This document shows positions 1 through 64,000 of a DNA stretch of 64,000 bases, piece after piece. Where the stretch lies: contig NZ_RCCC01000001.1 in assembly GCF_003663825.1 (NCBI RefSeq), positions 1,248,501 to 1,312,500 of the forward strand, written 5' to 3'. The position numbers and the translations under genes were made by a program. Source of the stretch: Acidovorax sp. 106 (GTDB lineage: Bacteria; Pseudomonadota; Gammaproteobacteria; Burkholderiales; Burkholderiaceae_C). Positions within the stretch are counted from its first letter, which is position 1. Each line of letters opens with the position of its first letter. The notes under the pieces were generated by a model. The model was not told the DNA's origin. It did no database searches and saw nothing but the letters and a program-made list of their open reading frames with translations.

Positions 1-133
1 TGCGGGCGGCCTGGGTCATGTAGCCCACGCGCTCGACCAGCAAGGGGACCAGCACGTCGTCCAGCACATTCACCTCGCGGCGTACGTCCTGCATGGTGGT
101 GCAGTGTTTGGTTCGGGAAATGGCGCGGGTCAT
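1..133 (-). CDS. Chorismate mutase, AroQ class (3' end outside window)
   Basis: Partial gene: 44 codons are visible and the rest lies beyond base 1. The start ATG overlaps the trpE stop (ATGA), so the two are translationally coupled. The visible peptide contains DVRREVNVLDDVLVPLLVER, the first helix of an AroQ-fold chorismate mutase, with the Arg and Leu spacing typical of the family. The enzyme converts chorismate to prephenate in the cytoplasm. Placing it behind anthranilate synthase puts two enzymes that compete for chorismate in one transcript. That arrangement (trpE, mutase, trpG) is known from related betaproteobacteria. The call rests on a short stretch, so a fusion partner downstream cannot be excluded. 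Confidence 0.7.
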   Translation of the reverse strand, partial: MTRAISRTKHCTTMQDVRREVNVLDDVLVPLLVERVGYMTQAAR

Positions 134-1629
134 TCCAAGCCCTCCTCGACCAGCTCGGCGGCACGCAGCAGCGCGCGGGCCTTGTGCTCGGTTTCTTTCC
201 ACTCCAGCTCTGGCACTGAGTCAGCCACCACACCGGCGGCGGCCTGCACATACAGCGTGCCGTTCTTGATAATGCCGGTGCGAATCGCAATGGCCACATC
301 CATGTCGCCTGCGTAGCTCAGGTAGCCGCAGGCGCCGCCGTACAGGCCACGCTTGGTCGGTTCGAGCTGGTCAATCAGTTCCATCGCATGCACCTTGGGC
401 GCGCCGGTCAGCGTGCCCGCAGGGAAGGTGGCCTTGAGCACGTCCATGCTGGTCATGCCGTCGTGCAGGATGCCTTCCACGTTGCTAACGATGTGCATCA
501 CGTGGCTGTAGCGCTCTACCGCAAAGGCCTCGGTCACCTTCACGGTGCCGGTCTTGGCGATGCGACCGATGTCGTTGCGCGCCAGGTCTATCAGCATCAC
601 GTGCTCGGCGCGCTCCTTGGGGTCGTTGATGAGTTCGACCTCGGTGGCCTTGTCCTTCTCGGGCGTGGCACCGCGCGGGCGGGTGCCGGCCAGGGGGCGG
701 ATGGTGACCTTAGTGCCTTCGTCGGTTTTTTCCTGGCGCACCAAAATTTCGGGGCTGGCGCCCACCACATGGAAGTCGCCGAAGTCGTAGAAGTACATGT
801 ACGGCGACGGGTTCAGCGAACGCAGCGCGCGGTAAAGGCTTAGCGGGCTTTCGGTGTAACGCTTGTGGATGCGCTGGCCTACCTGCACCTGCATGAAGTC
901 GCCGGCGGCGATCAACTCCTTGGCGCGGTCCACGGCGGCCAGGTAGTCGGCCTTGGCGAAGTCGCGCTGGGCGGGGTGGCTTTCGGTGGCCTTCACCACA
1001 GGCGCGCTCACCGAATATTTCAGCTGCTCCTTCAGGTCGCGCAGACGTTTCTTGGCCTTGGCATACGCCTCGGGCTGGGCCGGGTCCGCGTAGACGATGA
1101 GGTAGAGCTTGCCCGAGAGGTTGTCGATGACGGCCAGTTCCTCGCACTGCAGCAGCAGGATGTCGGGGCAGCCCAGGGTGTCGGGCGGGCAAGTGGCTTC
1201 GAGCTTCTTTTCGATGTAGCGCACCGCGTCGTAGCCGAAGTAGCCAGCCAGGCCACCGCAAAAGCGCGGCAGGCCGGGGCGCAGCGCCACCTTGAACCGC
1301 TTTTGGTATGCCTCGATGAAATCAAGCGGGTTGCCTTGCGCGGTCTCGACCACCTGGCCGTCGGTCACGACCTCGGTGCGCGCCGCATCGCCAAAGCCGC
1401 TGGCGCGCAGCAGCGTGCGCGCGGGCAGGCCGATGAAGCTGTAGCGCCCAAAGCGCTCGCCACCCACCACGGATTCGAGCAAGAAGCTGTGCTTGCCGCC
1501 GTCCTTGGTGTGCGCCAGCTTCAGGTACAGCGAGAGCGGGGTTTCCAGGTCCGCAAAGGCCTCGAGCATGAGCGGAATGCGGTTGTAGCCTTCGCTGGCC
1601 AGGCTTTTGAATTCAAGTTCTGTGATCAC
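130..1629 (-). CDS. trpE: Anthranilate synthase component I TrpE
   Basis: Converts chorismate and glutamine-derived ammonia to anthranilate, the first step of tryptophan synthesis, together with TrpG. The product is about 499 residues, normal for TrpE. An N-terminal anthranilate synthase domain is followed by a chorismate-binding domain with motifs such as AGTRPRG, ELINDPKERAEHVMLIDLARND and GTLTGAPKVHAMELID (each read in short pieces). I place the start at the GTG at 1629 (V/M-ITELEF), with GGGAG about eight bases upstream. The frame stays open to 1698, but that extension does not look conserved. Its stop overlaps the chorismate mutase start. A possible Trp-codon leader peptide lies upstream at 1761-1844, which would suggest attenuation. 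Confidence 0.95.
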   Translation of the reverse strand: MITELEFKSLASEGYNRIPLMLEAFADLETPLSLYLKLAHTKDGGKHSFLLESVVGGERFGRYSFIGLPARTLLRASGFGDAARTEVVTDGQVVETAQGNPLDFIEAYQKRFKVALRPGLPRFCGGLAGYFGYDAVRYIEKKLEATCPPDTLGCPDILLLQCEELAVIDNLSGKLYLIVYADPAQPEAYAKAKKRLRDLKEQLKYSVSAPVVKATESHPAQRDFAKADYLAAVDRAKELIAAGDFMQVQVGQRIHKRYTESPLSLYRALRSLNPSPYMYFYDFGDFHVVGASPEILVRQEKTDEGTKVTIRPLAGTRPRGATPEKDKATEVELINDPKERAEHVMLIDLARNDIGRIAKTGTVKVTEAFAVERYSHVMHIVSNVEGILHDGMTSMDVLKATFPAGTLTGAPKVHAMELIDQLEPTKRGLYGGACGYLSYAGDMDVAIAIRTGIIKNGTLYVQAAAGVVADSVPELEWKETEHKARALLRAAELVEEGLE

Positions 1630-1760
1630 GGGGAGGGCTCCCAGCTGTCGCAGCGCGTATCCCTTAGCAATGAAAAAGGGGCGCTGCGGTCCATTCAATC
1701 GGCCTCACCGCATCGGGGTGGAGGCCACGGGTGCACGCTGGGGCGGTTGCCCAGGTGCTT

Positions 1761-1844
1761 TCAGGCGTTCAAAAGGACAGGCTGACGCCAGGGCCAGGCT
1801 CCCCGGTCGCTGCAACCTGTGATGAACACGTGATGAATGAACAT
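1761..1844 (-). promoter_or_regulatory. Candidate trp leader peptide upstream of trpE
   Basis: The 385-base gap 1630-2014 between the divergent trpE and the chalcone-isomerase-like gene holds one item of interest. A 27-codon minus-strand frame ends ...GAWPWRQPVLLNA and carries two Trp codons (TGG CCC TGG), about 130 bases before trpE. A TACACT box lies only about ten bases before its ATG. Downstream, GCCTCCACC and GGTGAGGC (about 1705-1730) can pair. This is the general layout of an attenuator, in which Trp starvation stalls ribosomes on the leader. Against it, there is no clear ribosome site and no U-run after the hairpin. Weak candidate only. Confidence 0.27.
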
Positions 1845-2014
1845 GGGCCAAAGTGTAGCAAACACGGTCATTGATTTTTGATAGAACCCCTCAGCACAAC
1901 ACCACCAGCGGGCATCCCATCGAAAACCCTGTTGTCACACCCGCACAGTCCAGCAACAATTTGAAACGAACGACCGTTCTTTTTCTAGCATTCTTTTCCA
2001 ATAGGGAGTTGTGG

Positions 2015-2602
2015 ATGAAACTCATGGAGCGATGGGCGGTGGGCTTGTGCGCCTGCCTGCTGGCAGGCAGCGCCTGGTGCCAGGCCGTGACGGTGGCCGA
2101 TGTGAAATACGACGCCACCAGTGCGCTGGGCGACACGGCCTTGCAACTCAACGGCGCCGGGGTGCGTTACAAGGCCGTGTTCAAGGTCTACACCGCCGGG
2201 CTGTACCTGGAAAAGAAAGCATCCACCCCCCAAGAAGTGGCCGCCCTGCGTGGCGCCAAGCGCATGAGCATCACCATGCTGCGCGAGATCGACTCCACAG
2301 AACTGGGCAAGCTGTTCTCACGCGGCATGGAAGACAACATGGACCGCGCCGCGTTCTCGCGCATCGTGCCGGGCGTGCTGCGGATGAGCCAAATTTTTTC
2401 AGAGCACAAAAAACTGCAGCCAGGTGACCAGTTCATGATCGACTGGATTCCGGGCACCGGCACGGTGATCACGGTCAAAGGGAAGCCCCAGGGCGAGCCG
2501 TTCAAAGAGCCCGAGTTTTTCAACGCCCTGCTGGGCATCTGGCTGGGCAACCTGCCCGCCGACTTCAAGCTCAAAGACGCGCTGCTGGGCAAGCCGGCCT
2601 GA
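2015..2602 (+). CDS. Chalcone isomerase-like secreted protein
   Basis: A 195-residue protein with an N-terminal signal peptide (hydrophobic VGLCACLLAGSAW, cut near residue 21-24). The mature part resembles the bacterial chalcone-isomerase-like family (Chalcone_3): motifs LQLNGAGVRYKAVFKVYTAG and ALLGIWLGNLPAD fit that fold. Bacterial members are periplasmic proteins of unknown role, and the plant catalytic residues are generally not kept, so enzyme activity should not be assumed. The start at 2015 is chosen because AGGGAG stands seven bases upstream and a signal peptide follows at once; the frame is open further upstream. It lies between trpE and gph, on the opposite strand to both. Confidence 0.8.
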   Translation: MKLMERWAVGLCACLLAGSAWCQAVTVADVKYDATSALGDTALQLNGAGVRYKAVFKVYTAGLYLEKKASTPQEVAALRGAKRMSITMLREIDSTELGKLFSRGMEDNMDRAAFSRIVPGVLRMSQIFSEHKKLQPGDQFMIDWIPGTGTVITVKGKPQGEPFKEPEFFNALLGIWLGNLPADFKLKDALLGKPA

Positions 2603-2639
2603 TCCGGCCGCCTGAGCCGCGCCGCCGCGCTCTCTGGCG

Positions 2640-3353
2640 TCAACGCCCCAACAGCGCGTTGAGCGCGTCCACATACCCATCGGCATCCACCCCGCGCACC
2701 GGCTGGCCATGGTTGTAGCCATAGGTCACCAGCACCACAAGGCAACCCGCTGCCCGGGCGGCCTGGGCATCGTTGCTGGAGTCGCCCACCATCAGCGTGC
2801 GCGCGGGCCGGCTGCCCAGCGCCTCACAGGTCTTGAGCAGGGGCAGCGGGTCGGGCTTCTTACGCTCAAAGCTGTCCCCCCCAAACACCTGGCTGAAAAA
2901 CCCCTCCAGCCCCTTGGACTGCAACAAAGGCCGCGCAAACGACAGCGGCTTGTTCGTCAGGCAAGCCATGCGCAGGCCCGCACTTTGCAGGGCTGTCAGC
3001 CCCTCCACCACGCCGGGGTACACCGCCGAATGGCTGCCGTTGATCTCAAGGTAATGGCGCTGGTAGCTGGCCCAGGCCTGGGGGAATAATGCTTCTGTTT
3101 TGATAGCTGCCTGCGCTTTATCCATGGGCGCAAACACATGATTGAGCACGGATCGCAGCAAATGCTCTGACCCTTTGCCGACCATGCTCTCTATGCGATC
3201 TACTTCTATCGCGGGCAAGCCCAGGTCACGCAGCATGCGGTTCAGCGCCTCGTTGAAGTCGCCCATGGTGTCCACCATGGTCCCATCCAGGTCCACGATG
3301 ACGGCATCGGTACGGGACAGCAAAGAAGACAGGGCAGTGGCGTGATCGGACAT
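2640..3353 (-). CDS. gph: Phosphoglycolate phosphatase (HAD family)
   Basis: Removes phosphate from 2-phosphoglycolate, a product of oxidative DNA repair and oxygenation reactions. The 237-residue protein has HAD motif I as DLDGTMVDT (nucleophile Asp and general acid Asp), motif II in ACLTNKP, a Lys in ERKKPDP and motif III in MVGDSSND. The start at 3353 (MSDHATAL) is preferred to an upstream in-frame codon. In related genomes gph often sits beside rpe and trpE; here it is on the same strand as both but separated from each. The stretch encoding DKAQAAIKTEA contains a partial copy of the AGCGCTT palindromic repeat. Confidence 0.93.
   Translation of the reverse strand: MSDHATALSSLLSRTDAVIVDLDGTMVDTMGDFNEALNRMLRDLGLPAIEVDRIESMVGKGSEHLLRSVLNHVFAPMDKAQAAIKTEALFPQAWASYQRHYLEINGSHSAVYPGVVEGLTALQSAGLRMACLTNKPLSFARPLLQSKGLEGFFSQVFGGDSFERKKPDPLPLLKTCEALGSRPARTLMVGDSSNDAQAARAAGCLVVLVTYGYNHGQPVRGVDADGYVDALNALLGR
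3094..3130. repeat. AGCGCTT palindromic repeat, partial copy inside gph
   Basis: Contains TTTTGATAGCTGCCTGCGCTTT, one arm of the repeat found complete at 20573, 32861, 36440, 56445, 59734 and 62163. The second arm is almost erased. It lies inside the gph frame in a helical region between conserved HAD motifs and translates as part of DKAQAAIKTEA without breaking the frame. Confidence 0.55.
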
Positions 3354-3430
3354 GGGGCTGGCTCTATGGGGAAAGACCGCCAAGTTTAAAGAGCCACAAC
3401 GCCGACCGATCTGTGCGCCACAGCTTCCCC

Positions 3431-4972
3431 TCAACGCAAGCTCAGCGTCTGCCGCTTCCAGGCCGGGTCTTGCCAGCGCTGGAACAGGGGCAAGGCCGAC
3501 ACATCACCGGTCACCCGCTCGGTGGTCAGGCCGTCGAGCCGCACCACTTCAAAGCTCTTGCGGTAGCGGCCCTGGCCCCGGGCCTCGCGGGCCACCAGCA
3601 TTTGCTGGCCGCCGGGCACCCAGCCCGCCCATTCGGCCACGCCCGTCTCGGGGGTGGTGGCAGCGGGCGGCAGTACATCGGCCAGCCAGCCGCCTTCCGT
3701 TTTGCGCAACACCCACAGCTCGCGCCAGCCTTCCATCGGCTGCACGGCCAGGGCCACGGCTGTGCCTTCGCGGTTGGTGCTGGCCGATGCAATCCACACC
3801 ACGCCATAGGTGCAGCGGCGCAGCAGTGGGGCCTTGGCGCTGTGCTGCGCGTCCACCAGCAGCACGCAGGTTTCGCCGGGGGCGCCGGGTACGGTCAGCA
3901 GTGTGGGGCGGGCTCCGGCGGCGGTCGCGACAGGCGCCGCAGCAGGCACGGCTGCGGGCACCAGAGCCCAGCGCACGGCGCTCACGCGCATGGCGGCGTC
4001 GTTGTAGGCGCTCTGGTCTTCGTCGGGCAGGTCGGCCTTGCTCACGCCGCTGAGTTCGGTCAACGCGCGGGCGGCGGCAGCGGCCACTGCGGGGTCGGCA
4101 GCGTTCTTGCGCGCCTGCTGAAAGGCGGCGGCACCCCACACGCTGGCACGGCGCATTTGCACGCGGTTGCGCAGGTAACTGGGCAGGCTGGCCACGTCCA
4201 CGCGCTCCAGCACCTCGGCCTGCCAGGTGGTGAGCTTGGCACGCTCGTGCGCAGGCAGGTCGGGGTTGATGCACTCGGGGCGGGTCAGCGCCAAGGCGGC
4301 GCGGGCGCGCTGCTCGGCATCGGCCACGGGCATGGCCAGAAGACGGCGAAAGGCCTCGCCCTCGTAGCAAACCTGCATGCGGCCTTCGACCTCGTAGGTG
4401 GCAAAGCGCACGCCGTAGCCATTGGCCACGTCCAGGTGTGCCGACAACGTAGCGCCCGAGGCCTTGCCCGGCACGGCCACCGAGGCGCGTCGGGCCAGCC
4501 GGTCAGCAAAGGTGCCCAGGGTATCGAAAGCCTGGGCACCCTCCACACCCGCCAGGGCCTTGGCGGGCGCTGCCTGCAGGTAGGCGGCCGTGAGGCCAAT
4601 GCCCAGCGCTTCGGCGCCCGGGGTGTCCTGCACAAAGCGCATTACGGCCAGCAGCGCGGGGCCTTCGGCCTCGGTCAGGGCCACGCGGCGCACATCGCTG
4701 GCACGGATGAAGCCACCGCGCTCGCGCTTGTGGTCCCATACCTGCAGGTAGTCGAGGCGCTCGCCGCGCACTTCGAGCACTTCGCCCTGCCACAGGCTGG
4801 CCTGCTGCTGGGCACCATCGCGCGGTGCAGCGCGCAGACTGGCCTGGTCTTGCACCACGATGGCGCTGCCCTGGCTGCTGGGCGATGGCTGGGGAGCGGC
4901 CTCGGCCGCCACGGTCACTGCAGCGCTGGCCACGGCTGCGAGCAAAGTTGCGAAGGTGGCGTTCATGTTCAC
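3431..4972 (-). CDS. Exported protein with N-terminal SH3-like domain
   Basis: A 513-residue protein starting with a probable signal peptide (about residues 1-26, ending AAEAAP). Residues about 35-95 resemble a bacterial SH3 domain: [12 protein letters not shown], then [21 protein letters not shown], the usual order of an SH3b strand set. The remainder is Ala-rich, has two Cys in MQVCYEGEA and RPECINP, and matches nothing I recognise. The GTG start at 4972 overlaps the stop of the upstream SPFH gene; an ATG two codons later is equally possible. Overlap with the SPFH gene indicates co-transcription and perhaps joint action at the membrane. Function unknown. Confidence 0.7.
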
Positions 4973-6318
4973 TGCTCCACGGCTTGGGTGGTGGTGGCGT
5001 CTTCAGCCACGGCCGCAGCCTGCGCGGCACCAGCCTGGGCGTTGCGGTGGCCGCCCAGCAGCGCGGCACCGATGAAGTCGCCATTGGTGGGCGGGGGCGC
5101 GATGATGACCTGGATCTTGTCCGAGAGCTTGTCGGCCAGCGTCTTCTGGATGAGCAGCGGGTGTTTGGTCACCAGTGCGCCTTCGCGGGCCATTTGCTCG
5201 GCATTGACCTTGCCCACGCGGTCCATGCGGTAGGCCTCGGCTTCGGCCAGCTTCTGGCGGGCGTCGGCCTCGCCGTTGGCTTCGATGCGGCGGGCCTGGG
5301 CGCTGCCTTCGGCGGCTTTGACGCGGGCCACGCGCTCGGCTTCAGCTTCGAGCTGGCGCTGCTCGATCTGGCGCTGCTTGAAGGGCAGCACATGCTTCAT
5401 GGCCTCTTCCTGGGCCTTGGCGGCGATGACTTGCTCCCGCGCAGCGGCTTCGGCGGCCACTTCGCGGCGCACCTTGTCGGCGTTGGCGTCCAGTTCGGTT
5501 TCACGCACGCGCTTGTCTTTCAGCTCCAGCGTGTAGCGCATTTTTTCTGACGCCAACTCTTCGGCCAGCAGGCTGTCCATGCCCCGGCGGTACTCGGCGG
5601 GCAGGTCCACCTTGCCGATCTGCAGGCTGCGCAGCGTGACGCCATCGGCGGCCAAGCGGGCGCGCAGTTCGGTTTCAATGATTTGCGAAATCTCGGCGCG
5701 CTTGGACGAGAAAATCTCCCGCACCGTGTAGCGGGCAAACACCTTGTAGACCAGGCCTTGCACGGCAGGCTCCACGATATCGGCGCCCACGTTGTCGGGC
5801 AGGTTGCCCGCCTTGACGGCGGGCGAGTTGGGGTCCAAGGCGTAGCGCACGCTCAGATCCAAGCCCAGCGACAAGCCTTCCACCGACTGCAGCGGCGCGC
5901 TGCCGGTGGCCTGGCGCATGGCTTCGGGGCGGTAGCTCTGGTCACGCAGCGAGAACACCCGCACCGTGTGCAGGCCGGGCACCACCCATACGCTGCCATC
6001 ACGCCACAGGCTCACCGCGCCGGTGAACTGGTTCAGGCGCACGCCCAGATCGCCTTGCGCCAGGTGTTGCACCGGCGGGTTGCGATACACCATCAGGCCC
6101 GCAGCGGTTACCACGGCGCCAGCAGCCAGCCAGCGCAAGGTGCGGGCGGTGGGCAACAGGTAGGCCCAGTTCAGGCGAGGGGCATCGGCACCGCGTACAT
6201 CGGCTGCCAAAGGGCTTTGCGATTCAGCGTCCAGCACGGGCTCCGTGCCTGCTTCGGACAACGGGGTGGAGCGACGGCCCTTCAGGGTCTGCACGATGCG
6301 GTTCCAGGTGGCTTTCAT
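4969..6318 (-). CDS. SPFH/Band 7 domain membrane protein
   Basis: A 449-residue stomatin/prohibitin-type scaffold protein. Residues 1-60 are cytoplasmic and variable, one membrane segment spans about 61-78 ([18 protein letters not shown]), then an SPFH domain runs from about 85 to 290 with SVRYALDP and [12 protein letters not shown] long charged coiled coil follows (about 270-390, rich in [14 protein letters not shown] and QKLAEAEAY). Such proteins oligomerise in membranes and support proteases or other partners; no specific substrate is known here. The start at 6318 is chosen for MKATWNR after GAGAGAAACACC; the upstream open frame looks non-coding. It is divergent from the response regulator gene at 6546. 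Confidence 0.88.
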
Positions 6319-6545
6319 GGTGTTTCTCTCTCGGGTGATTTCGGTGTTGTTGGTTCTGAACAGCCAAAGTGGCTGACTCATTGAGGACCGATTGTTCGGA
6401 TCCACCCCGGAAGCAACAATGCGGCGCGGCCCCCAATGCGCTCACACCGCCCGCGCGAACCTTCCGCCCCCGGAAGAAAAACTCACACCGCCAAGAGCAG
6501 GGGGCCCGGATAATCCGCCCACCTCTCCACTGCCCCACCCTGCCC

Positions 6546-7244
6546 ATGACCCGCATCGCCGTGATCGAAGACGACCTGCCCACCAGCAACCAGTTGGCCG
6601 GATGGATACGCAGCGCCAAGAGCGGCATCGTCATCGACCAGTGGTTCACCCGCGACGAGGCCGAGGCCGCGCTGGCCCGCGAGCACTACGACGCCGTGGT
6701 GCTGGACATCGAACTGGGCCGGGAGCGCCATGCGGGCGTGGCCCTCATCAACGCCATCAACAAGCTGCGCCAAGGCACGCCGGTGCTGGTGGTGTCTGCC
6801 ATGCCGGCGGCCATTTACCGCAGCATCATGAAAGCGCTGGATGCGTGGGACTACCTGCAAAAAACCACGTTTGAAGAAGCCGATTTCATCGAGACTTTTC
6901 TCGACATCCTGCGCACCACACAGGCACAAGCCCCGGCCAGCGCAGCCCCTGCCCCCGTGGGCGACGCCCTGGTGCTGGACCCGCTGTGGCAGCGCACCCC
7001 TACCTGGCGCGGCGAGCGCATCAACCTGCCACTGACGGCCCAGCGCATCCTGGCCACGCTGCACCAGCGCAGCGGCGAAGTGGTGTCGTATGACGAACTG
7101 TTCGAGGTGGTGAAAAGCGGGCGCAATCGTGACAACGTGCGCAAGCATGTGAGCACCATCCGCGAGGCGCTGCGCGAAGTGGACCCCGGATTTGAAGGCA
7201 TTGAGAACGTGCCGATGCGCGGCTTCCGCTGGACTGGAAGGTGA
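6546..7244 (+). CDS. Response regulator with winged-helix output domain
   Basis: A 232-residue two-component regulator. The receiver domain (1-120) has the acidic pocket E8, D9, D10, the phospho-accepting D54 in VVLDIEL, S84 and K106. A Pro/Ala linker follows, then an OmpR-like winged helix (about 145-230) ending with a recognition-helix segment RDNVRKHVSTIREAL and a wing near GFRWTG. It probably controls genes in answer to the kinase encoded at 7411; the two genes are on one strand 166 bases apart. The divergent SPFH gene begins 227 bases upstream and is a plausible target. Signal unknown. Confidence 0.87.
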   Translation: MTRIAVIEDDLPTSNQLAGWIRSAKSGIVIDQWFTRDEAEAALAREHYDAVVLDIELGRERHAGVALINAINKLRQGTPVLVVSAMPAAIYRSIMKALDAWDYLQKTTFEEADFIETFLDILRTTQAQAPASAAPAPVGDALVLDPLWQRTPTWRGERINLPLTAQRILATLHQRSGEVVSYDELFEVVKSGRNRDNVRKHVSTIREALREVDPGFEGIENVPMRGFRWTGR

Positions 7245-7390
7245 ATACCCCCCTGAGGCCCTGCGGGCCTTCCCCCCGCTCTCGCCTTGCTGCGCAATGC
7301 GGGCAGGGGGACGCCGCCAGCGCGGCGGGGCGGCCCTTGCACGGCGGCCCTGACCTGGGCCGCGCCAGTTTGGATCGCCCTGCGCAGTAC
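7245..7390. repeat. GC-rich dispersed intergenic element
   Basis: The gap between regulator and kinase genes is filled by a segment with several dyads (GGCCCTGCGGGCC; CGCCGCCAGCGCGGCG) and the phrase CAGGGGGACGCC. I recognise this phrasing (CCCTGAGG...GGGGGACGCC) from intergenic regions throughout Comamonadaceae genomes, so I take it as a dispersed repeat. Only one copy is present in this window, so this rests on memory rather than internal comparison. It may slow or terminate transcription between the two genes. Confidence 0.4.
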
Positions 7391-7410
7391 TTTCACCCGA
7401 GAGGAATGGA

Positions 7411-9600
7411 GTGAAACGCCTACTGCACCCCGCACTTGAAATATCGCGTCTGGAAATGCCCCGCCTGGGCCTGCCAGCGTTCCGCCTGCGCATCCTTGTG
7501 CGCAGTGTGTTCGTGCTGCTGGCCCTGGCCACGGTGGCGCTGAGCGTGGTGGTGCTCAAGGACGAAAAGGAGCGCGCTTGGCAGGCCTACCAGCACGGCT
7601 TTGTGCGCAGCCAGGCAGAGGTCATGGCGCGGTTGCGCCACCCCTCGGGCCAGTTGGCGCTGCTCAACGCCAGCCACCTGGGCCAGGGCGTGACGCCGCT
7701 GGCGCCGCTGCTGCTGCCCTACGCCGCCATCGACTTTGACGACCCCCAAAAATCGCAGCAGGCCGTGGAGATGGCGGGCTGCTCGGTGCAATACCCCGAC
7801 GGGGCCTCGGTGTGCGCGGCGATTGGCAACAACCCCTACGCAGGCGGCTTCATCTACCTGGTGGGCAGCTTTTACGCAGGCGAGCTGACGCCCCGCGAGC
7901 GTGGCGCATTGGTGCCCGCAGAGGCACACCGTGCGCGCATCAGCCTCGACATGCGGGGCACCACCTACCGCTGGGTTGCGCCCTACGAGGCCATGCCTGC
8001 GCAAGGCAGCACAGCCGTGCGCGGGCGCCTGACGGGGTTCGTGGACAACGGCACGTCGCAGCTCGATGCCCGAGCCCGGCCGGTGCGCGACTTTCGCGGC
8101 TGGCTGTGGCAAAGCGGTCAGTGTCGCGACCTACCGCCCCCATCGGCCAGCCCGCCTTCTGGCGAGGCCACCACCACCCCAGACTGCCTGCGCCGCACCC
8201 ACTACTCCATCCGCCTGCCCGTCGAGCTGTTCCGCGAAGCCCTGTTCCGCAAAGACGAGCGCCTGGTCTGGCCGCCCGAAGACCTCGGGCAAATGCGCGT
8301 GCGGGTGGAGATGCTGGCGCCGGGCGAGGCCACCAAACCCCTATTCGACAGCGACGCGCCCGGCGCGCAGCTGGCCGCATCGCTGGGCGACCTCTCGCGC
8401 AGCCTGCTGCCGGGCGAGCGTGTACAGATCAGAAAACTGGGCAGTGACGAGGCCAGCGCCATCACCCTCAAAGGCTTGGACGTGCAGGCCGAGCCGTCAG
8501 CCCCCTGGCTGCTGCGCCTGATCCGCTGGCTGCCGCTGGAGGCTGCAGGCGTGGGCCCGGCAGCAGCCACGCCCGCCGCGCCCACGGCCCTGGACATTCT
8601 GGACACGCCCACTGGCAACTACGTGGTCAACTTCACCGGTCATCTGCGCGGCGTGGAGCAAGGCCTGGCCGCCGTGGCCACGCGCCTGTCGTGGTACCTG
8701 GGCGCCATGCTGGGCGCCATTGCGCTGGCCTGGCTGGTGGTCGAGGTCGGCCTGATCCGCCGCGTGACCGCCCTCACCCGCCGCGCCGCTGCCGTGTCGT
8801 ACAACGTGCAGCCCGGCCACACCGGGCCCCGGCTGGGCGACCTGGATGTGTCGGACCTGCGCGGCTCGGACGAGCTGGGCATTCTGGCCGGTGGCCTGGC
8901 TGACCTGCTGCAGCGCGTGAAGGACGACCTGCAGCGCGAGCAACTGCGCGCCCAGCAAGAGCGCGACATGTGGCACGCCGTGGGGCACGAGATCATGTCG
9001 CCCCTGCAGTCGCTGATGGCACTGAACGGCCCGCAAGACCCCGGCCACCGCTATGTGCAGCGCATGCAGCAGGCCATCCACGTGCTGTACGGCACCGCAT
9101 CGCCCGCCGAGGCGCTGCAAGCCGCCGATGTGCCCGAGGGGCGGCTGGACCTGGATGCCTTCTTGCGCAACGTGGCCGACAACGCGCACTTTGCAGGGAT
9201 TCTGGATGTGGTGTACGACCTGGGCCCAAGCCACCCTGGCCCGGTCATCGTGCGGGCCGACGAGTTTGCGCTGGAAGACGTGGTGACCCACATCCTTCGC
9301 AACGCTGACCGCTACCGCCCCACAAGCAGCCCCATCACGCTGACGCTCGCGGCGTCAGAATCCACCGCCAGCGCCACGCTGCACAACCAGGGCTCGACCA
9401 TTGCCGAAGACCTGCTGGAGCGGATTTTTGAACTGGGTGTATCGGACCCCGGGAGCCCCACCCCGCTGGGTGAGGGCGAGCACCGGGGCCAGGGCCTGTT
9501 TGTGGCCAAAACCTACATGGCCAAGATGGGCGGCACCATCAACGCCCGCAACACCGAGGGTGGCGTGGCGTTTGTACTGACGTTTCAACGGCTGGGGTAG
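7411..9600 (+). CDS. Sensor histidine kinase, divergent ATP-binding domain
   Basis: A 729-residue membrane sensor starting with GTG behind GAGGAA. A first membrane segment spans about 29-47 (LVRSVFVLLALATVALSVV). A large periplasmic domain of about 370 residues follows that I do not recognise (Cys pairs in AGCSVQYPDGASVC and GQCRDLP...PDCLR). A second segment lies near 430-450. Then come a linker and an H-box-like HEIMSPLQSL with H526. The C-terminal ATPase region keeps an N box (HILRNADRY) and a GQGLFVAKTYM G2-like box, but the usual DxGxG box reads HNQGSTI. It is probably the partner of the regulator at 6546; kinase activity is less certain than for a canonical enzyme. Confidence 0.8.
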   Translation: MKRLLHPALEISRLEMPRLGLPAFRLRILVRSVFVLLALATVALSVVVLKDEKERAWQAYQHGFVRSQAEVMARLRHPSGQLALLNASHLGQGVTPLAPLLLPYAAIDFDDPQKSQQAVEMAGCSVQYPDGASVCAAIGNNPYAGGFIYLVGSFYAGELTPRERGALVPAEAHRARISLDMRGTTYRWVAPYEAMPAQGSTAVRGRLTGFVDNGTSQLDARARPVRDFRGWLWQSGQCRDLPPPSASPPSGEATTTPDCLRRTHYSIRLPVELFREALFRKDERLVWPPEDLGQMRVRVEMLAPGEATKPLFDSDAPGAQLAASLGDLSRSLLPGERVQIRKLGSDEASAITLKGLDVQAEPSAPWLLRLIRWLPLEAAGVGPAAATPAAPTALDILDTPTGNYVVNFTGHLRGVEQGLAAVATRLSWYLGAMLGAIALAWLVVEVGLIRRVTALTRRAAAVSYNVQPGHTGPRLGDLDVSDLRGSDELGILAGGLADLLQRVKDDLQREQLRAQQERDMWHAVGHEIMSPLQSLMALNGPQDPGHRYVQRMQQAIHVLYGTASPAEALQAADVPEGRLDLDAFLRNVADNAHFAGILDVVYDLGPSHPGPVIVRADEFALEDVVTHILRNADRYRPTSSPITLTLAASESTASATLHNQGSTIAEDLLERIFELGVSDPGSPTPLGEGEHRGQGLFVAKTYMAKMGGTINARNTEGGVAFVLTFQRLG

Positions 9601-9603
9601 CCC

Positions 9604-9619
9604 GCACCGGGGACGGTGC
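9604..9619. terminator. Short hairpin between convergent genes
   Basis: GCACCG-GGGA-CGGTGC forms a six-base-pair stem just after the kinase stop and 27 bases before the rpe stop on the other strand. There is no T-run, so it is only a candidate for ending either transcript. Confidence 0.3.
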
Positions 9620-9646
9620 GACACCCCATCCGCCATCAAGCGGCCC

Positions 9647-10330
9647 TCAAGCAGCCAACTGCACGCGCATGGCGTCGATCACACCCTTGTAATCAGGCTT
9701 GCCAAAAATCGCGCTGCCCGCCACAAAGGTGTCGGCACCCGCATCGGCCACGCGGCGGATGTTGTCGGTCTTGATGCCGCCATCCACTTCCAGGCGGATG
9801 TCCTTGCCCGAGGCGTCGATGCGCTTGCGCACAGCTTCGATCTTGCGCAGGGCCGAATCGATGAAGCTCTGGCCGCCAAAGCCAGGGTTCACGCTCATGA
9901 TGAGGATGAGATCAATGTCGTCAATCACCCAGTCCAGCACATCGAGCGGCTCGGCAGGGTTGAACACCAGGCCGGGCTTGACGCCCTTGGAGCGGATGGC
10001 CTGGATGCTGCGGTGCACATGGCCCGAGGCATCGGGGTGGAAGCTGATGTAGTCCGCACCCGCGTCGGCAAACGCAGCGGCCAGGGCGTCCACGGGCTGG
10101 ATCATCAGGTGCACATCAATCGGCACGGCCACGCCCGCAGGCGTCTTGGCATGCGGCTTGAGGGCCTGGCACACCATGGGGCCAAAAGTGAGGTTGGGCA
10201 CGTAATGGTTGTCCATCACGTCAAAGTGGATCCAGTCAGCGCCAGCGGCAATGACATTGCGCACTTCTTCGCCCAGGCGGGCAAAGTCGGCAGAGAGGAT
10301 CGAGGGGGCGATTTGGAAGGTGCGGCTCAT
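9647..10330 (-). CDS. rpe: Ribulose-phosphate 3-epimerase
   Basis: Interconverts ribulose-5-phosphate and xylulose-5-phosphate in the pentose phosphate and Calvin pathways. The 227-residue TIM-barrel protein is full length. Seen motifs are [13 protein letters not shown] at the N-terminus, [19 protein letters not shown] with metal-binding His and catalytic Asp, [10 protein letters not shown], and LEVDGGIK with the second catalytic Asp. The start at 10330 ([10 protein letters not shown]) is preferred over in-frame upstream codons because the conserved barrel begins here. It is divergent from apaG, with an 86-base shared promoter region. In relatives this gene often neighbours gph and trpE, which here lie 6-8 kb away on the same strand. 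Confidence 0.95.
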
Positions 10331-10416
10331 CCCCCGATTGTCGCAAAGCTCGATCCCTGGGGTTTTACAGGGGTGCAAGCCCCCGCAAATGGGCCGCCAC
10401 GGTTACCATCCGGCCC

Positions 10417-10824
10417 ATGTCAAAGTACCAGTTTGCGGTGGAAGTCCTGCCCGAGTATCTGCCCGAGCAATCGGAGCCAGACAGCGAGGTGTTCAGCTTC
10501 GCCTACACCATCACCATCACCAACACGGGGGATGCGCCCGGTCAGCTGATCTCGCGCCACTGGATCATCAGCGATGCCCGTGGTCACACCGAAGAAGTCA
10601 AAGGCCTGGGCGTGGTGGGGCAGCAGCCCCTGCTCAAACCCGGTGAGGCCTTTCAGTACACCAGCGGCTGCCGCCTGCGCACCTCCAGCGGCACCATGCA
10701 CGGCACCTTCCACTGCGTGGCGGAAGACGGCGAACCCTTCGACACGCCCGTGCCCCTGTTTGTGCTGGAAGCCATCCAGCACGGCCCTTCGGGCCAGCCC
10801 TTGGGCACGAGGGTGCTGCATTGA
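10417..10824 (+). CDS. apaG: ApaG family protein (Co2+/Mg2+ efflux protein)
   Basis: A 135-residue single-domain protein of the ApaG/DUF525 family, an all-beta fibronectin-like fold. Family landmarks visible: FAYTITITNTGDAPGQLISRHW, VGQQPLLKPGEAFQYTSGC and GTMHGTFHCV. Genetic work in enterics links ApaG to cobalt resistance and magnesium efflux, but the biochemical role is not settled. Its stop overlaps the start of the Gcr-family gene (TTGA), so the two are co-translated. Confidence 0.93.
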   Translation: MSKYQFAVEVLPEYLPEQSEPDSEVFSFAYTITITNTGDAPGQLISRHWIISDARGHTEEVKGLGVVGQQPLLKPGEAFQYTSGCRLRTSSGTMHGTFHCVAEDGEPFDTPVPLFVLEAIQHGPSGQPLGTRVLH

Positions 10825-12824
10825 GCCGCCCCGACGATCTGGCCGGCATCCTGGCTGCGCTGCAGCCCCAGGCCGATCTGGCTGACCGCCACCTCTGGCT
10901 CATCCACCTGCTCGACTGGGTGCGCGGCAAGCGCGACTCAGTGCCCGGTGCGGTGGCCCGGTTTCAGCTGTTTCTGGACGCCGTGCAGGCGCGCCCCGAG
11001 CTGCAGGCCCGCCTGCAGGCCTGGTGGGCCCGGCTGATCGACACCGTGGACATCACCACCTTGCTGGCCGACTTTGGCTTTGCCCCCCGCACTGCGCTGG
11101 TCAGCGAGCTGGCGGTGCGCCTGCGCACCAAATGGCTGCCCGGCACGCCCGAGACGATCGACGCTTCCGAGCTGTTTGTGCTGGCCCTGCCGCACGAGTT
11201 CGATGCCCAGTGGGTGTCGGCCCTGGACGAAGCCCAGCTGAACCGCCTGGCCGCACTGCTGGCGCCAGACGATGGGCCTGGCATCTCCCTGTGGCACCGG
11301 GCCCTGCTCAACGCCATGACGTACTGCGCAGGCCAGATTCTCTCGACCGGCTTTGCCCCCGAACTGCGCCTGCGCATGAGCGAAGCCGCGCGCGATGCGC
11401 AGCCGTTTCATGCACTCATCAGCGATGTGGAAAGCCTGCGCGTGGAAGTGCAACACGCCCTGCGCACCCCTGACCGGCTCAACGAAGCCGCCCAGCGCCT
11501 GCGCGAGCGGCTGGAGGCCTGCCGCGCTGCAGCCGCCACGGTGTACACCCACTTTGAAGACAACGGCATTTCGGTAGGGCTGGTGTTTCGCCTGCGCCAA
11601 CTGCGTGAACGCATTTTGCGCGTGCGGCTGCTGCTCGATTGCCTGCTCTCGCCCAAACCCGCCGCCACCACCGCCAAGCTCATGGCCTCGCTGGTGCAGG
11701 TGGGACAAGAGCGGCGCAGCCTGCGTGCGCTGTATGCATCCAACTCTTCGCTGGTGGCAGCCAAGGTGGCCGAGCGCAGCGCCGAAACAGGCGAGCACTA
11801 CATCACCCGCACAGCGGCCGAATACCGCTCCATGGTCAAGAAGGCGGCAGGCGGCGGGCTGGTGATTGCCTTCACCACCCTGGCCAAGTTTGCACTGTAT
11901 GCGCTGACCTTGTCGGCCTTTTGGGCGGGCTTTTGGGCCGGGTTCAATTACGCCGTGAGCTTTGTGCTGGTGCAACTGCTGCACTTCACCGTGGCCACCA
12001 AACAGCCCGCCATGACGGCACCCGCCATGGCCGCCAAGCTCAAGGAACTGGGCACCGGCGACGCCATTGAGTCGTTTGTGGACGAGATCACCCACCTGGT
12101 GCGCTCGCAGGTGGCCGCCGTGCTGGGCAACGTGCTGGTGGTGTACCCGGTGGTGCTGGGCATTGCGCTGCTGATGCTGCACACCCTGGGCCATGCGCCC
12201 ATCAACACCCAGCAGGCTGAGCATGTGCTGGCGTCCTTGCACCTGCTGGGCCCTTCGGTGATGTTTGCGGCATTCACTGGCGTGCTGCTGTTCGCCTCCA
12301 GCATCATCGCGGGCTGGGCCGAAAACTGGTTTGTGCTGGCGCGGCTGGACTCTGCCATCCGGTACAACCCGCGCATCACCCGTTTTCTGGGGGTGCAGCG
12401 GGCGGGTCGCTGGGCGCACTTCCTGCGCGAAAACATCTCGGGCTTTGCGGCCAACATTTCGTTGGGCTTCATGCTGGGCCTGGTGCCAGTGATTGCCACC
12501 TTCTTTGGCCTGGGGCTGGACGTGCGGCACGTCACGCTGTCGGCCGGGCAAATTGCGGCGGCCAGCGCCACCCTGGGGCTGGCCGTGCTGCACCAGCCCT
12601 CCTTCTGGTGGGCGGTGGCCACGCTGCCGCTCTTGGGCGCGCTCAACGTGGGCGTGAGCTTTTACCTCGCCTTCAACCTGGCCATGCGCGCGCGCAGCGT
12701 GAGCGGGGTGGACCGCTCGCGCATTTACGCAGCGATCCGAGCGCGGCTGAAGTCGCGGCCACTGGATTTCTTCAGACCGCCCCGAAAGGTTGCGGATGGA
12801 ATACAAGCCAACTCAGGGTCGTGA
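10821..12824 (+). CDS. Gcr-type 'site-specific recombinase' family membrane protein
   Basis: A 667-residue protein of the SpecificRecomb (Gcr) family, commonly annotated as a site-specific recombinase. The sequence does not look like a DNA recombinase: no tyrosine- or serine-recombinase motif is visible, and the second half has several strong membrane segments (about 345-385, 435-460, 475-500, 545-570, 590-630), including WAGFWAGFNYAVSFVLVQLL. The N-terminal third is helical. The only start that keeps the whole conserved N-terminus is TTG at 10821, overlapping the apaG stop. The end overlaps the convergent tail-collar gene by 12 bases. I trust the family call, not the functional name. Confidence 0.78.
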   Translation: MSRPDDLAGILAALQPQADLADRHLWLIHLLDWVRGKRDSVPGAVARFQLFLDAVQARPELQARLQAWWARLIDTVDITTLLADFGFAPRTALVSELAVRLRTKWLPGTPETIDASELFVLALPHEFDAQWVSALDEAQLNRLAALLAPDDGPGISLWHRALLNAMTYCAGQILSTGFAPELRLRMSEAARDAQPFHALISDVESLRVEVQHALRTPDRLNEAAQRLRERLEACRAAAATVYTHFEDNGISVGLVFRLRQLRERILRVRLLLDCLLSPKPAATTAKLMASLVQVGQERRSLRALYASNSSLVAAKVAERSAETGEHYITRTAAEYRSMVKKAAGGGLVIAFTTLAKFALYALTLSAFWAGFWAGFNYAVSFVLVQLLHFTVATKQPAMTAPAMAAKLKELGTGDAIESFVDEITHLVRSQVAAVLGNVLVVYPVVLGIALLMLHTLGHAPINTQQAEHVLASLHLLGPSVMFAAFTGVLLFASSIIAGWAENWFVLARLDSAIRYNPRITRFLGVQRAGRWAHFLRENISGFAANISLGFMLGLVPVIATFFGLGLDVRHVTLSAGQIAAASATLGLAVLHQPSFWWAVATLPLLGALNVGVSFYLAFNLAMRARSVSGVDRSRIYAAIRARLKSRPLDFFRPPRKVADGIQANSGS

Positions 12825-13421
12825 AGGGTAAATACCCTGCGTGGCGATACACCATCGCATGGCCAAATAGGGATTTCGGATGGCAACCGGGACATTTGCG
12901 CCACTGACACCAGTAGATCCTGATGCCACGCTGGTCGTTGATCCGTTTGATGCCGCATAGATCCCGGCATTTTGCGCTTGAGCCAACATGCGCCCGCCCC
13001 CTGGGGCGCTATCGGTGGCTGCGGCCGTGGTCGCAACAATGCTCTGGGCATGGGTGTGCGCTGGCATGTTGTTTTGCGACAAAGTCACGTTCTCCTCGCC
13101 CCCCGCCTCACCCCAAGATTGGTAGGTCAAGCCAGGCCCCTGACCATCTCCGATGGGTGATCGCCCTCTCAAATCCGGCAGCTTAAATGTGCTCACACCA
13201 TCCCCACCATATGTCGTCCCCAAAAGACTAAACAAGGCAGAGTTTTGGCTGATAGAGAGTGTCGCGCCGTTGGCCTCAAGCCAATATTTGGGGCAAAAAT
13301 TCCCCGCAAATAGCATCAACTGCCCCATCAAGGGGTCTGACTGCGCGTGAGAACTTGGGGTCCAAACCGCCGAACAAAGAGCCAACGACAAGGCCGTGGC
13401 GCGTAAAAACTGATTCCGCAT
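12813..13421 (-). CDS. Secreted phage tail-collar domain protein
   Basis: A 202-residue exported protein: the signal peptide ends near SSHAQ (residue 24), then a phage tail-collar domain. Landmarks are GQLMLFAGNFCPKYWLEANG, LFSLLGTTYGGDGVSTFKLP, DLRGRSPIGDG, and NNMPAHTH near residue 120. Proteins of this microcystin-dependent-protein type occur outside phages as secreted or surface proteins. No phage gene is nearby and the signal peptide argues for export. It is the last gene of a three-gene operon (gap 41 bases) after a collagen-like and a CTERM-type protein, so a shared role in surface structure is likely. The start at 13421 places the signal peptide at the N-terminus. Confidence 0.85.
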   Translation of the reverse strand: MRNQFLRATALSLALCSAVWTPSSHAQSDPLMGQLMLFAGNFCPKYWLEANGATLSISQNSALFSLLGTTYGGDGVSTFKLPDLRGRSPIGDGQGPGLTYQSWGEAGGEENVTLSQNNMPAHTHAQSIVATTAAATDSAPGGGRMLAQAQNAGIYAASNGSTTSVASGSTGVSGANVPVAIRNPYLAMRWCIATQGIYPSRP

Positions 13422-13462
13422 GATTGAATTCCTGACTAAACGTAAAGGAAGTGGCCGCCCAG

Positions 13463-14320
13463 TCAGCGCGCCACCATGAAACAAATGCGCTGGACGGTCT
13501 CGCCCCCCGCATCCAGCCAGCCTGGAGCGATGGTCACGCCAGTGTTGAGGGTGCCGCCCGAGGTCAGCGCCAGCGCCCGTCCGGTGCTGGTGCGACCGTC
13601 CAGCAGCAGCGTGTAGTTGCCAGCGCCAGGCACGGGTGAAAAAGTCACGGTGTAGGAGCTACCGGACAAAGCCACCGCATAGCCCGTGCCCGACTGCACC
13701 CCAGCACTGGCGTTGAAACAGCCATGCCGCACCTCCTCCAGACCGGTGACACCGCCGACTCCAGGGTCCCCCTTGAGCCCCTGCACACCTTGTGCGCCCT
13801 GGGCGCCATTGCACACATAGCTGGTGCGAGTGACTTCGCCAGGTTCCAGCGCACCGTTGGCACTGGAGTCAAAGCCAAAGTCCAGCCGCTGGCCCCCAGT
13901 GGCGCAGTTGGCTCCTGCGGCCTCTGCCGTGGCCTTGACCAACCAGGCATCCCCTTTACCCCCCTGCGCACCGGTCGCACCCGTAGCGCCAGTAGTACCC
14001 TGAGGCCCCGTGGGCCCTGTGCTCCCCGCAGGGCCCTGCACGCCCGCCAAAGCCGCTGGGTCACAGCGCCCCAGCGTGCCATTGGCGTCGTGGCACACCG
14101 CCGTGGTACCAGCGGCTGGCGTGGCGGCAATGCCCGGCAACTGCACATCCCCGTTGGGCTGGACACGCACCGCAGCCGCCCCTGCGGCAGACTGGATGAT
14201 GGTCGCGCTGCCTGCAGAGGGGGTCAAGGTCATGTCTGCAGCGCCCGCCAAGGTAGTCACACCTCCGAAGGTGGCAATGACTGCCAGAACCTGGACAGAT
14301 CGAGAAAAAACAAACGTCAT
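13463..14320 (-). CDS. Secreted collagen-like protein with DUF7151-type domain
   Basis: A 285-residue exported protein. After a signal peptide (ending near TLAGAA, residue 28) comes a short beta-like region, then eleven Gly-X-Y triplets (from GVQGPAGSTG to GGKGDA, about 95-127). A small Cys-containing domain follows with CATGGQRLDFGFDSS and GEVTRTSYVCNGA, as in DUF7151 repeats. Seven more Gly-X-Y triplets follow, and a C-terminal domain closes with two Cys. Bacterial collagen-like proteins form trimeric stalks at the cell surface. It lies 36 bases after the CTERM-type gene and 41 before the tail-collar gene, all minus strand. The C-terminal head has no recognised relative. Confidence 0.82.
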   Translation of the reverse strand: MTFVFSRSVQVLAVIATFGGVTTLAGAADMTLTPSAGSATIIQSAAGAAAVRVQPNGDVQLPGIAATPAAGTTAVCHDANGTLGRCDPAALAGVQGPAGSTGPTGPQGTTGATGATGAQGGKGDAWLVKATAEAAGANCATGGQRLDFGFDSSANGALEPGEVTRTSYVCNGAQGAQGVQGLKGDPGVGGVTGLEEVRHGCFNASAGVQSGTGYAVALSGSSYTVTFSPVPGAGNYTLLLDGRTSTGRALALTSGGTLNTGVTIAPGWLDAGGETVQRICFMVAR

Positions 14321-14356
14321 GAATTAGCCTCAGAAAAAAACCTAAAGGGCTGCGGC

Positions 14357-15304
14357 TTATGCAGCCCTGCGTGAACTCAGGGGTCGCAGGCGTCGCACAC
14401 CCAACACCCCCATCAACCCGACCAACATCAACACACCCCATTGGCCCAAGGTCGGCACGGCCTGCACATTGCCCGGCGTGGGCGCAGCTGCGCCCAGCCA
14501 CAGGGGCGCCATGGGGTCGCTGATCTCCCCAACGTTCGAATTGCTGTCGCCATCCCCGTTGTCGGACACGGTGTACGTCACTACATCCCCCCCACTGCCA
14601 GAGCTGACCGACAGCCCTGGCGGGCTGAACCAGCCTGCTGGAGCGGGCTGCGGCCCAAAGGGGCCGTATTTGCGCACCGTGAGCCCAGAGAGGCTGCCGA
14701 CCGGGTAGGTGACTTGCACGGTGACGGAGGCCCCAGTACAACCCGCCGCGTTGAAGCGCAGCACACCCAGCGGAGTCGCCGCATTGGCCGGCAGCGCGGG
14801 GGCGCTATTGGAAATTTGCACACTCCCAGGCACCACGGTGCAACTGCCCGTGCCACTGACCAACACCTGGGCCGTACCGCCACTGCTCCCAGGTATCGAC
14901 ACGGTGACGGGCACCGGGGCGGACAGCTGCACAGGCCCTGCAGAGCCCACCACAGGGCACCCTGCGGAGGCCACACGGGTCACGCCGCCGGTGGTCACCG
15001 AGACCGACCCTTGGTTGCTCCACTGCTGGGCCAAATCGACCGTGCCAGCGCCCACATCCAGCTGTGCGCCTGCAGTCACTTGCACATTGCGCGCAGCGCC
15101 GACAGAGCCCCCAGACAACGAGAGCGCCCCGCCCAATTGCACATCGGTGCAACCCAAGCGGACAGAGCCGCCCCCTAGCTGCACGTTAGCCCCTGTGGGC
15201 AATACCCAGTCGGCTTGCGCAGGGCCCACCACAAACGCCCCCCCAAAGAGCAAAAGAGGCCCAGCCAGCCTGAGGCCAGCGACATTGAAAAGCGTCATGA
15301 ACAT
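14357..15304 (-). CDS. IPTL-CTERM sorting-signal surface protein
   Basis: A 315-residue exported protein with a signal peptide (about 1-31), a repeat-rich beta body (VQLGGGSVRLG; ALSLSGGSVG), and a C-terminal sorting signal. The tail VPTLGQWGVLMLVGLMGVLG followed by an Arg-rich end matches the IPTL-CTERM type: motif, hydrophobic stretch, basic tail. Such tails are thought to be cut by an exosortase-like membrane enzyme and the protein then displayed at the surface. No exosortase gene is seen in this window. It is first in the operon with the collagen-like and tail-collar genes. The start may be 15304 or the ATG two codons on. Confidence 0.83.
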   Translation of the reverse strand: MFMTLFNVAGLRLAGPLLLFGGAFVVGPAQADWVLPTGANVQLGGGSVRLGCTDVQLGGALSLSGGSVGAARNVQVTAGAQLDVGAGTVDLAQQWSNQGSVSVTTGGVTRVASAGCPVVGSAGPVQLSAPVPVTVSIPGSSGGTAQVLVSGTGSCTVVPGSVQISNSAPALPANAATPLGVLRFNAAGCTGASVTVQVTYPVGSLSGLTVRKYGPFGPQPAPAGWFSPPGLSVSSGSGGDVVTYTVSDNGDGDSNSNVGEISDPMAPLWLGAAAPTPGNVQAVPTLGQWGVLMLVGLMGVLGVRRLRPLSSRRAA

Positions 15305-15393
15305 TCAAAAAGGTAAAGCAGAAGCCGTGGAACCGCAGATGAAGCGGCCAGACCAGCCCCCAAGCACGTCAAAGCACGGAAGTGCCACAGAGA

Positions 15394-15419
15394 ACAGAGC
15401 GGGCCTACAGAGCGGGCCT
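15394..15419. repeat. 13-bp tandem duplication upstream of the surface operon
   Basis: Within the 420-base gap 15305-15724, which separates the divergent surface operon and antiporter genes, ACAGAGCGGGCCT occurs twice in direct succession. It lies about 90-115 bases upstream of the CTERM gene start, so it could be a pair of binding sites or a slippage product. I see no other feature in the gap; a GC-rich open frame entering the antiporter gene from upstream is not convincing. Confidence 0.5.
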
Positions 15420-15724
15420 GTCCATGAAATCTTTTATATCGCTGGCTTTTTGAAATGCAAAACAAAAAATGCGCAAGCGCCGCAATGGCCATCGGGGAAC
15501 GGGCTGCACACATGGCGTTACGGCCAAGCAGCAAGAATCAGGGCCTGTCCTACACCACGCGAATGTGTCTTTCCGTAAATTCGAAGCCCTCCGAACCCGT
15601 TGCCTCTTCACACACCCCAAAGTTCTGGCGTGCACCAGCGCCAAGCCTGTGGCGCACAGCAAAGCAACGGGCTTCCTTTCCCCCTCGGGCGGGCTGCGGC
15701 CACCCCGTTGTCAAGGCGATCGAT

Positions 15725-16984
15725 ATGAACGAACTTCTCAGCTTCTGGGCCCAATGGCTCAGGCCATCAGCGGGGCTGCCCACCGTGCAGTGGTCGCTGC
15801 TGCTGGCCGTGGCGGCCATGGTGGGCTATCTGGTCCATCGCCACTCGGGCCTGCCCAAGGTGCTTGGTTACTCGCTGGTCGGCACGGCCGCAGGGCTGGC
15901 GGGCTTCAGTGGGGCGGTGTGGCCGCTGCAGGGCATTGGCCTGTTTTTGCTGGAGCTGGGCATTGCCATCGTGCTGTTCGAGTGCGGCGGGCGCATCTCG
16001 CTGCGCTGGTTCCGGCACAACCCCATGGTGCTGGTGCAAAGCATTGCCGAATCCGCGCTGACGTACTTTGCGGTGTATGGCGTGCTGCTGTGGCTGGACC
16101 AACCTCCGCAAGTGGCCGGGCCCCTGGCCCTGGTGGCGCTGGCCGCGTCGCCTGCGGTGCTGACCCGTGTGGTGGCAGACACCCGCGCAGCCGGCCCGGT
16201 GACCGAGCGCGCGGTGGTGCTGGCCACGCTCTCCACGCTGTACGCCCTCACGCTGGGCTCGGCCTGGTCTGAGCAGATGAACCGCCACAGCGCTACGCTG
16301 ATGAGCACCGTGTACCCCATTGTGGTGGTGCTGGGCGTGTCGATCATTGTGGCGGCGGTGTTGGCCCTGGTGCTGCGCTCGGCACTGCGCTTCATGAGCC
16401 CCACGAGCGAGAACACCTCCATGCTGCTGCTGGCCCTCATTGCCGCAGGCACGGCGGTGGCGGCCCACATGGGCGGCTCGGCCCCGCTGGCAGCGCTTCT
16501 GGCGGGCATTTTGCTCAAGCAGCTCAACCCCCGGCCCTGGGCCTGGCCACGGCAGCTGGGCAATGCGTCCTCGCTGCTCACCATGCTGATGTTTGTGCTG
16601 GTCTCTACCGTGGCCGCACAGGCCGATTGGAGTGGCCCCGTGGCGGGCGTGGTGCTGGCGCTGATCGCCGTGCGCCTGCTGGCCAAGGCACTGGGCGTGG
16701 CGGTGGGCAATGTGGGCAGCGGTGCCAGTTGGCGCCAGGCGCTGTGGGTGGGCTGCGCGATGACGCCAATGTCGTCGATTGCGCTGCTGATTGCCTCGCA
16801 GTTTGTGGTGGCCTCGCCCTCCATCGGCTACCAGATTGCCAGCGTGGCGCTGCCCGCCATCTTGCTGATGGAGGTGCTGGGCGCCGTGATTGCCACCGTG
16901 GCCATTTACCGTGCGGGCGAAAGCTCGAAACCCTGGGCACCGCTGCTGCGCGGTGGCCGCAACGGAGAGTCGAATGAGTCTTGA
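15725..16984 (+). CDS. Cation:proton antiporter (CPA2/KefB-like, membrane domain only)
   Basis: A 419-residue integral membrane protein with about twelve hydrophobic segments across its length, typical of the CPA2 Na+/H+ or K+/H+ exchanger fold. Landmarks include [19 protein letters not shown] near residue 40, [20 protein letters not shown] near 80, and [14 protein letters not shown] near 140. No RCK/TrkA-N nucleotide-binding domain follows, unlike full KefB/KefC. The start at 15725 is the first Met before the first membrane segment; longer frames upstream look non-coding. It overlaps the ybdK gene by 11 bases, so the two are co-expressed. The ion transported cannot be told. Confidence 0.85.
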
Positions 16985-18098
16985 AGCCTTCCACCATTCC
17001 GAACCGCTGACGCTGGGCGTTGAGCTGGAGCTGCAGCTCGTCAACACCAACGACTACGACCTGGCCCCCTATGCCGAGGACATGCTGCGTCTGATGAAGA
17101 AAACCCCGCTGCCCGGCAGCGTGGTGCCCGAGATGACGAACAGCATGATCGAAATCTCCACCGGCATCTGCCACTCGGCCAGCGAGGTGGTGGGGCAGCT
17201 CACCCCCATCCGTGATGCGCTGGTCAAGAGCGCCGACAAGCTCAACATCGCCGTGGTGGGCGGTGGCACGCACCCCTTCCAGCAGTGGCATGAGCGCCGC
17301 ATCTACGACAAGCCGCGCTTTCGTGAGCTGTCTGAGCTGTATGGCTACCTCTCCAAGCAGTTCACCATCTTCGGCCAGCACGTGCACATTGGCTGCCCCG
17401 ATGCCAATGCCGCGCTGCTCATGCTGCACCGCATGTCGCGCTATATACCGCACTTCATCGCGCTGTCTGCGTCCAGCCCCTATGTGCAGGGGCAAGACAC
17501 GGCGTTTGACTCGGCGCGGCTGAACTCGGTGTTCGCGTTCCCCCTGTCGGGTCGCGCACCGTTTGTGCTGACCTGGGAAGCGTTTGGCCAGTACTTCGAC
17601 AAGATGACCCGCACCGGGGTCGTGAAAAGCATGAAGGACTTTTACTGGGACATTCGCCCCAAGCCCGAATTCGGCACCATCGAGATCCGCGTGTTCGACA
17701 CCCCCCTGACGATTGAGCGCGCCGCCGCGCTGGCAGGCTACGTGCAGGCCCTGGGCTCGTGGTTCCTGGCCGACCAGCCCTTCATGCCGCAAGAGGATGA
17801 CTACCTCGTCTACACCTACAACCGCTTCCAGGCCTGCCGCTTTGGGCTGGACGCGGTGTATGTAGACCCCGCCACGGGCGAACACATGCCGCTGCGCGAG
17901 CACATCCTGCAGACGATGAACCAGATTGCCAGCCACGCCGCCGTGCAAGGCGCCGCCAACGCGCTGCACCTGCTGCGCACCGAGACCGAAGCTGGCCAGA
18001 ACGACGCCCGCTGGCTGCGCGAGCGCCAGCGCGAGGAGCGGCTGCTGGCCGAGGTCAGCCGCCAGGCAGCGCAGCGTTTTCGCGGCGCGCCGGTCTGA
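16974..18098 (+). CDS. ybdK: Carboxylate-amine ligase YbdK (glutamate-cysteine ligase 2 family)
   Basis: A 374-residue GCS2-family enzyme joining glutamate to an amine, with weak gamma-glutamylcysteine ligase activity known for the E. coli member. Motifs: [14 protein letters not shown] at the N-terminus with metal-binding Glu residues, [24 protein letters not shown], and [13 protein letters not shown]. Length matches the family. The start at 16974 lies inside the antiporter's last codons; the overlap suggests coupling. Related genomes also pair an antiporter with this ligase, so a role in ion or thiol homeostasis is a reasonable inference. Confidence 0.92.
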
Positions 18099-18118
18099 GC
18101 CTTCGCAAACCCCTAACG

Positions 18119-18520
18119 TCAAGCAGGTAAGCGCGCCTGCTTGCGCTCGAGTTGCGTGCGCCCGCCATAGCCCCAGTCGCTGGCAGGCAGCTCTCGCACG
18201 ATCACGTAGCTGGCTTCAGCGAGAGCTCCGCCGCCTGCCAGCTGCCGCTGCAGTTCGGCATAGGCAGCCCCCATGAAGGCGGCCTTCTCCTGCGCCGTAT
18301 TGGTGCCTGCGGTGATGCTGATCTCCAGCAGCGCCGTGGCATGTTCGGCAGGCTCGCCGCCAATGTGCCAGCGCGCGGCGGGCAGGTCGTCGACGACCAC
18401 AGCGGTCACCTCCCGGCGCTTGCCCAGCCACTGCACCGTGAGGTCGGTCAGCGCCCGGGCCAGTTGCCGATAGCGTTCGGGGTTTTGCAAAGGGGCTACT
18501 TTGAGTACAAGGGTGGGCAT
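18119..18520 (-). CDS. 4-oxalocrotonate tautomerase family protein
   Basis: A 133-residue protein starting MPTLVLKV. After removal of Met the N-terminal Pro is the general base of the tautomerase superfamily, and Pro is present at position 2 here. It is about twice the size of classic 4-oxalocrotonate tautomerase, as in fused or MIF-like members. Substrate unknown. It lies 28 bases after the 72-residue gene at 18549 and probably shares its promoter, opposite a LysR regulator gene at 18934 that could control both. Confidence 0.82.
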   Translation of the reverse strand: MPTLVLKVAPLQNPERYRQLARALTDLTVQWLGKRREVTAVVVDDLPAARWHIGGEPAEHATALLEISITAGTNTAQEKAAFMGAAYAELQRQLAGGGALAEASYVIVRELPASDWGYGGRTQLERKQARLPA

Positions 18521-18548
18521 GGTTCAGCTCCTGGTGGTAAGCATCGGT

Positions 18549-18767
18549 TCAAAGGGATGGATTGGAAACACCGCCGTCGCCTGGCACCGCAGAGCGGTCA
18601 GGCCTGCGCAAAGCCTGGCGCCAAAGGGCGCGCAACCCGGTACGCCACCCATGCCCGGCGGCGCTCCATGCCGCGTGGATGGCTTCGCGGCGCAGGGCGT
18701 GCGCCTGCTGCAGCGCTGCATCGCGCAGGCGGGCGTACTCGGCGATAGGCAAGGCGGTGTGCCACAT
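18549..18767 (-). CDS. Small protein, 72 residues, unknown function
   Basis: Starts MWHTALPIAEYARLRDAALQ and is rich in Arg, Ala and Trp. A strong ribosome site AAAGGAG stands six bases before the ATG. Similar short proteins, with a MW...ALP...Y.RLRDAAL start, are familiar from other betaproteobacteria next to LysR genes, which supports it being real. It precedes the tautomerase gene and is divergent from the LysR gene. It may be a DUF1127-like amphipathic helical protein. No function can be assigned. Confidence 0.68.
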   Translation of the reverse strand: MWHTALPIAEYARLRDAALQQAHALRREAIHAAWSAAGHGWRTGLRALWRQALRRPDRSAVPGDGGVSNPSL

Positions 18768-18933
18768 GGCGGGCTCCTTTGGCGGATGAAGGTTGGACGG
18801 TGAAGCCACTGTAAAAAAAGGCCACCGCCGCCGAAACCACCCGCCGCGCAACAGCGTTTTGCACCCCGTGCAAAGCCCGCCATGCACCGGCTGTGGCGCC
18901 CACTGTGCGCAAGCGCCCCGTTACCATTGCCCC

Positions 18934-19854
18934 ATGCGCGATATCCGCTTTGAAGACATGCACCTGTTCGCCCGCGTGGCCGATCTGGGCTCGCTGTCGG
19001 CCGTGGCCCGCGAGCGTAACGTGCCCGTCAGCCAGGTCTCGCGCACGCTGGTGCGCATCGAGCAGTCCAGCGGTGCCAGGCTGGTCCACCGCAGCACGCA
19101 TGGGCTCACGCTCACCGCAGAGGGGCACACTTTTTTGGACTACTGCCGGCGCATCACCGGCACGCTGGACGAGCTGGAGGGCGAGTTCGCCAGCCACAGC
19201 GGCCAACCCAGCGGCTGCGTGCGCGTGGCCTGCAGCTCGGTGGTGGCCGAGCACTTGCTGATCCCCAGCTTTGACAGCCTGCAGCAGCGCTACCCGCTGC
19301 TGCGTGTGGAGCTGGTGGTGGACGACCGCATGGCCGACATGGTGCAAGGCGGCATCGACATCGCCATCCGCACCGGGCCGCCCCTGACAGACACCGTGGT
19401 GGCGCGGCCCCTGGGCACGCTGGCACGCGCACTGTATGCCACGCCCAGCTACCTGCAGGCCCATGGCACCCCCACCCATCCCGACCAATTGCACCAACAT
19501 CGGCTCATCACCAACAGCGCGGTGGCCTTTTTGAACCACTGGCCTTTTGTGGTGAACGACGCGCCCTGCGTGCGGGTGGCCGAAGGGCATTGGCGCTCTG
19601 ACAGCACCGCCACCACCGCCCGCATGGCGCTGCAGGGTCTGGGCATTGCGCGCCTGGCCACCCTGGTGGCCGAGCCCCTGGTGCGCCAGGGGCGACTCCT
19701 ACCCGTGCTGGCCGAGTTTGTGGACCTGCAACCTGGCCCCATCCACGCCATCACCCTCACCCGCCGCCATCGGCTTCCCAAGGTGCAGGCTTGTATCGAC
19801 CACTGGGCCGAATGGTTCGCGCGCACTGACCCTGCCGCACCGACCAAGGCCTGA
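18934..19854 (+). CDS. LysR-family transcriptional regulator
   Basis: A 306-residue regulator: an N-terminal winged helix (about 1-62) with DMHLFARVADLGSLSAVARE and VSQVSRTLVRIEQ, then a periplasmic-binding-protein-like effector domain (about 90-295). The start at 18934 is the usual LysR position just before the helix-turn-helix. It is divergent from the 72-residue gene and tautomerase, separated by 166 bases, the standard layout for autoregulation and control of the divergent genes. The inducer is unknown. thiL begins 23 bases after its stop. Confidence 0.93.
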   Translation: MRDIRFEDMHLFARVADLGSLSAVARERNVPVSQVSRTLVRIEQSSGARLVHRSTHGLTLTAEGHTFLDYCRRITGTLDELEGEFASHSGQPSGCVRVACSSVVAEHLLIPSFDSLQQRYPLLRVELVVDDRMADMVQGGIDIAIRTGPPLTDTVVARPLGTLARALYATPSYLQAHGTPTHPDQLHQHRLITNSAVAFLNHWPFVVNDAPCVRVAEGHWRSDSTATTARMALQGLGIARLATLVAEPLVRQGRLLPVLAEFVDLQPGPIHAITLTRRHRLPKVQACIDHWAEWFARTDPAAPTKA

Positions 19855-19877
19855 GTCCTCTATCGGAACCAAACCCC

Positions 19878-20852
19878 ATGGGTGAATTTGACTTGATCGC
19901 GCGCTACTTCACGCGCCCCGTTTGCCACGCCGTGCTGGGCGTGGGCGACGACTGTGCCTTGCTGGCCCCGCGCCCCGGCATGCAACTGGCCATCAGCAGC
20001 GACATGCTGGTGCAGGGCCGCCACTTCTTTGCCGATGTGGACCCCGAGGCCCTGGGCCACAAAGCGCTGGCCGTCAACCTGTCAGACTTGGCCGCCTGCG
20101 GCGCCAAGCCGCTGGCCTTCACGCTGGCGCTGGCGCTGCCACGGGTGAACGAAGCGTGGCTGGCGGGCTTCTCACGCGGGCTGCTCGCGCTGGCCGACGC
20201 GCACGGCTGCGAGCTGGTGGGGGGCGACACCACCCAGGGCCCGCTCAATATCTGCATCACCGTGTTTGGCGAAGTGCCTGCAGGCCAGGCCCTGCTGCGC
20301 AGCGGCGCACGGGCGGGCGACGACATCTACGTGAGCGGCACGCTGGGCGATGCGCGACTGGCGCTGGAAGCCCTGCTGGGCCACATCCAACTGCCTGACG
20401 ACCTGCTGGCCCAGGCCCGCCAGCGGCTGGAGCGCCCCACGCCCCGCATGGCGCTGGGCCTGGCGCTGCGCGGCGTTGCCAGCAGCGCCATGGACGTGAG
20501 CGACGGTCTGCTGGGCGACTTTGCCCACATCCTCAAGGCCTCGGGCGTGGGGGCGTGCATCCACACCCATGAAACTATCAAATTGATAGCTGCCAGCGCT
20601 TACAAATCAAGCGCTACAGGCATATTTAGCCCTCAGCTTCTGCACCAATGCACGCTGGCAGGTGGAGACGACTACGAACTGGTGTTCACCGCCCCGCCAG
20701 CGCACCGTGCCGCCGTGGCCGCAGCTGCCACGCAAAGCCAGACACCCGTGGCGTGCATTGGCCAGGTGCAGGCCGAGCCTGGGCTGCGGCTGGTGGATGC
20801 GCAGGGCCAGCGGGTGGAGCACCGCTTCGCCTCGTTCGATCATTTCGCATGA
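19878..20852 (+). CDS. thiL: Thiamine-monophosphate kinase
   Basis: Phosphorylates thiamine monophosphate to the active cofactor thiamine diphosphate. The 324-residue PurM-like protein has GVGDDCALL, ISSDMLVQGRHF, ALAVNLSDLAACGA, GGDTTQGP, SAMDVSDGLLGD and GGDDYELVFT, all family landmarks. Between GVGACIHTH and the LAGGDDYEL motif sits a segment ETIKLIAASAYKSSATG encoded entirely by an in-frame copy of the AGCGCTT palindromic repeat, so this region is probably longer than in relatives. In many betaproteobacteria pgpA and cinA follow directly; here about 5.3 kb separates them. Confidence 0.95.
   Translation: MGEFDLIARYFTRPVCHAVLGVGDDCALLAPRPGMQLAISSDMLVQGRHFFADVDPEALGHKALAVNLSDLAACGAKPLAFTLALALPRVNEAWLAGFSRGLLALADAHGCELVGGDTTQGPLNICITVFGEVPAGQALLRSGARAGDDIYVSGTLGDARLALEALLGHIQLPDDLLAQARQRLERPTPRMALGLALRGVASSAMDVSDGLLGDFAHILKASGVGACIHTHETIKLIAASAYKSSATGIFSPQLLHQCTLAGGDDYELVFTAPPAHRAAVAAAATQSQTPVACIGQVQAEPGLRLVDAQGQRVEHRFASFDHFA
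20573..20628. repeat. AGCGCTT palindromic repeat, in frame inside thiL
   Basis: A near-complete copy: ATCAAATTGATAGCTGCCAG, then CGCTT-acaaatc-AAGCG, then CTACAGGCATATTTA. It is read in frame as IKLIAASAYKSSATGI. The same reading frame and orientation are used in rpoN (45752) and rlmL (43515). Confidence 0.85.
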
Positions 20853-20924
20853 AGCGCGTATCAGCGTGCACATCCTATACACAGCGGGGCCCCCTACCGG
20901 TATGCATTCGAAAAAGACACACCC

Positions 20925-21005
20925 GTTCACGCTGAGCTTGTCGAATCGCTGCGCAAGGCTTCGACAGGCTTGACTGGAACCATAGAACCTCAGCCTGAAC
21001 GGTTT
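20925..21005. repeat. Inverted repeat of the GCTGAGC/CTTGTCGAA type, one arm interrupted
   Basis: The left arm reads CCCGTTCACGCTGAGCTTGT then CGAA. The right arm reads TTCGACAGGCT, an interruption of about 18 bases, then CTCAGCCTGAACGG. CCTTCGACAGGCTCAGCCTG-type palindromes are widespread in beta- and gammaproteobacterial intergenic DNA. Here the right arm has been split by unrelated sequence. It fills the gap between thiL and the convergent dctP-like gene and could act as a bidirectional terminator if it still folds. Confidence 0.7.
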
Positions 21006-21045
21006 GGACGCTGATGAACTGAACACCCATCCGTATCAGGCGATC

Positions 21046-22038
21046 TCACTTGTTCGCAATGATGCTGAGCAGCTCTTCGCGTGTGGTCGGGTCGTTCATG
21101 TACTTGGCGTACAGCGGCGACATGCGGCGCACGAAGGGCGACACGTCCTTGACCCGCACAAACTGCGCGCCCTGCTTGGCCGTGGTCTCTTGCGCCTGGG
21201 CCACGCGCTTATTCCACAGCTCGCGCATCAGCAGGGCCGAGCGGGACCCGGCCTCTTGAAAAACCGCACGGTCGGCTTCTGACAGCTTGCCCCACAGCGC
21301 GGCCGACACCACCAGCGCCTCGGGCGAGACCACATGGTTGGTCACGTACACGCTCTTGGCCAACTTGTAGTGGCCGGTGGCTTCGTACGACGGCATGTTG
21401 TTCTCAGCGCAGTCGATGGTGCCTTTTTCAAAACCGGCCATCACCTCCTTGAAGGGCAGCGGCACGGGCTTGGCGTCCAGCAGCTTGACCATCTCGACAT
21501 AGATCTCAGACTGCTGCACCCGGATGGATGCGCCCGCCAGATCGCGCACGTTGGACGGACTGCGGCCGGCGCAATAGAACGAGCGAGCACCGCCGTCATA
21601 CCAGCCCACCACCACAAAGCCTGCGGTCTTCAGGTTGGCTGCAAACCGCTCGCCCAGCTTGCCGTCCAGGTAACGAAACATGTGGGCCGAGTCGGTGAAC
21701 AGGAAGGGCAGGTTCAACACCTTGATGCCCGGCACTGCGTCGGACAGTGGGCCGGAGCTGAACTCGGCCACGTCGATCTCGCCGCTCTTGAGCATCTGCA
21801 CGGCTTTGGGCTGGTCACCCAGCGTGGCGTTGGAAAACACCTCGATCTGGTAGCGCCCCTGCGTGCCCTTGTTCACTTGGTCGGCAAAGCTCTTCATCGC
21901 CTCGGTCACGGGGTAGCCGTCGGGGTGGATGTTCCAGGCCCTGAGCTTGGTCTGCGCCAGCGCCTGCGTGGCACCCAACCCCCAACCCATCCCCACCAGC
22001 GCCATGGCGCACAGCCCCCGCTTCACGGTTTTTCTCAT
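21046..22038 (-). CDS. TRAP transporter substrate-binding protein, DctP family
   Basis: A 330-residue periplasmic binding protein with a signal peptide (about 1-28, ending ATQALAQ). The body has the DctP fold with LRAWNIHPDGYPVTEAMKSF, MLKSGEIDVAEF, a typical Arg-containing segment ASIRVQQSEIY, and FEKGTIDCAENN. These proteins deliver organic acids to a TRAP membrane pair (DctQ/DctM), but no such genes are here, so it is an orphan. The two Cys (SFYCAG, TIDCAE) are of uncertain role. It is convergent with thiL. A TACGACGTCA box lies about 60 bases upstream, with a second copy 250 bases further. Confidence 0.92.
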   Translation of the reverse strand: MRKTVKRGLCAMALVGMGWGLGATQALAQTKLRAWNIHPDGYPVTEAMKSFADQVNKGTQGRYQIEVFSNATLGDQPKAVQMLKSGEIDVAEFSSGPLSDAVPGIKVLNLPFLFTDSAHMFRYLDGKLGERFAANLKTAGFVVVGWYDGGARSFYCAGRSPSNVRDLAGASIRVQQSEIYVEMVKLLDAKPVPLPFKEVMAGFEKGTIDCAENNMPSYEATGHYKLAKSVYVTNHVVSPEALVVSAALWGKLSEADRAVFQEAGSRSALLMRELWNKRVAQAQETTAKQGAQFVRVKDVSPFVRRMSPLYAKYMNDPTTREELLSIIANK

Positions 22039-22097
22039 CTCCCCGACTCCTTTTTGGTTGTGGTCGCCATGCTGGGCCCAACACAGGCCAGCATTGA

Positions 22098-22107
22098 TAC
22101 GACGTCA
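22098..22107. promoter_or_regulatory. TACGACGTCA box upstream of the TRAP binding protein gene
   Basis: TACGACGTCA contains the palindrome GACGTC and recurs exactly at 22351. It lies about 60 bases before the minus-strand gene ending at 21046, a fitting place for an operator. GntR-type regulators use operators of this style, but no GntR gene is in the window. The 426-base gap 22039-22464 holds this pair and the hairpin at 22246, and nothing else I can name. Confidence 0.35.
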
Positions 22108-22245
22108 TATTTGTTCATCCAGCAGCGAAACCGTGAACCCCAACATTCAGAACACACACTTCCTGACAACCAGGACGCCATCGGCCCTGTGCCAGAGCGC
22201 ATTGCGTGAGAGTTACACCGGCAAGCCCTCTTTGCCACTAGGCAG

Positions 22246-22273
22246 TGCATCGCGCTCGCGCGATGCATTTTTT
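22246..22273 (+). terminator. Intrinsic terminator with no obvious upstream gene
   Basis: TGCATCGCG-CTCG-CGCGATGCA is a perfect nine-base-pair stem followed by T6 on the plus strand. No plus-strand gene ends before it; the preceding 200 bases are the dctP-like upstream region. It may end a small RNA, or be a leader hairpin of the broken gene at 22465. Confidence 0.6.
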
Positions 22274-22350
22274 AGCAACATTTGCTCACCAGCCATCCGG
22301 GTAAACGCCATCTCTTTCAGGAAAAGAAAAATTCACAACCCGCCATGTTG

Positions 22351-22360
22351 TACGACGTCA
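22351..22360. promoter_or_regulatory. Second TACGACGTCA box
   Basis: Exact second copy of the ten-base box at 22098, preceded by TTG (TTGTACGACGTCACC). It lies about 105 bases before the ATG of the broken gene at 22465. Two identical boxes 253 bases apart could allow looping by one regulator. Confidence 0.35.
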
Positions 22361-22464
22361 CCTTTCCAACTCCTGCAAACGACCGCTTCGGCACACCGAC
22401 CGATCCGGCGGGCATCCACCGGCGCACCGCTGACACACACCTGCTGCATTGAGGGTACAAAACC

Positions 22465-22915
22465 ATGAGACGCAGAGAATTTGCCCTGACCGCAGCGCTT
22501 TCGCCCCTGCAGATGACAGCCTGCGCGGGAGATCGGGGCAGCGGCGGCGCAGAGCCCATCCAGCCCATCGGCAACTAGGCCGAGACAGCGGCAGGCCTCA
22601 AGCGCGCAGCACAGCACGTGCGGGTGACACGGCATCTGTGACTTCGCGGGCAAAGAGTCGCTCAAGAACGACTGGACCTCGCCCGTGCCAGAGATCGTCA
22701 ACCCCTAGAAGGCCGACGGCCCCAGCACCGCCTCCACGGGCACTGACTACCGCAGCAAGCCTGTGGGCGAGGTGTACGACACATCCCCCAACCCTGCCGA
22801 CAACCCGCCCGAGATCGAGCCCTGCGTGAAGCGTGAGAAGCCGCAGTTCACCGTCACCTCGGAGTGGATCCGCCGCATGGGCCGCCTGATCGCTTACCTG
22901 ACGCCCGAGGCCTGA
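22465..22915 (+). pseudogene. Decayed gene for an exported protein (frameshift and stop)
   Basis: A 37-codon frame begins MRRREFALTAALSPLQMTAC, like a lipoprotein or Tat-type signal, and stops at TAG 22576. From about 22631 another frame continues with coding-like sequence (CDFAGKESLKNDWTSPVPEI) to a TAG at 22706, then DYRSKPVGEVYDTSPNPADN and PQFTVTSEWIRRMGRLIAYL to a TGA at 22913. Two lesions in one stretch with protein-like composition point to a broken gene. I do not recognise the family. Alternatively only the short first frame is translated. Confidence 0.45.
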
Positions 22916-22960
22916 CGCCAGCGGCCTGCGCTACACAGGGCCGCACGGCGCGTCGCGCCC

Positions 22961-24277
22961 TCAGCGCATCTGGAACAGCTCTTGGTGAAAGCTGCGCGGC
23001 CTGCGCCCCAGGCGCTGCATGGCGCTGCGCAATGCCTGGCCAAAGCCCTGCGGCCCGCAGAACCACACGCTGGCCTGCGGCCCGGCGCTGGCCAGCAACG
23101 CATCGGCGGCCACCGGGCCTGTGGCATCGCTGTGGTGCACATGCAGCGTCACACGGGGCAATTGCGCGCACAGCTGCTGCATGCGCTGGGCAAACACGGC
23201 CTCGCCCGCATTGCGCACGCAGTAGTGCAGCTGCACCACCGGGACCTGGGCCGGGTCAGCCACCAGCGACTCCAGCCACGCCACAAACGGCGTGGCGCCA
23301 ATGCCCGCCGCCACCCACACCTGCTCGGGTGCGCGGTCTTGGCGGAAGTCGAATCGCCCATAGGGCCCCTCCACCCACACCTGCTGGCCCACCGCCACGC
23401 GCTGGCCTAGCTGCGCGGTGTAGTCGCCCAGCGCCTTGATGGCAAAGCGCACTCGGCCATTGCCTGCATCGGCGTTGACCAGCGTGAAGGGGTGGTGCCC
23501 CTCGCCCGCCTGCAACGTCAAAAACACAAACTGCCCGGCCTGGTGCTTCCAGGCGCCCTGCACCTGGCACTCCAGCTCGACCACCCCGCTGGGGTGCACC
23601 TGCACCGCCACCACCTGGGCCGCATGGCGGCGGCTGCCGCCAATGCGCCCGGTCAGCGAGCGCACCGCGCACAACACGCCCGCCAGCGTGGCCACGGCCA
23701 CGAACGCGCCCGCAGGCTGTGCCCACCATTCGGGCGGCACCAGCACCACGGCATGAAAGGCCAGCACCAGGTACACCACCGCCAGCAGTTTGTGCAGGTA
23801 GCGCCATACGTGGTACGGAAACCGCTGCCACAGCGTGATGACCAGCATGGCCGCCAGGAACCACACCGACCACTCGCCCATTTCTTCCGCCAGATGGCGA
23901 AAGGTGTTGAGCCACCAGTCAGCACGCGGGGCCTTCACGGGGCGGCCCACCCAGGCCACCAGCAGGCTCTTGGACAACTGCGTGCCATAGTGCAGCAGCG
24001 ACAACACAATGGCCCCAATGCCTGCCCACTTGTGCAAGCGGTAAACCTTGTCCATGCCGCCCAGCGGCCGCTCCAGCCACACGGGCCGCAGCGACAGCAC
24101 CATGATCAGCGACATCAGCGCCCAGGCGCCCAGCCCGGTCAGCAGCAGCACTTGGTTGCGCCACCACCAGACGTTCATCACCGGCATCACTGGCAACACT
24201 GGGTCGGGCCACGGCACGGCCATGGCCCACAACAGCACTGCCAATGCCAGCGTGCTTCCCAAAACCTTTTTCATCAT
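22961..24277 (-). CDS. Ferric-reductase-like membrane flavoprotein
   Basis: A 438-residue protein. The N-terminal half (about 1-225) has six or so membrane segments of the ferric reductase-like/YedZ type, with probable haem His residues in RLHKWAGIG, LHYGTQ, YLHKLLAVVYLVLAFHAVVL. The C-terminal half is a ferredoxin-NADP reductase module: an FAD-binding HPFTLVNADAG region, VEGPYGRF, VWVAAGIGATPF for NAD(P)H binding and VWFCGPQGFG. It probably carries electrons from NAD(P)H through FAD and haem across the membrane; the acceptor (iron, oxygen, other) is unknown. The start at 24277 (MMKKVLG) sits just before the first membrane segment. Confidence 0.88.
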   Translation of the reverse strand: MMKKVLGSTLALAVLLWAMAVPWPDPVLPVMPVMNVWWWRNQVLLLTGLGAWALMSLIMVLSLRPVWLERPLGGMDKVYRLHKWAGIGAIVLSLLHYGTQLSKSLLVAWVGRPVKAPRADWWLNTFRHLAEEMGEWSVWFLAAMLVITLWQRFPYHVWRYLHKLLAVVYLVLAFHAVVLVPPEWWAQPAGAFVAVATLAGVLCAVRSLTGRIGGSRRHAAQVVAVQVHPSGVVELECQVQGAWKHQAGQFVFLTLQAGEGHHPFTLVNADAGNGRVRFAIKALGDYTAQLGQRVAVGQQVWVEGPYGRFDFRQDRAPEQVWVAAGIGATPFVAWLESLVADPAQVPVVQLHYCVRNAGEAVFAQRMQQLCAQLPRVTLHVHHSDATGPVAADALLASAGPQASVWFCGPQGFGQALRSAMQRLGRRPRSFHQELFQMR

Positions 24278-24475
24278 CGACCCTGTCTTTGTTTTGTCGG
24301 ACCTTCCACCATAGCCCTGGGGGATGAAGACAGCCTTAACCCAACATAAACAAGCCGTAAAGCGCGCCGCCCCCAACCTTGGCCCGGAGCCCCACACTGC
24401 TAGCATCCCACCCACTGCAAAGCGCACGCCGCACCGCCGGCGCTGTTTTGCCCCTCTGCCCCCAGGAGCCCCGCC

Positions 24476-26131
24476 GTGAAGCACACCACCCCTGCCCGCC
24501 CCTTGCCCCCTGCCGCCATGACCAGCCTGGCCACACTGGCCGCCCTGTGGGCCGCCGCCAGCCCGGCGCTGGCGCAAGACACCGCCTCGCGGATTGCCCG
24601 CGTCACCGTGTACCCCGGCAGCGCTACGGTAGAGCGCGTGGCCAAGGTGCCCGCAGGCGCGCGCAGCATCACGCTGGGCTGCCTGCCTGCGTCGCTCGAT
24701 GCGCAAAGCCTGCAGATCAACGCCGACCCCGCCGTGCGCGTGGGCGAATTCAATGTGCGCACCGAAGACCGCGACGTGGTGGCTGCCTGCGCCAGCCCGC
24801 TCGACGGCCGCATCCGCGAGCTGGAAGACCAGATCGCCGCCGTCAAGGCCGAAACCGCATCGCTGCAACTGGTGGATGGCTACCTGAAGAACGTAGCGAC
24901 CGGGGGAACCGGCACCGAAACGCCCGGCGGCCGCCTGCAAGCCACCACACCCGCACAGATCGCCGCCACCGCCGACGCGCTGCGCAAGTCGGCGCAAGAA
25001 TCACAAACCCGCGCGCACCAGCTGCAGCGCAAGCAGCAAGCGCTGGAACTGGCCCTCAAGCCCCTGGCGGCAGAGCGCGAACGCACCGCCAGCCAGCGCG
25101 CGCAGGTGGTCTCCGTCACCGTGACGCTGGCCACCGACCGCGAGGCCGAGTTGAGCCTGTCCTACCAAGTGCGCGGCACCGGCTGGCAGCCCACCTACCG
25201 CGCCACGCTCGACGCCGCAAAACCCAGCGTGCTGCTGGAGCGCCAGGCCCTGGTGGCACAAAACAGTGGCGAGGACTGGAGCAATGTGCAGCTGACCCTC
25301 TCCACCGGCCAGCCAGGCCGCGCCACCCAGGGCCGCCTGCCCCGCCCCTGGACGCTGGACATCGCGCCGCCCGCCCCCAAGGTGGCCATGCCTGCCGTGG
25401 CAATGGCCATGTCGGCAGCACCCGCCCCGGCATCGCCCGTGGCACGCCGGGCCAGTGCCGAAGACGCCCTGCCCAGCTTTGAAGTCAGCAGCACCGACAA
25501 GGCCTTTGCCACCGAATTTGCGGTGCCGCAGCGCATCACCGTGCCCTCCAACGGCCAGCGTGTGACGCTGGCCCTGGGCAACTACACCGCGCCCGCCACG
25601 CTCCTGACCCGCGCCGCCCCTGCAGTGGAAGAAGCCGCCTACCTGGTGGCCGAGCTGGCACCGCCCCCCGGCGTATGGCCTGTGGGCACAGCCAACCTGT
25701 ACCGCGATGGCGCCTTTGTGGGCACTGGCCGCATCGACTTTGCCGCCGCTGCCAACGCCAACGGAGCCAGCAGCCTGGCCTTTGGGCGCGATGAACTGAT
25801 CACCGTGCGCGCCGAGCCCGTGCAAGACCTGACGGGCAGCACCGGCTTTACCGGCTCGCGCATCGAGCGCCGCACCCGCCGCGCCTACACGGTGGAGAAC
25901 CGCCACAAGACGCCCGTCACGCTGCAGGTGCTGCACGCAGCCCCCCAGTCGCGCAACGAAAAGATCGAGATCGAATCGCGCTACCAGCCCCAGCCCACCG
26001 ACCTGTCCTGGAACCGCACACCCGGCACCGTGGCCTGGCAGCAGCCCCTGGCCGCAGGGGCCACCGCGCAGTTCAGCGCCGAGCACACCATCCGCTACGC
26101 CAAAGACCTGGACGTGCAGGAACGCCAATGA
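24476..26131 (+). CDS. DUF4139 domain exported protein
   Basis: A 551-residue protein with GTG start and a signal peptide (ending ASPALAQD, about residue 35). The N-terminal part resembles DUF4140 (TVYPGSATVERVAKVPAGAR), followed by a coiled coil (about 100-200) and a DUF4139 beta-rich domain (SYQVRGTGWQPTYRATLD; GEDWSNVQLTLSTG; YTVENRHKTPVTLQV). The family is widespread, usually exported and of unknown function. Its end overlaps the pgpA start by four bases, so pgpA is translated from the same message. A strong ribosome site is not obvious at the GTG. Confidence 0.88.
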   Translation: MKHTTPARPLPPAAMTSLATLAALWAAASPALAQDTASRIARVTVYPGSATVERVAKVPAGARSITLGCLPASLDAQSLQINADPAVRVGEFNVRTEDRDVVAACASPLDGRIRELEDQIAAVKAETASLQLVDGYLKNVATGGTGTETPGGRLQATTPAQIAATADALRKSAQESQTRAHQLQRKQQALELALKPLAAERERTASQRAQVVSVTVTLATDREAELSLSYQVRGTGWQPTYRATLDAAKPSVLLERQALVAQNSGEDWSNVQLTLSTGQPGRATQGRLPRPWTLDIAPPAPKVAMPAVAMAMSAAPAPASPVARRASAEDALPSFEVSSTDKAFATEFAVPQRITVPSNGQRVTLALGNYTAPATLLTRAAPAVEEAAYLVAELAPPPGVWPVGTANLYRDGAFVGTGRIDFAAAANANGASSLAFGRDELITVRAEPVQDLTGSTGFTGSRIERRTRRAYTVENRHKTPVTLQVLHAAPQSRNEKIEIESRYQPQPTDLSWNRTPGTVAWQQPLAAGATAQFSAEHTIRYAKDLDVQERQ

Positions 26132-26685
26132 CCTTTGACGCCCAAACGCCTGCCACACCAACGCCCGTAGCCCCCGGCCAGGCCGCCCCGCGCCGCGCCA
26201 GCGCCGCCTTCATGCTCGCCCACCCGGCCCACGCCATTGCGCTGGGCTTTGGCTCAGGCCTCTCGCCCATCGCGCCCGGCACCGTGGGCACGCTGTGGGG
26301 CTGGATGTCATTTTTGGTGCTCAAGCCCTGGCTCAATGCCTGGCAAATGGGCGCATTGATTGCAGGCGGCGCCCTGGTGGGCTGGTGGGCCTGCACCACC
26401 ACCGCCCGCAACCTGCGCGTGGCCGACCCTGGCGCCATCGTGTGGGACGAAATCGTGGCCTTCTGGCTGGTGCTGTGGCTGGCCATGCCCATGGGCCTCA
26501 CGGGCCAGATCGTGGCCTTCGCCCTGTTCCGCTTTTTTGACGCCGCCAAGCCCGGCCCGGTGGGCTGGGCCGACAGCCTGTTCAAAGGCTTTGGCTGGCG
26601 CGGTGGCTGGGGCATCTTGTTTGACGACTTCGTGGCCGCCTTCTGCACGCTGCTGGTGATTGCGCTGTGGAGGTTCTTTGCATGA
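26128..26685 (+). CDS. pgpA: Phosphatidylglycerophosphatase A
   Basis: Dephosphorylates phosphatidylglycerol phosphate to phosphatidylglycerol at the inner membrane. The 185-residue protein has about four membrane segments and the family landmarks GFGSGLSPIAPGTVGTLWG, DPGAIVWDEIVAFW and FRFFDAAKPGPVGWAD, which carry the acidic metal-binding residues. Start and stop both overlap neighbours by ATGA, upstream with DUF4139 and downstream with cinA. In relatives thiL lies directly upstream; here it is 5.3 kb away. Confidence 0.93.
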   Translation: MTFDAQTPATPTPVAPGQAAPRRASAAFMLAHPAHAIALGFGSGLSPIAPGTVGTLWGWMSFLVLKPWLNAWQMGALIAGGALVGWWACTTTARNLRVADPGAIVWDEIVAFWLVLWLAMPMGLTGQIVAFALFRFFDAAKPGPVGWADSLFKGFGWRGGWGILFDDFVAAFCTLLVIALWRFFA

Positions 26686-27248
26686 GCCCCACAGACCCAA
26701 CCGCCCTGCCCGCATCGACACCCCAGTTACTCTCAAAAAGTGAGCTACCAGCGCTTAATAATCAAGCGCTAGAGGTCGATTTGACTCAAATATCTGCCAC
26801 CCTGCTTGCACGCGGCTGGATGCTGGCCACCGCCGAGAGCTGCACCGGCGGCATGATCGCCGCCGCCTGCACCGACCTGGCAGGTTCGAGCCAGTGGTTT
26901 GAGCGCGGCTTCGTCACCTATTCCAACGAAGCCAAGACCGAACTGCTGGGCGTGCCCGCAACGCTGATTGCCGCCCACGGCGCCGTGAGCGAGCCCGTGG
27001 CCCGCGCCATGGCCCAGGGCGCCGTGGCCCACTCCCGCGCCCAGGTGGCCGTGGCCGTCACCGGCATTGCCGGCCCCACAGGCGGCAGCGCCGACAAGCC
27101 CGTGGGCACCGTCTGGTTTGGCTGGAGCGTGAACGGCACCGTGACCACCGCCACCCGCCGCTTCGACGGCGACCGCGCCGCCGTGCGCCAGCAAACGCTG
27201 CACTGGGCCTGCGAGCGGTTGAACGCACTGCTGCAAAGCGCCCCCTGA
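26682..27248 (+). CDS. pncC: Nicotinamide-nucleotide amidase (CinA C-terminal family)
   Basis: Deamidates nicotinamide mononucleotide in NAD recycling. The 188-residue protein is the stand-alone CinA C-terminal domain with LATAESCTGGMIAAACTD, FVTYSNEAKTELLGV, GAVSEPVARAMA, VAVTGIAGPTGG and KPVGTVWFGW. The start overlaps the pgpA stop. The first 35 residues are unusual: SKSELPALNNQALEVDL is encoded by a copy of the AGCGCTT palindromic repeat, placed just before the conserved domain. A later start is unlikely because no good codon with a ribosome site follows the repeat. Confidence 0.93.
   Translation: MSPTDPTALPASTPQLLSKSELPALNNQALEVDLTQISATLLARGWMLATAESCTGGMIAAACTDLAGSSQWFERGFVTYSNEAKTELLGVPATLIAAHGAVSEPVARAMAQGAVAHSRAQVAVAVTGIAGPTGGSADKPVGTVWFGWSVNGTVTTATRRFDGDRAAVRQQTLHWACERLNALLQSAP
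26730..26795. repeat. AGCGCTT palindromic repeat, in frame inside cinA/pncC
   Basis: TCAAAAAGTGAGCTACCAG, CGCTT-aataatc-AAGCG, CTAGAGG then GATTTGACTCAAATAT. It is translated in a different frame from the thiL, rpoN and rlmL copies (SELPALNNQALEV), so the element tolerates more than one open frame. Confidence 0.8.
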
Positions 27249-27368
27249 ACCCACGCGGGTGGCGCTACAAAAAAAGTAAGCGAACACCCACCTGGAAATT
27301 GTCAATTATTTGTTGACGCACACAGGATGCCTCGGTGAAATGCGCACTTTCACTGAAGCACTCCCCCC

Positions 27369-29633
27369 ATGCGCGACTCGTTCAAGCCCACAGCCTGGGC
27401 TGCAGCCTTGCTCTGCACGCCTCCCACACGGATCGTCCAATGCCTGGGACTGGCATCCCTTGCGCTGAGTCCCTCTGCTTGGGCGGCAGACAAGTACATC
27501 AGCGATGCCAGCGAGACCATCAACACGACCCAGACGTTCGATGCCGTCGTGGTCGCCAACACAGACGATGCAGCGTCCTTGACCATCCAAGGCGCAGGCA
27601 CCGTGGTGTCAGGAACCACCTTGGTAGTGGGCAGCGACAAGAGTTTCAACATCAACGGCACGAACACCAACGATGGACAGCTCACCGTCACCGGCGGAGC
27701 CAGCCTGAGCATCAATGGTGATGCCACGCTGTCTTACGCCGCAGGCACCTTGGGCACCATCAGCGTGGACACCGGCAGCCAACTGGGCGTTACAGGCCGG
27801 CTGAACGTGGGCCGCGCCAACACCGGAACCCTGAACAGCGCTGGCGTATTGACCAGCGACAACGCGATGATTGGCGACCTTGCAGGCAGCGGTGGCAGCA
27901 AAGTTACGCTGTTGAGCGGGGGGAGCTGGACGAACACGAATGCACTCACTGTAGGCGGCGCTGCTGGGGGCACATTGCAGCTAGACAGCGGCAGCGCGTT
28001 CACACAGACCGCTGGAGCACTGGTACTGGGCAACAGCGCTGGCGTGACAGGCACGCTCTCCGTGACCTCGGCCGCACGCACCACACAGGCACTGCAAACG
28101 GCAGAGCTGCGCATTGGCAACTTGGGCACCGGCACCTTCAATGCGCAAACCACCACCGTGGCCAGCAGCTACGTGTTTTTGGGGCACGACGCAGCCTCCA
28201 GCGCGGGCAACACCGCCACGCTCAACAACAGCGCATGGAACATCGCCAGCAACCTGGACGTGGGCTACGGGGGCCAAGGCAGTGTGACGCTACAAAACAG
28301 CGCGGTAGCCGCTACAGGCAACGTGGTGCTGGGCAACGCCAACACCGGCCAGGGAAGCATCAGCCTGCAGACTGGCAGCACCCTCTCAGGTGCGCAGGTG
28401 CTCATTGGCAGCATGGGCCAAGGAACGGTCACAGCCGACGGAGTGGGCACGCGCATTACGTCCTCCGGTGTCGTCATTGGCAATACCGCTGCCTCCACGG
28501 GCAGCACGGCCACCTTCACCAACAGCGCCCAACTGGACGCGGGCACCGGGGTGGTCTATGTCGGCAACGCAGGACAGGGCACGCTCACACTCGCCAGCGG
28601 CGCCAGTGTCACGGCCGCCAGCATGTACGTGGGCTGGGACAACGGCGGCAACGGGACTCTGCAACTTTCTGCGGGCGCGGCCCCCCTGAATGTGGGAGAG
28701 ATCCTTTTCAACAACGGCACCGGCGCGGTTCGCTTCAACCATGGGCAAAGCAACTACACCTACAGCGGTCGCCTGAGCGGCTCGGGCACCGTCCACGTGG
28801 GCAGCGGCACCACCCTGTTCACTGGGAACTCCGACTACACCGGCGCCACCACCGTCGCCAGCGGCGCCACCTTGCAAATTGGCAACGGCGGCACGGGCGG
28901 CCAGTTGCGCAGTGACGTGTCCCTGGCTGGCACGCTGGTGCTGCTGCGCAGCGATCCGCAAACCTACAGCGCAGCCCTCAGCGGCGCTGGCACTTTGCGC
29001 AAGCTGGGTGGCAACACACTCACCATCAGCGGAAACAGCTTCAGCTTCACTGGCCCCACGCTGCTAGAGGCGGGCAAGCTCATCGTGGCCCCCGTTGCGG
29101 CAGGCCCGGGGTATCTGGGTGGCCCCGTCACGTTGAGCACAGGCACCGAATTGGCAGGCCATGGCTACGTGGGTGCGGTCCAAGGCAGCGGCACGGTGGC
29201 GCCTGGCCATTCGATTGGCACCCTGCGCGTCACGGGCAATGCAGACCTCACCGCCTCCACGCTGGATGCAGAGATCGATGCTGCCACCAGCACCTCAGAC
29301 TTGCTGGACGTGACAGGCTCCGCATCGCTGGCGGGTGGCACGCTGCGGATCAGCAACCTCGCGGGAACCCCCACAGCAGGACAGACGTACACCGTGCTGC
29401 GCGCGGGCAGCATCAACGGCCAATTTGGCACCGTCACCTTTGCGCAAACCTACCCGGGACTCAACGCATCGGTGCAGTACACCGCATCAGCCGTGAACGT
29501 GGTGTTCGCCTCCTCCATCCCTGCGGGCAGCAGCACCCACGCCATTCCGGTGTTGTCACCGCTGGGGCTGGTGGGACTGGCATTTCTGATGGGCGGAGCC
29601 GCCTTCTGGACACGGCGCAAACCCATTGGCTGA
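27369..29633 (+). CDS. Large repetitive secreted protein with CTERM-like tail
   Basis: A 754-residue protein with a signal peptide (about 1-40, ending SPSAWAAD). The body is a long series of imperfect beta repeats rich in Gly, Ser, Thr and Asn (VGNAGQGTLTLASGASVTAA; IGSMGQGTVTADGVGTRI), as in autotransporter-associated beta-strand repeats. There is no C-terminal beta-barrel. Instead it ends IPVLSPLGLVGLAFLMGGAA followed by FWTRRK, which has the motif-helix-basic order of an IPTL-type CTERM signal. I infer an exosortase-type surface protein, possibly an adhesin or matrix component. The 120-base gap upstream holds TTGTTGACG but no clear promoter. Confidence 0.75.
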   Translation: MRDSFKPTAWAAALLCTPPTRIVQCLGLASLALSPSAWAADKYISDASETINTTQTFDAVVVANTDDAASLTIQGAGTVVSGTTLVVGSDKSFNINGTNTNDGQLTVTGGASLSINGDATLSYAAGTLGTISVDTGSQLGVTGRLNVGRANTGTLNSAGVLTSDNAMIGDLAGSGGSKVTLLSGGSWTNTNALTVGGAAGGTLQLDSGSAFTQTAGALVLGNSAGVTGTLSVTSAARTTQALQTAELRIGNLGTGTFNAQTTTVASSYVFLGHDAASSAGNTATLNNSAWNIASNLDVGYGGQGSVTLQNSAVAATGNVVLGNANTGQGSISLQTGSTLSGAQVLIGSMGQGTVTADGVGTRITSSGVVIGNTAASTGSTATFTNSAQLDAGTGVVYVGNAGQGTLTLASGASVTAASMYVGWDNGGNGTLQLSAGAAPLNVGEILFNNGTGAVRFNHGQSNYTYSGRLSGSGTVHVGSGTTLFTGNSDYTGATTVASGATLQIGNGGTGGQLRSDVSLAGTLVLLRSDPQTYSAALSGAGTLRKLGGNTLTISGNSFSFTGPTLLEAGKLIVAPVAAGPGYLGGPVTLSTGTELAGHGYVGAVQGSGTVAPGHSIGTLRVTGNADLTASTLDAEIDAATSTSDLLDVTGSASLAGGTLRISNLAGTPTAGQTYTVLRAGSINGQFGTVTFAQTYPGLNASVQYTASAVNVVFASSIPAGSSTHAIPVLSPLGLVGLAFLMGGAAFWTRRKPIG

Positions 29634-29756
29634 GGCCTGGCAGCACAGTCGCGCAGAAGTAGCGCAAAGCCGGGTCCGCAAACGACCGTCACGCAGGCGC
29701 CACGAGTGCCGCCCGGCAGCGGTGTAGCATGGCCGCCCATATTCAGGAGGAGACCC

Positions 29757-30245
29757 ATGCACCCCAACGCCCAGACCCTGCAACGCTTTTACACCGCCTT
29801 CAGCCAGCTCGACCACGCCACCATGTCCGCGTGCTACGCGCCAGATGCCACGTTTGAGGACGAAGCCTTCTCGCTCAAAGGCCGCGAACAGGTGGGCGGC
29901 ATGTGGCGCATGCTGTGCAGTGCCACCCAAAAGCCTGGCGCTGCCGAGCACTGGAAGCTGGAGTTCAGCGGCATCGAAGCCGACGCCAACGGCGGCCGCG
30001 CGCACTGGGAGGCGCACTACCTCTTCAGCGCCACCGGGCGCAAGGTGCACAACATCATCGACGGCACCTTCACCTTCACGCCCGACGGGCTCATCGCCAC
30101 GCACCGCGACCGCTTCAGCTTCTGGCGCTGGTCGCGCCAGGCCCTGGGCCTGCCGGGCGTGCTGCTGGGCTGGTCACCGTCGCTCAAGCGCAAGGTGCGC
30201 AGCACGGCGGCGGGGAATTTGAAGAAGTTTTTGGCGCAGGGGTGA
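29757..30245 (+). CDS. NTF2-like (SnoaL-type) protein
   Basis: A 162-residue protein with excellent ribosome site AGGAGGAG before the ATG. MHPNAQTLQRFYTAFSQLDH, MSACYAPDATFEDEAFSLKG and AHWEAHYLFSATGRKVHN fit the nuclear-transport-factor-2 fold of small binding proteins and isomerases. The C-terminal basic tail (SLKRKVRSTAAGNLKKFLAQ) is also seen in relatives. Substrate unknown. It stands alone, 123 bases after the repetitive secreted protein. Confidence 0.85.
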   Translation: MHPNAQTLQRFYTAFSQLDHATMSACYAPDATFEDEAFSLKGREQVGGMWRMLCSATQKPGAAEHWKLEFSGIEADANGGRAHWEAHYLFSATGRKVHNIIDGTFTFTPDGLIATHRDRFSFWRWSRQALGLPGVLLGWSPSLKRKVRSTAAGNLKKFLAQG

Positions 30246-30550
30246 TAGGGGCTGCGTGATGCAGCGCAGGGGTTGATGCACGGGGTCGGTGGCTATCGGC
30301 CAGGAGCAGGCAGTCGCGCCACCGGCACAATGCAGCCAGAACCGGTCGTCCACGCAAGATTACCGATGGGCTTCTAACAACTGCAAATCGGCGGAGATGA
30401 GGTCGAAGCAACTGGACAGATCGTCCAGTGCAGGGCCGCGCAATCTGCCTATGATGGACTCAAGGTGCGCCTTACCTGTTTCGCCTGGAGCCACCGGTCC
30501 CTGTAGATTGCGGACAGACGGGCTAACCGAACCCTATCCATCGACCGTAC
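30246..30550. other. Gap of about 300 bases without a recognised gene
   Basis: Mixed composition, lower GC than the flanks. It contains CTGGACAGATCGTCCAG (about 30411-30427), a short interrupted dyad, and nothing else I can support. It marks the left edge of the accessory region. Confidence 0.5.
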
Positions 30551-30973
30551 ATGAATGACAAATTGAGCCAAACGCTCGCAGAGCATCTGCGGGCTGCTGC
30601 GACGGATGTAGATCTGTTTTTGGCGCTGGAAGCGCTTTGTCGTGCATCTCCCACAGTGGCGTGTGAGGCAATCACGGGTTTCATCCGCTCTGCACCGGCA
30701 CATCAGCTGCCTCTGACCCACAACGCTCTTCTGGTGCTGGCCGACCGCGCTCCTGCCTTGCTGGTGGCGGCCACATTGGATGACGATACGGCGGTGGCCC
30801 AAGCTGCCAAGCAGGCTTTGCTGATTCGCCCCTCTAACTGGGCTTTGCCCCTCTACCTGCGCATGGCCAAATCCAAGAGCGTGGATGAAGTCTGTTCGGG
30901 GTTGATGTTCCTGGGTCGTATCTCTTCGCCAGGTCGTTCACGGCCACTTCGAGATGTTGGAATGCGACTATGA
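30551..30973 (+). CDS. Hypothetical protein, possibly frameshifted at the 3' end
   Basis: A 140-residue helical protein (MNDKLSQTLAEHLRAAATDV; ACEAITGFIRSAPAHQLPL) with a HEAT-like alternation but no motif I recognise. The last 15 residues (PGRSRPLRDVGMRL) look unlike the rest. In another frame the same DNA reads GHFEMLECDYEAAELVIGG and stays open to about 31028, which looks more like protein. A one-base change near 30930-30945 may have replaced the true C-terminus. No promoter or ribosome site is convincing. Confidence 0.5.
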   Translation: MNDKLSQTLAEHLRAAATDVDLFLALEALCRASPTVACEAITGFIRSAPAHQLPLTHNALLVLADRAPALLVAATLDDDTAVAQAAKQALLIRPSNWALPLYLRMAKSKSVDEVCSGLMFLGRISSPGRSRPLRDVGMRL

Positions 30974-31017
30974 AGCGGCCGAGCTGGTGATAGGCGGTAG
31001 GTGCGCTCATCTAAGGG

Positions 31018-31095
31018 ACCCAACAAGATGACCGGCCCACAACACCCCGCGGCGAAGCCGTCTTCTGTCGTTGTGGGTCCGTGTCGATTGACATG
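31018..31095. repeat. Degenerate attC-like site
   Basis: ACCCAAC at 31018 fits the RYYYAAC core of an integron attC site. An inner dyad CCCACAAC (31036) to GTTGTGGG (31070) surrounds GCGGCGAAGCCGTC. The phrase CGTTGTGGGTCC is shared with the attC site at 35731-35832. The partner core near 31086 (GATTGAC) is poor. It lies just downstream of the minus-strand gene at 31113, the place an attC would have. Probably a decayed cassette site. Confidence 0.35.
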
Positions 31096-31112
31096 TTTGC
31101 CGCGACTGACAG

Positions 31113-31460
31113 TTACCTGCGAGTTTCATGGCGCTTAGGATGGATGAGAAACGCAAACACTCCGACAACGATACATGCCATCAAGATCCAGACCGCCCAC
31201 AATGGCAATGCCAAAAACTGCAGTAACGCATAGCCGAGAACGAATGCCACAAAGGCAGACAGAGCAACATACCCAAGACACTCCCCGAAGCTGGGACCGC
31301 CTTTGCGATTGTTCCAGAGCTTGAAATAAATGAAGATCAACGGTGCCACTACAAGGACTCCGATTCCGTTTCCTGAGCAATCGCCGTAGCACGCACCACG
31401 AGCATGCACAGGAACTGCCGTGAGAGTGCCGAGTAGGAGCGCAATAGCGGTGCGTATCAC
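31113..31460 (-). CDS. Small membrane protein, unknown function
   Basis: A 115-residue protein with GTG start. The signal-like N-terminus IRTAIALLLGTLTAVPVHA is followed by CYGDCSGNG and three hydrophobic stretches (about 33-50, 62-85, 88-109). It ends with a basic tail PKRHETRR. Two Cys just after the signal could form a disulphide. I do not recognise the family. It may be an old cassette gene because a degenerate attC-like site follows it. Confidence 0.6.
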   Translation of the reverse strand: MIRTAIALLLGTLTAVPVHARGACYGDCSGNGIGVLVVAPLIFIYFKLWNNRKGGPSFGECLGYVALSAFVAFVLGYALLQFLALPLWAVWILMACIVVGVFAFLIHPKRHETRR

Positions 31461-31939
31461 GGCAAAGTGTCTTTCAATCGGGATAAGACCCGTACCAATT
31501 CGCAGGCCATATCTGGCGCTTACAGTCTAAATTGGCTCGGAAAAAGTGCTGCGATGGGCTTACAGCCTGGCGCTGCAGCACCTGTGCTATGTAGGAGCAA
31601 AGTGCCAAATTCAGCCATGAACCCCGCCGCCCCTCCTGTGTTGCGCGCGACACGGTTACTGGATCAGGTCCGTGAGCGCATTCGTTAAAAACACTGTAGC
31701 CCACGCGCCGAGCAGTACCGATGCCATCGGTCCCGTGCATCATCAAAGAACGGCTTAAAGGCTTTGATCTGAGCGGATGCTTTGGGCCCGCTGGAGCCAG
31801 TGCGCGTGCGGCAGAATGCGGCCAAGAGCAGACTTCGGCACCGGCTCTAAACGAGTGCCGCTAGCGGTACATCTAGATGCTCAAGAGCATCTAGACGAAG
31901 AGGCACTGAAGTTGTCGCCGACATTAACAATAGATCAGC
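31461..31939. other. 479-base gap without a supported gene
   Basis: Several short open frames occur on both strands (for example 31467-31688 plus and 31474-31746 minus), but none has a ribosome site or protein-like composition. The only clear structure is the 24-base palindrome at 31872. Confidence 0.5.
31872..31895. promoter_or_regulatory. Perfect 24-base inverted repeat upstream of the DUF6882-like gene
   Basis: TCTAGATGCTC-AA-GAGCATCTAGA: eleven base pairs with a two-base centre, ending 45 bases before the ATG at 31940. No T-run follows, so an operator is likelier than a terminator. No local regulator gene is known to match it. Confidence 0.5.
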
Positions 31940-32668
31940 ATGAGCACATTTCAGGACTACTTTGCAGACCACGCGGCTTCCTCGTTCGCCAGGCAAATGG
32001 CGTTGGCCGACATCATCGGTGAAAGGCCCTGGGGTATCGACATGCAGAAAGGCCAGTTGCGCTTCGGCGATGACCTGGAATACGGCGTGCAACTGCTTGG
32101 CACGCATGCCTTTGAACCTCGCACATGGCTCTGGGTTTGGGCCAATACGCAGAGCAATCTTCCGCCACAGCTCATTGAGACAGCCTTGCGCATTCGGCAG
32201 CTGGGGAAGGATCAGACCGTGGAGGCGTTCACCCAACCTTCCCTGCAGTTGTGCGAGATTACCGATCACATGATCGCCATGACCTGCAGCGGCCTTGCGG
32301 GCGGCCTTTGTTACTACCGCGCACCATACGAAGGTGGAGCACTGTTCGTTCTACTTGACGATGTGCCGGTAGAGGTGCTGGCGTCGGTGTCTCTGCCTCG
32401 CGTGTGCACGGTACTGACGGAAGTGGTATCGCAGTTCGATGTAGACCACCGCCGCATGGTTACAAGCTTTCTTCAGCAGCAAGGGTTGCGTACGGAATCC
32501 AACGGTGGGGCGAGCATCCGTGCCGAGAGAACGGGTGAAGGACACGTCGAGATTGCCTTCGACGAGCTCGGCCGCATATCGAATGTCGCCACGTCATTAG
32601 GTCCGGCCGTGCCAGCACTTGGCGCGCAGGAAAAAACCAAGCGGTCGCGATGGCAGTTCTGGAAATAG
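31940..32668 (+). CDS. DUF6882-like hypothetical protein
   Basis: A 242-residue soluble protein. WGIDMQKGQLRFGDDLEYGV, VQLLGTHAFEPRTWLWVWAN and a following helix with ALRIRQLGKDQTVEAFT resemble the DUF6882 family, which has no known function. The C-terminal tail is basic (EKTKRSRWQFWK). The family assignment is from memory of the WLWAWAN-type core, so moderate only. It is preceded by a perfect palindrome at 31872 and lies inside the accessory region. Confidence 0.65.
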   Translation: MSTFQDYFADHAASSFARQMALADIIGERPWGIDMQKGQLRFGDDLEYGVQLLGTHAFEPRTWLWVWANTQSNLPPQLIETALRIRQLGKDQTVEAFTQPSLQLCEITDHMIAMTCSGLAGGLCYYRAPYEGGALFVLLDDVPVEVLASVSLPRVCTVLTEVVSQFDVDHRRMVTSFLQQQGLRTESNGGASIRAERTGEGHVEIAFDELGRISNVATSLGPAVPALGAQEKTKRSRWQFWK

Positions 32669-32776
32669 ATGCCCGTGTGGATGCTCCTGCGGCGCGCTGA
32701 CCCACTTCGCACGGTGAGTGCATCTTCATGGCTGTTCGAAGCCGAGCGTCCGCTTGGGATAGCTCCCGGCGACCGC

Positions 32777-32918
32777 TTCGGGCCCAAAGCACCCTATCCC
32801 AACTCTGGCCACGCAGCGGCCTCATTCAAAGCGGCTGCACGCAGTGGCCCGAATACAAACAAAACAGGCCTCTAGCGCTTTCGAATCAAGCGCTGGCAGC
32901 TACCAAATAGATAGCAAT
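32777..32918. repeat. ~140-base module ending in an AGCGCTT repeat
   Basis: The last third (32861-32918) is a clear AGCGCTT repeat: GCCTCTAGCGCTT-tcgaatc-AAGCGCTGGCAGCTACC followed by AAATAGATAGCAA. The part before it begins GGGCCCAAAGCACCCTATCC and aligns loosely with 36358-36440 (GGGCCCAAAGCGCCCCATTA), in the same order and spacing. The 400-base gap 32669-33068 holds this and nothing else I can name. Confidence 0.6.
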
Positions 32919-33068
32919 TCATCATTCAGCGGCGCAGAGTGCCACGCTAGCGCCGTGACAGGCGCTGACAGCTTGCACGCGCAGCACCTTGCCCGCCCAT
33001 CCGCCCTACAGATTCCCCCTAGCAAGCCGATAAATAGATAACTATTTGTCAACCACCCCAGGGAGGGA

Positions 33069-34667
33069 ATGCCTGTGACGCTGCTCTCGTCGCTCACCGG
33101 TGCGCGCGCTGCCACGCCCATGGCCCCCATCGACCGCGAGGCACTGCGCCAGCGGGTGCAAGAGGCCAGTGCCCGGCCTCAGCCCTCACAGCCTGCGGTG
33201 GTGGGCGCATCCACCATCACGCTGCAAGACGCAGCGACCACCGCATCGCTCGTCTGGAGTGCCCTGCCACCAGACCGCGCCGTGCCACCGGACAACACCT
33301 ATAGCGCAACGGGCTCGCTCACATTCACCTCTGTGACCACAACAGATTGGAGAGAGACCCTCCCCAAGCTAGAGCAGCTCTGGGCCAACGCGCCTGCGGG
33401 CGATGCCATCAGCCGCCAGATGGAAAGCAATCAACTGCGCAACAACGGGGGCAAGCTGGCCAGCCAGTGGAATGGGCTGGGCGGCGCACTGCTGTCACTG
33501 GCGGCAGCCCCCGCCACCGGGCCAGTGCAGTACCAACAGACACTGCTGATGGCAGCAGACCCCACACAGCCGTTGCAGGCGCAGTTCGCCGGGTTGCAAC
33601 GGGGGGCCACGACCGTCAACCTGCAAATCAAAACCCGGTCGGGCCAGACCGTGGACCTGCAAATCGCCGCCAACAACCAGCCGGGGCAACCGGGCCAAGC
33701 CAGCAGCCGTGGCTTGCAAGTGAGCGTGAACACCTCGGGGCCGCTGAGCGACAACGAGCGGCAGGCCCTGGCCGCGTTGTCTCAAGGCCTGGAAGAAGCG
33801 CTGGCCGGGCTCGGTGACGAAAAGGCGCCCGCAATCAATCTCTCAGGCCTGCTGGCCTATGACCGCAGCGTGTTTTCGCAGTTGGACCTGGACATCCAAA
33901 ACCCCACGCCAGGCGCAGCACTCGGGTCATTTGCCTTTCACCTGGGCGATAGCGGCAACGCGCTGTCTTACCAAGGGGCCAAAGGCAAGCTGGATCTGCG
34001 ACTGGACGCGAACCCACCGCTGCAAGCAGGCAGCACAGAACAGCGCCAGGCGGCCATTGCGCAGCAACTCCAGCTCATCGATGACGCTGCCGAGCGCAGC
34101 CACGCCGATGAAACGCTGGTGGCTTTGTTCAAAAGCAGCTTTGCGCAGTTGCAGGGGGCCGCCCCCACGAAGGCGGCAGACACCCCTTTGGACCCCACGA
34201 GCGCAGTGGAAGCTGGCCTGACCGAAAAGGCGCAGCCCCTGCTCAGCGGGCTGGTGGACTTTGAAGCCAGCTTCAGCGGCGACTTCGCCCACCCCAATCG
34301 CTGGGGCAGCACCAACGAGAAAGGCCACGCGCAATACGCCATCAGCCAAAAAACTGCTGTGGAGGTAGATCACAAGCTGAAAACGGTGGACATCGCGCAA
34401 ACGCAAAGTGAGCAACTGCAGTCGCGCTACGCCGAGGCACGCTTTGACGGGGTGCTCGACATGCAGTCGGGCAATTTCGATCGGTATTCGGTCCAGGACC
34501 GCAGCACGGTGACCACCCTGATCAACGCCGCCCAAGGCAAGCCCCTCAGCGCCGCGCGCACCACCGACCGGCAGCAACTGGAAACCCATGAAACGTTGGT
34601 TAAGCACCGCGTGGTGGACCGGCGCGAAACCCCAAACCAGCAGCACCTGCTGACCGTGCTGCTGTAG
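33069..34667 (+). CDS. Hypothetical protein, 532 residues
   Basis: Good ribosome site GGGAGGGA before ATG. The protein is rich in Gln, Ala, Ser and Leu, has no signal peptide and no Cys that I can see. An N-terminal helix (IDREALRQRVQEASARPQPS) leads into repeated beta-like stretches: TYSATGSLTFTSVTTTDW, VNLQIKTRSGQTVDLQIAAN, VFSQLDLDIQNPTPGAALGS, NALSYQGAKGKLDLRLD. The style recalls flagellar hook-length or type III needle-length proteins, but I cannot assign a family. It stands alone in the accessory region. Confidence 0.7.
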   Translation: MPVTLLSSLTGARAATPMAPIDREALRQRVQEASARPQPSQPAVVGASTITLQDAATTASLVWSALPPDRAVPPDNTYSATGSLTFTSVTTTDWRETLPKLEQLWANAPAGDAISRQMESNQLRNNGGKLASQWNGLGGALLSLAAAPATGPVQYQQTLLMAADPTQPLQAQFAGLQRGATTVNLQIKTRSGQTVDLQIAANNQPGQPGQASSRGLQVSVNTSGPLSDNERQALAALSQGLEEALAGLGDEKAPAINLSGLLAYDRSVFSQLDLDIQNPTPGAALGSFAFHLGDSGNALSYQGAKGKLDLRLDANPPLQAGSTEQRQAAIAQQLQLIDDAAERSHADETLVALFKSSFAQLQGAAPTKAADTPLDPTSAVEAGLTEKAQPLLSGLVDFEASFSGDFAHPNRWGSTNEKGHAQYAISQKTAVEVDHKLKTVDIAQTQSEQLQSRYAEARFDGVLDMQSGNFDRYSVQDRSTVTTLINAAQGKPLSAARTTDRQQLETHETLVKHRVVDRRETPNQQHLLTVLL

Positions 34668-34883
34668 CGCGCGGGGCACAAGGTGGGCAGCACCATCGAT
34701 GGCGACTCCTCCCCGACAGGCTGACCGCCCTCGTTCAAGTGCAAACAGGGAAGCACAGCGGCAGCGAATTGGAAGAAGTTTTGCGCAAAGACTATTGAGG
34801 GGGCGGCCCGATGCGGAGGGCGGAATGCTTTGGAACGGCGGCTTTCGGCCAGGAGCTGCCTGTGGAAGCGAATAGAAGCAGAC
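34668..34883. other. Gap before the cassette cluster
   Basis: About 215 bases after the 532-residue protein gene. Fragments such as GAATTGGAAGAAGTTTTGCG recall the end of other genes here (compare GAATTTGAAGAAGTTTTTGG at 30217, the NTF2-like C-terminus). It may be a remnant of a duplicated gene end. No complete gene. Confidence 0.4.
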
Positions 34884-34940
34884 GCTCAACGTTGGCGCTC
34901 AGCGGGCGGCGAAGCCGTCCGATGCAGCAAGGGGTTAAGT
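34884..34940. repeat. attC-like recombination site 1 (57 bases)
   Basis: GCTCAAC at 34884 and GTTAAGT at 34934 match the RYYYAAC and GTTRRRY core boxes of integron attC sites. Between them is an imperfect dyad CGGGCGGC-gaa-GCCGTCCG. The 57-base length equals the shortest usual attC. The minus-strand gene at 34945 ends five bases away, the normal gene-attC spacing. Confidence 0.68.
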
Positions 34941-34944
34941 CTCA

Positions 34945-35274
34945 TCATCCCAAACGCTCCTTAGTGCGACACCATGCAAACTCCATGAGCCCACCCAACT
35001 CCGGGTCAGGTTGTTGAAGCACAAGGCTAGCGATCGATTCTTGGAAGCTCCGCTCGCAGACGCCCCCAAGCGACTGAACCAAGCAGGCCAAGATTCTGTG
35101 CTGGATCTCATTGACGCTGCGCAATTGGCTGGGCTCGTCCAGTTCTTCGGTTTGTGGTCGATAACTGTTGCGGGCGACAACAGTGAGTTCGTGAGCCAAC
35201 GCAGCAAGGAAAAGTACTTTGCTCTCATGTGGCAATTCGGCGAGCCAATGACCCTCCTGTTTAACGCTTTGCAT
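34945..35274 (-). CDS. Cassette gene 1, hypothetical 109-residue protein
   Basis: Starts ten bases after the GTTAAGT core of attC site 2 and ends five bases before attC site 1, as integron cassette genes do. The protein (GHWLAELPHESKVLFLAALA; NEIQHRILACLVQSLGG) is helical and soluble. I recall similar proteins, with a ...SK..FLA.L.H.LT...R..Y... pattern, from cassette arrays and environmental genomes, where function is unknown. Base composition is lower in GC than the neighbouring core genes, as expected for acquired cassettes. Confidence 0.75.
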   Translation of the reverse strand: MQSVKQEGHWLAELPHESKVLFLAALAHELTVVARNSYRPQTEELDEPSQLRSVNEIQHRILACLVQSLGGVCERSFQESIASLVLQQPDPELGGLMEFAWCRTKERLG

Positions 35275-35283
35275 GTGGGTGAG

Positions 35284-35345
35284 ACTTAACGTCGGCGCTG
35301 TACGGCGGGCAACACCCGCCGCTTAGCGGCCTCATTTTGTTACCT
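35284..35345. repeat. attC-like recombination site 2 (62 bases)
   Basis: ACTTAAC at 35284 matches RYYYAAC and equals the reverse complement of a GTTAAGT core. The far box GTTACCT (35339) is imperfect. Between them GGCGGGCAACACCCGCC and GCCGCTTAGCGGC form strong overlapping dyads. It sits between two minus-strand genes. Confidence 0.6.
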
Positions 35346-35364
35346 GTCCGCTTCGAGCAAAGGG

Positions 35365-35703
35365 TCAAACATCACGTTTTACCTCTGCGAGGCGAACCTC
35401 TGAAAATCGCATTGCCATTGGGTCGCCTTGCACCTCAAGCGCACCGCTTTGTTCCAATTCAATGATGCGGACCGGCATGTAAACATACGGAAGATGAGGA
35501 AACTTCGCGTCGAACTCTTTCAATGAAGTTCCGACGACCATTGCCACCTTGCGCCAGCGCTCTGTGCAACTTTGCAGGATAAGTGCATCAACCGCTGCAG
35601 CGTCCGCTGCTGTCGCTTGCCGCATCTGCGCCAATTCCTCCGGCGTCGGTTCGTCGTCATTCTCTTCGTCGTCAGCGTCAAGTGGTTCTATTTGATCTGG
35701 CAT
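35365..35703 (-). CDS. Cassette gene 2, hypothetical 112-residue acidic protein
   Basis: Starts MPDQIEPLDADDEENDDEPT, an acidic N-terminus, followed by helical TPEELAQMRQATAADAAAVD and a compact end FPHLPYVYMPVRIIELEQSG. The C-terminal part resembles small proteins often annotated DUF3658; this is a tentative match. The ATG at 35703 is preferred although the frame is open further upstream through attC site 3. It lies between attC-like sites 3 and 2. No function can be assigned. Confidence 0.72.
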   Translation of the reverse strand: MPDQIEPLDADDEENDDEPTPEELAQMRQATAADAAAVDALILQSCTERWRKVAMVVGTSLKEFDAKFPHLPYVYMPVRIIELEQSGALEVQGDPMAMRFSEVRLAEVKRDV

Positions 35704-35730
35704 GGTTTGATGGCGATGGGTGGCAGTGAG

Positions 35731-35832
35731 GTTTAACGTTGGCCGTGAGTGGACCGCAACGGCGCACTCAGCATTGAAGAATAGCGACCACGTCGGCCGC
35801 CGTTGTGGGTCCAATCGACGAACCTGTTAGAC
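35731..35832. repeat. attC-like recombination site 3 (102 bases)
   Basis: GTTTAAC at 35731 and GTTAGAC at 35826 match RYYYAAC and GTTRRRY. Inside, TGGACCGCAACGGCG pairs imperfectly with GCCGTTGTGGGTCCA, giving a long stem. The stop codon of the minus-strand gene above lies within the GTTAGAC box (TAA on the minus strand), a common trait of integron cassettes. Confidence 0.72.
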
Positions 35833-36087
35833 ATTGCCACCGCCTTTCGCCCGCCATCTGTGGACCGCAATTGGTAGGACGCCAAGTAAGCCCGCAGTCG
35901 AAACAACAGCAACGGAAAAAGCAAAAACTGCTTCGGCCGCGGTTTGCCACGTGTCCATGGAATCTCCGTTTTGGAGCCTATATTCACTCGCGAACGCGAT
36001 CACGGCGTAAGCGCAGAAAGCGCCCAGAAGACATCCGACCACCAGTGGGCCAATCAGTGTTTGCTTCTCTGAAGGCGATAGCGTCAT
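35827..36087 (-). CDS. Cassette gene 3, small membrane protein
   Basis: An 86-residue protein with two membrane segments: LIGPLVVGCLLGAFCAYAVI (about 11-32) and VFAFSVAVVSTAGLLGVLPI (about 54-75). It ends with a basic tail HRWRAKGGGNV. Starts seven bases after a GTTAGAC core (36094-36100 reversed), and its stop lies inside attC site 3, so boundaries fit a cassette exactly. Family unknown. Being first in minus-strand order, it is the most recent insertion if this was an active array. Confidence 0.7.
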   Translation of the reverse strand: MTLSPSEKQTLIGPLVVGCLLGAFCAYAVIAFASEYRLQNGDSMDTWQTAAEAVFAFSVAVVSTAGLLGVLPIAVHRWRAKGGGNV

Positions 36088-36093
36088 TGCACT

Positions 36094-36180
36094 GTCTAAC
36101 GTGATGTACCCCGCAAAACCTGCGGGATAAATTGGACCGTGCGGGATATTCTGGACACTGATTTCTCCTGGAGTTGGCTT
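36094..36180. other. attI-like or degenerate attC boundary of the cassette cluster
   Basis: GTCTAAC at 36094 is the reverse of a GTTAGAC core and marks the start of cassette gene 3. Beyond it a hairpin CCCGCA-AAACC-TGCGGG (36108-36124) occurs, but no good second core; GTTGGCT near 36173 is poor. It could be an attI-like end. No integrase gene lies beside it: the rest of 36102-36506 is a gene-free stretch of 405 bases ending in the repeat module at 36350. Confidence 0.4.
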
Positions 36181-36349
36181 GCAGCATAGGTTTGCAAGGG
36201 ACGACCTGTTCAAACGTCCAGGTATAAAAATTCTGCAAAACCCGGCACGCGTCAACTCGGCAAACTATAGCTCGCCAGCCAGCAGACACCGGGATTTCCA
36301 ACAGCCACTGCAGCAAGTCAATGGCGGCTTCCGGGTGGCGCTTATGAGC

Positions 36350-36500
36350 GGCGGCTCAGGGCCCAAAGCGCCCCATTACAACTCCAGTTCAGCCGCTGCG
36401 CCATTTCCACCTTCGGCGCACAGCGCGCCCCAATACGAAGCAAAAAATGGCACCAGCGCTTAATTTATAAGCGCTGGAAGCTATCAAATAAATAGCAAAT
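36350..36500. repeat. ~150-base module ending in an AGCGCTT repeat
   Basis: Begins CTCAGGGCCCAAAGCGCCCC and ends with a complete AGCGCTT repeat at 36440-36500 (CACCAGCGCTT-aatttat-AAGCGCTGGAAGCTATC then AAATAAATAGCAA). It aligns loosely with 32777-32918 over its whole length. The two modules flank the cassette cluster in the same orientation. Confidence 0.6.
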
Positions 36501-36506
36501 CTATTC

Positions 36507-37361
<855 letters not shown>

Positions 37362-37628
37362 GGATAAGGCTCCGGTAGGGACAGAGGGCGCGGCAGCACG
37401 CGGTGGCGGCAAAGCTCTTATGATGGGTTGCGCCTGCCGGCCAGATGGACCAGCGCACACCGCGCCAACACGGCGGGCGCACCACCAGCGCACAGCATGC
37501 ACTCAGCAAACAAGGCCCGCACATGCCAGCAGCCCGAGGGCGCCAAGCCGCCCCGAAATCGCTTGGCACATGCCGCGCCGAGGCGGCGAGTGTAGCCCGC
37601 TGGGACTCCAACCCCTCAGGCCACGCCC

Positions 37629-39293
37629 ATGCTCCACCAACTCAACCAGCTTTACCCGGTGCGCTACACCGCTCTTGCGCTGTGCATTGTCGCCCTGGCA
37701 CTCAATGCCGTCGCCCTGATCGCGTGGGGGCCTGCCCTGGTGTGGCTGGCGTCCTTGCTGGTGCTGGCAGCCCTGGTGGCGCTGGGCATTTACGACCTGC
37801 GCCAAACGCGCCATGCCATTTTGCGCAACTACCCGGTCATCGGGCACCTGCGCTTCATGCTCGAGTACATCCGGCCCGAGGTGCGGCAGTATTTCATTGA
37901 AAGCGACAGCGAGGCCGCGCCGTTCTCGCGCGCGCAGCGCTCGCTGGTGTACCAGCGCGCCAAGGGCGACCCGGACAACCGCCCCTTTGGCACGCACCTG
38001 GACGTGGGGGCGCAGGGCTATGAGTGGGTCAACCACTCGATGGCGCCCACGCAGCTGGCGTCGCACGACTTTCGGGTGTGGATTGGCGGCAGCCCCGATG
38101 CGGCATCGGCCTCGGTGGCGCCTTGCACCCAGCCTTACCAGGCCAGTGTGTTCAACATCTCGGCCATGAGCTTTGGCGCGCTGTCGGCGCAGGCCATCAA
38201 GGCGCTGAACCTGGGCGCCAAAAACGGCGGCTTTGCGCACGACACGGGCGAGGGCAGCATCAGCCAGCACCACCGCGTGCATGGCGGCGATTTGATTTGG
38301 GAGATTGGATCGGGCTACTTTGGCTGCCGCAACGACGACGGCAGCTTCAGCCCCGAGCGCTTTGCGGCCAATGCGCAAGACCCGCAGGTCAAGATGATCG
38401 AGCTGAAGCTGAGCCAGGGCGCCAAGCCCGGCCACGGCGGCGTGCTGCCCGGCGCCAAGGTGACGGCCGAGATCGCTGCCGCCCGGGGCGTGCCCGAGGG
38501 CCACGCCTGCATCTCGCCCGCACGGCACAGCGCTTTCAGCACGCCGGTGGAGATGATGCAGTTCATCGCCCGGCTGCGGCAGCTGTCGGGCGGCAAGCCC
38601 ACGGGCTTCAAGTTCTGCCTGGGCCACCCCTGGGAGTGGTTTGCCATCGTCAAGGCCATGCTGGAGACCGGCATCACGCCCGACTTCATCGTGGTCGATG
38701 GCGCCGAAGGCGGCACGGGCGCTGCGCCCGTCGAATTCACCGACCATGTGGGCGCCCCGCTGCAAGAGGGCCTACTGCTGGTGCACAACACGCTGGTGGG
38801 CGTGAACCTGCGCGAGCGGGTGCGCATTGGCTGCGCAGGCAAGGTGATCAGCGCCTTCGACATCGCCCGCATGATGGCGCTGGGGGCCGACTGGTGCAAC
38901 GCCGGGCGCGGTTTCATGATGGCGCTGGGCTGCATCCAGGCACAGAACTGCCACACCGGCCACTGCCCCACGGGCGTGGCCACGCAAGACCCCCACCGCC
39001 AGCAGGCCCTGGTGGTTCCCGACAAGGCCACGCGCGTGGCGCAGTTCCACCGCAGCACGCTGCATGCGCTGCAAGAGCTGGTGCAGGCCGCAGGCCTCAC
39101 GCACCCCAGCGACATCACCGCGCACCACATCGTGCGCCGCATCAGCGACACCGAGGTGCGCCAGCTCTCCAACCTGATTGCCCGCGTGGAGCCCGGCGCG
39201 CTGCTGGGGCCGCTGGATGCGCAGCACAATGTGTTCCGCCAATACTGGCCGCTGGCCGACGCCCACAGTTTTCAGGCCCGTGCGGGGGTGTAA
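37629..39293 (+). CDS. FMN-binding glutamate synthase-like protein, stand-alone GltB domain
   Basis: A 554-residue protein with two N-terminal membrane segments (about 12-35 and 38-58) followed by a GltB-type FMN TIM barrel. Landmarks: FNISAMSFGALSAQAIKALN, FAHDTGEGSISQHHR, GAKPGHGGVLPGAKVT, DFIVVDGAEGGTGAAPVEF and CIQAQNCHTGHCPTG, the last carrying the three Cys for a 3Fe-4S cluster. It lacks the glutamine amidotransferase domain, so it is not classical glutamate synthase. Stand-alone members are common and their substrate is not established. The 267-base gap to the SEC-C gene holds nothing notable. Confidence 0.88.
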   Translation: MLHQLNQLYPVRYTALALCIVALALNAVALIAWGPALVWLASLLVLAALVALGIYDLRQTRHAILRNYPVIGHLRFMLEYIRPEVRQYFIESDSEAAPFSRAQRSLVYQRAKGDPDNRPFGTHLDVGAQGYEWVNHSMAPTQLASHDFRVWIGGSPDAASASVAPCTQPYQASVFNISAMSFGALSAQAIKALNLGAKNGGFAHDTGEGSISQHHRVHGGDLIWEIGSGYFGCRNDDGSFSPERFAANAQDPQVKMIELKLSQGAKPGHGGVLPGAKVTAEIAAARGVPEGHACISPARHSAFSTPVEMMQFIARLRQLSGGKPTGFKFCLGHPWEWFAIVKAMLETGITPDFIVVDGAEGGTGAAPVEFTDHVGAPLQEGLLLVHNTLVGVNLRERVRIGCAGKVISAFDIARMMALGADWCNAGRGFMMALGCIQAQNCHTGHCPTGVATQDPHRQQALVVPDKATRVAQFHRSTLHALQELVQAAGLTHPSDITAHHIVRRISDTEVRQLSNLIARVEPGALLGPLDAQHNVFRQYWPLADAHSFQARAGV

Positions 39294-39393
39294 TTCCATT
39301 TCCACATCATTCCTGACTAGGCGCGAAGCCGCAGACAGTGCTGAAGCACGGCAAGGCGAAGCAACAACGTCAGGGGTGATTTAGAAATGGAAT
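39293..39393. repeat. 101-base inverted-repeat element, MITE-like
   Basis: Ends with perfect ten-base inverted repeats ATTCCATTTC (39293) and GAAATGGAAT (39384), and inner arms CCTGAC and GTCAGG. The centre is GC-rich with GAAGC repeats. It starts within the stop codon region of the GltB-like gene. It could be a large transcription terminator or a small non-autonomous mobile element. One copy only in this window. Confidence 0.55.
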
Positions 39394-39422
39394 AACCTCA
39401 CGGCCTTGCGTTTTGCCCTGAA

Positions 39423-39439
39423 GGGCTCTGTCAGAGCCC
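39423..39439. promoter_or_regulatory. Dyad GGGCTCTG-T-CAGAGCCC
   Basis: A perfect eight-base-pair dyad with one-base centre, 19 bases before the ATG at 39459. It may be an operator or may mask the ribosome site of the kinase-like gene, which shows no clear Shine-Dalgarno sequence. Confidence 0.4.
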
Positions 39440-39458
39440 GTGCCTTGCCCCCGCTTTC

Positions 39459-40298
39459 ATGAATTTGCCCAGCCTCTCAGAGCACGTTGACGTGCCCGCC
39501 GCCGCCGCGCCCATCGACTACGCAGCCTTTCTCGCCCGCCAACTGCAAACCCAGCAATTCAATGCCGCCTGCTATCGCCTGGGCGACGAGCAGGTGTGGG
39601 TGAAGAAAGCCAACACGCCCCACGGCATGGGGCGCTACCGCGTGCTGGGCGCGCTGGCGCTGCTGTTTGGCCTGCCGGTGTTGCAGCCGGTGCCCAACCT
39701 GGGCGGCAACATCGCCATTGCCACTGAAGTGCAGCGCCTGCGCGACCTGGCTGCGCGCGGCCTGCGCGTGCCCACGGTGCTGGCCGCGCAGGACAACGGC
39801 TTTCTGATGCGCCACCTGGGCCGCCCGGCCGAGCAAACGCCCTCGCTGGGCAACGAGATCGAGGCGGCCGTGCCCGCAGGCCCCGAGGCCGTGCTGCGCC
39901 TGTGGGTGCAGGGGCTGCGCGCCATTGAGCTGGTGCACAACCAAGGCGCCTGCCTGAGCCAGGCCTTTGCCCGCAACCTGGTGCGCTGCCCCGATGGCGT
40001 GGTGGGCTACGTGGACTTTGAAGATGACCCCATGGCCGTGTTGCCCCTGCCGCTGTGCCATGGGCGCGATGCGCTGTGCTATGCGCATTCCACCGCCATT
40101 TACCTGCGCCAGTGCGGCGCGCTGGAAGACGCACGCCCGCTGTGGGCGCAGTGGATTGCGGCCCGGGGCCCGGCCCTGCAAGCGGTGATGGAGCAAAGCG
40201 TGCGCCGCCTGCGCCTGGCCCGCCACCTGCCCCAAAGCCGCAAGCTGGGGCGCGATGTGCAGCGCGTGCGCGCAGCCTACGACCTGCTGCGCGCCTGA
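39459..40298 (+). CDS. Protein kinase-like (BUD32/Kdo kinase fold) protein
   Basis: A 279-residue soluble protein with a kinase-like fold: VWVKKANTPHG resembles the ATP-anchoring Lys strand, ATEVQRLRDLAARGLRVPTV the C-helix Glu region, GFLMRHLG the hinge, VHNQGACLSQAFARNLV the catalytic loop (with Asn) and VGYVDFEDDP in place of DFG. It resembles lipopolysaccharide core kinases and RIO/BUD32-like proteins of Proteobacteria. The usual catalytic HxD Asp is not evident in the loop. Substrate unknown. It is followed 282 bases later by an ABC transporter gene. Confidence 0.7.
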   Translation: MNLPSLSEHVDVPAAAAPIDYAAFLARQLQTQQFNAACYRLGDEQVWVKKANTPHGMGRYRVLGALALLFGLPVLQPVPNLGGNIAIATEVQRLRDLAARGLRVPTVLAAQDNGFLMRHLGRPAEQTPSLGNEIEAAVPAGPEAVLRLWVQGLRAIELVHNQGACLSQAFARNLVRCPDGVVGYVDFEDDPMAVLPLPLCHGRDALCYAHSTAIYLRQCGALEDARPLWAQWIAARGPALQAVMEQSVRRLRLARHLPQSRKLGRDVQRVRAAYDLLRA

Positions 40299-40580
40299 AA
40301 CCAGCAAGGCCCCGCTGCGACGCAGCCGTCCCCCGCCACCTTGCCCCGCGCATTGCTGCGGCAGGTCGCCCCGTCCTGCGCACCGGGGGTTGCTGGCGCA
40401 AGGACTCAGCACCGGCATTCGCCACCCCTTGCCGGGATGTCAGGACACGTGGAATCGCGCACCGATCACGCACAGATCGCGCGCCGGTCTGAACGGTCGA
40501 GTCGGCTTTGGCTGACAGTGCAAGCCAGCCGCAGCCCCTATCCTCGCTTGAGCTGCTTCGCACTATTTTTCTACCGCTAC

Positions 40581-42458
40581 ATGCCTGACCTCACTCCTGC
40601 GACGGCCCTCACAGACACGCTCACTGCCCCCGCGTACGCACCGCCCCCCGCCCAAAAACCTCGCCACCGACGCCCACCCACACTGTCCTGGTCCGCCTGG
40701 AAGCAGTTCATGAGCGTGGCCCGCCCCTACTGGCTGGGCAACCAAAAACGCATGGCCTGGGGGCTGCTGGCCTTGCTGATCGGCTTGATGGTGCTGGAGA
40801 CCCAGCTCGCCGTGATGCTGATCGACAAGACCGGCGAACTCACCTCCGCCCTGGCCGCCAAGCAGGTGGACCGGTTCTGGGGCGCGGTGCGCGCCAGCCT
40901 CATGGTGGTGGCCGTGGCGGTGCCGGTGTACGCCTTCTACTACTACATGCGCGATGCATTCTCAAACCACTGGCGCCGCTGGCTCACGCACCGGTTTCTG
41001 GATGGATACCTCGGCGAGCGCAAGTACTACGAGATCGGCAACAGCCGGGACATCGACAACCCCGACCAGCGCATCAGTGAAGACATCAACACCTTCACCG
41101 GCCGGTCCACGCACTTTCTGCTCATCTTCCTGGGCTCGCTGATGCAGCTCGTCGCCTTCAGCGCAGTGCTGTGGTCCATCTCGCACACGCTGGTGGCTTT
41201 TTTGGTGGTGTACGCGCTGCTGGGCACCTTCGGGGCGCTGTACCTCTTCGGGGCGCCGCTCATCCGGTTCAATTTCTGGCAAATCCGGCGCGAGGCTGAC
41301 TTTCGCTTTGGCCTGATCCGTCTGCGCGAAAATGCCGAGTCCATCGCTTTTTACCGGGGCGAGCCCCAAGAGCGGGCCCAGCTCAACCACCGGTTTGAGG
41401 CCGTGTTCAGCAACTTTGCCAAGCTGATCAAAAAGCAGCGCTCCCTGAACCTGTACCAGCGCGCATTCAGCCAGCTCACCTTGGTGCTGCCCGCGATCAT
41501 TTTGGCCAACAGCGTGCTCAGCGGCGATCTGGAGGTGGGGCGCGCCATCCAGGCGGCAGGCGCCTTCGCGGCCGTGCTGGCGGCGGTGTCACTGATCGTG
41601 GACAACTTCGAGAGCCTCAGCCGCTTCGTTGCCGGGATAGACCGCCTGCACGCCCTGTCGCAGGTTGTGCTCAAGACGCCCGCAGCCCCGACGCCCTGGG
41701 CTGAACCACCCGCAACCGCCACGGCGGGGCCCGCCACCACAACCGCACCCACGGCCCCCGCCGCTCAGGCACCGCGTGACGCGGCCCAGATCACCATCCG
41801 AGAGGGAGACACCCTGGCCATTGAGGGGCTGACGCTGCACACGCCGCAGTTTGGGCGCCTGCTGGTGCAAGACCTCTCGCTCACCCTGGCAGCCGCAGAC
41901 GCCCTGCTCATCACTGGCCCCAGCGGCTGCGGCAAAAGCTCGCTGCTGCGCGCGATGGCCGGGCTGTGGCGCACGGGCCAGGGCACGGTGCAGCACCCGC
42001 CCCTGCAAGACATGTTCTTTTTGCCGCAGCGCCCCTATCTGCAGCCCGACACCCTGCGCAGCCAGATCATCTACCCGAGCCAGACCACGGGACTGTCTGA
42101 CGACCAGCTGCTGCAACTGCTGGACGACGTGCAGCTGGGCTCGCTGGCCGAACGCGTGGGCGGCCTAGACGCATCGCACGATTGGGAGAAGCTGCTGTCC
42201 ACTGGCGAGCAGCAGCGCCTGGCTTTTGCACGGGTGCTGGCCCGCACGCCGCGCATCGTCATCCTGGACGAGGCCACGAGCGCGCTGGACAGCGCCAACG
42301 AGGCAGCGCTGTACGAGCGCCTGCGGGCCACAGGCGTGGCGTTGGTGAGCATTGCCCACCGCCCTGCCGTGCTGCAGTACCACACGCAGGTGCTACAGCT
42401 GCAGGGCGACGGGGCTTGGCAACTGGTGCCAGCCAGCGACTTCAGCTTTGACGAGTGA
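40581..42458 (+). CDS. ABC transporter, fused permease/ATPase (SbmA/YddA type)
   Basis: A 625-residue half-transporter. The N-terminal cytoplasmic stretch is Pro-rich. The membrane domain (about 50-360) is of the ABC_membrane_2 type with YYYMRDAFSNHWRRWLTHRF and NPDQRISEDINTFT, typical of SbmA/BacA/YddA proteins that dimerise. A Pro/Ala/Thr-rich linker follows, then the ATPase with Walker A GPSGCGKSS (about 446-454), signature STGEQQRLAFAR and Walker B RIVILDEATSAL. It probably moves peptides or vitamins across the inner membrane; substrate unknown. The start at 40581 is the first Met before the conserved body; the frame is open about 240 bases upstream without protein-like sequence. Confidence 0.9.
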   Translation: MPDLTPATALTDTLTAPAYAPPPAQKPRHRRPPTLSWSAWKQFMSVARPYWLGNQKRMAWGLLALLIGLMVLETQLAVMLIDKTGELTSALAAKQVDRFWGAVRASLMVVAVAVPVYAFYYYMRDAFSNHWRRWLTHRFLDGYLGERKYYEIGNSRDIDNPDQRISEDINTFTGRSTHFLLIFLGSLMQLVAFSAVLWSISHTLVAFLVVYALLGTFGALYLFGAPLIRFNFWQIRREADFRFGLIRLRENAESIAFYRGEPQERAQLNHRFEAVFSNFAKLIKKQRSLNLYQRAFSQLTLVLPAIILANSVLSGDLEVGRAIQAAGAFAAVLAAVSLIVDNFESLSRFVAGIDRLHALSQVVLKTPAAPTPWAEPPATATAGPATTTAPTAPAAQAPRDAAQITIREGDTLAIEGLTLHTPQFGRLLVQDLSLTLAAADALLITGPSGCGKSSLLRAMAGLWRTGQGTVQHPPLQDMFFLPQRPYLQPDTLRSQIIYPSQTTGLSDDQLLQLLDDVQLGSLAERVGGLDASHDWEKLLSTGEQQRLAFARVLARTPRIVILDEATSALDSANEAALYERLRATGVALVSIAHRPAVLQYHTQVLQLQGDGAWQLVPASDFSFDE

Positions 42459-42539
42459 GGGGCTGGGGCGCAGGGGTAGGGGCTGCGGCGACCGCCACAT
42501 GCGCGGCAGCCGCATGCTCGGCGGGCCCGGCTGCTGCGG

Positions 42540-43025
42540 TCAAGCCAGGGTGGCAGCGAGTGTCTCGTCCAGCACCAACGCAGTTGCCACATGGGCATTC
42601 AGGCTCAAAAGCCGTTTGCGCATGCAAATCACCGCCTTGTCCTTGCTGAGCAAGATGGCCTGGTGCGCCGCCGCGAGGTCGATGAACTTTTGGTCATCGG
42701 CGTCCTTGCAGACATAGACCACACGCGGGGCGATGTCTACCAGGCGCACTTTTTCATCAAACGCGGCCAGCACCTGGGCGGCGGTCACGCGGTAGTAGTC
42801 CATGCGCGCCGCAATGTGCGGGTAGGCCAGCACACGCTCGAGCTCGTCGCGCATGACTTGCGTTGCGATCCAAGTCAGGCGCCCTTGGGCGAGCAGCGTG
42901 CGCAGCGCGGCAGTGCGCGGGTCGCTAAAGATGAGCAGGTCCAGCGCGACATTGGTGTCTACCACCACCGGCCGGGCCAGCTCGCCTGCCGCGGCCTGGG
43001 CAGGCAGATGCAGTTCAACCTGCAT
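42540..43025 (-). CDS. PIN-domain nuclease, putative toxin-like
   Basis: A 161-residue protein of the PIN_3 family, annotated elsewhere as a putative toxin component. Acidic residues for metal binding are present: D23 and D29 in VVDTNVALDL, E61 in RDELERVL, D108/D110/D111 in CKDADDQKF and D129 in SKDK. PIN proteins are metal-dependent ribonucleases. No antitoxin gene is next to it. Instead its start overlaps the end of an rRNA methyltransferase gene by 11 bases, suggesting they are co-translated and that it may be a housekeeping RNase. Confidence 0.88.
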   Translation of the reverse strand: MQVELHLPAQAAAGELARPVVVDTNVALDLLIFSDPRTAALRTLLAQGRLTWIATQVMRDELERVLAYPHIAARMDYYRVTAAQVLAAFDEKVRLVDIAPRVVYVCKDADDQKFIDLAAAHQAILLSKDKAVICMRKRLLSLNAHVATALVLDETLAATLA

Positions 43026-44304
43026 CGCCGGGGCCGCCTTCTGGCGCCTTTGCAGCGCGTTCGCGCACTGCGCCCTTGATCATGTCGAAGCGGAACATGC
43101 GGCATTCAATGGGGCCGTTCCACATGGGTACGCGGCGCGATTCTTTCAGGCGCATCTTGCCGGGCAGCTTGAGGTCAGGGGTCAGCATCCAGGCCGTCCA
43201 GCCGCTGTAGTTCTTCTTCCAATGCGATGCCAACTGGCCGAAGAACTCACCGCCGTCGTCGGTGTGCGCCTCTTCACGGCCTACGGCCATGCCCTGGGCA
43301 CGGTCAGCAGCGCGCTCGCTGGCGTTGCGGCCTGCGGCACCGGCAGCAGCAATGCGCTCGCCGTAGGGCGGGTTGAGCAGCATCACGCCGGGCTGCTCGC
43401 AAGGCGGCATGCGCTGCAGGGCATCGCCACCGCGCAGTTGCACGGCATCGGCCACGCCTGCGCGTTCGGCGTTGCGCTGGGCAAAGTCCACCATGCGGTG
43501 GGCCACATCACTGCCAAAAATAGGTACAGGGCTATTGCAGATGGCGCTGTCAGCTTCGTTTTTGATAGCAGTCCAGACATGCGCCTGGAAGGGCAACAGC
43601 TTTTCAAACGCAAAGCGGCGCAACATGCCTGCGGGGATGCGGCAGGCGATCTGCGCGGCCTCGACGGCAATGGTGCCGCTGCCGCAGCAGGGGTCGTACA
43701 GCGGCTGAGGGTTGTCGCCGTGCGGGTCCCAGCCGCTGGCGGCGATCATGGCGGCGGCCAAGGTTTCCTTCAGGGGCGCATCGCCCTTGTCCTCGCGCCA
43801 GCCGCGCTTGAACAGCGGCTCGCCCGAGGTGTCGATGTAGATCGTGGCTTCGTCGGTGGTCAGGTGCAGGTGGATGCGCACGTCGGGCCACTGGGTGTTC
43901 ACATCGGGGCGCACACCGGACTTGGCACGGAAGCGGTCGGCCACGGCGTCTTTGACCTTGAGGGCGGCGAAGTTCAGGCTCTGCAGCGGGCTGTGCTGGG
44001 CCGTGACTTCGATCTTGAAGCTCTGGCGCGTGGTGAACCAGATCTCCCAGGCCACCTCGCTGGCCATGGCATAAAGGTCGTTTTCAGAGCGGTAGGGACG
44101 GTGCGCCAGTTGCACCAGCACACGCTGGGTCAGGCGGCTGTGCAGGTTCAGCTGCAGCGCATGGCGCCACGAGCTGCGCAGCAGCACGCCGCCCCGCCCG
44201 ACCAGCAGGTCTTGCCCCGTAAGGCCGGTGATGCCATGCACCTCATCGGCGAGGAAGCCCTCGACGCCAGCGGCGCAGGGGAGAAAGAGTTGGAGTTGGT
44301 TCAT
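43015..44304 (-). CDS. rlmL: 23S rRNA methyltransferase, RlmL N-terminal type
   Basis: A 429-residue class I RNA methyltransferase: THUMP domain (about 50-165), then a UPF0020/Rossmann domain with YDPCCGSGTIAVEA for SAM binding and LLNPPYGERIA as the catalytic NPPY. E. coli RlmL modifies G2445 of 23S rRNA; this protein lacks the C-terminal RlmK half. The segment TAIKNEADSAICNSPVPIFG between the two methyltransferase motifs is encoded by a degenerate in-frame AGCGCTT repeat. The start at 44304 (MNQLQLFLP) follows 99 bases of leader after rpoN. Its end overlaps the PIN gene. Confidence 0.9.
   Translation of the reverse strand: MNQLQLFLPCAAGVEGFLADEVHGITGLTGQDLLVGRGGVLLRSSWRHALQLNLHSRLTQRVLVQLAHRPYRSENDLYAMASEVAWEIWFTTRQSFKIEVTAQHSPLQSLNFAALKVKDAVADRFRAKSGVRPDVNTQWPDVRIHLHLTTDEATIYIDTSGEPLFKRGWREDKGDAPLKETLAAAMIAASGWDPHGDNPQPLYDPCCGSGTIAVEAAQIACRIPAGMLRRFAFEKLLPFQAHVWTAIKNEADSAICNSPVPIFGSDVAHRMVDFAQRNAERAGVADAVQLRGGDALQRMPPCEQPGVMLLNPPYGERIAAAGAAGRNASERAADRAQGMAVGREEAHTDDGGEFFGQLASHWKKNYSGWTAWMLTPDLKLPGKMRLKESRRVPMWNGPIECRMFRFDMIKGAVRERAAKAPEGGPGDAG
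43515..43572. repeat. AGCGCTT palindromic repeat, degenerate, in frame inside rlmL
   Basis: Read on the minus strand: GCTATCAAAAACGAAGCTG, ACAGCGCCATCTGCAATAGC, CCTGTACCTATTTTT. The flanks match other copies well and the central palindrome is eroded. It is read in the same frame as in thiL and rpoN (A-I-K....A-x-S-A). Confidence 0.55.
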
Positions 44305-44403
44305 GGTGAATACCTCGGGTGGGGCCGGATCATGCCAGGGCAGGTACATCGCCCACCCTGTACTGCCAGGCCCGGTTGCAGGCGCTGCGACATCAACGTC
44401 AGG

Positions 44404-46032
44404 CTACAGCGACTTGCGCAAATTGGCCGGTGCAATCTTGAGCGATTCGCGGTACTTGGCCACCGTGCGGCGGGCGCATTCGATGCCCTGCTCCTTGAGC
44501 ATTTCGGCCAGTTGGCTATCGGACAACGGCTTGGTGGGGCTCTCAGCGGCCACAAACTGCTTGATGAGCGCGCGCACCGCCGTGCTGGAGGCGTTGCCAC
44601 CGGTTTCGGTGCCCAGGCCAGAGCCGAAGAAATACTTCAACTCGTAGGTGCCGATGGGTGTGGCCATGTATTTGGCCGTGGTCACGCGGCTGATGGTGGA
44701 CTCGTGCAGGCCCAGCTCGTCGGCAATGTCACGCAGCACCAGCGGGCGCATGGCCAGCTCGCCGTGGGTGAAGAAGCTCTTTTGCCGCTCCACGATGGCG
44801 CGCGAGACACGCAAGATGGTGTCAAAGCGCTGCTGGATGTTCTTGATGAACCAGCGGGCCTCTTGCAGGCGCTGCTGCATGCCCTGGTGGCCCTCGCCGC
44901 CCTTGTGGCCGCGCAGCGCACCGGCGTAGATGTCGTGCACGCGCAAGCGCGGCATCACATCGGGGTTCAGCGCCACGATGAAGTTGTGCTGGCCGCTGTT
45001 GCCGTTGGCCCGCCCGGCTTTGCGCACAATCACATCGGGGATGATGATGTTGCGCTCCACGTCGGCAAAGCGGCGCCCGGGGCGCGGCTCCAGCCGGGCA
45101 ATCAGGGCCATGGCGGCGCGGGTGCGTTCTTCACCCGCAGCGCCGCCTTCGGTGCAAGCCTGGGTGAGGCGGCGCACATCGCGGCGGGCCAGCATCTCCA
45201 GCGGCTGCTGGCAGATCAGCAAAGCGGTCTGCACCACGGCCGCAGGGGCCTCGCTGTCAGGGTCGGCCGCCAGGGCGCTGAGTTGCAGGGTCAGGCATTC
45301 GGCGAGGTTGCGAGCGCCCACGCCCACAGGCTCCAGGGTTTGCAGCAGGCGCTGGGCTACCGTAAAGCGGTGCACCAACTCGTCAATTTGCTCCAGGTCA
45401 TCCGGGCCCGCAAGGCTGATGGCCAGCTCTTGCAGCGGCTCTTCCAGGTAGCCATCGTCGTTCAGCGATTCGATGAGAAAGCGCAGGGCAGCGCGGTCCA
45501 CCTCAGACAGGCGCAGTGCCAGGGCCTGGCGGTGCAAAAAGGCGGTGAGGGACTCTTGCGAGCGCGCTAGCTCCGTGGCGTCGGCCTCGTCGCCCTCCAT
45601 GTCGTTGCGGGTGCGGGGGGCTGCGTCGCCGCCCCATTCGCTGTCGTTGGGCGCCATCTCCACGGTGCCGTCCCCGCCCCAATCGGGCTCGTCAGAGGCG
45701 GTGCTGCTGGTGTAGTCGGCATCGCCCGAGGCGTCACCTTGCGCATCAGAAGTGGCCTCAGCGCTTGTGGATGAAGCGCTGGCAGCTCCTGAATAGATAG
45801 CATCGTCTGCACTGTACTCGTCGGCCTGTACGGGGGTGTCGGCGTGCTCCAGGCCAAACTCTTCGCGCACGGCTTCGTCGGCGTTGCGCTCCAGGAAGGG
45901 GTTTTCGTCGAGCATCTGCTCAACCTCTTGCCCCAACTCCAGGGTCGACAACTGCAGCAGCCGGATGGACTGCTGCAACTGCGGCGTGAGGGCCAGGTGC
46001 TGAGAGACCCGCAGGGACAGGCCGGGCTTCAT
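44404..46032 (-). CDS. rpoN: RNA polymerase sigma-54 factor
   Basis: Directs RNA polymerase to -24/-12 promoters that need enhancer-binding activators. The 542-residue protein has region I (SLRVSQHLALTPQLQQSIRL), a long acidic region II (about 60-160), the core-binding domain, a helix-turn-helix with LGLHESTISRVT, and the RpoN box ARRTVAKYRE at about 520-529. Region II includes IYSGAASASSTSAEAT, encoded by an AGCGCTT palindromic repeat, a place where length is known to vary. It follows lptB, 64 bases away, as in many Proteobacteria. Confidence 0.97.
   Translation of the reverse strand: MKPGLSLRVSQHLALTPQLQQSIRLLQLSTLELGQEVEQMLDENPFLERNADEAVREEFGLEHADTPVQADEYSADDAIYSGAASASSTSAEATSDAQGDASGDADYTSSTASDEPDWGGDGTVEMAPNDSEWGGDAAPRTRNDMEGDEADATELARSQESLTAFLHRQALALRLSEVDRAALRFLIESLNDDGYLEEPLQELAISLAGPDDLEQIDELVHRFTVAQRLLQTLEPVGVGARNLAECLTLQLSALAADPDSEAPAAVVQTALLICQQPLEMLARRDVRRLTQACTEGGAAGEERTRAAMALIARLEPRPGRRFADVERNIIIPDVIVRKAGRANGNSGQHNFIVALNPDVMPRLRVHDIYAGALRGHKGGEGHQGMQQRLQEARWFIKNIQQRFDTILRVSRAIVERQKSFFTHGELAMRPLVLRDIADELGLHESTISRVTTAKYMATPIGTYELKYFFGSGLGTETGGNASSTAVRALIKQFVAAESPTKPLSDSQLAEMLKEQGIECARRTVAKYRESLKIAPANLRKSL
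45752..45803. repeat. AGCGCTT palindromic repeat, in frame inside rpoN
   Basis: AGTGGCCTCAGCGCTT-gtggatg-AAGCGCTGGCAGCTCC then TGAATAGATAGCAT. Read on the minus strand it gives AIYSGAASASSTSAEA, in the same orientation and frame as the thiL copy (IAASAYKSSAT). Confidence 0.8.
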
Positions 46033-46096
46033 GCCTCAGCCCCCTGCAACACCGCACGATCCGTCACACACCGCATAGCCACACCGCGCCAAGCCA

Positions 46097-46879
46097 TCAC
46101 ATGCGGAAGTGTTCGCCCAGGTACACACGGCGCACCTCGGCGTTGTCCACGATCTCAGCCGGCGTGCCCTGCGCCAGCACACGGCCATCGCTGATGATGA
46201 AGGCGTGGTCGCAAATGCCCAGGGTCTCGCGCACGTTGTGGTCGGTGATGAGCACGCCAATGCCGCGCGCTTTCAGGAAACCGATGATGCGCTGGATCTC
46301 GATCACAGCGATGGGGTCGATGCCCGCAAAGGGCTCGTCCAGCAGGATAAAGCGCGGCTGCGTGGCCAGGGCGCGGGCGATTTCGACGCGGCGGCGCTCG
46401 CCACCCGACAAGGCCAGCGCGGGCGAAGCACGCAGGTGGTCCACCCGCAGCTCTTGCAGCAGCGAGGTGAGCTGATCTTCAATCGCCGCCCGCGACAGGG
46501 GGGCGTTGTGTTCGTCACGCTGCAACTCCAGCACCGCGCGCACGTTCTCTTCCACCGTGAGTTTGCGGAAGATGGACGCCTCTTGCGGCAAATACGACAG
46601 CCCCAAGCGCGAACGGCTGTGAATGGGCATGTGCGCCACCGATTGGCCGTCGATGCGGATATCCCCCCCATCGCTGCGCACCAGCCCCACGATCATGTAG
46701 AACGAAGTGGTTTTGCCCGCCCCATTGGGCCCCAGCAAACCGACGACCTCGCCTTTTTGCACCACCAGGGACACATCTTTGACCACCTTGCGGCTGCCGT
46801 AAGACTTGGCTAGGTGGGCGACCTCAAGGCGACTGGAAGACGCCCCCGCTGCCGGGGCTTTGACGGAACGATCGCTCAC
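46097..46879 (-). CDS. lptB: LPS export ABC transporter ATPase LptB
   Basis: Powers extraction of lipopolysaccharide from the inner membrane with LptFG. The 260-residue protein has Walker [10 protein letters not shown], signature [15 protein letters not shown], Walker [13 protein letters not shown] and the switch His in ITDHNVRET. Its start overlaps the lptA stop (ATGA), so the two are coupled. rpoN follows on the same strand. Confidence 0.96.
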
Positions 46880-47550
46880 TGGATGGCACCGCCCAAAGAG
46901 GTGCTGGGCCGCAGCACGGGCGCCGAGGCCGCAGGGGCCGGGCTGGCCGCGCTGGAGCCCGGTGCCGCAGCAGGCGCCTTGGGGTCTTTGGGGGCCAATA
47001 CGGCCCGCACGCGGCCACCGCTGCTGGCCTGGCCCTCTGCCCCGCTGGCGGGCAAGGCCTTCTTTTGCCCATCGACCGTGAAGACATCGGTCAGGTTGTT
47101 GTAGACGACGACCGCGCCGGTGATCTCGTCGCTCAAGGCGCCACCACGGTAGCGCCGCAGCTCGGCGCGGGTGATGAAGCGCACGTTGTCGGTCCGGCCG
47201 TCGTACTCGATGACTTCGCCTTCGCCTTCGATGAACTCTTCGGGCGCGCCCGCCAGGGTGTCACGCTTTTGGCGGAAGAACGCGCGCTTGCCCGCTTCGG
47301 CCGTGACGATGCCGGACTGGTAGCCCTCGGCATCCTGGCGCACATCCAGCCGCGCACCGCGCAGCACGATGGAGCCTTTGGTCATGACCACGCGGCCAGA
47401 GAACACGCTGGTTTGCTTGACTTCATCGTGGCGCAGCGCATCTGCCTCGATGTTCATGGGCTTGCTGCGGTCGGCCTTTTCAGCTTGCGCCACGCCAAAG
47501 GCGCAGGTCAAGGCTGCAAGCACAAGGAGGGGGGTAATGCGATGTTTCAT
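46876..47550 (-). CDS. lptA: LPS transport periplasmic protein LptA
   Basis: Forms the periplasmic bridge that carries lipopolysaccharide to the outer membrane. The 224-residue protein has a signal peptide (about 1-23, ending GVAQA) and the OstA-type beta fold: [47 protein letters not shown] Pro/Ala tail follows that is not part of the fold. The start at 47550 places the signal first, with an AGGAGG about ten bases upstream. lptC, often upstream in other bacteria, is not here; a terminator and dsbA occupy that place. Confidence 0.93.
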
Positions 47551-47599
47551 GAGGGCACGAATCTTGCAATCATTGTAGCCATGCATTGCACCCCAACAC

Positions 47600-47627
47600 A
47601 AAAAAAGCCCGCTTGCGCGGGCTTTTG
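47600..47627 (-). terminator. Intrinsic terminator of dsbA
   Basis: AGCCCGC-TTGC-GCGGGCT with a six-base A-run on its left side, which is a U-run on the minus strand. It ends the dsbA transcript 34 bases after its stop and separates it from lptA. A T4 on the right side could also make it work on the plus strand. Confidence 0.85.
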
Positions 47628-47661
47628 GTAGCGAGATGGCACGGCGTATGCCGCAGGCGCA

Positions 47662-48318
47662 TCAGCCCTTGCGGACCGAGCTCACCAGATAGTCCACCAC
47701 TTGCAGCACGGTTTGCATGCTGCCAGCCATGGTGCCATCGGTGTAATAACGGCCGGCCACGCCCATGGAAGGCACGCCTTCGACGCCGTAATCGGCTTGC
47801 AACTGGGCCGCGCGGCGGGCTTGGTTGGCCACGTTGAAGGAGTTGTAAACCTCCTTGAACTTGGCGACGTCCACACCCTGGTTGCCCACCCAGGCAAAAA
47901 TGTCTTCGTCCTTGGTCAGCTTGAGCTTTTCCACGTGGATGGCGCGGAACACCTTGGCGTGCACAGCGTCGAGCTTGCCCATGCCTTCCAGGGCGTAGTA
48001 CAGCTTTTGCTGCGACAAAAAGCTGGCGTTGAACGCCACGGGCACGCGGCGAATGACCAGGTCCTTGGATGCCGCCTTGATCCAGGTGTCCAGCACGGGC
48101 TCAAAGGCGTTGCAGTGGGGGCAGCTGTACCAGAAGAACTCGATGACTTCGATCTTGCCAGCAGGCGCATCGGTCGCGACGGGCTTGGAGAGCTTTTGGA
48201 AGTCCTTGCCCTCCTTGAACTGGCGCACTTGCGCCATAGCGGGGGTGGCCATGGGCAGTGTGACGGCAGAGGCAGCAACCGCCGTGGCGGCGGACAGGGA
48301 AAACTCGCGACGTTTCAT
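47662..48318 (-). CDS. dsbA: Thiol:disulphide interchange protein DsbA
   Basis: Introduces disulphide bonds into periplasmic proteins. The 218-residue protein has a signal peptide (about 1-29, ending ATPAMAQ), a thioredoxin fold with the active site FWYSCPHCNAF (C66 and C69) and a cis-Pro loop in VEGVPSMGV. Length and motifs are those of betaproteobacterial DsbA. The upstream SPOR protein gene is 83 bases away on the same strand, and a terminator follows. Confidence 0.95.
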   Translation of the reverse strand: MKRREFSLSAATAVAASAVTLPMATPAMAQVRQFKEGKDFQKLSKPVATDAPAGKIEVIEFFWYSCPHCNAFEPVLDTWIKAASKDLVIRRVPVAFNASFLSQQKLYYALEGMGKLDAVHAKVFRAIHVEKLKLTKDEDIFAWVGNQGVDVAKFKEVYNSFNVANQARRAAQLQADYGVEGVPSMGVAGRYYTDGTMAGSMQTVLQVVDYLVSSVRKG

Positions 48319-48401
48319 GAAAAGAACACTCCTTGATCTGGTCTTGGGGATGTGAGCGGCGTACCTGGAAAAAGTTCAGCAGCGGCCGGGCGCAAAAAAC
48401 G

Positions 48402-49082
48402 TCAGCGCTGCACGCGCACCAGCGCGGACTCCACGCCGGTGTCGTCCAGTTTGTCCTTCAGGGCGGCAGCGTCATCCCGTTTGGAGAATGGCCCCACCCG
48501 CACGCGGAAGACCGGACGGCCATTTTGCTCGCGCTCGCTGACCCGGGCTTCCCAGCCCATCATGGCCAGTTTGGCGCGCTGGGCGTCGGCATCGGCCTGG
48601 GTGCGGAAGGCTCCGGCCTGAACAAAGTAATCGTAAGGGTCGGCCCCGCCGGATTCTGCGGCCTTGGCTTTGGCCAGGTCGCCCAACGGGTCGGCACTGG
48701 TGGCGGCGGGTTTGGCCGTGTCGGTTTTTTCCGGCTTGCTGGCAGCCGCTTTAGGGGCTGATGCGGCCGTCGCCTTGGGGTCTGGCGTGGCGACAGCCGT
48801 CTGGGCTGGCGTCACCGGGCCACTGGCGGCGGGGGCCGATGCGGCAGCCGCCTGCGCAGCGGCCTTGGCTGCAGACTTGCTGCGCAACGGCGAGTTGGGA
48901 TCCCAGTCCTTGTTCTTTTGGGCCTCGGCGGCGTCTTGGTCCACCCCGCGTGCACTGCCTTTGTTCAAGAACGGCACGGGCACCTTGGTCACATACACGG
49001 CAACGGCCAGGGCAGAACCCAGCCCCACGATGACGCCCAGAATGAAACCCAGGATGGTTCCGCCCAACTGCTTTTTCTTCAT
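48402..49082 (-). CDS. SPOR-domain protein, FtsN-like
   Basis: A 226-residue bitopic protein: one membrane segment (about 8-32, GTILGFILGVIVGLGSALAV), a long Ala/Pro/Lys-rich linker, and a C-terminal SPOR domain (about 148-226, DYFVQAGAFRTQADADAQRA; VRVGPFSKRDDAAAL). SPOR domains bind denuded septal peptidoglycan, and this layout is that of cell-division proteins such as FtsN. It lies 12 bases after argS, so the two share a transcript, as in related genomes. Confidence 0.9.
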   Translation of the reverse strand: MKKKQLGGTILGFILGVIVGLGSALAVAVYVTKVPVPFLNKGSARGVDQDAAEAQKNKDWDPNSPLRSKSAAKAAAQAAAASAPAASGPVTPAQTAVATPDPKATAASAPKAAASKPEKTDTAKPAATSADPLGDLAKAKAAESGGADPYDYFVQAGAFRTQADADAQRAKLAMMGWEARVSEREQNGRPVFRVRVGPFSKRDDAAALKDKLDDTGVESALVRVQR

Positions 49083-49094
49083 GGTAGTTCCTGC

Positions 49095-50804
49095 TTACAT
49101 TCTGGCCGGAGCCGACACACCCAGCACGGCCAAGCCGTTGTGCAACACCTGCGCCGTCGCGGCAACCAGCGCCAGGCGGGCTTTCTTGATCGCTTCGTCG
49201 TCCACCAAAATGCGCTCGGCATCGTAGTAGCTGTGGTAGGCCGATGCCAAATCGCGCAGATAGAAGGTGACGTCGTGCGGGGCTTCGCCGTCGGCTGCGG
49301 CCGTGAGCATCTCGGGGTACTTGGCCAGTTGCAGCATCAGGGCTTGGGCTTGCGGCCCCTCCAGGGCCGACAGATCTACCGCATTGAGCGCAGCGACGTC
49401 ACCACCGCCCGCCTCTTGCCACGCGCGCAGCACCGATTGGATGCGGGCATGCGCGTACTGCACGTAGTACACGGGGTTGTCGTTGTTCTGGGCCACAGCC
49501 AAGTCCACGTCAAAGGTGTACTCGGTATCGGGCTTGCGGGAGAGCAAGAAGAAGCGCACCGCGTCCTTGCTGGTCCACTCGATCAGGTCGCGCAGCGTGA
49601 CGTAGCTGCCCGCACGCTTGCTGATTTTGACCTCTTCGCCACCGCGCACCACGCGCACCATGGTGTGCAGCACGTAGTCTGGGTAGCCTTGTGGAATGCC
49701 CACATCGGCCGCCTGCAGGCCAGCGCGCACCCGTGCGATGGTGCCGTGGTGGTCTGTGCCCTGGATGTTGACGACCTTGGTGAAGCCGCGCTCCCATTTG
49801 GCGATGTGGTACGCCACATCGGGCACGAAGTAGGTGAAGGTGCCGTCCTGCTTGCGCATGACGCGGTCCTTGTCGTCGCCGTAGTCTGTGCTCTTGAGCC
49901 ACAGAGCGCCGTCTTGCTCGTAGGTTTTGCCGTTGGCCACCAGCTTGTTTACCGTGGCCTCGACGCGGCCGCTGGTGTACAGGCTGGACTCCAGGTAGTA
50001 CTCGTCAAAGTGCAGGTTGAACGCCTGCAGGTCCTTGTCCTGCTCATTGCGCAGGTAGGCCACCGCAAACTGGCGGATGTTGTCGTAGTCCTCGACATCG
50101 CCATTGGCGGTGAATTCGCGGTCATCGGCCTTGACAGTGGCCTTGGCCTTGAAGGCCTCGGCAATGTCGGCGATGTAGTCGCCGTTGTAGAAGTTCTTGG
50201 CCAGCGGGTTGTCGCTGTCGGTGGGCCAGCAGTCGTCGCCGGGCTTGAAGCCCTTGGCGCGCAGTTGCGTGCTTTTGGTCAGCGTATCGATCTGCACACC
50301 CGCGTCGTTGTAATAAAACTCGCGGTGCACGTTCCAGCCCTGGGTGCTGAACAGGTTGCAGATGGCATCGCCCAGCGCAGCTTGGCGGCCATGGCCCACG
50401 TGCAGCGGGCCCGTGGGGTTGGCCGACACAAACTCAACCAACACGCGCTGACCGTTGCCAGGCTGATAACCAAAGCGCTCGCCAGCGGCCAACACCTCGC
50501 GCACGATTTCTTGCTTGGCGGCGGGCTGCAGGCGGATGTTCAGAAAGCCTGGTCCGGCGATTTCAATGCCCGCCACCCAGCGGGCAAAAGCGGGCGTGGC
50601 CTCCAATGCAGCCTTGAGTTGCTCGCCCAGCGCACGGGGGTTGAGCTTCAGCGGCTTGGCCAATTGCATGGCTGCAGTGCAGGCAAAGTCGCCATGGGCA
50701 GCAACCTTGGGGGATTCAAAGGCCGCCTTGGCGCCTGCGCCGGGCGAAATGGCGTCCAGCGCGGTAGCCAATGTGGCCAGGAGTTCGTTTTTGACAGAGA
50801 GCAT
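49095..50804 (-). CDS. argS: Arginyl-tRNA synthetase
   Basis: Charges tRNA-Arg. The 569-residue class I enzyme has the HIGH-type motif as [12 protein letters not shown] after [11 protein letters not shown], the KMSKS-type loop as [10 protein letters not shown], and a C-terminal DALR anticodon-binding domain ([31 protein letters not shown]). The ATG at 50804 is clear. The 284-base gap upstream to the PsiF-like gene holds no gene; divergent promoters are expected there. Confidence 0.97.
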
Positions 50805-51088
50805 CGGATGATTTTACGGGGCGCCACCTGTGGCGCTGTAAACGCAGTGACCAAGCACGCCACAGACAAGAGGCCACACAGGCCCGAAAGCACCGATCAA
50901 CACCCGCCAAGGCCTCAAAGTAAGGCGGGCCATGATCGACAAGTCACCGATTTACGTGAAGCGCAACATATCGTAAGAAACAGGCCCCATGATGCGGAGC
51001 TGTCAGCGCCGCCAGAATCTGGCGCGTTGAAACCCTACCATCCATACCGGATTGGTTATCGATGTTCCTAAAACATTCTGGAGCCCCT

Positions 51089-51478
51089 ATGAAAAAGCTT
51101 CTCTCCCTGACCGCCCTGAGCCTGGCCCTTTCGATCAGCGCAGCCCATGCCGCCGATGCACCTGCCGCCGCTGGGGCAGCAGCACCTGCAGCCAAGACCG
51201 CTCCAGCCCCCGCCGCCGCACCGGCAGCAGCCGCCCCTGCAGCGCCTGCCTCCGCTCCAGCGGCAGCGCCCACCAAGCAACAATCCAAAATGGCCACCTG
51301 CAACACAGAAGCGGCAGACAAGAAGGGCGATGAACGCAAGGCGTTCATGAAGACTTGCCTGAGCAACAAGCCTGCGACGCAGCAAGACAAGATGAAGACC
51401 TGCAATGCAGACGCCAAGGCCAAGACGCTCAAGGGCGACGAACGCAAGGCATTCATGAGCGAGTGCCTCAAGAAGTGA
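51089..51478 (+). CDS. PsiF-repeat exported protein
   Basis: A 129-residue periplasmic protein with a signal peptide (about 1-22, ending SAAHAA), an Ala/Pro-rich stretch of about 45 residues, and two PsiF repeats at the end. The repeats are KMATCNTEAADKKGDERKAF and KMKTCNADAKAKTLKGDERK, each followed by a second Cys. The family is named from a phosphate-starvation-induced E. coli gene; its role is unknown. The start at 51089 is chosen for the lysine-rich signal start MKKLLSL; an earlier in-frame codon exists. Confidence 0.88.
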   Translation: MKKLLSLTALSLALSISAAHAADAPAAAGAAAPAAKTAPAPAAAPAAAAPAAPASAPAAAPTKQQSKMATCNTEAADKKGDERKAFMKTCLSNKPATQQDKMKTCNADAKAKTLKGDERKAFMSECLKK

Positions 51479-51516
51479 GGGACTGGGCGGTTCCCACTAT
51501 CCGCCCACCCCACACG

Positions 51517-51552
51517 GAAAAGCCCGCCAGATGCGAATCTGGCGGGCTTTTT
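51517..51552. terminator. Bidirectional intrinsic terminator
   Basis: GCCCGCCAGAT-GCGA-ATCTGGCGGGC, an eleven-base-pair stem with A4 before and T5 after. It lies between the convergent PsiF-like and DUF2214 genes and can serve both. Confidence 0.92.
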
Positions 51553-51583
51553 CATTGGGGCTATGTACTGCGCTCAGTGCCCG

Positions 51584-52030
51584 TTACCACCCACGCGCCC
51601 AGAACACGGCAATCACCGCCACCACAGGCAGGATGTGCGACTGCACCATGACCCAGCGGCGGGTGCTGCGCACTTCGGCCTCGCCGGGTAATGCCCCCGT
51701 GCTGTTCAGCACTTTGAGCCAGCGGCGAAAGGTCAGCGTGGGCTTGATGGAGATCAACCCCATCAGCACGAACAAGGTGATCTTGATGTGGAACAGCGGC
51801 TGTGACACATACCAGGACAGCCCTTTCACCCCCAGATACAGGCGCGCCAGACCCGTTGCCAAAAGCACCACGGCCGCGATGCCGTAGATCAGGTCCAGCC
51901 GCGCCAGGCGCTTGACCACAGCAGCGTTCATCCATTCGGAGCGGCACAGCGCGGCTTCGCTGGTCAAAAAGACCACCAGCGTGAGGATGGCCAGCAAGTG
52001 CAATGCGGCCAAAACGGCTTCAAGAGTCAT
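51584..52030 (-). CDS. DUF2214 family membrane protein
   Basis: A 148-residue protein with four membrane segments: LAALHLLAILTLVVFLTSEA, LIYGIAAVVLLATGLARLYL, FHIKITLFVLMGLISIKPTL and SHILPVVAVIAVFWARG. Arg/Lys residues between segments 1 and 2 and His in segment 1 and 4 match the DUF2214 family of unknown function. The start at 52030 is followed directly by the first membrane segment; a longer frame upstream is not supported. Confidence 0.85.
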   Translation of the reverse strand: MTLEAVLAALHLLAILTLVVFLTSEAALCRSEWMNAAVVKRLARLDLIYGIAAVVLLATGLARLYLGVKGLSWYVSQPLFHIKITLFVLMGLISIKPTLTFRRWLKVLNSTGALPGEAEVRSTRRWVMVQSHILPVVAVIAVFWARGW

Positions 52031-52096
52031 GGAGTTTCCTTGGTATGCCCCGGTGAGACCGCCATTGTGCTTGAGGCCCATCCCACACGGCCCCAG

Positions 52097-52130
52097 AAAA
52101 AAGCGGCGCAGGCCCTGAAGCCTGCGCCGC
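52097..52130 (-). terminator. Intrinsic terminator of dctA
   Basis: GCGGCGCAGGC-CCTGAA-GCCTGCGCCGC with an A-run on the left that becomes a U-run on the minus strand. It lies 27 bases after the dctA stop. Confidence 0.9.
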
Positions 52131-52156
52131 GTTGGTCGAACCCCAGGGGAAACGAA

Positions 52157-53527
52157 TCAAGCCACCGTGCGTGCCGCAGCCCCCACAGGTACGTCGGCAG
52201 TCACCACCGGTGCGGCGGCCGCCACGGCGGTGGCAGGCAGTGTGTGGCCGTTGAGTGCGGCATCCAGGCGTTCGTGGTCCAGCGCGTTTTCCCAACGCGA
52301 GACGACCACCGTGGCCACGGCGTTGCCGATGAAGTTGGTCAGCGAGCGGCATTCGCTCATGAAACGGTCCACACCCAGGATCAGCGCCATGCCGGCCACT
52401 GGCACTTCAGGCACCACGGCCAGGGTGGCGGCCAGGGTGATAAAGCCCGCGCCCGTCACGCCTGCAGCGCCCTTGGACGACAGCATCGCCACCAGCAGCA
52501 AAGCGACCTGGTGGCCCAGCGTCAGTTCGGTGTTGGTGGCCTGGGCGATGAACAGGGCCGCCAGCGTCATGTAGATGTTGGTGCCGTCCAGGTTGAACGA
52601 GTAGCCCGTGGGCACCACGAGGCCCACCACCGACTTGCTGCAACCGGCCTTTTCCATCTTTTCCATCAGCGATGGCAGGGCAGACTCGGACGACGAAGTG
52701 CCCAGCACCAGCATCAGCTCGGCCTTGAGGTAGCGGCACAGCTTGAGCACCGAGAACCCACACAGGCGGCAGACAAAGCCCAGGATGACCAGCACAAACA
52801 GCAGAGAGGTGATGTAGAACGAGCCCACCAGCCAAGCCAGGTTAACCAGCGAGCCCAAGCCAAACTTGCCAATGGTGAACGCCATGGCGCCGAAGGCACC
52901 CAAAGGGGCTGCCTTCATGACAATGCCTACCACCTTGAACACGGGTGTGGTGAGGGCTTCCAGAAAGTTCAGCACGGGGCGGCCAGGCTCGCCCACCATG
53001 GCCAGGCCCACGCCAAACAGCACGGCCACCAGCAGCACCTGCAGGATGTTGTCGCCCACGAAGGGACTGACCAGGGTCTTGGGAATGATGTCCAGGGCAA
53101 AACCCGTGAGCGTCATCTCGTGCGACTTGGCCACGTAGCCCTTCACCGCCGTCTGGTCCAGATCTGCCACGTTGATGTTCATGCCCGCGCCGGGCTGAAC
53201 CACGTTGGCCACCACCAGCCCGACGACCAGCGCCAGCGTGGAGAAGAACAGGAAGTACGCCATGGCCTTGCCGAAGACGCGCCCCACGGTGCTCAGCTGC
53301 GACATGCCTGCGATGCCGGTCACGATAGTCAGGAAGATCACCGGGGCGATGATCATCTTCACCAGCTTGATAAAGGCGTCGCCCAGCGGCTTGAGCGCTT
53401 CGCCATAAGAGGGCTCGAAGTGGCCCAACAGCACGCCCAGGACGATGGCCAACACCACCTGGAAGTACAGTTGCCGATAGAAGGGCAGCTTCAAAGTCGA
53501 GGCTGCTGGAGCGGAATGGTTGTGCAT
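52157..53527 (-). CDS. dctA: C4-dicarboxylate:cation symporter DctA
   Basis: Takes up succinate, fumarate and malate with protons or sodium. The 456-residue DAACS-family protein has eight helices plus two hairpin loops, with landmarks [69 protein letters not shown], and the conserved end region [20 protein letters not shown]. The start at 53527 (MHNHSAP) has GGAG ten bases upstream; METRPM five codons earlier is possible. It is divergent from a hybrid kinase gene with which it shares 239 bases. Confidence 0.95.
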
Positions 53528-53766
53528 GGGGCGGGTCTCCAAAAATCGCGGGGCGCACCACCGGGGTGCAACCGGAGCGCGTTAAGGGTGCCGTTTGTAC
53601 TGCTGCAATTTGTTTCAGCCGATAACCTATTGGTATTAGTCCCAAGCCGCCCCATAGGAGAGCACGCGTGCTCATATAGGGTAATCACCTAGTCCCCAAG
53701 AGGGTGCGGCACACTCTCCACCGCGCCAGACTGCCCCGCACGCCCTCCACAACACCCCGTTTTCCC

Positions 53767-56445
53767 ATGCCCACGCCCCGTATTCGCCAACTCTGGACGC
53801 TGCTGATCCTGCTCGCAGGCACAGTGGCCAGCATGTTCGCGGCGGGCCAGTGGGCATGGCATCGGTCCATGCTGGACGAAAGCGAGAGCGTGCAGCGCCA
53901 GCTGGGCCTGTACGGACAGGCGCTGGCCCAGCGCATCGACCGATACAGAACCCTGCCCGAGGTGCTGGCGCTGGACGCGCAGCTGCAGGGGGCCCTGCAG
54001 CACCCCCTGAGCGCTGCCCAGGTGCAGCAGCTGAACCTCAAGCTGGAGCAGGCCAACGGCGCCAGCCAGTCATCCACCCTCACCCTGCTCAACCGCGAGG
54101 GCCTGGCTGTGGCGGCCAGCAACTGGCGCACGGCCACCAGCAACGTGGGCGTGGACTACAGCTTTCGCCCCTACGTGCAGCAGGCGCTGGCCCAGGGGCG
54201 CGGCAGCTTCTACGGCATTGGCGTGACCACTGGCGAGGCGGGCTACTTCCTGTCGCAGGCCATCCGCGACGAAACCGGCCACATCCTGGGGCTGGTGGCC
54301 ATCAAGATTGCGCTGCAGGAGCTGGAACGTCAATGGCTGCAAACGCCCGACATCGTCCTGGCCTCGGACGCGCACGGGGTCGTCTTTTTGGCCAGCCAGG
54401 ACGCCTGGCGCTACCGCCTGCTGGAGCCCCTGGACGACGAAGAACGCCGCGAGCTGAACGCCACGCGGCAATACGCCGACCAGCCCCTGCGCCCCCTGGA
54501 CATGCGGGTGGACGAGCACATGGACAACGGTGGCCGCCTGGTGCAGGTGCAGCCTGCGCACGACATGCCCACCCTGCCCGCACGCGTGCTGTGGCAAACC
54601 CAGCCACTGCCCGGCACGCCCTGGCAACTGCACCTGGTGCACGAAACGCACAGCAGCGTGGCCGACAGCCGCTGGGCCGCCGCAGCCGGGGGGGGCGGCT
54701 GGCTCGCCTTGTCGCTATTGGTGCTGTTTGTGCGCCAGCGCCAACGCCTGGCTCGCCTGCGCCAGCGCAGCCGCCAGGAGCTGGAGACCGTGCTGCAACA
54801 GCATGCGCAAGAGCTGCGCACCGCGCAAGACGGCATCGTGCAGGCCGCGCAGCAGGCAGCGCAGCAGACGGACACGGGCCTCTCGCGCAGCCTGGAGCAT
54901 CTGCCCCAGGGCGTGGTCATCATCGACGCCGACCTGAAACTCGTGGCCTGGAACTCGCGCTACGTGCAGCTCTTTCGCTACCCCGCCGACCTGATGCAGG
55001 TGGGCCGCCCCATCGAAGACCTGATGCGGCACAACGCCCGCCGGGGCCTGCTGGGCCCCGGCCCGGTGGAAGAAGCCATCGAGCGCCGCCTGGCCCACCT
55101 GCGCAGCGCCACCCCCCACCTGCACGAAAGCGCCAAGGACGACGGCACCGTGCTGGAGATCCGGGGCAACCCGCTGCCCGAGGGCGGCTTTGTGACCAGC
55201 TACGCCGACATCACCAGCTACAAGAACGCTGCGCGCGAGCTGCGCTCGCTGGCCGATGCGCTGGAGCAGCGCGTGGCCGACCGCACCCGCGACCTGGACG
55301 CCGCACGGCGCGAGGCCGAGCAGGCCAACCGCTCCAAAACCCGCTTTGTGGCCGCCGCCGTGCACGACCTGCTGCAGCCGCTGAACGCCGCGCGCATGTT
55401 CAGCTCGCTGCTGCGCAGCCACCTGCAGGGTGATGCCGCCCAGCATGCGGCCGACAGCATCGAAGGCGCGCTGGCAGCGCAAGACGCCATCCTCAACAGC
55501 CTGCTCGACATATCGCGCATAGAGTCGGGCCAAATGGATGTGCATATCCATGACGTGGCCCTGGGACCGCTGCTGCAGGTGCTAGGCCACAATTTTGGGG
55601 TGCTGGCCGAAAGCCAGGGGCTGAAGCTGCGCTGCGTGCCCACACGCGCCGTGGTGCGCACCGACGAGAACCTGCTGCGGCGCATCGTGCAGAACTTTGT
55701 CTCCAACGCCATCCGCTACAGCCGGCACGGGCGCATCGTGGTGGGCTGCCGCAAGGCCGGAGACCACCTGCGCATTGAGGTGCACGACCAAGGCCCCGGC
55801 ATCCCCGAGGCGCTGCAGCGCGAGATCTTTGAGGAATTCCGCCGTCTGGACGAGGGCCGCGCCGACGACCGGGGCACAGGCCTGGGCCTGGCCATCGTCG
55901 AGCGACTGGGCCGCCTGCTGGGGCACGAGATCGGACTGCGCTCGCAGCTCGGGCGCGGCAGCGTGTTCTGGGTGTGCGTACCGTTGGGCGACCCAGCCGC
56001 CGCGCAACACACCGCCGCCCCGGCTACCACCCAGCAGCCCGGTGACGACGCGCCGCTGCGGGGCAGCAGCGCCTGGGTGATCGAAGACGACGGCCCCACC
56101 TGCGCCGCCACACGCGCCTTGCTGCAACGCTGGGGCTGCGACGTGCCACTGGCAGGCGGCCCGCAACAGGCACTGGAGCAGGCTCGCCCAGGGCAGGCGC
56201 CCCAGCTCGTGTTGCTGGACGTGCACTTGGGTGCTGGCCACCAGGGGCCCGAGGTGTATGCCGAACTGTGCCAACGCTGGGGCCAAAGCCCCGCCGTGAT
56301 CTTGGTCACCGCTGAGCGCGACGCAACACTGCGCCGCCAAGCCGCCGAACGCGGCTGGGGCTTTCTGGCCAAGCCGGTGCGAGCCCCAGCGCTGCGTGCG
56401 CTGGTGAGCCAGACGCTGCTGAGGTTGCAGCAGGGCATGCTTTGA
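53767..56445 (+). CDS. Hybrid sensor histidine kinase, probable C4-dicarboxylate sensor
   Basis: An 892-residue membrane kinase. Segment 1 spans about 9-28, then a periplasmic dCache-like domain (to about 310) with SNVGVDYSFRPYVQQALAQG, as in DctB-type organic-acid sensors. Then segment 2, a coiled coil, a PAS domain (about 375-485), a kinase core with H533 in AVHDLLQPLNAARMF, ATPase boxes NFVSNAIRYS, DQGPGIP and GTGLGLAIVERLG, and a C-terminal receiver with D818 in VLLDVHLG. It is divergent from dctA. The probable output partner is the LuxR-type regulator at 58085. The start at 53767 is preferred over codons 21 residues upstream. Confidence 0.92.
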   Translation: MPTPRIRQLWTLLILLAGTVASMFAAGQWAWHRSMLDESESVQRQLGLYGQALAQRIDRYRTLPEVLALDAQLQGALQHPLSAAQVQQLNLKLEQANGASQSSTLTLLNREGLAVAASNWRTATSNVGVDYSFRPYVQQALAQGRGSFYGIGVTTGEAGYFLSQAIRDETGHILGLVAIKIALQELERQWLQTPDIVLASDAHGVVFLASQDAWRYRLLEPLDDEERRELNATRQYADQPLRPLDMRVDEHMDNGGRLVQVQPAHDMPTLPARVLWQTQPLPGTPWQLHLVHETHSSVADSRWAAAAGGGGWLALSLLVLFVRQRQRLARLRQRSRQELETVLQQHAQELRTAQDGIVQAAQQAAQQTDTGLSRSLEHLPQGVVIIDADLKLVAWNSRYVQLFRYPADLMQVGRPIEDLMRHNARRGLLGPGPVEEAIERRLAHLRSATPHLHESAKDDGTVLEIRGNPLPEGGFVTSYADITSYKNAARELRSLADALEQRVADRTRDLDAARREAEQANRSKTRFVAAAVHDLLQPLNAARMFSSLLRSHLQGDAAQHAADSIEGALAAQDAILNSLLDISRIESGQMDVHIHDVALGPLLQVLGHNFGVLAESQGLKLRCVPTRAVVRTDENLLRRIVQNFVSNAIRYSRHGRIVVGCRKAGDHLRIEVHDQGPGIPEALQREIFEEFRRLDEGRADDRGTGLGLAIVERLGRLLGHEIGLRSQLGRGSVFWVCVPLGDPAAAQHTAAPATTQQPGDDAPLRGSSAWVIEDDGPTCAATRALLQRWGCDVPLAGGPQQALEQARPGQAPQLVLLDVHLGAGHQGPEVYAELCQRWGQSPAVILVTAERDATLRRQAAERGWGFLAKPVRAPALRALVSQTLLRLQQGML

Positions 56446-56500
56446 TGCTATGTTTTCAATAGCGCATAGCGCTTAATTTATAAGCGCTAGGTACCTATTT
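56445..56500. repeat. AGCGCTT palindromic repeat between kinase and NYN genes
   Basis: TGCTATGTTTTCAATAGCG then CATAGCGCTT-aatttat-AAGCGCTAGGTACCTATTT. It starts at the kinase stop codon and runs into the end of the convergent MazG-NYN gene, supplying its last bases. It may act as terminator for both. Confidence 0.8.
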
Positions 56501-58009
56501 CGCCTTGAAGTAGGTGACCCTCTTGCCATCCGATGCGGTGGCCACGTCCTTACGAGCCTCCAGCAAGCCAAGCACGCGCAGCGCCATGGCCGCCGGGTCT
56601 TCAGCCCGTGCGGCATGGGTCTGGATGTGCTTGAGCAAGCCTTCACGTTGCCGGGGCTTGTTAGTGGTCATTTTTTGAAGGCTGGACAGCACCGCCCGCG
56701 CCACCTGGGCTGCAGTGGGGGATTGCGCCGTCTTCGCCAAGGTCTTACCAACGGCAGGGATGGGCGGCTTGGGTGGGGTCGAAGCAGCGGACTTCTTCAG
56801 CACCGGCGGCTGTGCGGGCACTTTGGCTGCAGATGCTTTCTTTGCAGCGGCGGCCTTTGCAGTCACCGCCTTGGGAGCCGCTTTTTTGACCGCAGGGTGG
56901 GCCACAGCAGCAGGTGGATAGGACACCGCATCGCCCTTGACCACCACCCGCTTCCGCGCCTGCAATTGCGCCAGGGCGTGCGATGTGCGCGCAGACCTGG
57001 CACTGGGCTCGCCCAACCAACTTTGCAGCAGCACCAACAGCGCATCCTTCTGCACGGGGCGGTGAGGTGGAGCCAGCCCATCCAGTTGTGCCAGCAGTTG
57101 CTGCATGTCTGCCCGCGTGGCCTGGGTGCGGGCCGGAGCAGCTTTTGCAGGCGCAGGCCGTTGTGCCACAGCTTTCGCTGTGGTCTTGACCGTCGCCTCC
57201 ACCGCAGGGTTCACCGCCGACGGGGGCTCTGGCTGCGGCACTGGCGCGGACTTCAGTGCGATGGGTGAGGCGGGCGGTGTCAGCATCCTGCGAAACCCAT
57301 ACCGCTGCGCATCAAACCCCAGCTCCCTTGCATGCGCGAGCATGGGTTCATAACCCTGGTCGTTGGAAACGACCACAAACGTGCCCTCTGGCTGACGGGC
57401 CGAGATGTATCCAACGTAGTAAGCCAGCTGAAAATCCAGCGCGTTTCTGCCCGCTCCCGTTCTCGGGACCTGCGTCACCTGCTCTGCCCCGTAAACCTGC
57501 TGATGTCCTGCAGGGTCCACGGTCTGATGCGGGCCATGGAACAACCACACATGCGTGCCCTGCGGCACCAGGGCCTGGAGTTCATCGCCCTTGGGCTGCA
57601 CGTTTTCCCAATCGACGAGCAAGTGCACCCTGGGGGCTGTCGGTGCTGGCATGGCCGCCACAACGGCAGCGGGCGTGGGAGGCTCCAACTCCGGGTGCTT
57701 GGGTGGGTGTTCAAGCGCCTTGGCACGCAGCGTCTGCTCCACGGCCTCTGGCAGATCAACCCCAGCCTGGTCTGCCAGTTGCACCAGACACAACAGCACG
57801 TCGGCGATCCGATGGGCCACGCGCTCTTTGTGGACAGGGTCGCGTGCCACACCCCGCGATTCGCTCAGCGTCGTCCACTGGAACAGCTCCAGCAGTCCCG
57901 CCGCCTCCACCGTCAGCGCCATGGCTAAGTTCTTTGGCGCGTGGCGAGACTGCCAATCACGGGCTGCAGCAAAACTGCGCAGCCGGGTTTGTAGCGCTGG
58001 AAAATCCAC
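56495..58009 (-). CDS. Fusion: degenerate MazG-like domain, NYN ribonuclease domain, two winged-helix-like modules
   Basis: A 504-residue soluble protein with GTG start (AGGAG eight bases before). Residues 1-100 resemble MazG/dCTP-pyrophosphatase (EAAGLLELFQW; HRIADVLLCLVQLAD), but two of four metal ligands are replaced (Gly38 for Glu; Arg67 for Glu). Residues 125-245 are a NYN/PIN-like nuclease with D133 and N136 in LVDWENV, D192 in ALDFQLAYY, and D217 in VVSNDQGYEPML. Two C-terminal modules (about 295-360 and 425-504), joined by an Ala/Lys linker, each end in a ...K.V....G..V.Y wing. A role in RNA cleavage is inferred; the MazG part may bind nucleotides without hydrolysis. It sits between a kinase and its probable regulator. 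Confidence 0.78.
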   Translation of the reverse strand: MDFPALQTRLRSFAAARDWQSRHAPKNLAMALTVEAAGLLELFQWTTLSESRGVARDPVHKERVAHRIADVLLCLVQLADQAGVDLPEAVEQTLRAKALEHPPKHPELEPPTPAAVVAAMPAPTAPRVHLLVDWENVQPKGDELQALVPQGTHVWLFHGPHQTVDPAGHQQVYGAEQVTQVPRTGAGRNALDFQLAYYVGYISARQPEGTFVVVSNDQGYEPMLAHARELGFDAQRYGFRRMLTPPASPIALKSAPVPQPEPPSAVNPAVEATVKTTAKAVAQRPAPAKAAPARTQATRADMQQLLAQLDGLAPPHRPVQKDALLVLLQSWLGEPSARSARTSHALAQLQARKRVVVKGDAVSYPPAAVAHPAVKKAAPKAVTAKAAAAKKASAAKVPAQPPVLKKSAASTPPKPPIPAVGKTLAKTAQSPTAAQVARAVLSSLQKMTTNKPRQREGLLKHIQTHAARAEDPAAMALRVLGLLEARKDVATASDGKRVTYFKAK

Positions 58010-58018
58010 CCCTCACTC

Positions 58019-58071
58019 CTATTTTCATAGCTGCCAGCGCTTAATTGACGTGCGCCAGAGCCTATTTTTAT
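58019..58071. repeat. AGCGCTT palindromic repeat between NYN and regulator genes
   Basis: CTATTTTCATAGCTGCCAGC, GCTTAATTGACGTGCGCCAG, AGCCTATTTTTATC. The right arm has drifted. It lies in the 75-base gap between two minus-strand genes. Confidence 0.7.
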
Positions 58072-58084
58072 CAAAACCGTCCCG

Positions 58085-58729
58085 TCAAACGGGCTCCGTC
58101 CCCTCCGCCTCCAGGCTCTTGACCAGCACCGCCGCCTGCGTGCGGCTGTAGCAAGCCAGCTTCTTCAGGATGGCGGTGACATGCACCTTCACGGTGTTCT
58201 CGGCCAGGCCCAGCTCGGCAGCGATCTGTTTGTTGAGCAAACCATCCGCCAAACACAGCAGCACGCGGAACTGCTGCGGAGTGAGCTGCGCCAGGCGCGC
58301 GGCCAGCTCGGCGTCGGCCTCGGAGCGCTCGGCCGCCATGGGCGGGAACCAACTGCCGCCGTCGAGCACGGCGGCAATCGCTTCGCCCATGGCCTCGGCG
58401 GGGGCCGACTTGGGGATGAAGCCCGCCGCACCGAACTGCTGCGCGCGGCGGATGACGCGCGGGTGGTCGTTGGACGAGATGATGACCACGGGCAGCTCGG
58501 GGTATTCGCCGCGCACATGCAGCAGGGCCGAGAAGCCGCGCGCGCCGGGCATGCTCAAGTCCAGCAGCACCAGCTCCACCTCGGGGTGCTCTTGCAGCGC
58601 CTGGCCCAGGGTGGCGGCGCTGGCGGCCTCGAGCGTGCGGAAATGGGGCAGACGCTCGCGCAGCACATGCAGCACAGCAGCGCGGAACAGGGGGTGGTCG
58701 TCAGCGACGAGGAGCGTGGGCTCGGTCAT
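58085..58729 (-). CDS. LuxR/NarL-type response regulator
   Basis: A 214-residue regulator: receiver (1-120) with D10/D11, phospho-acceptor D57 in LVLLDLSMPG and K107 in GFIPKSA; helix-turn-helix (about 147-205) with LTPQQFRVLLCLADGLLNKQ and LGLAENTVKVHVTAILKKL. It is the likely partner of the hybrid kinase at 53767 even though another gene lies between them and it is on the other strand. Related pairs control C4-dicarboxylate or monocarboxylate uptake, so dctA is the expected target. The start at 58729 is at the receiver's first strand. Confidence 0.9.
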   Translation of the reverse strand: MTEPTLLVADDHPLFRAAVLHVLRERLPHFRTLEAASAATLGQALQEHPEVELVLLDLSMPGARGFSALLHVRGEYPELPVVIISSNDHPRVIRRAQQFGAAGFIPKSAPAEAMGEAIAAVLDGGSWFPPMAAERSEADAELAARLAQLTPQQFRVLLCLADGLLNKQIAAELGLAENTVKVHVTAILKKLACYSRTQAAVLVKSLEAEGTEPV

Positions 58730-58789
58730 GGGCTCAGTCTGCCACGGCGCAGGCGGCCTGGGTTGCATGAAGAGCCGCTTGAAGGGGCA

Positions 58790-59713
58790 TCACCGCCCCT
58801 CCCAAAACGCAGGCCGCGCGTATTGCTGCTTGAGGTAGTCGATCCACAGCCGCACACGCAGCGGCAGGTGCTTGCGCTGCGGGAACACCACGTAAATGCC
58901 GTTGGGCGGTGCAGCGAACTCGCCCAGCACCTCCACCAGGCGCCCGGCGGCAATCTCGGCCTCCACCTCCCAAGTGCTGCGCCAGGCAATGCCGTAGCCC
59001 GCCAGGCACCAGTCGTGCAACACCTGGCCGTCGGAGCAGTCCAGCGGGCCACCGGGCTTGAGGTGCAGCAGCTCTTGGCCACCGCCCTGGGTCGGGATGC
59101 GGAACGCCCAGCCACGCACTTGCGAGGCTTCGCTAGACAGCGTGAGGCAGTCAAACTGCACCAGCTCGCTCGGGTGGTGGGGCGTGCCGTGGCGCTGCAA
59201 ATAGGCGGGCGTGGCCACGCACAGGCGGCGGTTGTCGGCAATGCGCAGGCTCACCAGCGAAGAATCCGGCAAGTCGCCCACGCGCACGGCGCAGTCATAG
59301 CCTTCGCCCGCCATGTCCACCACGCGGTCGCTGAGGTTCAGGGAGATGGTCACGTCCGGGTGCAATTCGCGAAAGCGCGGCACCAAGGGTGCGACATGGC
59401 GGCGCCCAAAGCCTGCCGGGGCGGTGATGCGCAGTTGCCCCGTGGCCTTCACCCCGCCCGCAGAGACGCTGGCCTCGGCATTCGCCACGTCCGCCAGCAT
59501 GCGCTGGCAGTCTTCCAAAAAGGCGCTGCCCTCGTGCGTGAGGCTGATGCGCCGCGTGGTGCGCACCAGCAGCTTCACGCCCAAGTGGGCCTCCAGCGCG
59601 TCCAGGCGGCGGCCCATGATGGCCGGGGCCACCCCTTCGGCCTTGGCGGCGGCGGTGAGGCTGCCGCGCGTGGCTACCGACACGAAGGATTCAAAGGCTT
59701 TGAGCTTGTCCAT
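58790..59713 (-). CDS. LysR-family regulator, CrgA-like
   Basis: A 307-residue LysR regulator with helix-turn-helix at about 1-60 (MDKLKAFESFVSVATRGSLT; APAIMGRRLDALEAHLGVKL) and a binding domain ending about 295. ITAPAGFGRRHVAPLVPRF and RLCVATPAYLQRHGTPHHP are typical of the CrgA/DsdC-like group. It is divergent from malate synthase G with 224 bases between, so control of glcB is likely. The start at 59713 is the standard position; nine codons upstream are also open. Confidence 0.93.
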   Translation of the reverse strand: MDKLKAFESFVSVATRGSLTAAAKAEGVAPAIMGRRLDALEAHLGVKLLVRTTRRISLTHEGSAFLEDCQRMLADVANAEASVSAGGVKATGQLRITAPAGFGRRHVAPLVPRFRELHPDVTISLNLSDRVVDMAGEGYDCAVRVGDLPDSSLVSLRIADNRRLCVATPAYLQRHGTPHHPSELVQFDCLTLSSEASQVRGWAFRIPTQGGGQELLHLKPGGPLDCSDGQVLHDWCLAGYGIAWRSTWEVEAEIAAGRLVEVLGEFAAPPNGIYVVFPQRKHLPLRVRLWIDYLKQQYARPAFWEGR

Positions 59714-59733
59714 GGCAAATTTTTTGTATGAAA

Positions 59734-59790
59734 TTGGCATCCAGCGCTTTATAAATAAGCGCTAGCAGCTCACTTTTTGATAGCAAATAT
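59734..59790. repeat. AGCGCTT palindromic repeat in the LysR-glcB promoter region
   Basis: GCATCCAGCGCTT-tataaat-AAGCGCTAGCAGCTCAC then TTTTTGATAGCAAAT. It occupies the part of the divergent promoter region nearest the LysR gene. The rest of the gap (59791-59937) is AT-rich with TTTGCAAAAAAG and ATATTTGCAATAC, possible regulator sites for glcB. Confidence 0.85.
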
Positions 59791-59937
59791 CCTCAAGCGG
59801 CCATCGTATCTACTTTTGCAAAAAAGTCACTGGTTTAGAGATTTTCAGCATCTTTATACACATGGATATTTGCAATACAGTGTGTCCATCGTCGCCAGTT
59901 CCGGCATTTTTCATTCCTTCTTCCAGAGAGCTTTTCC

Positions 59938-62157
59938 ATGACCGACCGCACCTCCCTCCACGGCCTGCAAGTGGCCACCTCCCTGTTCCGCTTTGTCGAA
60001 GACAAGGTGCTGCCCGGCACCGGTGTAGGCAGTGCCGATTTCTGGAAGGGTTTTGACGCCATCGTGGCCGACCTGGCCCCGCGCAACATCGCCCTGCTGG
60101 CCGAGCGCGACCGCCTGCAGACCGAGCTGGACACCTGGCACAAGGCCAACCCAGGCCCCATCCAGAACATGGTGGCCTACCGCAGCTTTCTCGAAAAGAT
60201 CGGCTACCTGGTGCCCCAGCCCGCCGAGGTGAAGGCGACCACCGCCAACGTGGACGATGAGCTGGCCACCCAGGCCGGGCCGCAACTGGTGGTACCCATC
60301 CTGAACGCACGCTATGCGCTGAACGCCGCCAACGCCCGCTGGGGCAGCCTGTATGACGCGCTGTATGGCACAGATGCCATCAGCGAAGAAGGCGGCGCCA
60401 CGAAATTGGGTGAAGGGGGCAAGGGCTACAACCCCGTGCGTGGCGCCAAGGTGATTGCGTTTGCACGCCAGGTGCTGGATGACACCGCGCCGTTGACCGC
60501 TGGCTCGCACAAGGATTCGACGGGCTATCGTGTAGACGGCGGGCAGCTGGTCGTGTCGCTTGCCAATGGCGCCACCACAGGCCTCAAGGACGCATCGCAG
60601 TTCAAGGGCTACCAAGGCAACGCCGCCGCGCCTTCGTCGGTGCTGCTGCAGCACAACGGCCTGCATCTGGACATCCAGATCGACCGCACCACCCCCATCG
60701 GCCAGAGCGACGCTGCGGGCGTGAGCGACCTGGTGCTGGAGGCCGCGCTCTCCACCATCCTGGACCTGGAAGACTCCGTGGCCGCCGTGGACGCCGAGGA
60801 CAAGGTGCTGGGCTACAGCAACTGGCTGGGCATCATCCAGGCTACGCTGACCGAGCAGGTCTCCAAGGGTGGCAAGACCTTCACGCGTGGGCTGAACCCG
60901 GACCGCGTCTACACGGCTCCAGCCGGTGGCGAGGTCCGCCTGCATGGCCGCTCGCTGATGTTCTTGCGCAATGTGGGCCACCTGATGACCAACCCGGCCA
61001 TCCTATGGACCGACGCGCAAGGTGCAGAGCGCGAGATCCCCGAAGGCATCATGGATGCGGTGGTGACCACAGCCATCGCCCTGCACGACCTACAAGGCCA
61101 CGGCAAGGACGGAATCCGCAACTCTCGCAAGGGCAGCGTGTACATCGTCAAGCCCAAGATGCACGGCCCCGCCGAAGTGGGCTTTGCTGCCGAGCTGTTT
61201 GGCCGCGTCGAGAAGCTGCTGGGCTTACCTGACAGCACCGTCAAGCTGGGCATCATGGACGAAGAGCGCCGCACCTCCGTCAACCTCAAGGCCTGCATTG
61301 CCGCCGCATCGAGCCGCGTGGCGTTCATCAACACCGGCTTCCTGGACCGCACGGGCGACGAGATGCACACCGCCATGCTGGCGGGCCCCATGATCCGCAA
61401 GGGCGACATGAAGACCAGCGCCTGGATCCAGTCGTACGAGAAGAACAATGTGCTGGTGGGCCTCTCCTGTGGCCTGCGCGGCAAGGCGCAGATCGGCAAG
61501 GGCATGTGGGCCATGCCCGACCTGATGGCAGAGATGCTCAAACAGAAAATTGCCCACCCCAAGGCCGGTGCCAACACCGCCTGGGTGCCAAGCCCCACGG
61601 GCGCCACGCTGCACGCGCTGCATTACCACCAGGTAAAGGTGAGCGACATCCAGATCGAGCTGGAAAAGACCGACGTGAACGCCGAGCGCGACAACCTGCT
61701 GACCGGCCTGCTGACCATCCCCGTCACCGCCAACCCCACCTGGACCGACGCTGAAAAGCAGCAAGAGCTGGACAACAACGCACAGGGCATCCTGGGCTAC
61801 GTAGTGCGCTGGGTGGACCAGGGCGTGGGCTGCTCGAAGGTGCCCGACATCAACGACGTGGGCCTGATGGAAGACCGTGCCACGCTGCGCATCAGCAGCC
61901 AGCACATGGCCAACTGGCTGCACCACGGCGTGGTGACCGAGGCCCAAGTGCGCGAAACCTTCGAGCGCATGGCCGCCAAGGTGGACAAGCAAAACGCTGG
62001 CGATGCGCTCTACCAGCCCATGGCCGGCCACTTCGACACCAGCATGGCCTACCAGGCGGCGTGCGATCTGGTCTTCAAGGGCAAGGAGCAGCCCAGCGGC
62101 TACACCGAGCCGCTGCTGCATGCCTGGCGCCTGAAGGTGAAGGCCTCGGCAAAGTAA
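59938..62157 (+). CDS. glcB: Malate synthase G
   Basis: Condenses glyoxylate with acetyl-CoA to malate in the glyoxylate bypass and glycolate use. The 739-residue protein is full length for isoform G. Landmarks: [118 protein letters not shown]. The divergent LysR gene probably regulates it. It fits with dctA and the dicarboxylate two-component system as part of organic-acid metabolism in this end of the window. Confidence 0.97.
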
Positions 62158-62162
62158 GAGGT

Positions 62163-62221
62163 CACTATAAAAACAATAGCTGCTAGCGCTTATAAATTGG
62201 GCGCTAGTGGCTATTTTTTAT
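62163..62221. repeat. AGCGCTT palindromic repeat after glcB
   Basis: CACTATAAAAACAATAGCTG, CTAGCGCTT-ataaatt-GGGCGCTAG, TGGCTATTTTTTA. The long arms plus the T6 end make it a plausible terminator for glcB. The 219-base gap to the chemoreceptor gene holds nothing else. Confidence 0.85.
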
Positions 62222-62376
62222 GGATATTGCATACAGGCTATCTCTGGAATCACCTACACAGCCAACGCCGCCTGCGTGGCATTTAAAAGACAAGCGCTCT
62301 GGCAAACGCGCAGTACACCTCAAGTTTGAAATGGAGGATGTCGAAAATAGAAGTGAGTAACCACCCTTGATTCGAC

Positions 62377-63984
62377 ATGCACATCCACCACCTCTCCATC
62401 GGCAGCCGCTTGGCGCTGGCGTTTTCTGCCGTGATTTTCCTCACGGCGGCCATTCTGGGCATTGGCATCTGGCAGCTGCAGGCCATTGCCAGCGAGACCG
62501 ATGCCATGATGGAGCGACCGCTGACCAAGGAGCGCTTGGTCTCTGACTGGTATCGCACCATCCACACCAGCGTGCGTCGCACCACCGCAGTGGCCAAGAG
62601 CTCCGATCCGTCTCTGGCCACATTCTTCGCCCCTGAAAACGCAGAGGCCTCGCGCAACTCCACAGAGCAGCAAAAGCAAATCGAGGCCCTGCTGGAAACG
62701 CCCGAGGAAAAGGCCCTGTTTGCCACGTTGTCGCAAGCCCGCCAGCGCTACATTGCGGCACGCGATGCGGTGAACAAAGCCAAAGCCGATGGCCAGGCCG
62801 AGGAGGCAGAAAAGCGTTTCGACAGCGATTTCCGTCCCGCAGGCGTGGCTTATCTGGACAGCCTGCAAGCCCTGCTGGACCAGCAGCGCGCCAGCATCAA
62901 TACCGCCGCAGCGAACGTGCAAAGGGGCTACACCCGGGGCCGCGTGCTCATGATCAGCTTGGGCGCGTTGGCACTGCTCACTGCTACGGCCCTGGCGTAC
63001 ATCATCACCCGCAGCATCACCCGCCCCCTGCACCGCGCCGTGGTGGTGGCCCAGACGGTGGCCAGTGGAGACCTGAGCACCCAGGCCGGTGCCGCCGCCA
63101 GCGCCCGCGACGAAACCGGCCAACTGCTGCGCGCACTGGATGCCATGAGCGAGCAACTGCGCTCCACCGTCGGTCAAGTGCGCCAGGGGGCGGAGACGAT
63201 TGCGCTGGCCTCCAGCGAAATTGCGCGGGGCAATCTGGACCTGTCCAGCCGCACGGAAGAGCAAGCCAGCGCACTGCAGGAGACGGCAGCGTCCATGGAG
63301 CAGATGACCGCCACCGTGCGACAAAACGCAGACAACGCCCGGCAAGCCAACCAGCTGGCACAAGACGCATCCAGTCTGGCCCAGCGGGGCGGCACAGTGG
63401 TGGGCAATGTGGTGAGCACGATGGGCGGGATCCACACCGCCTCCCGCAAAATCGTGGACATCATCTCGGTCATCGATGGCATTGCCTTCCAAACCAACAT
63501 CCTGGCCCTGAACGCGGCCGTGGAAGCCGCCCGCGCGGGCGAGCAGGGGCGCGGCTTTGCCGTAGTGGCTGGCGAGGTCCGCACCCTGGCCCAGCGCAGT
63601 GCAGCGGCAGCCAAGGAGATCAAGGGGTTGATCGACGACTCGGTGCAGCAAGTGGACGCGGGCAACCGGCTCGTAGAAGAGGCGGGCACCGTCATCCGCG
63701 ATGTAGTGAGTGGCGTGCAGCGCGTGACCCACATCGTGGGCGAGATCAGCGCGGCCAGCCAGGAACAGACGGGTGGCCTGGAACAGGTGAACCGGGCCAT
63801 CGCCCAGATGGACCAGGTCACCCAGCAAAATGCCGCCCTGGTGGAAGAGGCGGCCGCCGCCACAGGCTCGCTGGAATCCCAGGCTACCCAACTGGTGCAG
63901 GCCGTGGCGGTTTTCAGCTTGGGCAATGCAGATGCCGGGCGGCTGCAGCGTCACCCCGGCGCTGCGTTGCCCATCGCGGCCTGA
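62377..63984 (+). CDS. Methyl-accepting chemotaxis protein
   Basis: A 535-residue inner-membrane chemoreceptor. Membrane segment 1 spans about 10-32; a four-helix periplasmic sensor follows (about 33-190, [20 protein letters not shown]); segment 2 spans about 192-212; then a HAMP domain ([20 protein letters not shown]) and the signalling coiled coil with the hairpin tip [20 protein letters not shown]. Methylation-type segments flank it ([20 protein letters not shown]). It reports ligand binding to CheA/CheW. The tail is short and lacks a CheR-docking pentapeptide. The ligand is unknown; nearby dicarboxylate genes are suggestive only. Confidence 0.95.
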
Positions 63985-64000
63985 CACGGGGCACGGCGCC

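What the first reader, a model, noticed from the sequence alone, without database searches (positions are those of the whole stretch)
34884..36100. Three gene cassettes separated by attC-like sites, with no integrase
Three small minus-strand genes (34945, 35365, 35827) are each followed by a site with RYYYAAC...GTTRRRY cores: GCTCAAC/GTTAAGT (34884-34940, 57 bases), ACTTAAC/GTTACCT (35284-35345), GTTTAAC/GTTAGAC (35731-35832). A fourth core (GTCTAAC, 36094) precedes cassette gene 3. The stop of cassette gene 3 lies inside a core box and starts fall 7-10 bases after cores for genes 1 and 3, as in real cassettes. No tyrosine recombinase gene is in the window. This fits a cluster of attC sites lacking an integrase, or an array whose intI was lost. 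The cassette proteins are of unknown function and could be new.
Basis: partly seen in the sequence, partly recalled or inferred. Interest (0 to 1): 0.7.

Follow-up and report, generated by a model that had tools for sequence, protein, structure and literature searches.

The report
Integrase-less integron with its own attI
The three small genes are real integron gene cassettes sitting behind a 275-base integration site that has no integrase and recurs at many chromosomal places in the genus; at some of these places close relatives carry different cassettes, so an integrase made elsewhere probably swaps them.

Summary
The cassettes are real. A covariance model trained on 20 attC sites from other genomes finds site 1 (E 1e-10) and site 3 (E 3e-6) in the window. 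It misses site 2, which rests on a relative (G026) carrying cassettes 2+1 at 98.4% identity, cut exactly at the cores, in another array.

The 'fourth core' ends a 275-bp leader (36096-36371): an attI with a LexA-like box and an intI stub, integrase missing. A conserved ~50-bp end follows the last attC. The leader is a dispersed repeat: 127 matches, fragments included, in 36 of 47 genus genomes (Acidovorax). Of 64 copies examined, 46 have a same-strand attC within 4 kb; 67 of 73 solo copies share a junction absent from two intI-linked ones. In one strain pair an orthologous copy (flank 97%, leader 95% identical) holds different cassettes exactly between attI core and last attC core. The window also holds a decayed second integron (intI remnant, 31584-31760).

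Best reading: one of a family of solo-attI, integrase-less integrons exchanging cassettes through IntI supplied in trans. How the leader spreads is open.

The parts
36096..36371 (-). Solo attI leader: attI with two ~19-bp direct repeats (seen by eye), LexA-like box (CTGG-N8-ACAG here), 5' stub of intI with its start codon lost, palindrome GCGAGCTATAGTTTGC, and GGGCCC-centred left-end hairpin (36350-36372)
   Evidence: Dispersed repeat, 127 matches (fragments and this copy included) in 36 of 47 genus genomes; attI half lies directly upstream of intact intI in G015 and G024; conservation falls directly after the GTT core
36094..36100 (-). attI core (GTTAGAC on the cassette strand), the point where cassettes join
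   Evidence: sequence; alignment of leader copies
35827..36087 (-). cassette 3 gene, 86 aa, hydrophobic stretches by eye; stop codon inside the R'' core
   Evidence: no Pfam family above its cut-off
35731..35832 (-). attC of cassette 3
   Evidence: covariance model 29.4 bits, E 2.8e-6; 85-90% identical to three sites in G022 and one in G043
35365..35703 (-). cassette 2 gene, 112 aa, DUF3658
   Evidence: PF12395 31.1 bits, cut-off 23.3; 65 proteins at E up to 0.001
35284..35345 (-). attC of cassette 2 (degenerate R'' box)
   Evidence: not found by the covariance model; present at 97% in G026; 75% similar site in own L026
34945..35274 (-). cassette 1 gene, 109 aa, five-helix model, function unknown
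   Evidence: 22 database matches; pLDDT 95.9; best PDB match E 0.57
34884..34940 (-). attC of cassette 1, last of the array
   Evidence: covariance model 44.6 bits, E 1.2e-10
34841..34893 (-). conserved right end of the unit (AACGTTGAGCG... plus GGCC hairpin), read as the displaced right half of the original attI (inference)
   Evidence: similar ~50-bp sequence directly after the terminal attC in many arrays, including the intact-intI array of G026
31584..31760 (+). intI 5' remnant (pseudogene) of a second, decayed integron; homologous DNA 31490-31715 includes a decayed attI
   Evidence: tblastn 60% over 60 aa, E 1.6e-13; 82% and 79% nucleotide identity to intact intI/attI loci of G012 and G026
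31113..31460 (-). gene at the cassette position of the decayed integron (115 aa, hydrophobic stretches by eye)
   Evidence: position next to the decayed attI; no attC found beside it by the model
30291..30311 (+). GGCC-centred hairpin at the outer edge of the decayed integron
   Evidence: motif scan; assignment is inference
31779..31798 (+). GGGCCC-centred hairpin on the intI side of the decayed integron
   Evidence: sequence; similar hairpin downstream of intI in G026 and G040
36507..37502 (-). flank: UPF0149/SEC-C gene, core gene beside the hotspot (start as listed mechanically; the true start may be internal)
   Evidence: long match in 46 of 47 genus genomes, own included (G008 has only short matches); PF03695
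29706..30245 (+). flank: conserved 179-aa gene on the other side of the hotspot
   Evidence: about 160 bp from the UPF0149 gene in G010 and G023

Best explanation
The locus is an integrase-less integron that has kept its attI: left-end hairpin, intI-deleted leader with attI, three cassettes, conserved right end. It works as an integron platform in trans: an IntI made elsewhere (a resident intI at another locus, or one present in the recent past or acquired) joins cassettes at the solo attI core and excises them at attC. SHOWN by comparison: real attC sites; an attI leader followed by different cassettes in many copies; exact cassette boundaries in G026; complete cassette replacement at an orthologous solo-attI locus between close relatives; no intI above the family cut-off in this complete genome. 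INFERRED: that IntI did this in trans; that the leader acts as attI biochemically; that cassettes are expressed from it. The shared junction upstream of the solo attI suggests that most copies descend from one intI-deleted ancestor that then spread; how it spread is unknown.
For: attC model hits at two of three sites. G026 4.59-Mb array: leader, other cassette, cassettes 2+1 (853 bp, 98.4% identical, window 35740 to 34888), other cassette, right end, while the core UPF0149 gene is 95.4% identical. 46 of 64 leader copies have a same-strand attC (E up to 0.1) within 4 kb; of 79 attC hits, 73 lie downstream and same-strand of the nearest leader, 0 downstream and opposite. L095/L097 (G015/G016): flank 97.2% and leader 95.0% identical; identity falls to about 0.3 at the attI core and returns to 1.0 over 40 bp exactly at the terminal AACGTTGAGC; three model attC sites in about 2.2 kb against one in about 0.6 kb. 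G015 has intact intI; G016 keeps only its 3' part at the orthologous locus. Own complete genome: no intI above the cut-off. 27 of 36 leader-bearing genomes have no intI above the cut-off. Shared junction in 67 of 73 solo copies, 0 of 2 intI-linked. 64 upstream flanks fall into 55 clusters.
Against: 18 of 64 leaders have no attC within 4 kb by the model (2 of them had under 1.5 kb available). Of the 46, two (in L029 and L042) share their only attC with a nearer leader, and 8 rest only on sites used to train the model, so 38 remain without training sites (hand count); 17 of the 79 hits are training sites and one more is a training site in overlapping DNA. Model site 2 is missing. 6 of 73 solo copies lack the junction, and the intI-linked comparison rests on two loci. 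Absence of intI is uncertain in draft genomes. No sigma-70-like promoter was found in the leader. In this genome no functional integrase was found, so current activity is not expected. No target-site duplication or clean empty site was established. Not every orthologous pair shows turnover: L099/L102 have the same cassettes.
Confidence: 0.8

Rival explanations
1. Ordinary decay: a sedentary chromosomal integron at the UPF0149 hotspot lost intI in place, and the other leader copies are likewise independently decayed integrons.
For: G040 has an intI pseudogene at this very locus; the window holds an intI remnant; G016 lacks the 5' part of intI at the locus where G015 has it intact.
Against: Solo copies share one junction (67 of 73), not seen in the two intI-linked copies; the window's intI remnant has an attI of the G026 type (74.7%), not of the leader type; 55 flank clusters for 64 copies.
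Confidence: 0.25
2. A cassette cluster without attI: cassettes inserted at secondary genomic sites (attG type) by an integrase, forming a plain CALIN.
For: CALINs at several loci are described in Xanthomonas, with attG insertion discussed (PMC12444791, passages).
Against: A conserved attI leader ends exactly at the first cassette, and a conserved right end follows the last attC.
Confidence: 0.04
3. The whole unit (left end, attI, cassettes, right end) moves by a transposon- or MITE-like process with hairpin ends, and IntI plays little part in its distribution.
For: Ends resemble inverted repeats: GCTTTGGGCCCTGAGCCGCC against GCTTTCGGCCAGGAGCTGCC in the window, 16 of 20 by eye; many contexts; head-to-head leaders and a right end running into a left end.
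Against: No transposase or target duplication identified (none was searched for systematically); similar GGCC hairpins bound non-integron modules at the same hotspot; cassette replacement within a fixed locus needs cassette-level recombination as well.
Confidence: 0.3
4. Chance attC-like hairpins between ordinary small genes.
For: The bare motif is only marginally enriched, and pairing energy alone does not discriminate.
Against: Covariance-model E-values of 1e-10 and 3e-6 (E-values rough) and exact cassette boundaries in G026.
Confidence: 0.01

Closest known systems
[quoted passage not shown] IntegronFinder 2.0, PMC9024848, passages)
   Same: attC array with no neighbouring intI; proposed there to be degraded integrons, and said to be mobilizable in trans by a functional IntI in PMC12444791 (passages)
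   Different: has its own attI leader and a conserved right end, and belongs to a dispersed multi-copy family sharing one intI-deleted junction
Xanthomonas chromosomal integron at ilvD with CALINs at other loci (PMC12444791, passages)
   Same: genus-wide platform, progressive loss of intI activity, extra arrays elsewhere
   Different: no attI-bearing dispersed leader was mentioned in the passages read; here the extra arrays carry attI
Complete integrons of G015 (Acidovorax sp. NO-1) and G026
   Same: attI beside the intI start; G015 has a LexA box and the leader-type attI; G026 shows the same right end and a left-end hairpin after intI
   Different: these carry intact intI; the solo leaders do not
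MITEs and other non-autonomous deletion derivatives (recalled)
   Same: short, dispersed, derived by internal deletion from an element with a recombinase gene
   Different: no transposase or target duplication shown; the element carries an attI

Membership tests
Integron gene cassettes | attC sites with R''/R' and L''/L' pairing and covariation | tested here: met
   two of three sites by model; site 2 not found, supported by homology and position only
Integron gene cassettes | cassettes move as units bounded by the cores | tested here: met
   G026, 853 bp core to core; L095/L097
Complete integron | intact intI next to attI | tested here: not met
   none above cut-off in the complete genome; 5' remnant only, at another attI
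Complete integron | attI adjacent to the first cassette | tested here: met
   leader homologous to intI-linked attI and ends at the core; activity not tested
Complete integron | Pc promoter driving cassettes | tested here: inconclusive
   no sigma-70-like site by simple scan
CALIN | two or more attC sites without neighbouring intI | tested here: met
   an intI 5' remnant lies about 3 kb beyond the last attC
MITE / transposon | terminal inverted repeats | tested here: inconclusive
   similar hairpins at both ends, left arm of the left end poorly conserved
MITE / transposon | target-site duplication and clean empty site | not tested
   the hotspot differs in content in many relatives; outer unit ends not defined to the base

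The most novel reading that the evidence does not exclude
Satellite integrons: attI itself has become a dispersed, non-autonomous element. One intI-deleted attI leader with hairpin ends spread to many chromosomal sites in Acidovorax and related genera, and a single integrase (resident, or acquired now and then) serves many platforms in trans, so a genome runs a distributed integron with several parallel first-cassette positions; the GGCC hairpins at the unit ends could themselves be recombination sites.
Probability: 0.3. Interest if true: 0.85.

Novelty: new variant of a known kind. Interest (0 to 1): 0.66.

Why it matters
Integrase-less cassette arrays are common and usually read as debris. 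Here such arrays keep an integration site, recur at many positions, and in some close relatives differ in cassette content at the same position, so they look like working slots filled by an integrase encoded elsewhere. That makes it testable whether one integrase serves several attI sites, and it would give such a genome several leader-proximal cassette positions instead of one. The leader and right-end sequences give a simple handle for finding such arrays, including one-cassette arrays below the default CALIN threshold of two attC sites.

Tried and rejected
Rfam at gathering thresholds gave nothing in the window. Motif counts and pairing scans did not separate attC sites from background, so a covariance model was built instead. 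The TIGR02249 matches in the own genome lie well below the cut-off in two open frames of 331 aa (model 13-181 and 242-303) and 378 aa (239-308); I read them as XerC/XerD-like (recalled, not tested). The whole-genome attC scan is incomplete: it scored 150 of 4742 candidates and did not list site 3, which the window search finds; besides the window it listed five places, three of them beside leader copies. Cassette 1 has no match in the plasmid collection at E 1e-5. PADLOC gave no match for seven proteins. PDB sequence and fold searches for cassette 1 gave nothing significant. A sigma-70-like promoter in the leader was not found. The idea that the GGCC hairpins are specific to integron units was dropped: similar hairpins bound other modules at the hotspot. 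Target-site duplications were not pursued because outer ends are not defined to the base. Nine literature searches for dispersed or orphan attI, Acidovorax integrons and the like were judged from titles and starts of abstracts and showed no paper on it; two papers were seen in passages only.

Full report
Setting. The window is G000:C1:1248501-1312500 of a complete 4.88-Mb single-contig genome.

The observation. The motif by itself is weak (2 found, 0.51 expected, 6 of 100 shuffles with at least 2), and pairing energy alone is not discriminating in this GC-rich DNA. I therefore built a covariance model from 20 terminal attC sites of other genomes. The structure covaries (score 0.308 against 0.133 in shuffles; slid versions at most 0.092), although two of the five measures do not exceed the shuffles. 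In the window the model finds site 1 (34884-34940, E 1.2e-10) and site 3 (35731-35832, E 2.8e-6) on the cassette strand with the predicted ends; the third hit has E 0.05. Site 2 is missed; its R'' box is degenerate.

Cassettes move as units. In the relative G026 a different array at 4.59 Mb carries cassettes 2 and 1 as one 853-bp block, 98.4% identical, running from core to core (window 35740 to 34888), flanked by two other cassettes. The core UPF0149 gene is 95.4% identical between the same genomes, so the block was exchanged after the lineages split or has evolved unusually slowly.

The leader. It has 127 matches, this copy and short fragments included, in 36 of 47 genus genomes, with at most 16 candidates scored per genome. 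The own genome holds five copies and one 61-bp fragment. In G015 and G024 the attI half lies directly upstream of an intact intI. The leader keeps the position of the intI start, but in the window the ATG is lost. A LexA-like box (CTGT-N8-ACAG) is present with at most one mismatch in 41 of 63 aligned copies (two of them intI-linked), against 2 of 63 in one shuffle of each. Most attI positions are conserved in 80% of copies or more, and conservation falls directly after the GTT core. Two ~19-bp direct repeats precede the core, which recalls the repeats of attI1 (recalled).

Behind the leader are cassettes. Of 64 leader copies examined (those fetched, mostly the best-scoring), 46 have a same-strand model attC (E up to 0.1) within 4 kb; two of these share it with a nearer leader, and 38 remain if the 17 model-training sites are left out (hand count). 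Of 79 attC hits, 73 are downstream and on the same strand as the nearest leader, 1 upstream same-strand, 4 upstream opposite, 1 in a locus without a counted leader, 0 downstream opposite. After the last attC many arrays share a ~50-bp right end, also present in the intact-intI array of G026; in the window it is 34893 to 34841. I read it as the displaced right half of the original attI (inference).

Integrase. This genome has no intI above the cut-off. It has two 5' remnants: window 31584-31760 and C1 about 521496-521615. In the genus, 12 of 47 genomes reach the cut-off, one of them (G043) through a frame with a stop. Of the 36 leader-bearing genomes, 27 have none above the cut-off; many are drafts.

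Turnover at a solo attI. Five groups of leader copies share orthologous upstream flanks between genomes. In the pair L095/L097 (G015/G016), flank 97.2% and leader 95.0% identical, similarity ends at the attI core and resumes, at 100% over 40 bp, exactly at the terminal AACGTTGAGC; one array holds three model attC sites in 2.2 kb, the other one in 0.6 kb. G015 has intact intI; in G016 the orthologous locus keeps a piece of attI joined to the 3' part of intI (98.2% identical). The other groups: L099/L102 have the same cassettes (99.1% flank); L035/L110 show no downstream match; L081/L085 only a 94-bp distal one; L109/L113 differ proximally and re-converge; the comparisons with L088 had only 151 bp downstream. 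A further locus in the own genome and G026 has 90-95% identical flanks, diverged leaders and different cassettes.

Origin of the solo leaders. A 16-bp palindrome (GCAAGCTATAGTTTGC, up to 3 mismatches) lies upstream in 67 of 73 solo copies and in 0 of 2 intI-linked copies. The 73 include five copies from three other genera of the family, all with the palindrome; these were the best-scoring loci, where many matches in other genera stop short of it. This argues for one intI-deleted ancestor that spread rather than many independent losses, though only two intI-linked copies could be compared. The family search matched 33 of 299 genomes and 23 of 141 genera, own genus included, with only two candidates scored per genome. 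Sixty-four upstream flanks (2.2 kb) fall into 55 clusters, some of which are neighbours in one locus. How the leader moves is unknown: both ends are GGCC-centred hairpins resembling each other, head-to-head leader pairs share a palindromic centre, and in G030 an intI lies between two divergent arrays, but similar hairpins also bound other modules.

The hotspot. The UPF0149 gene and the 179-aa gene at 29706-30245 are about 160 bp apart in G010 and G023 and further apart, with other genes between, in many of the 40 loci fetched; in some the second gene was not found within the stretch. G040 has an intI pseudogene there and G009 two leader units in the opposite orientation. In the window the 6.2-kb insert holds the decayed integron (about 30.3-31.8 kb), a DUF6882 gene, a 532-aa gene and the solo-attI unit.

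What is known. CALINs are defined as attC clusters without intI and proposed to be degraded integrons (PMC9024848, passages); they are said to be mobilizable in trans by a functional IntI (PMC12444791, passages). Nine searches of an open-access library showed, from titles and starts of abstracts, no paper on attI-bearing integrase-less arrays dispersed in a genome; most subscription papers are not in that library.

Verdict. Genuine gene cassettes on an integrase-less but attI-bearing platform, one of a dispersed family. Action of IntI in trans is the best explanation of the comparative pattern but is not shown biochemically.

Noticed in passing
window 31490-31760: Second, decayed integron: attI and the first codons of intI of the G026 attI type (75%), with a gene at the cassette position, 31113-31460.
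   Followed up: partly
window 30292, 31779, 32775, 34841, 36354: GGCC-centred hairpins lie between the modules of the hotspot, including non-integron genes (DUF6882, 532-aa protein); similar hairpins flank variable genes at this locus in some relatives.
   Followed up: partly
L096 (G030:C164), L092, L094: Bidirectional arrangements: one intI between two divergent attI/cassette arrays, and head-to-head solo leaders sharing a palindromic centre.
   Followed up: partly
L218 against L211: Close relatives G015 and G016 differ at the same locus: intact intI in one, attI joined to the 3' part of intI in the other, a snapshot of integrase loss.
   Followed up: yes
window about 36438-36500: A short repeat (about 60 bp, GCGCTTAATTTATAAGCGCTGGAAGCTATCAAATAAATAGCAAA type) beside the UPF0149 gene recurs in many genus genomes.
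   Followed up: no
leader copies, cassette strand: The LexA-like half-sites and the palindrome stay conserved in leaders that have no intI, which may mean a retained regulatory role or a short transcript.
   Followed up: no
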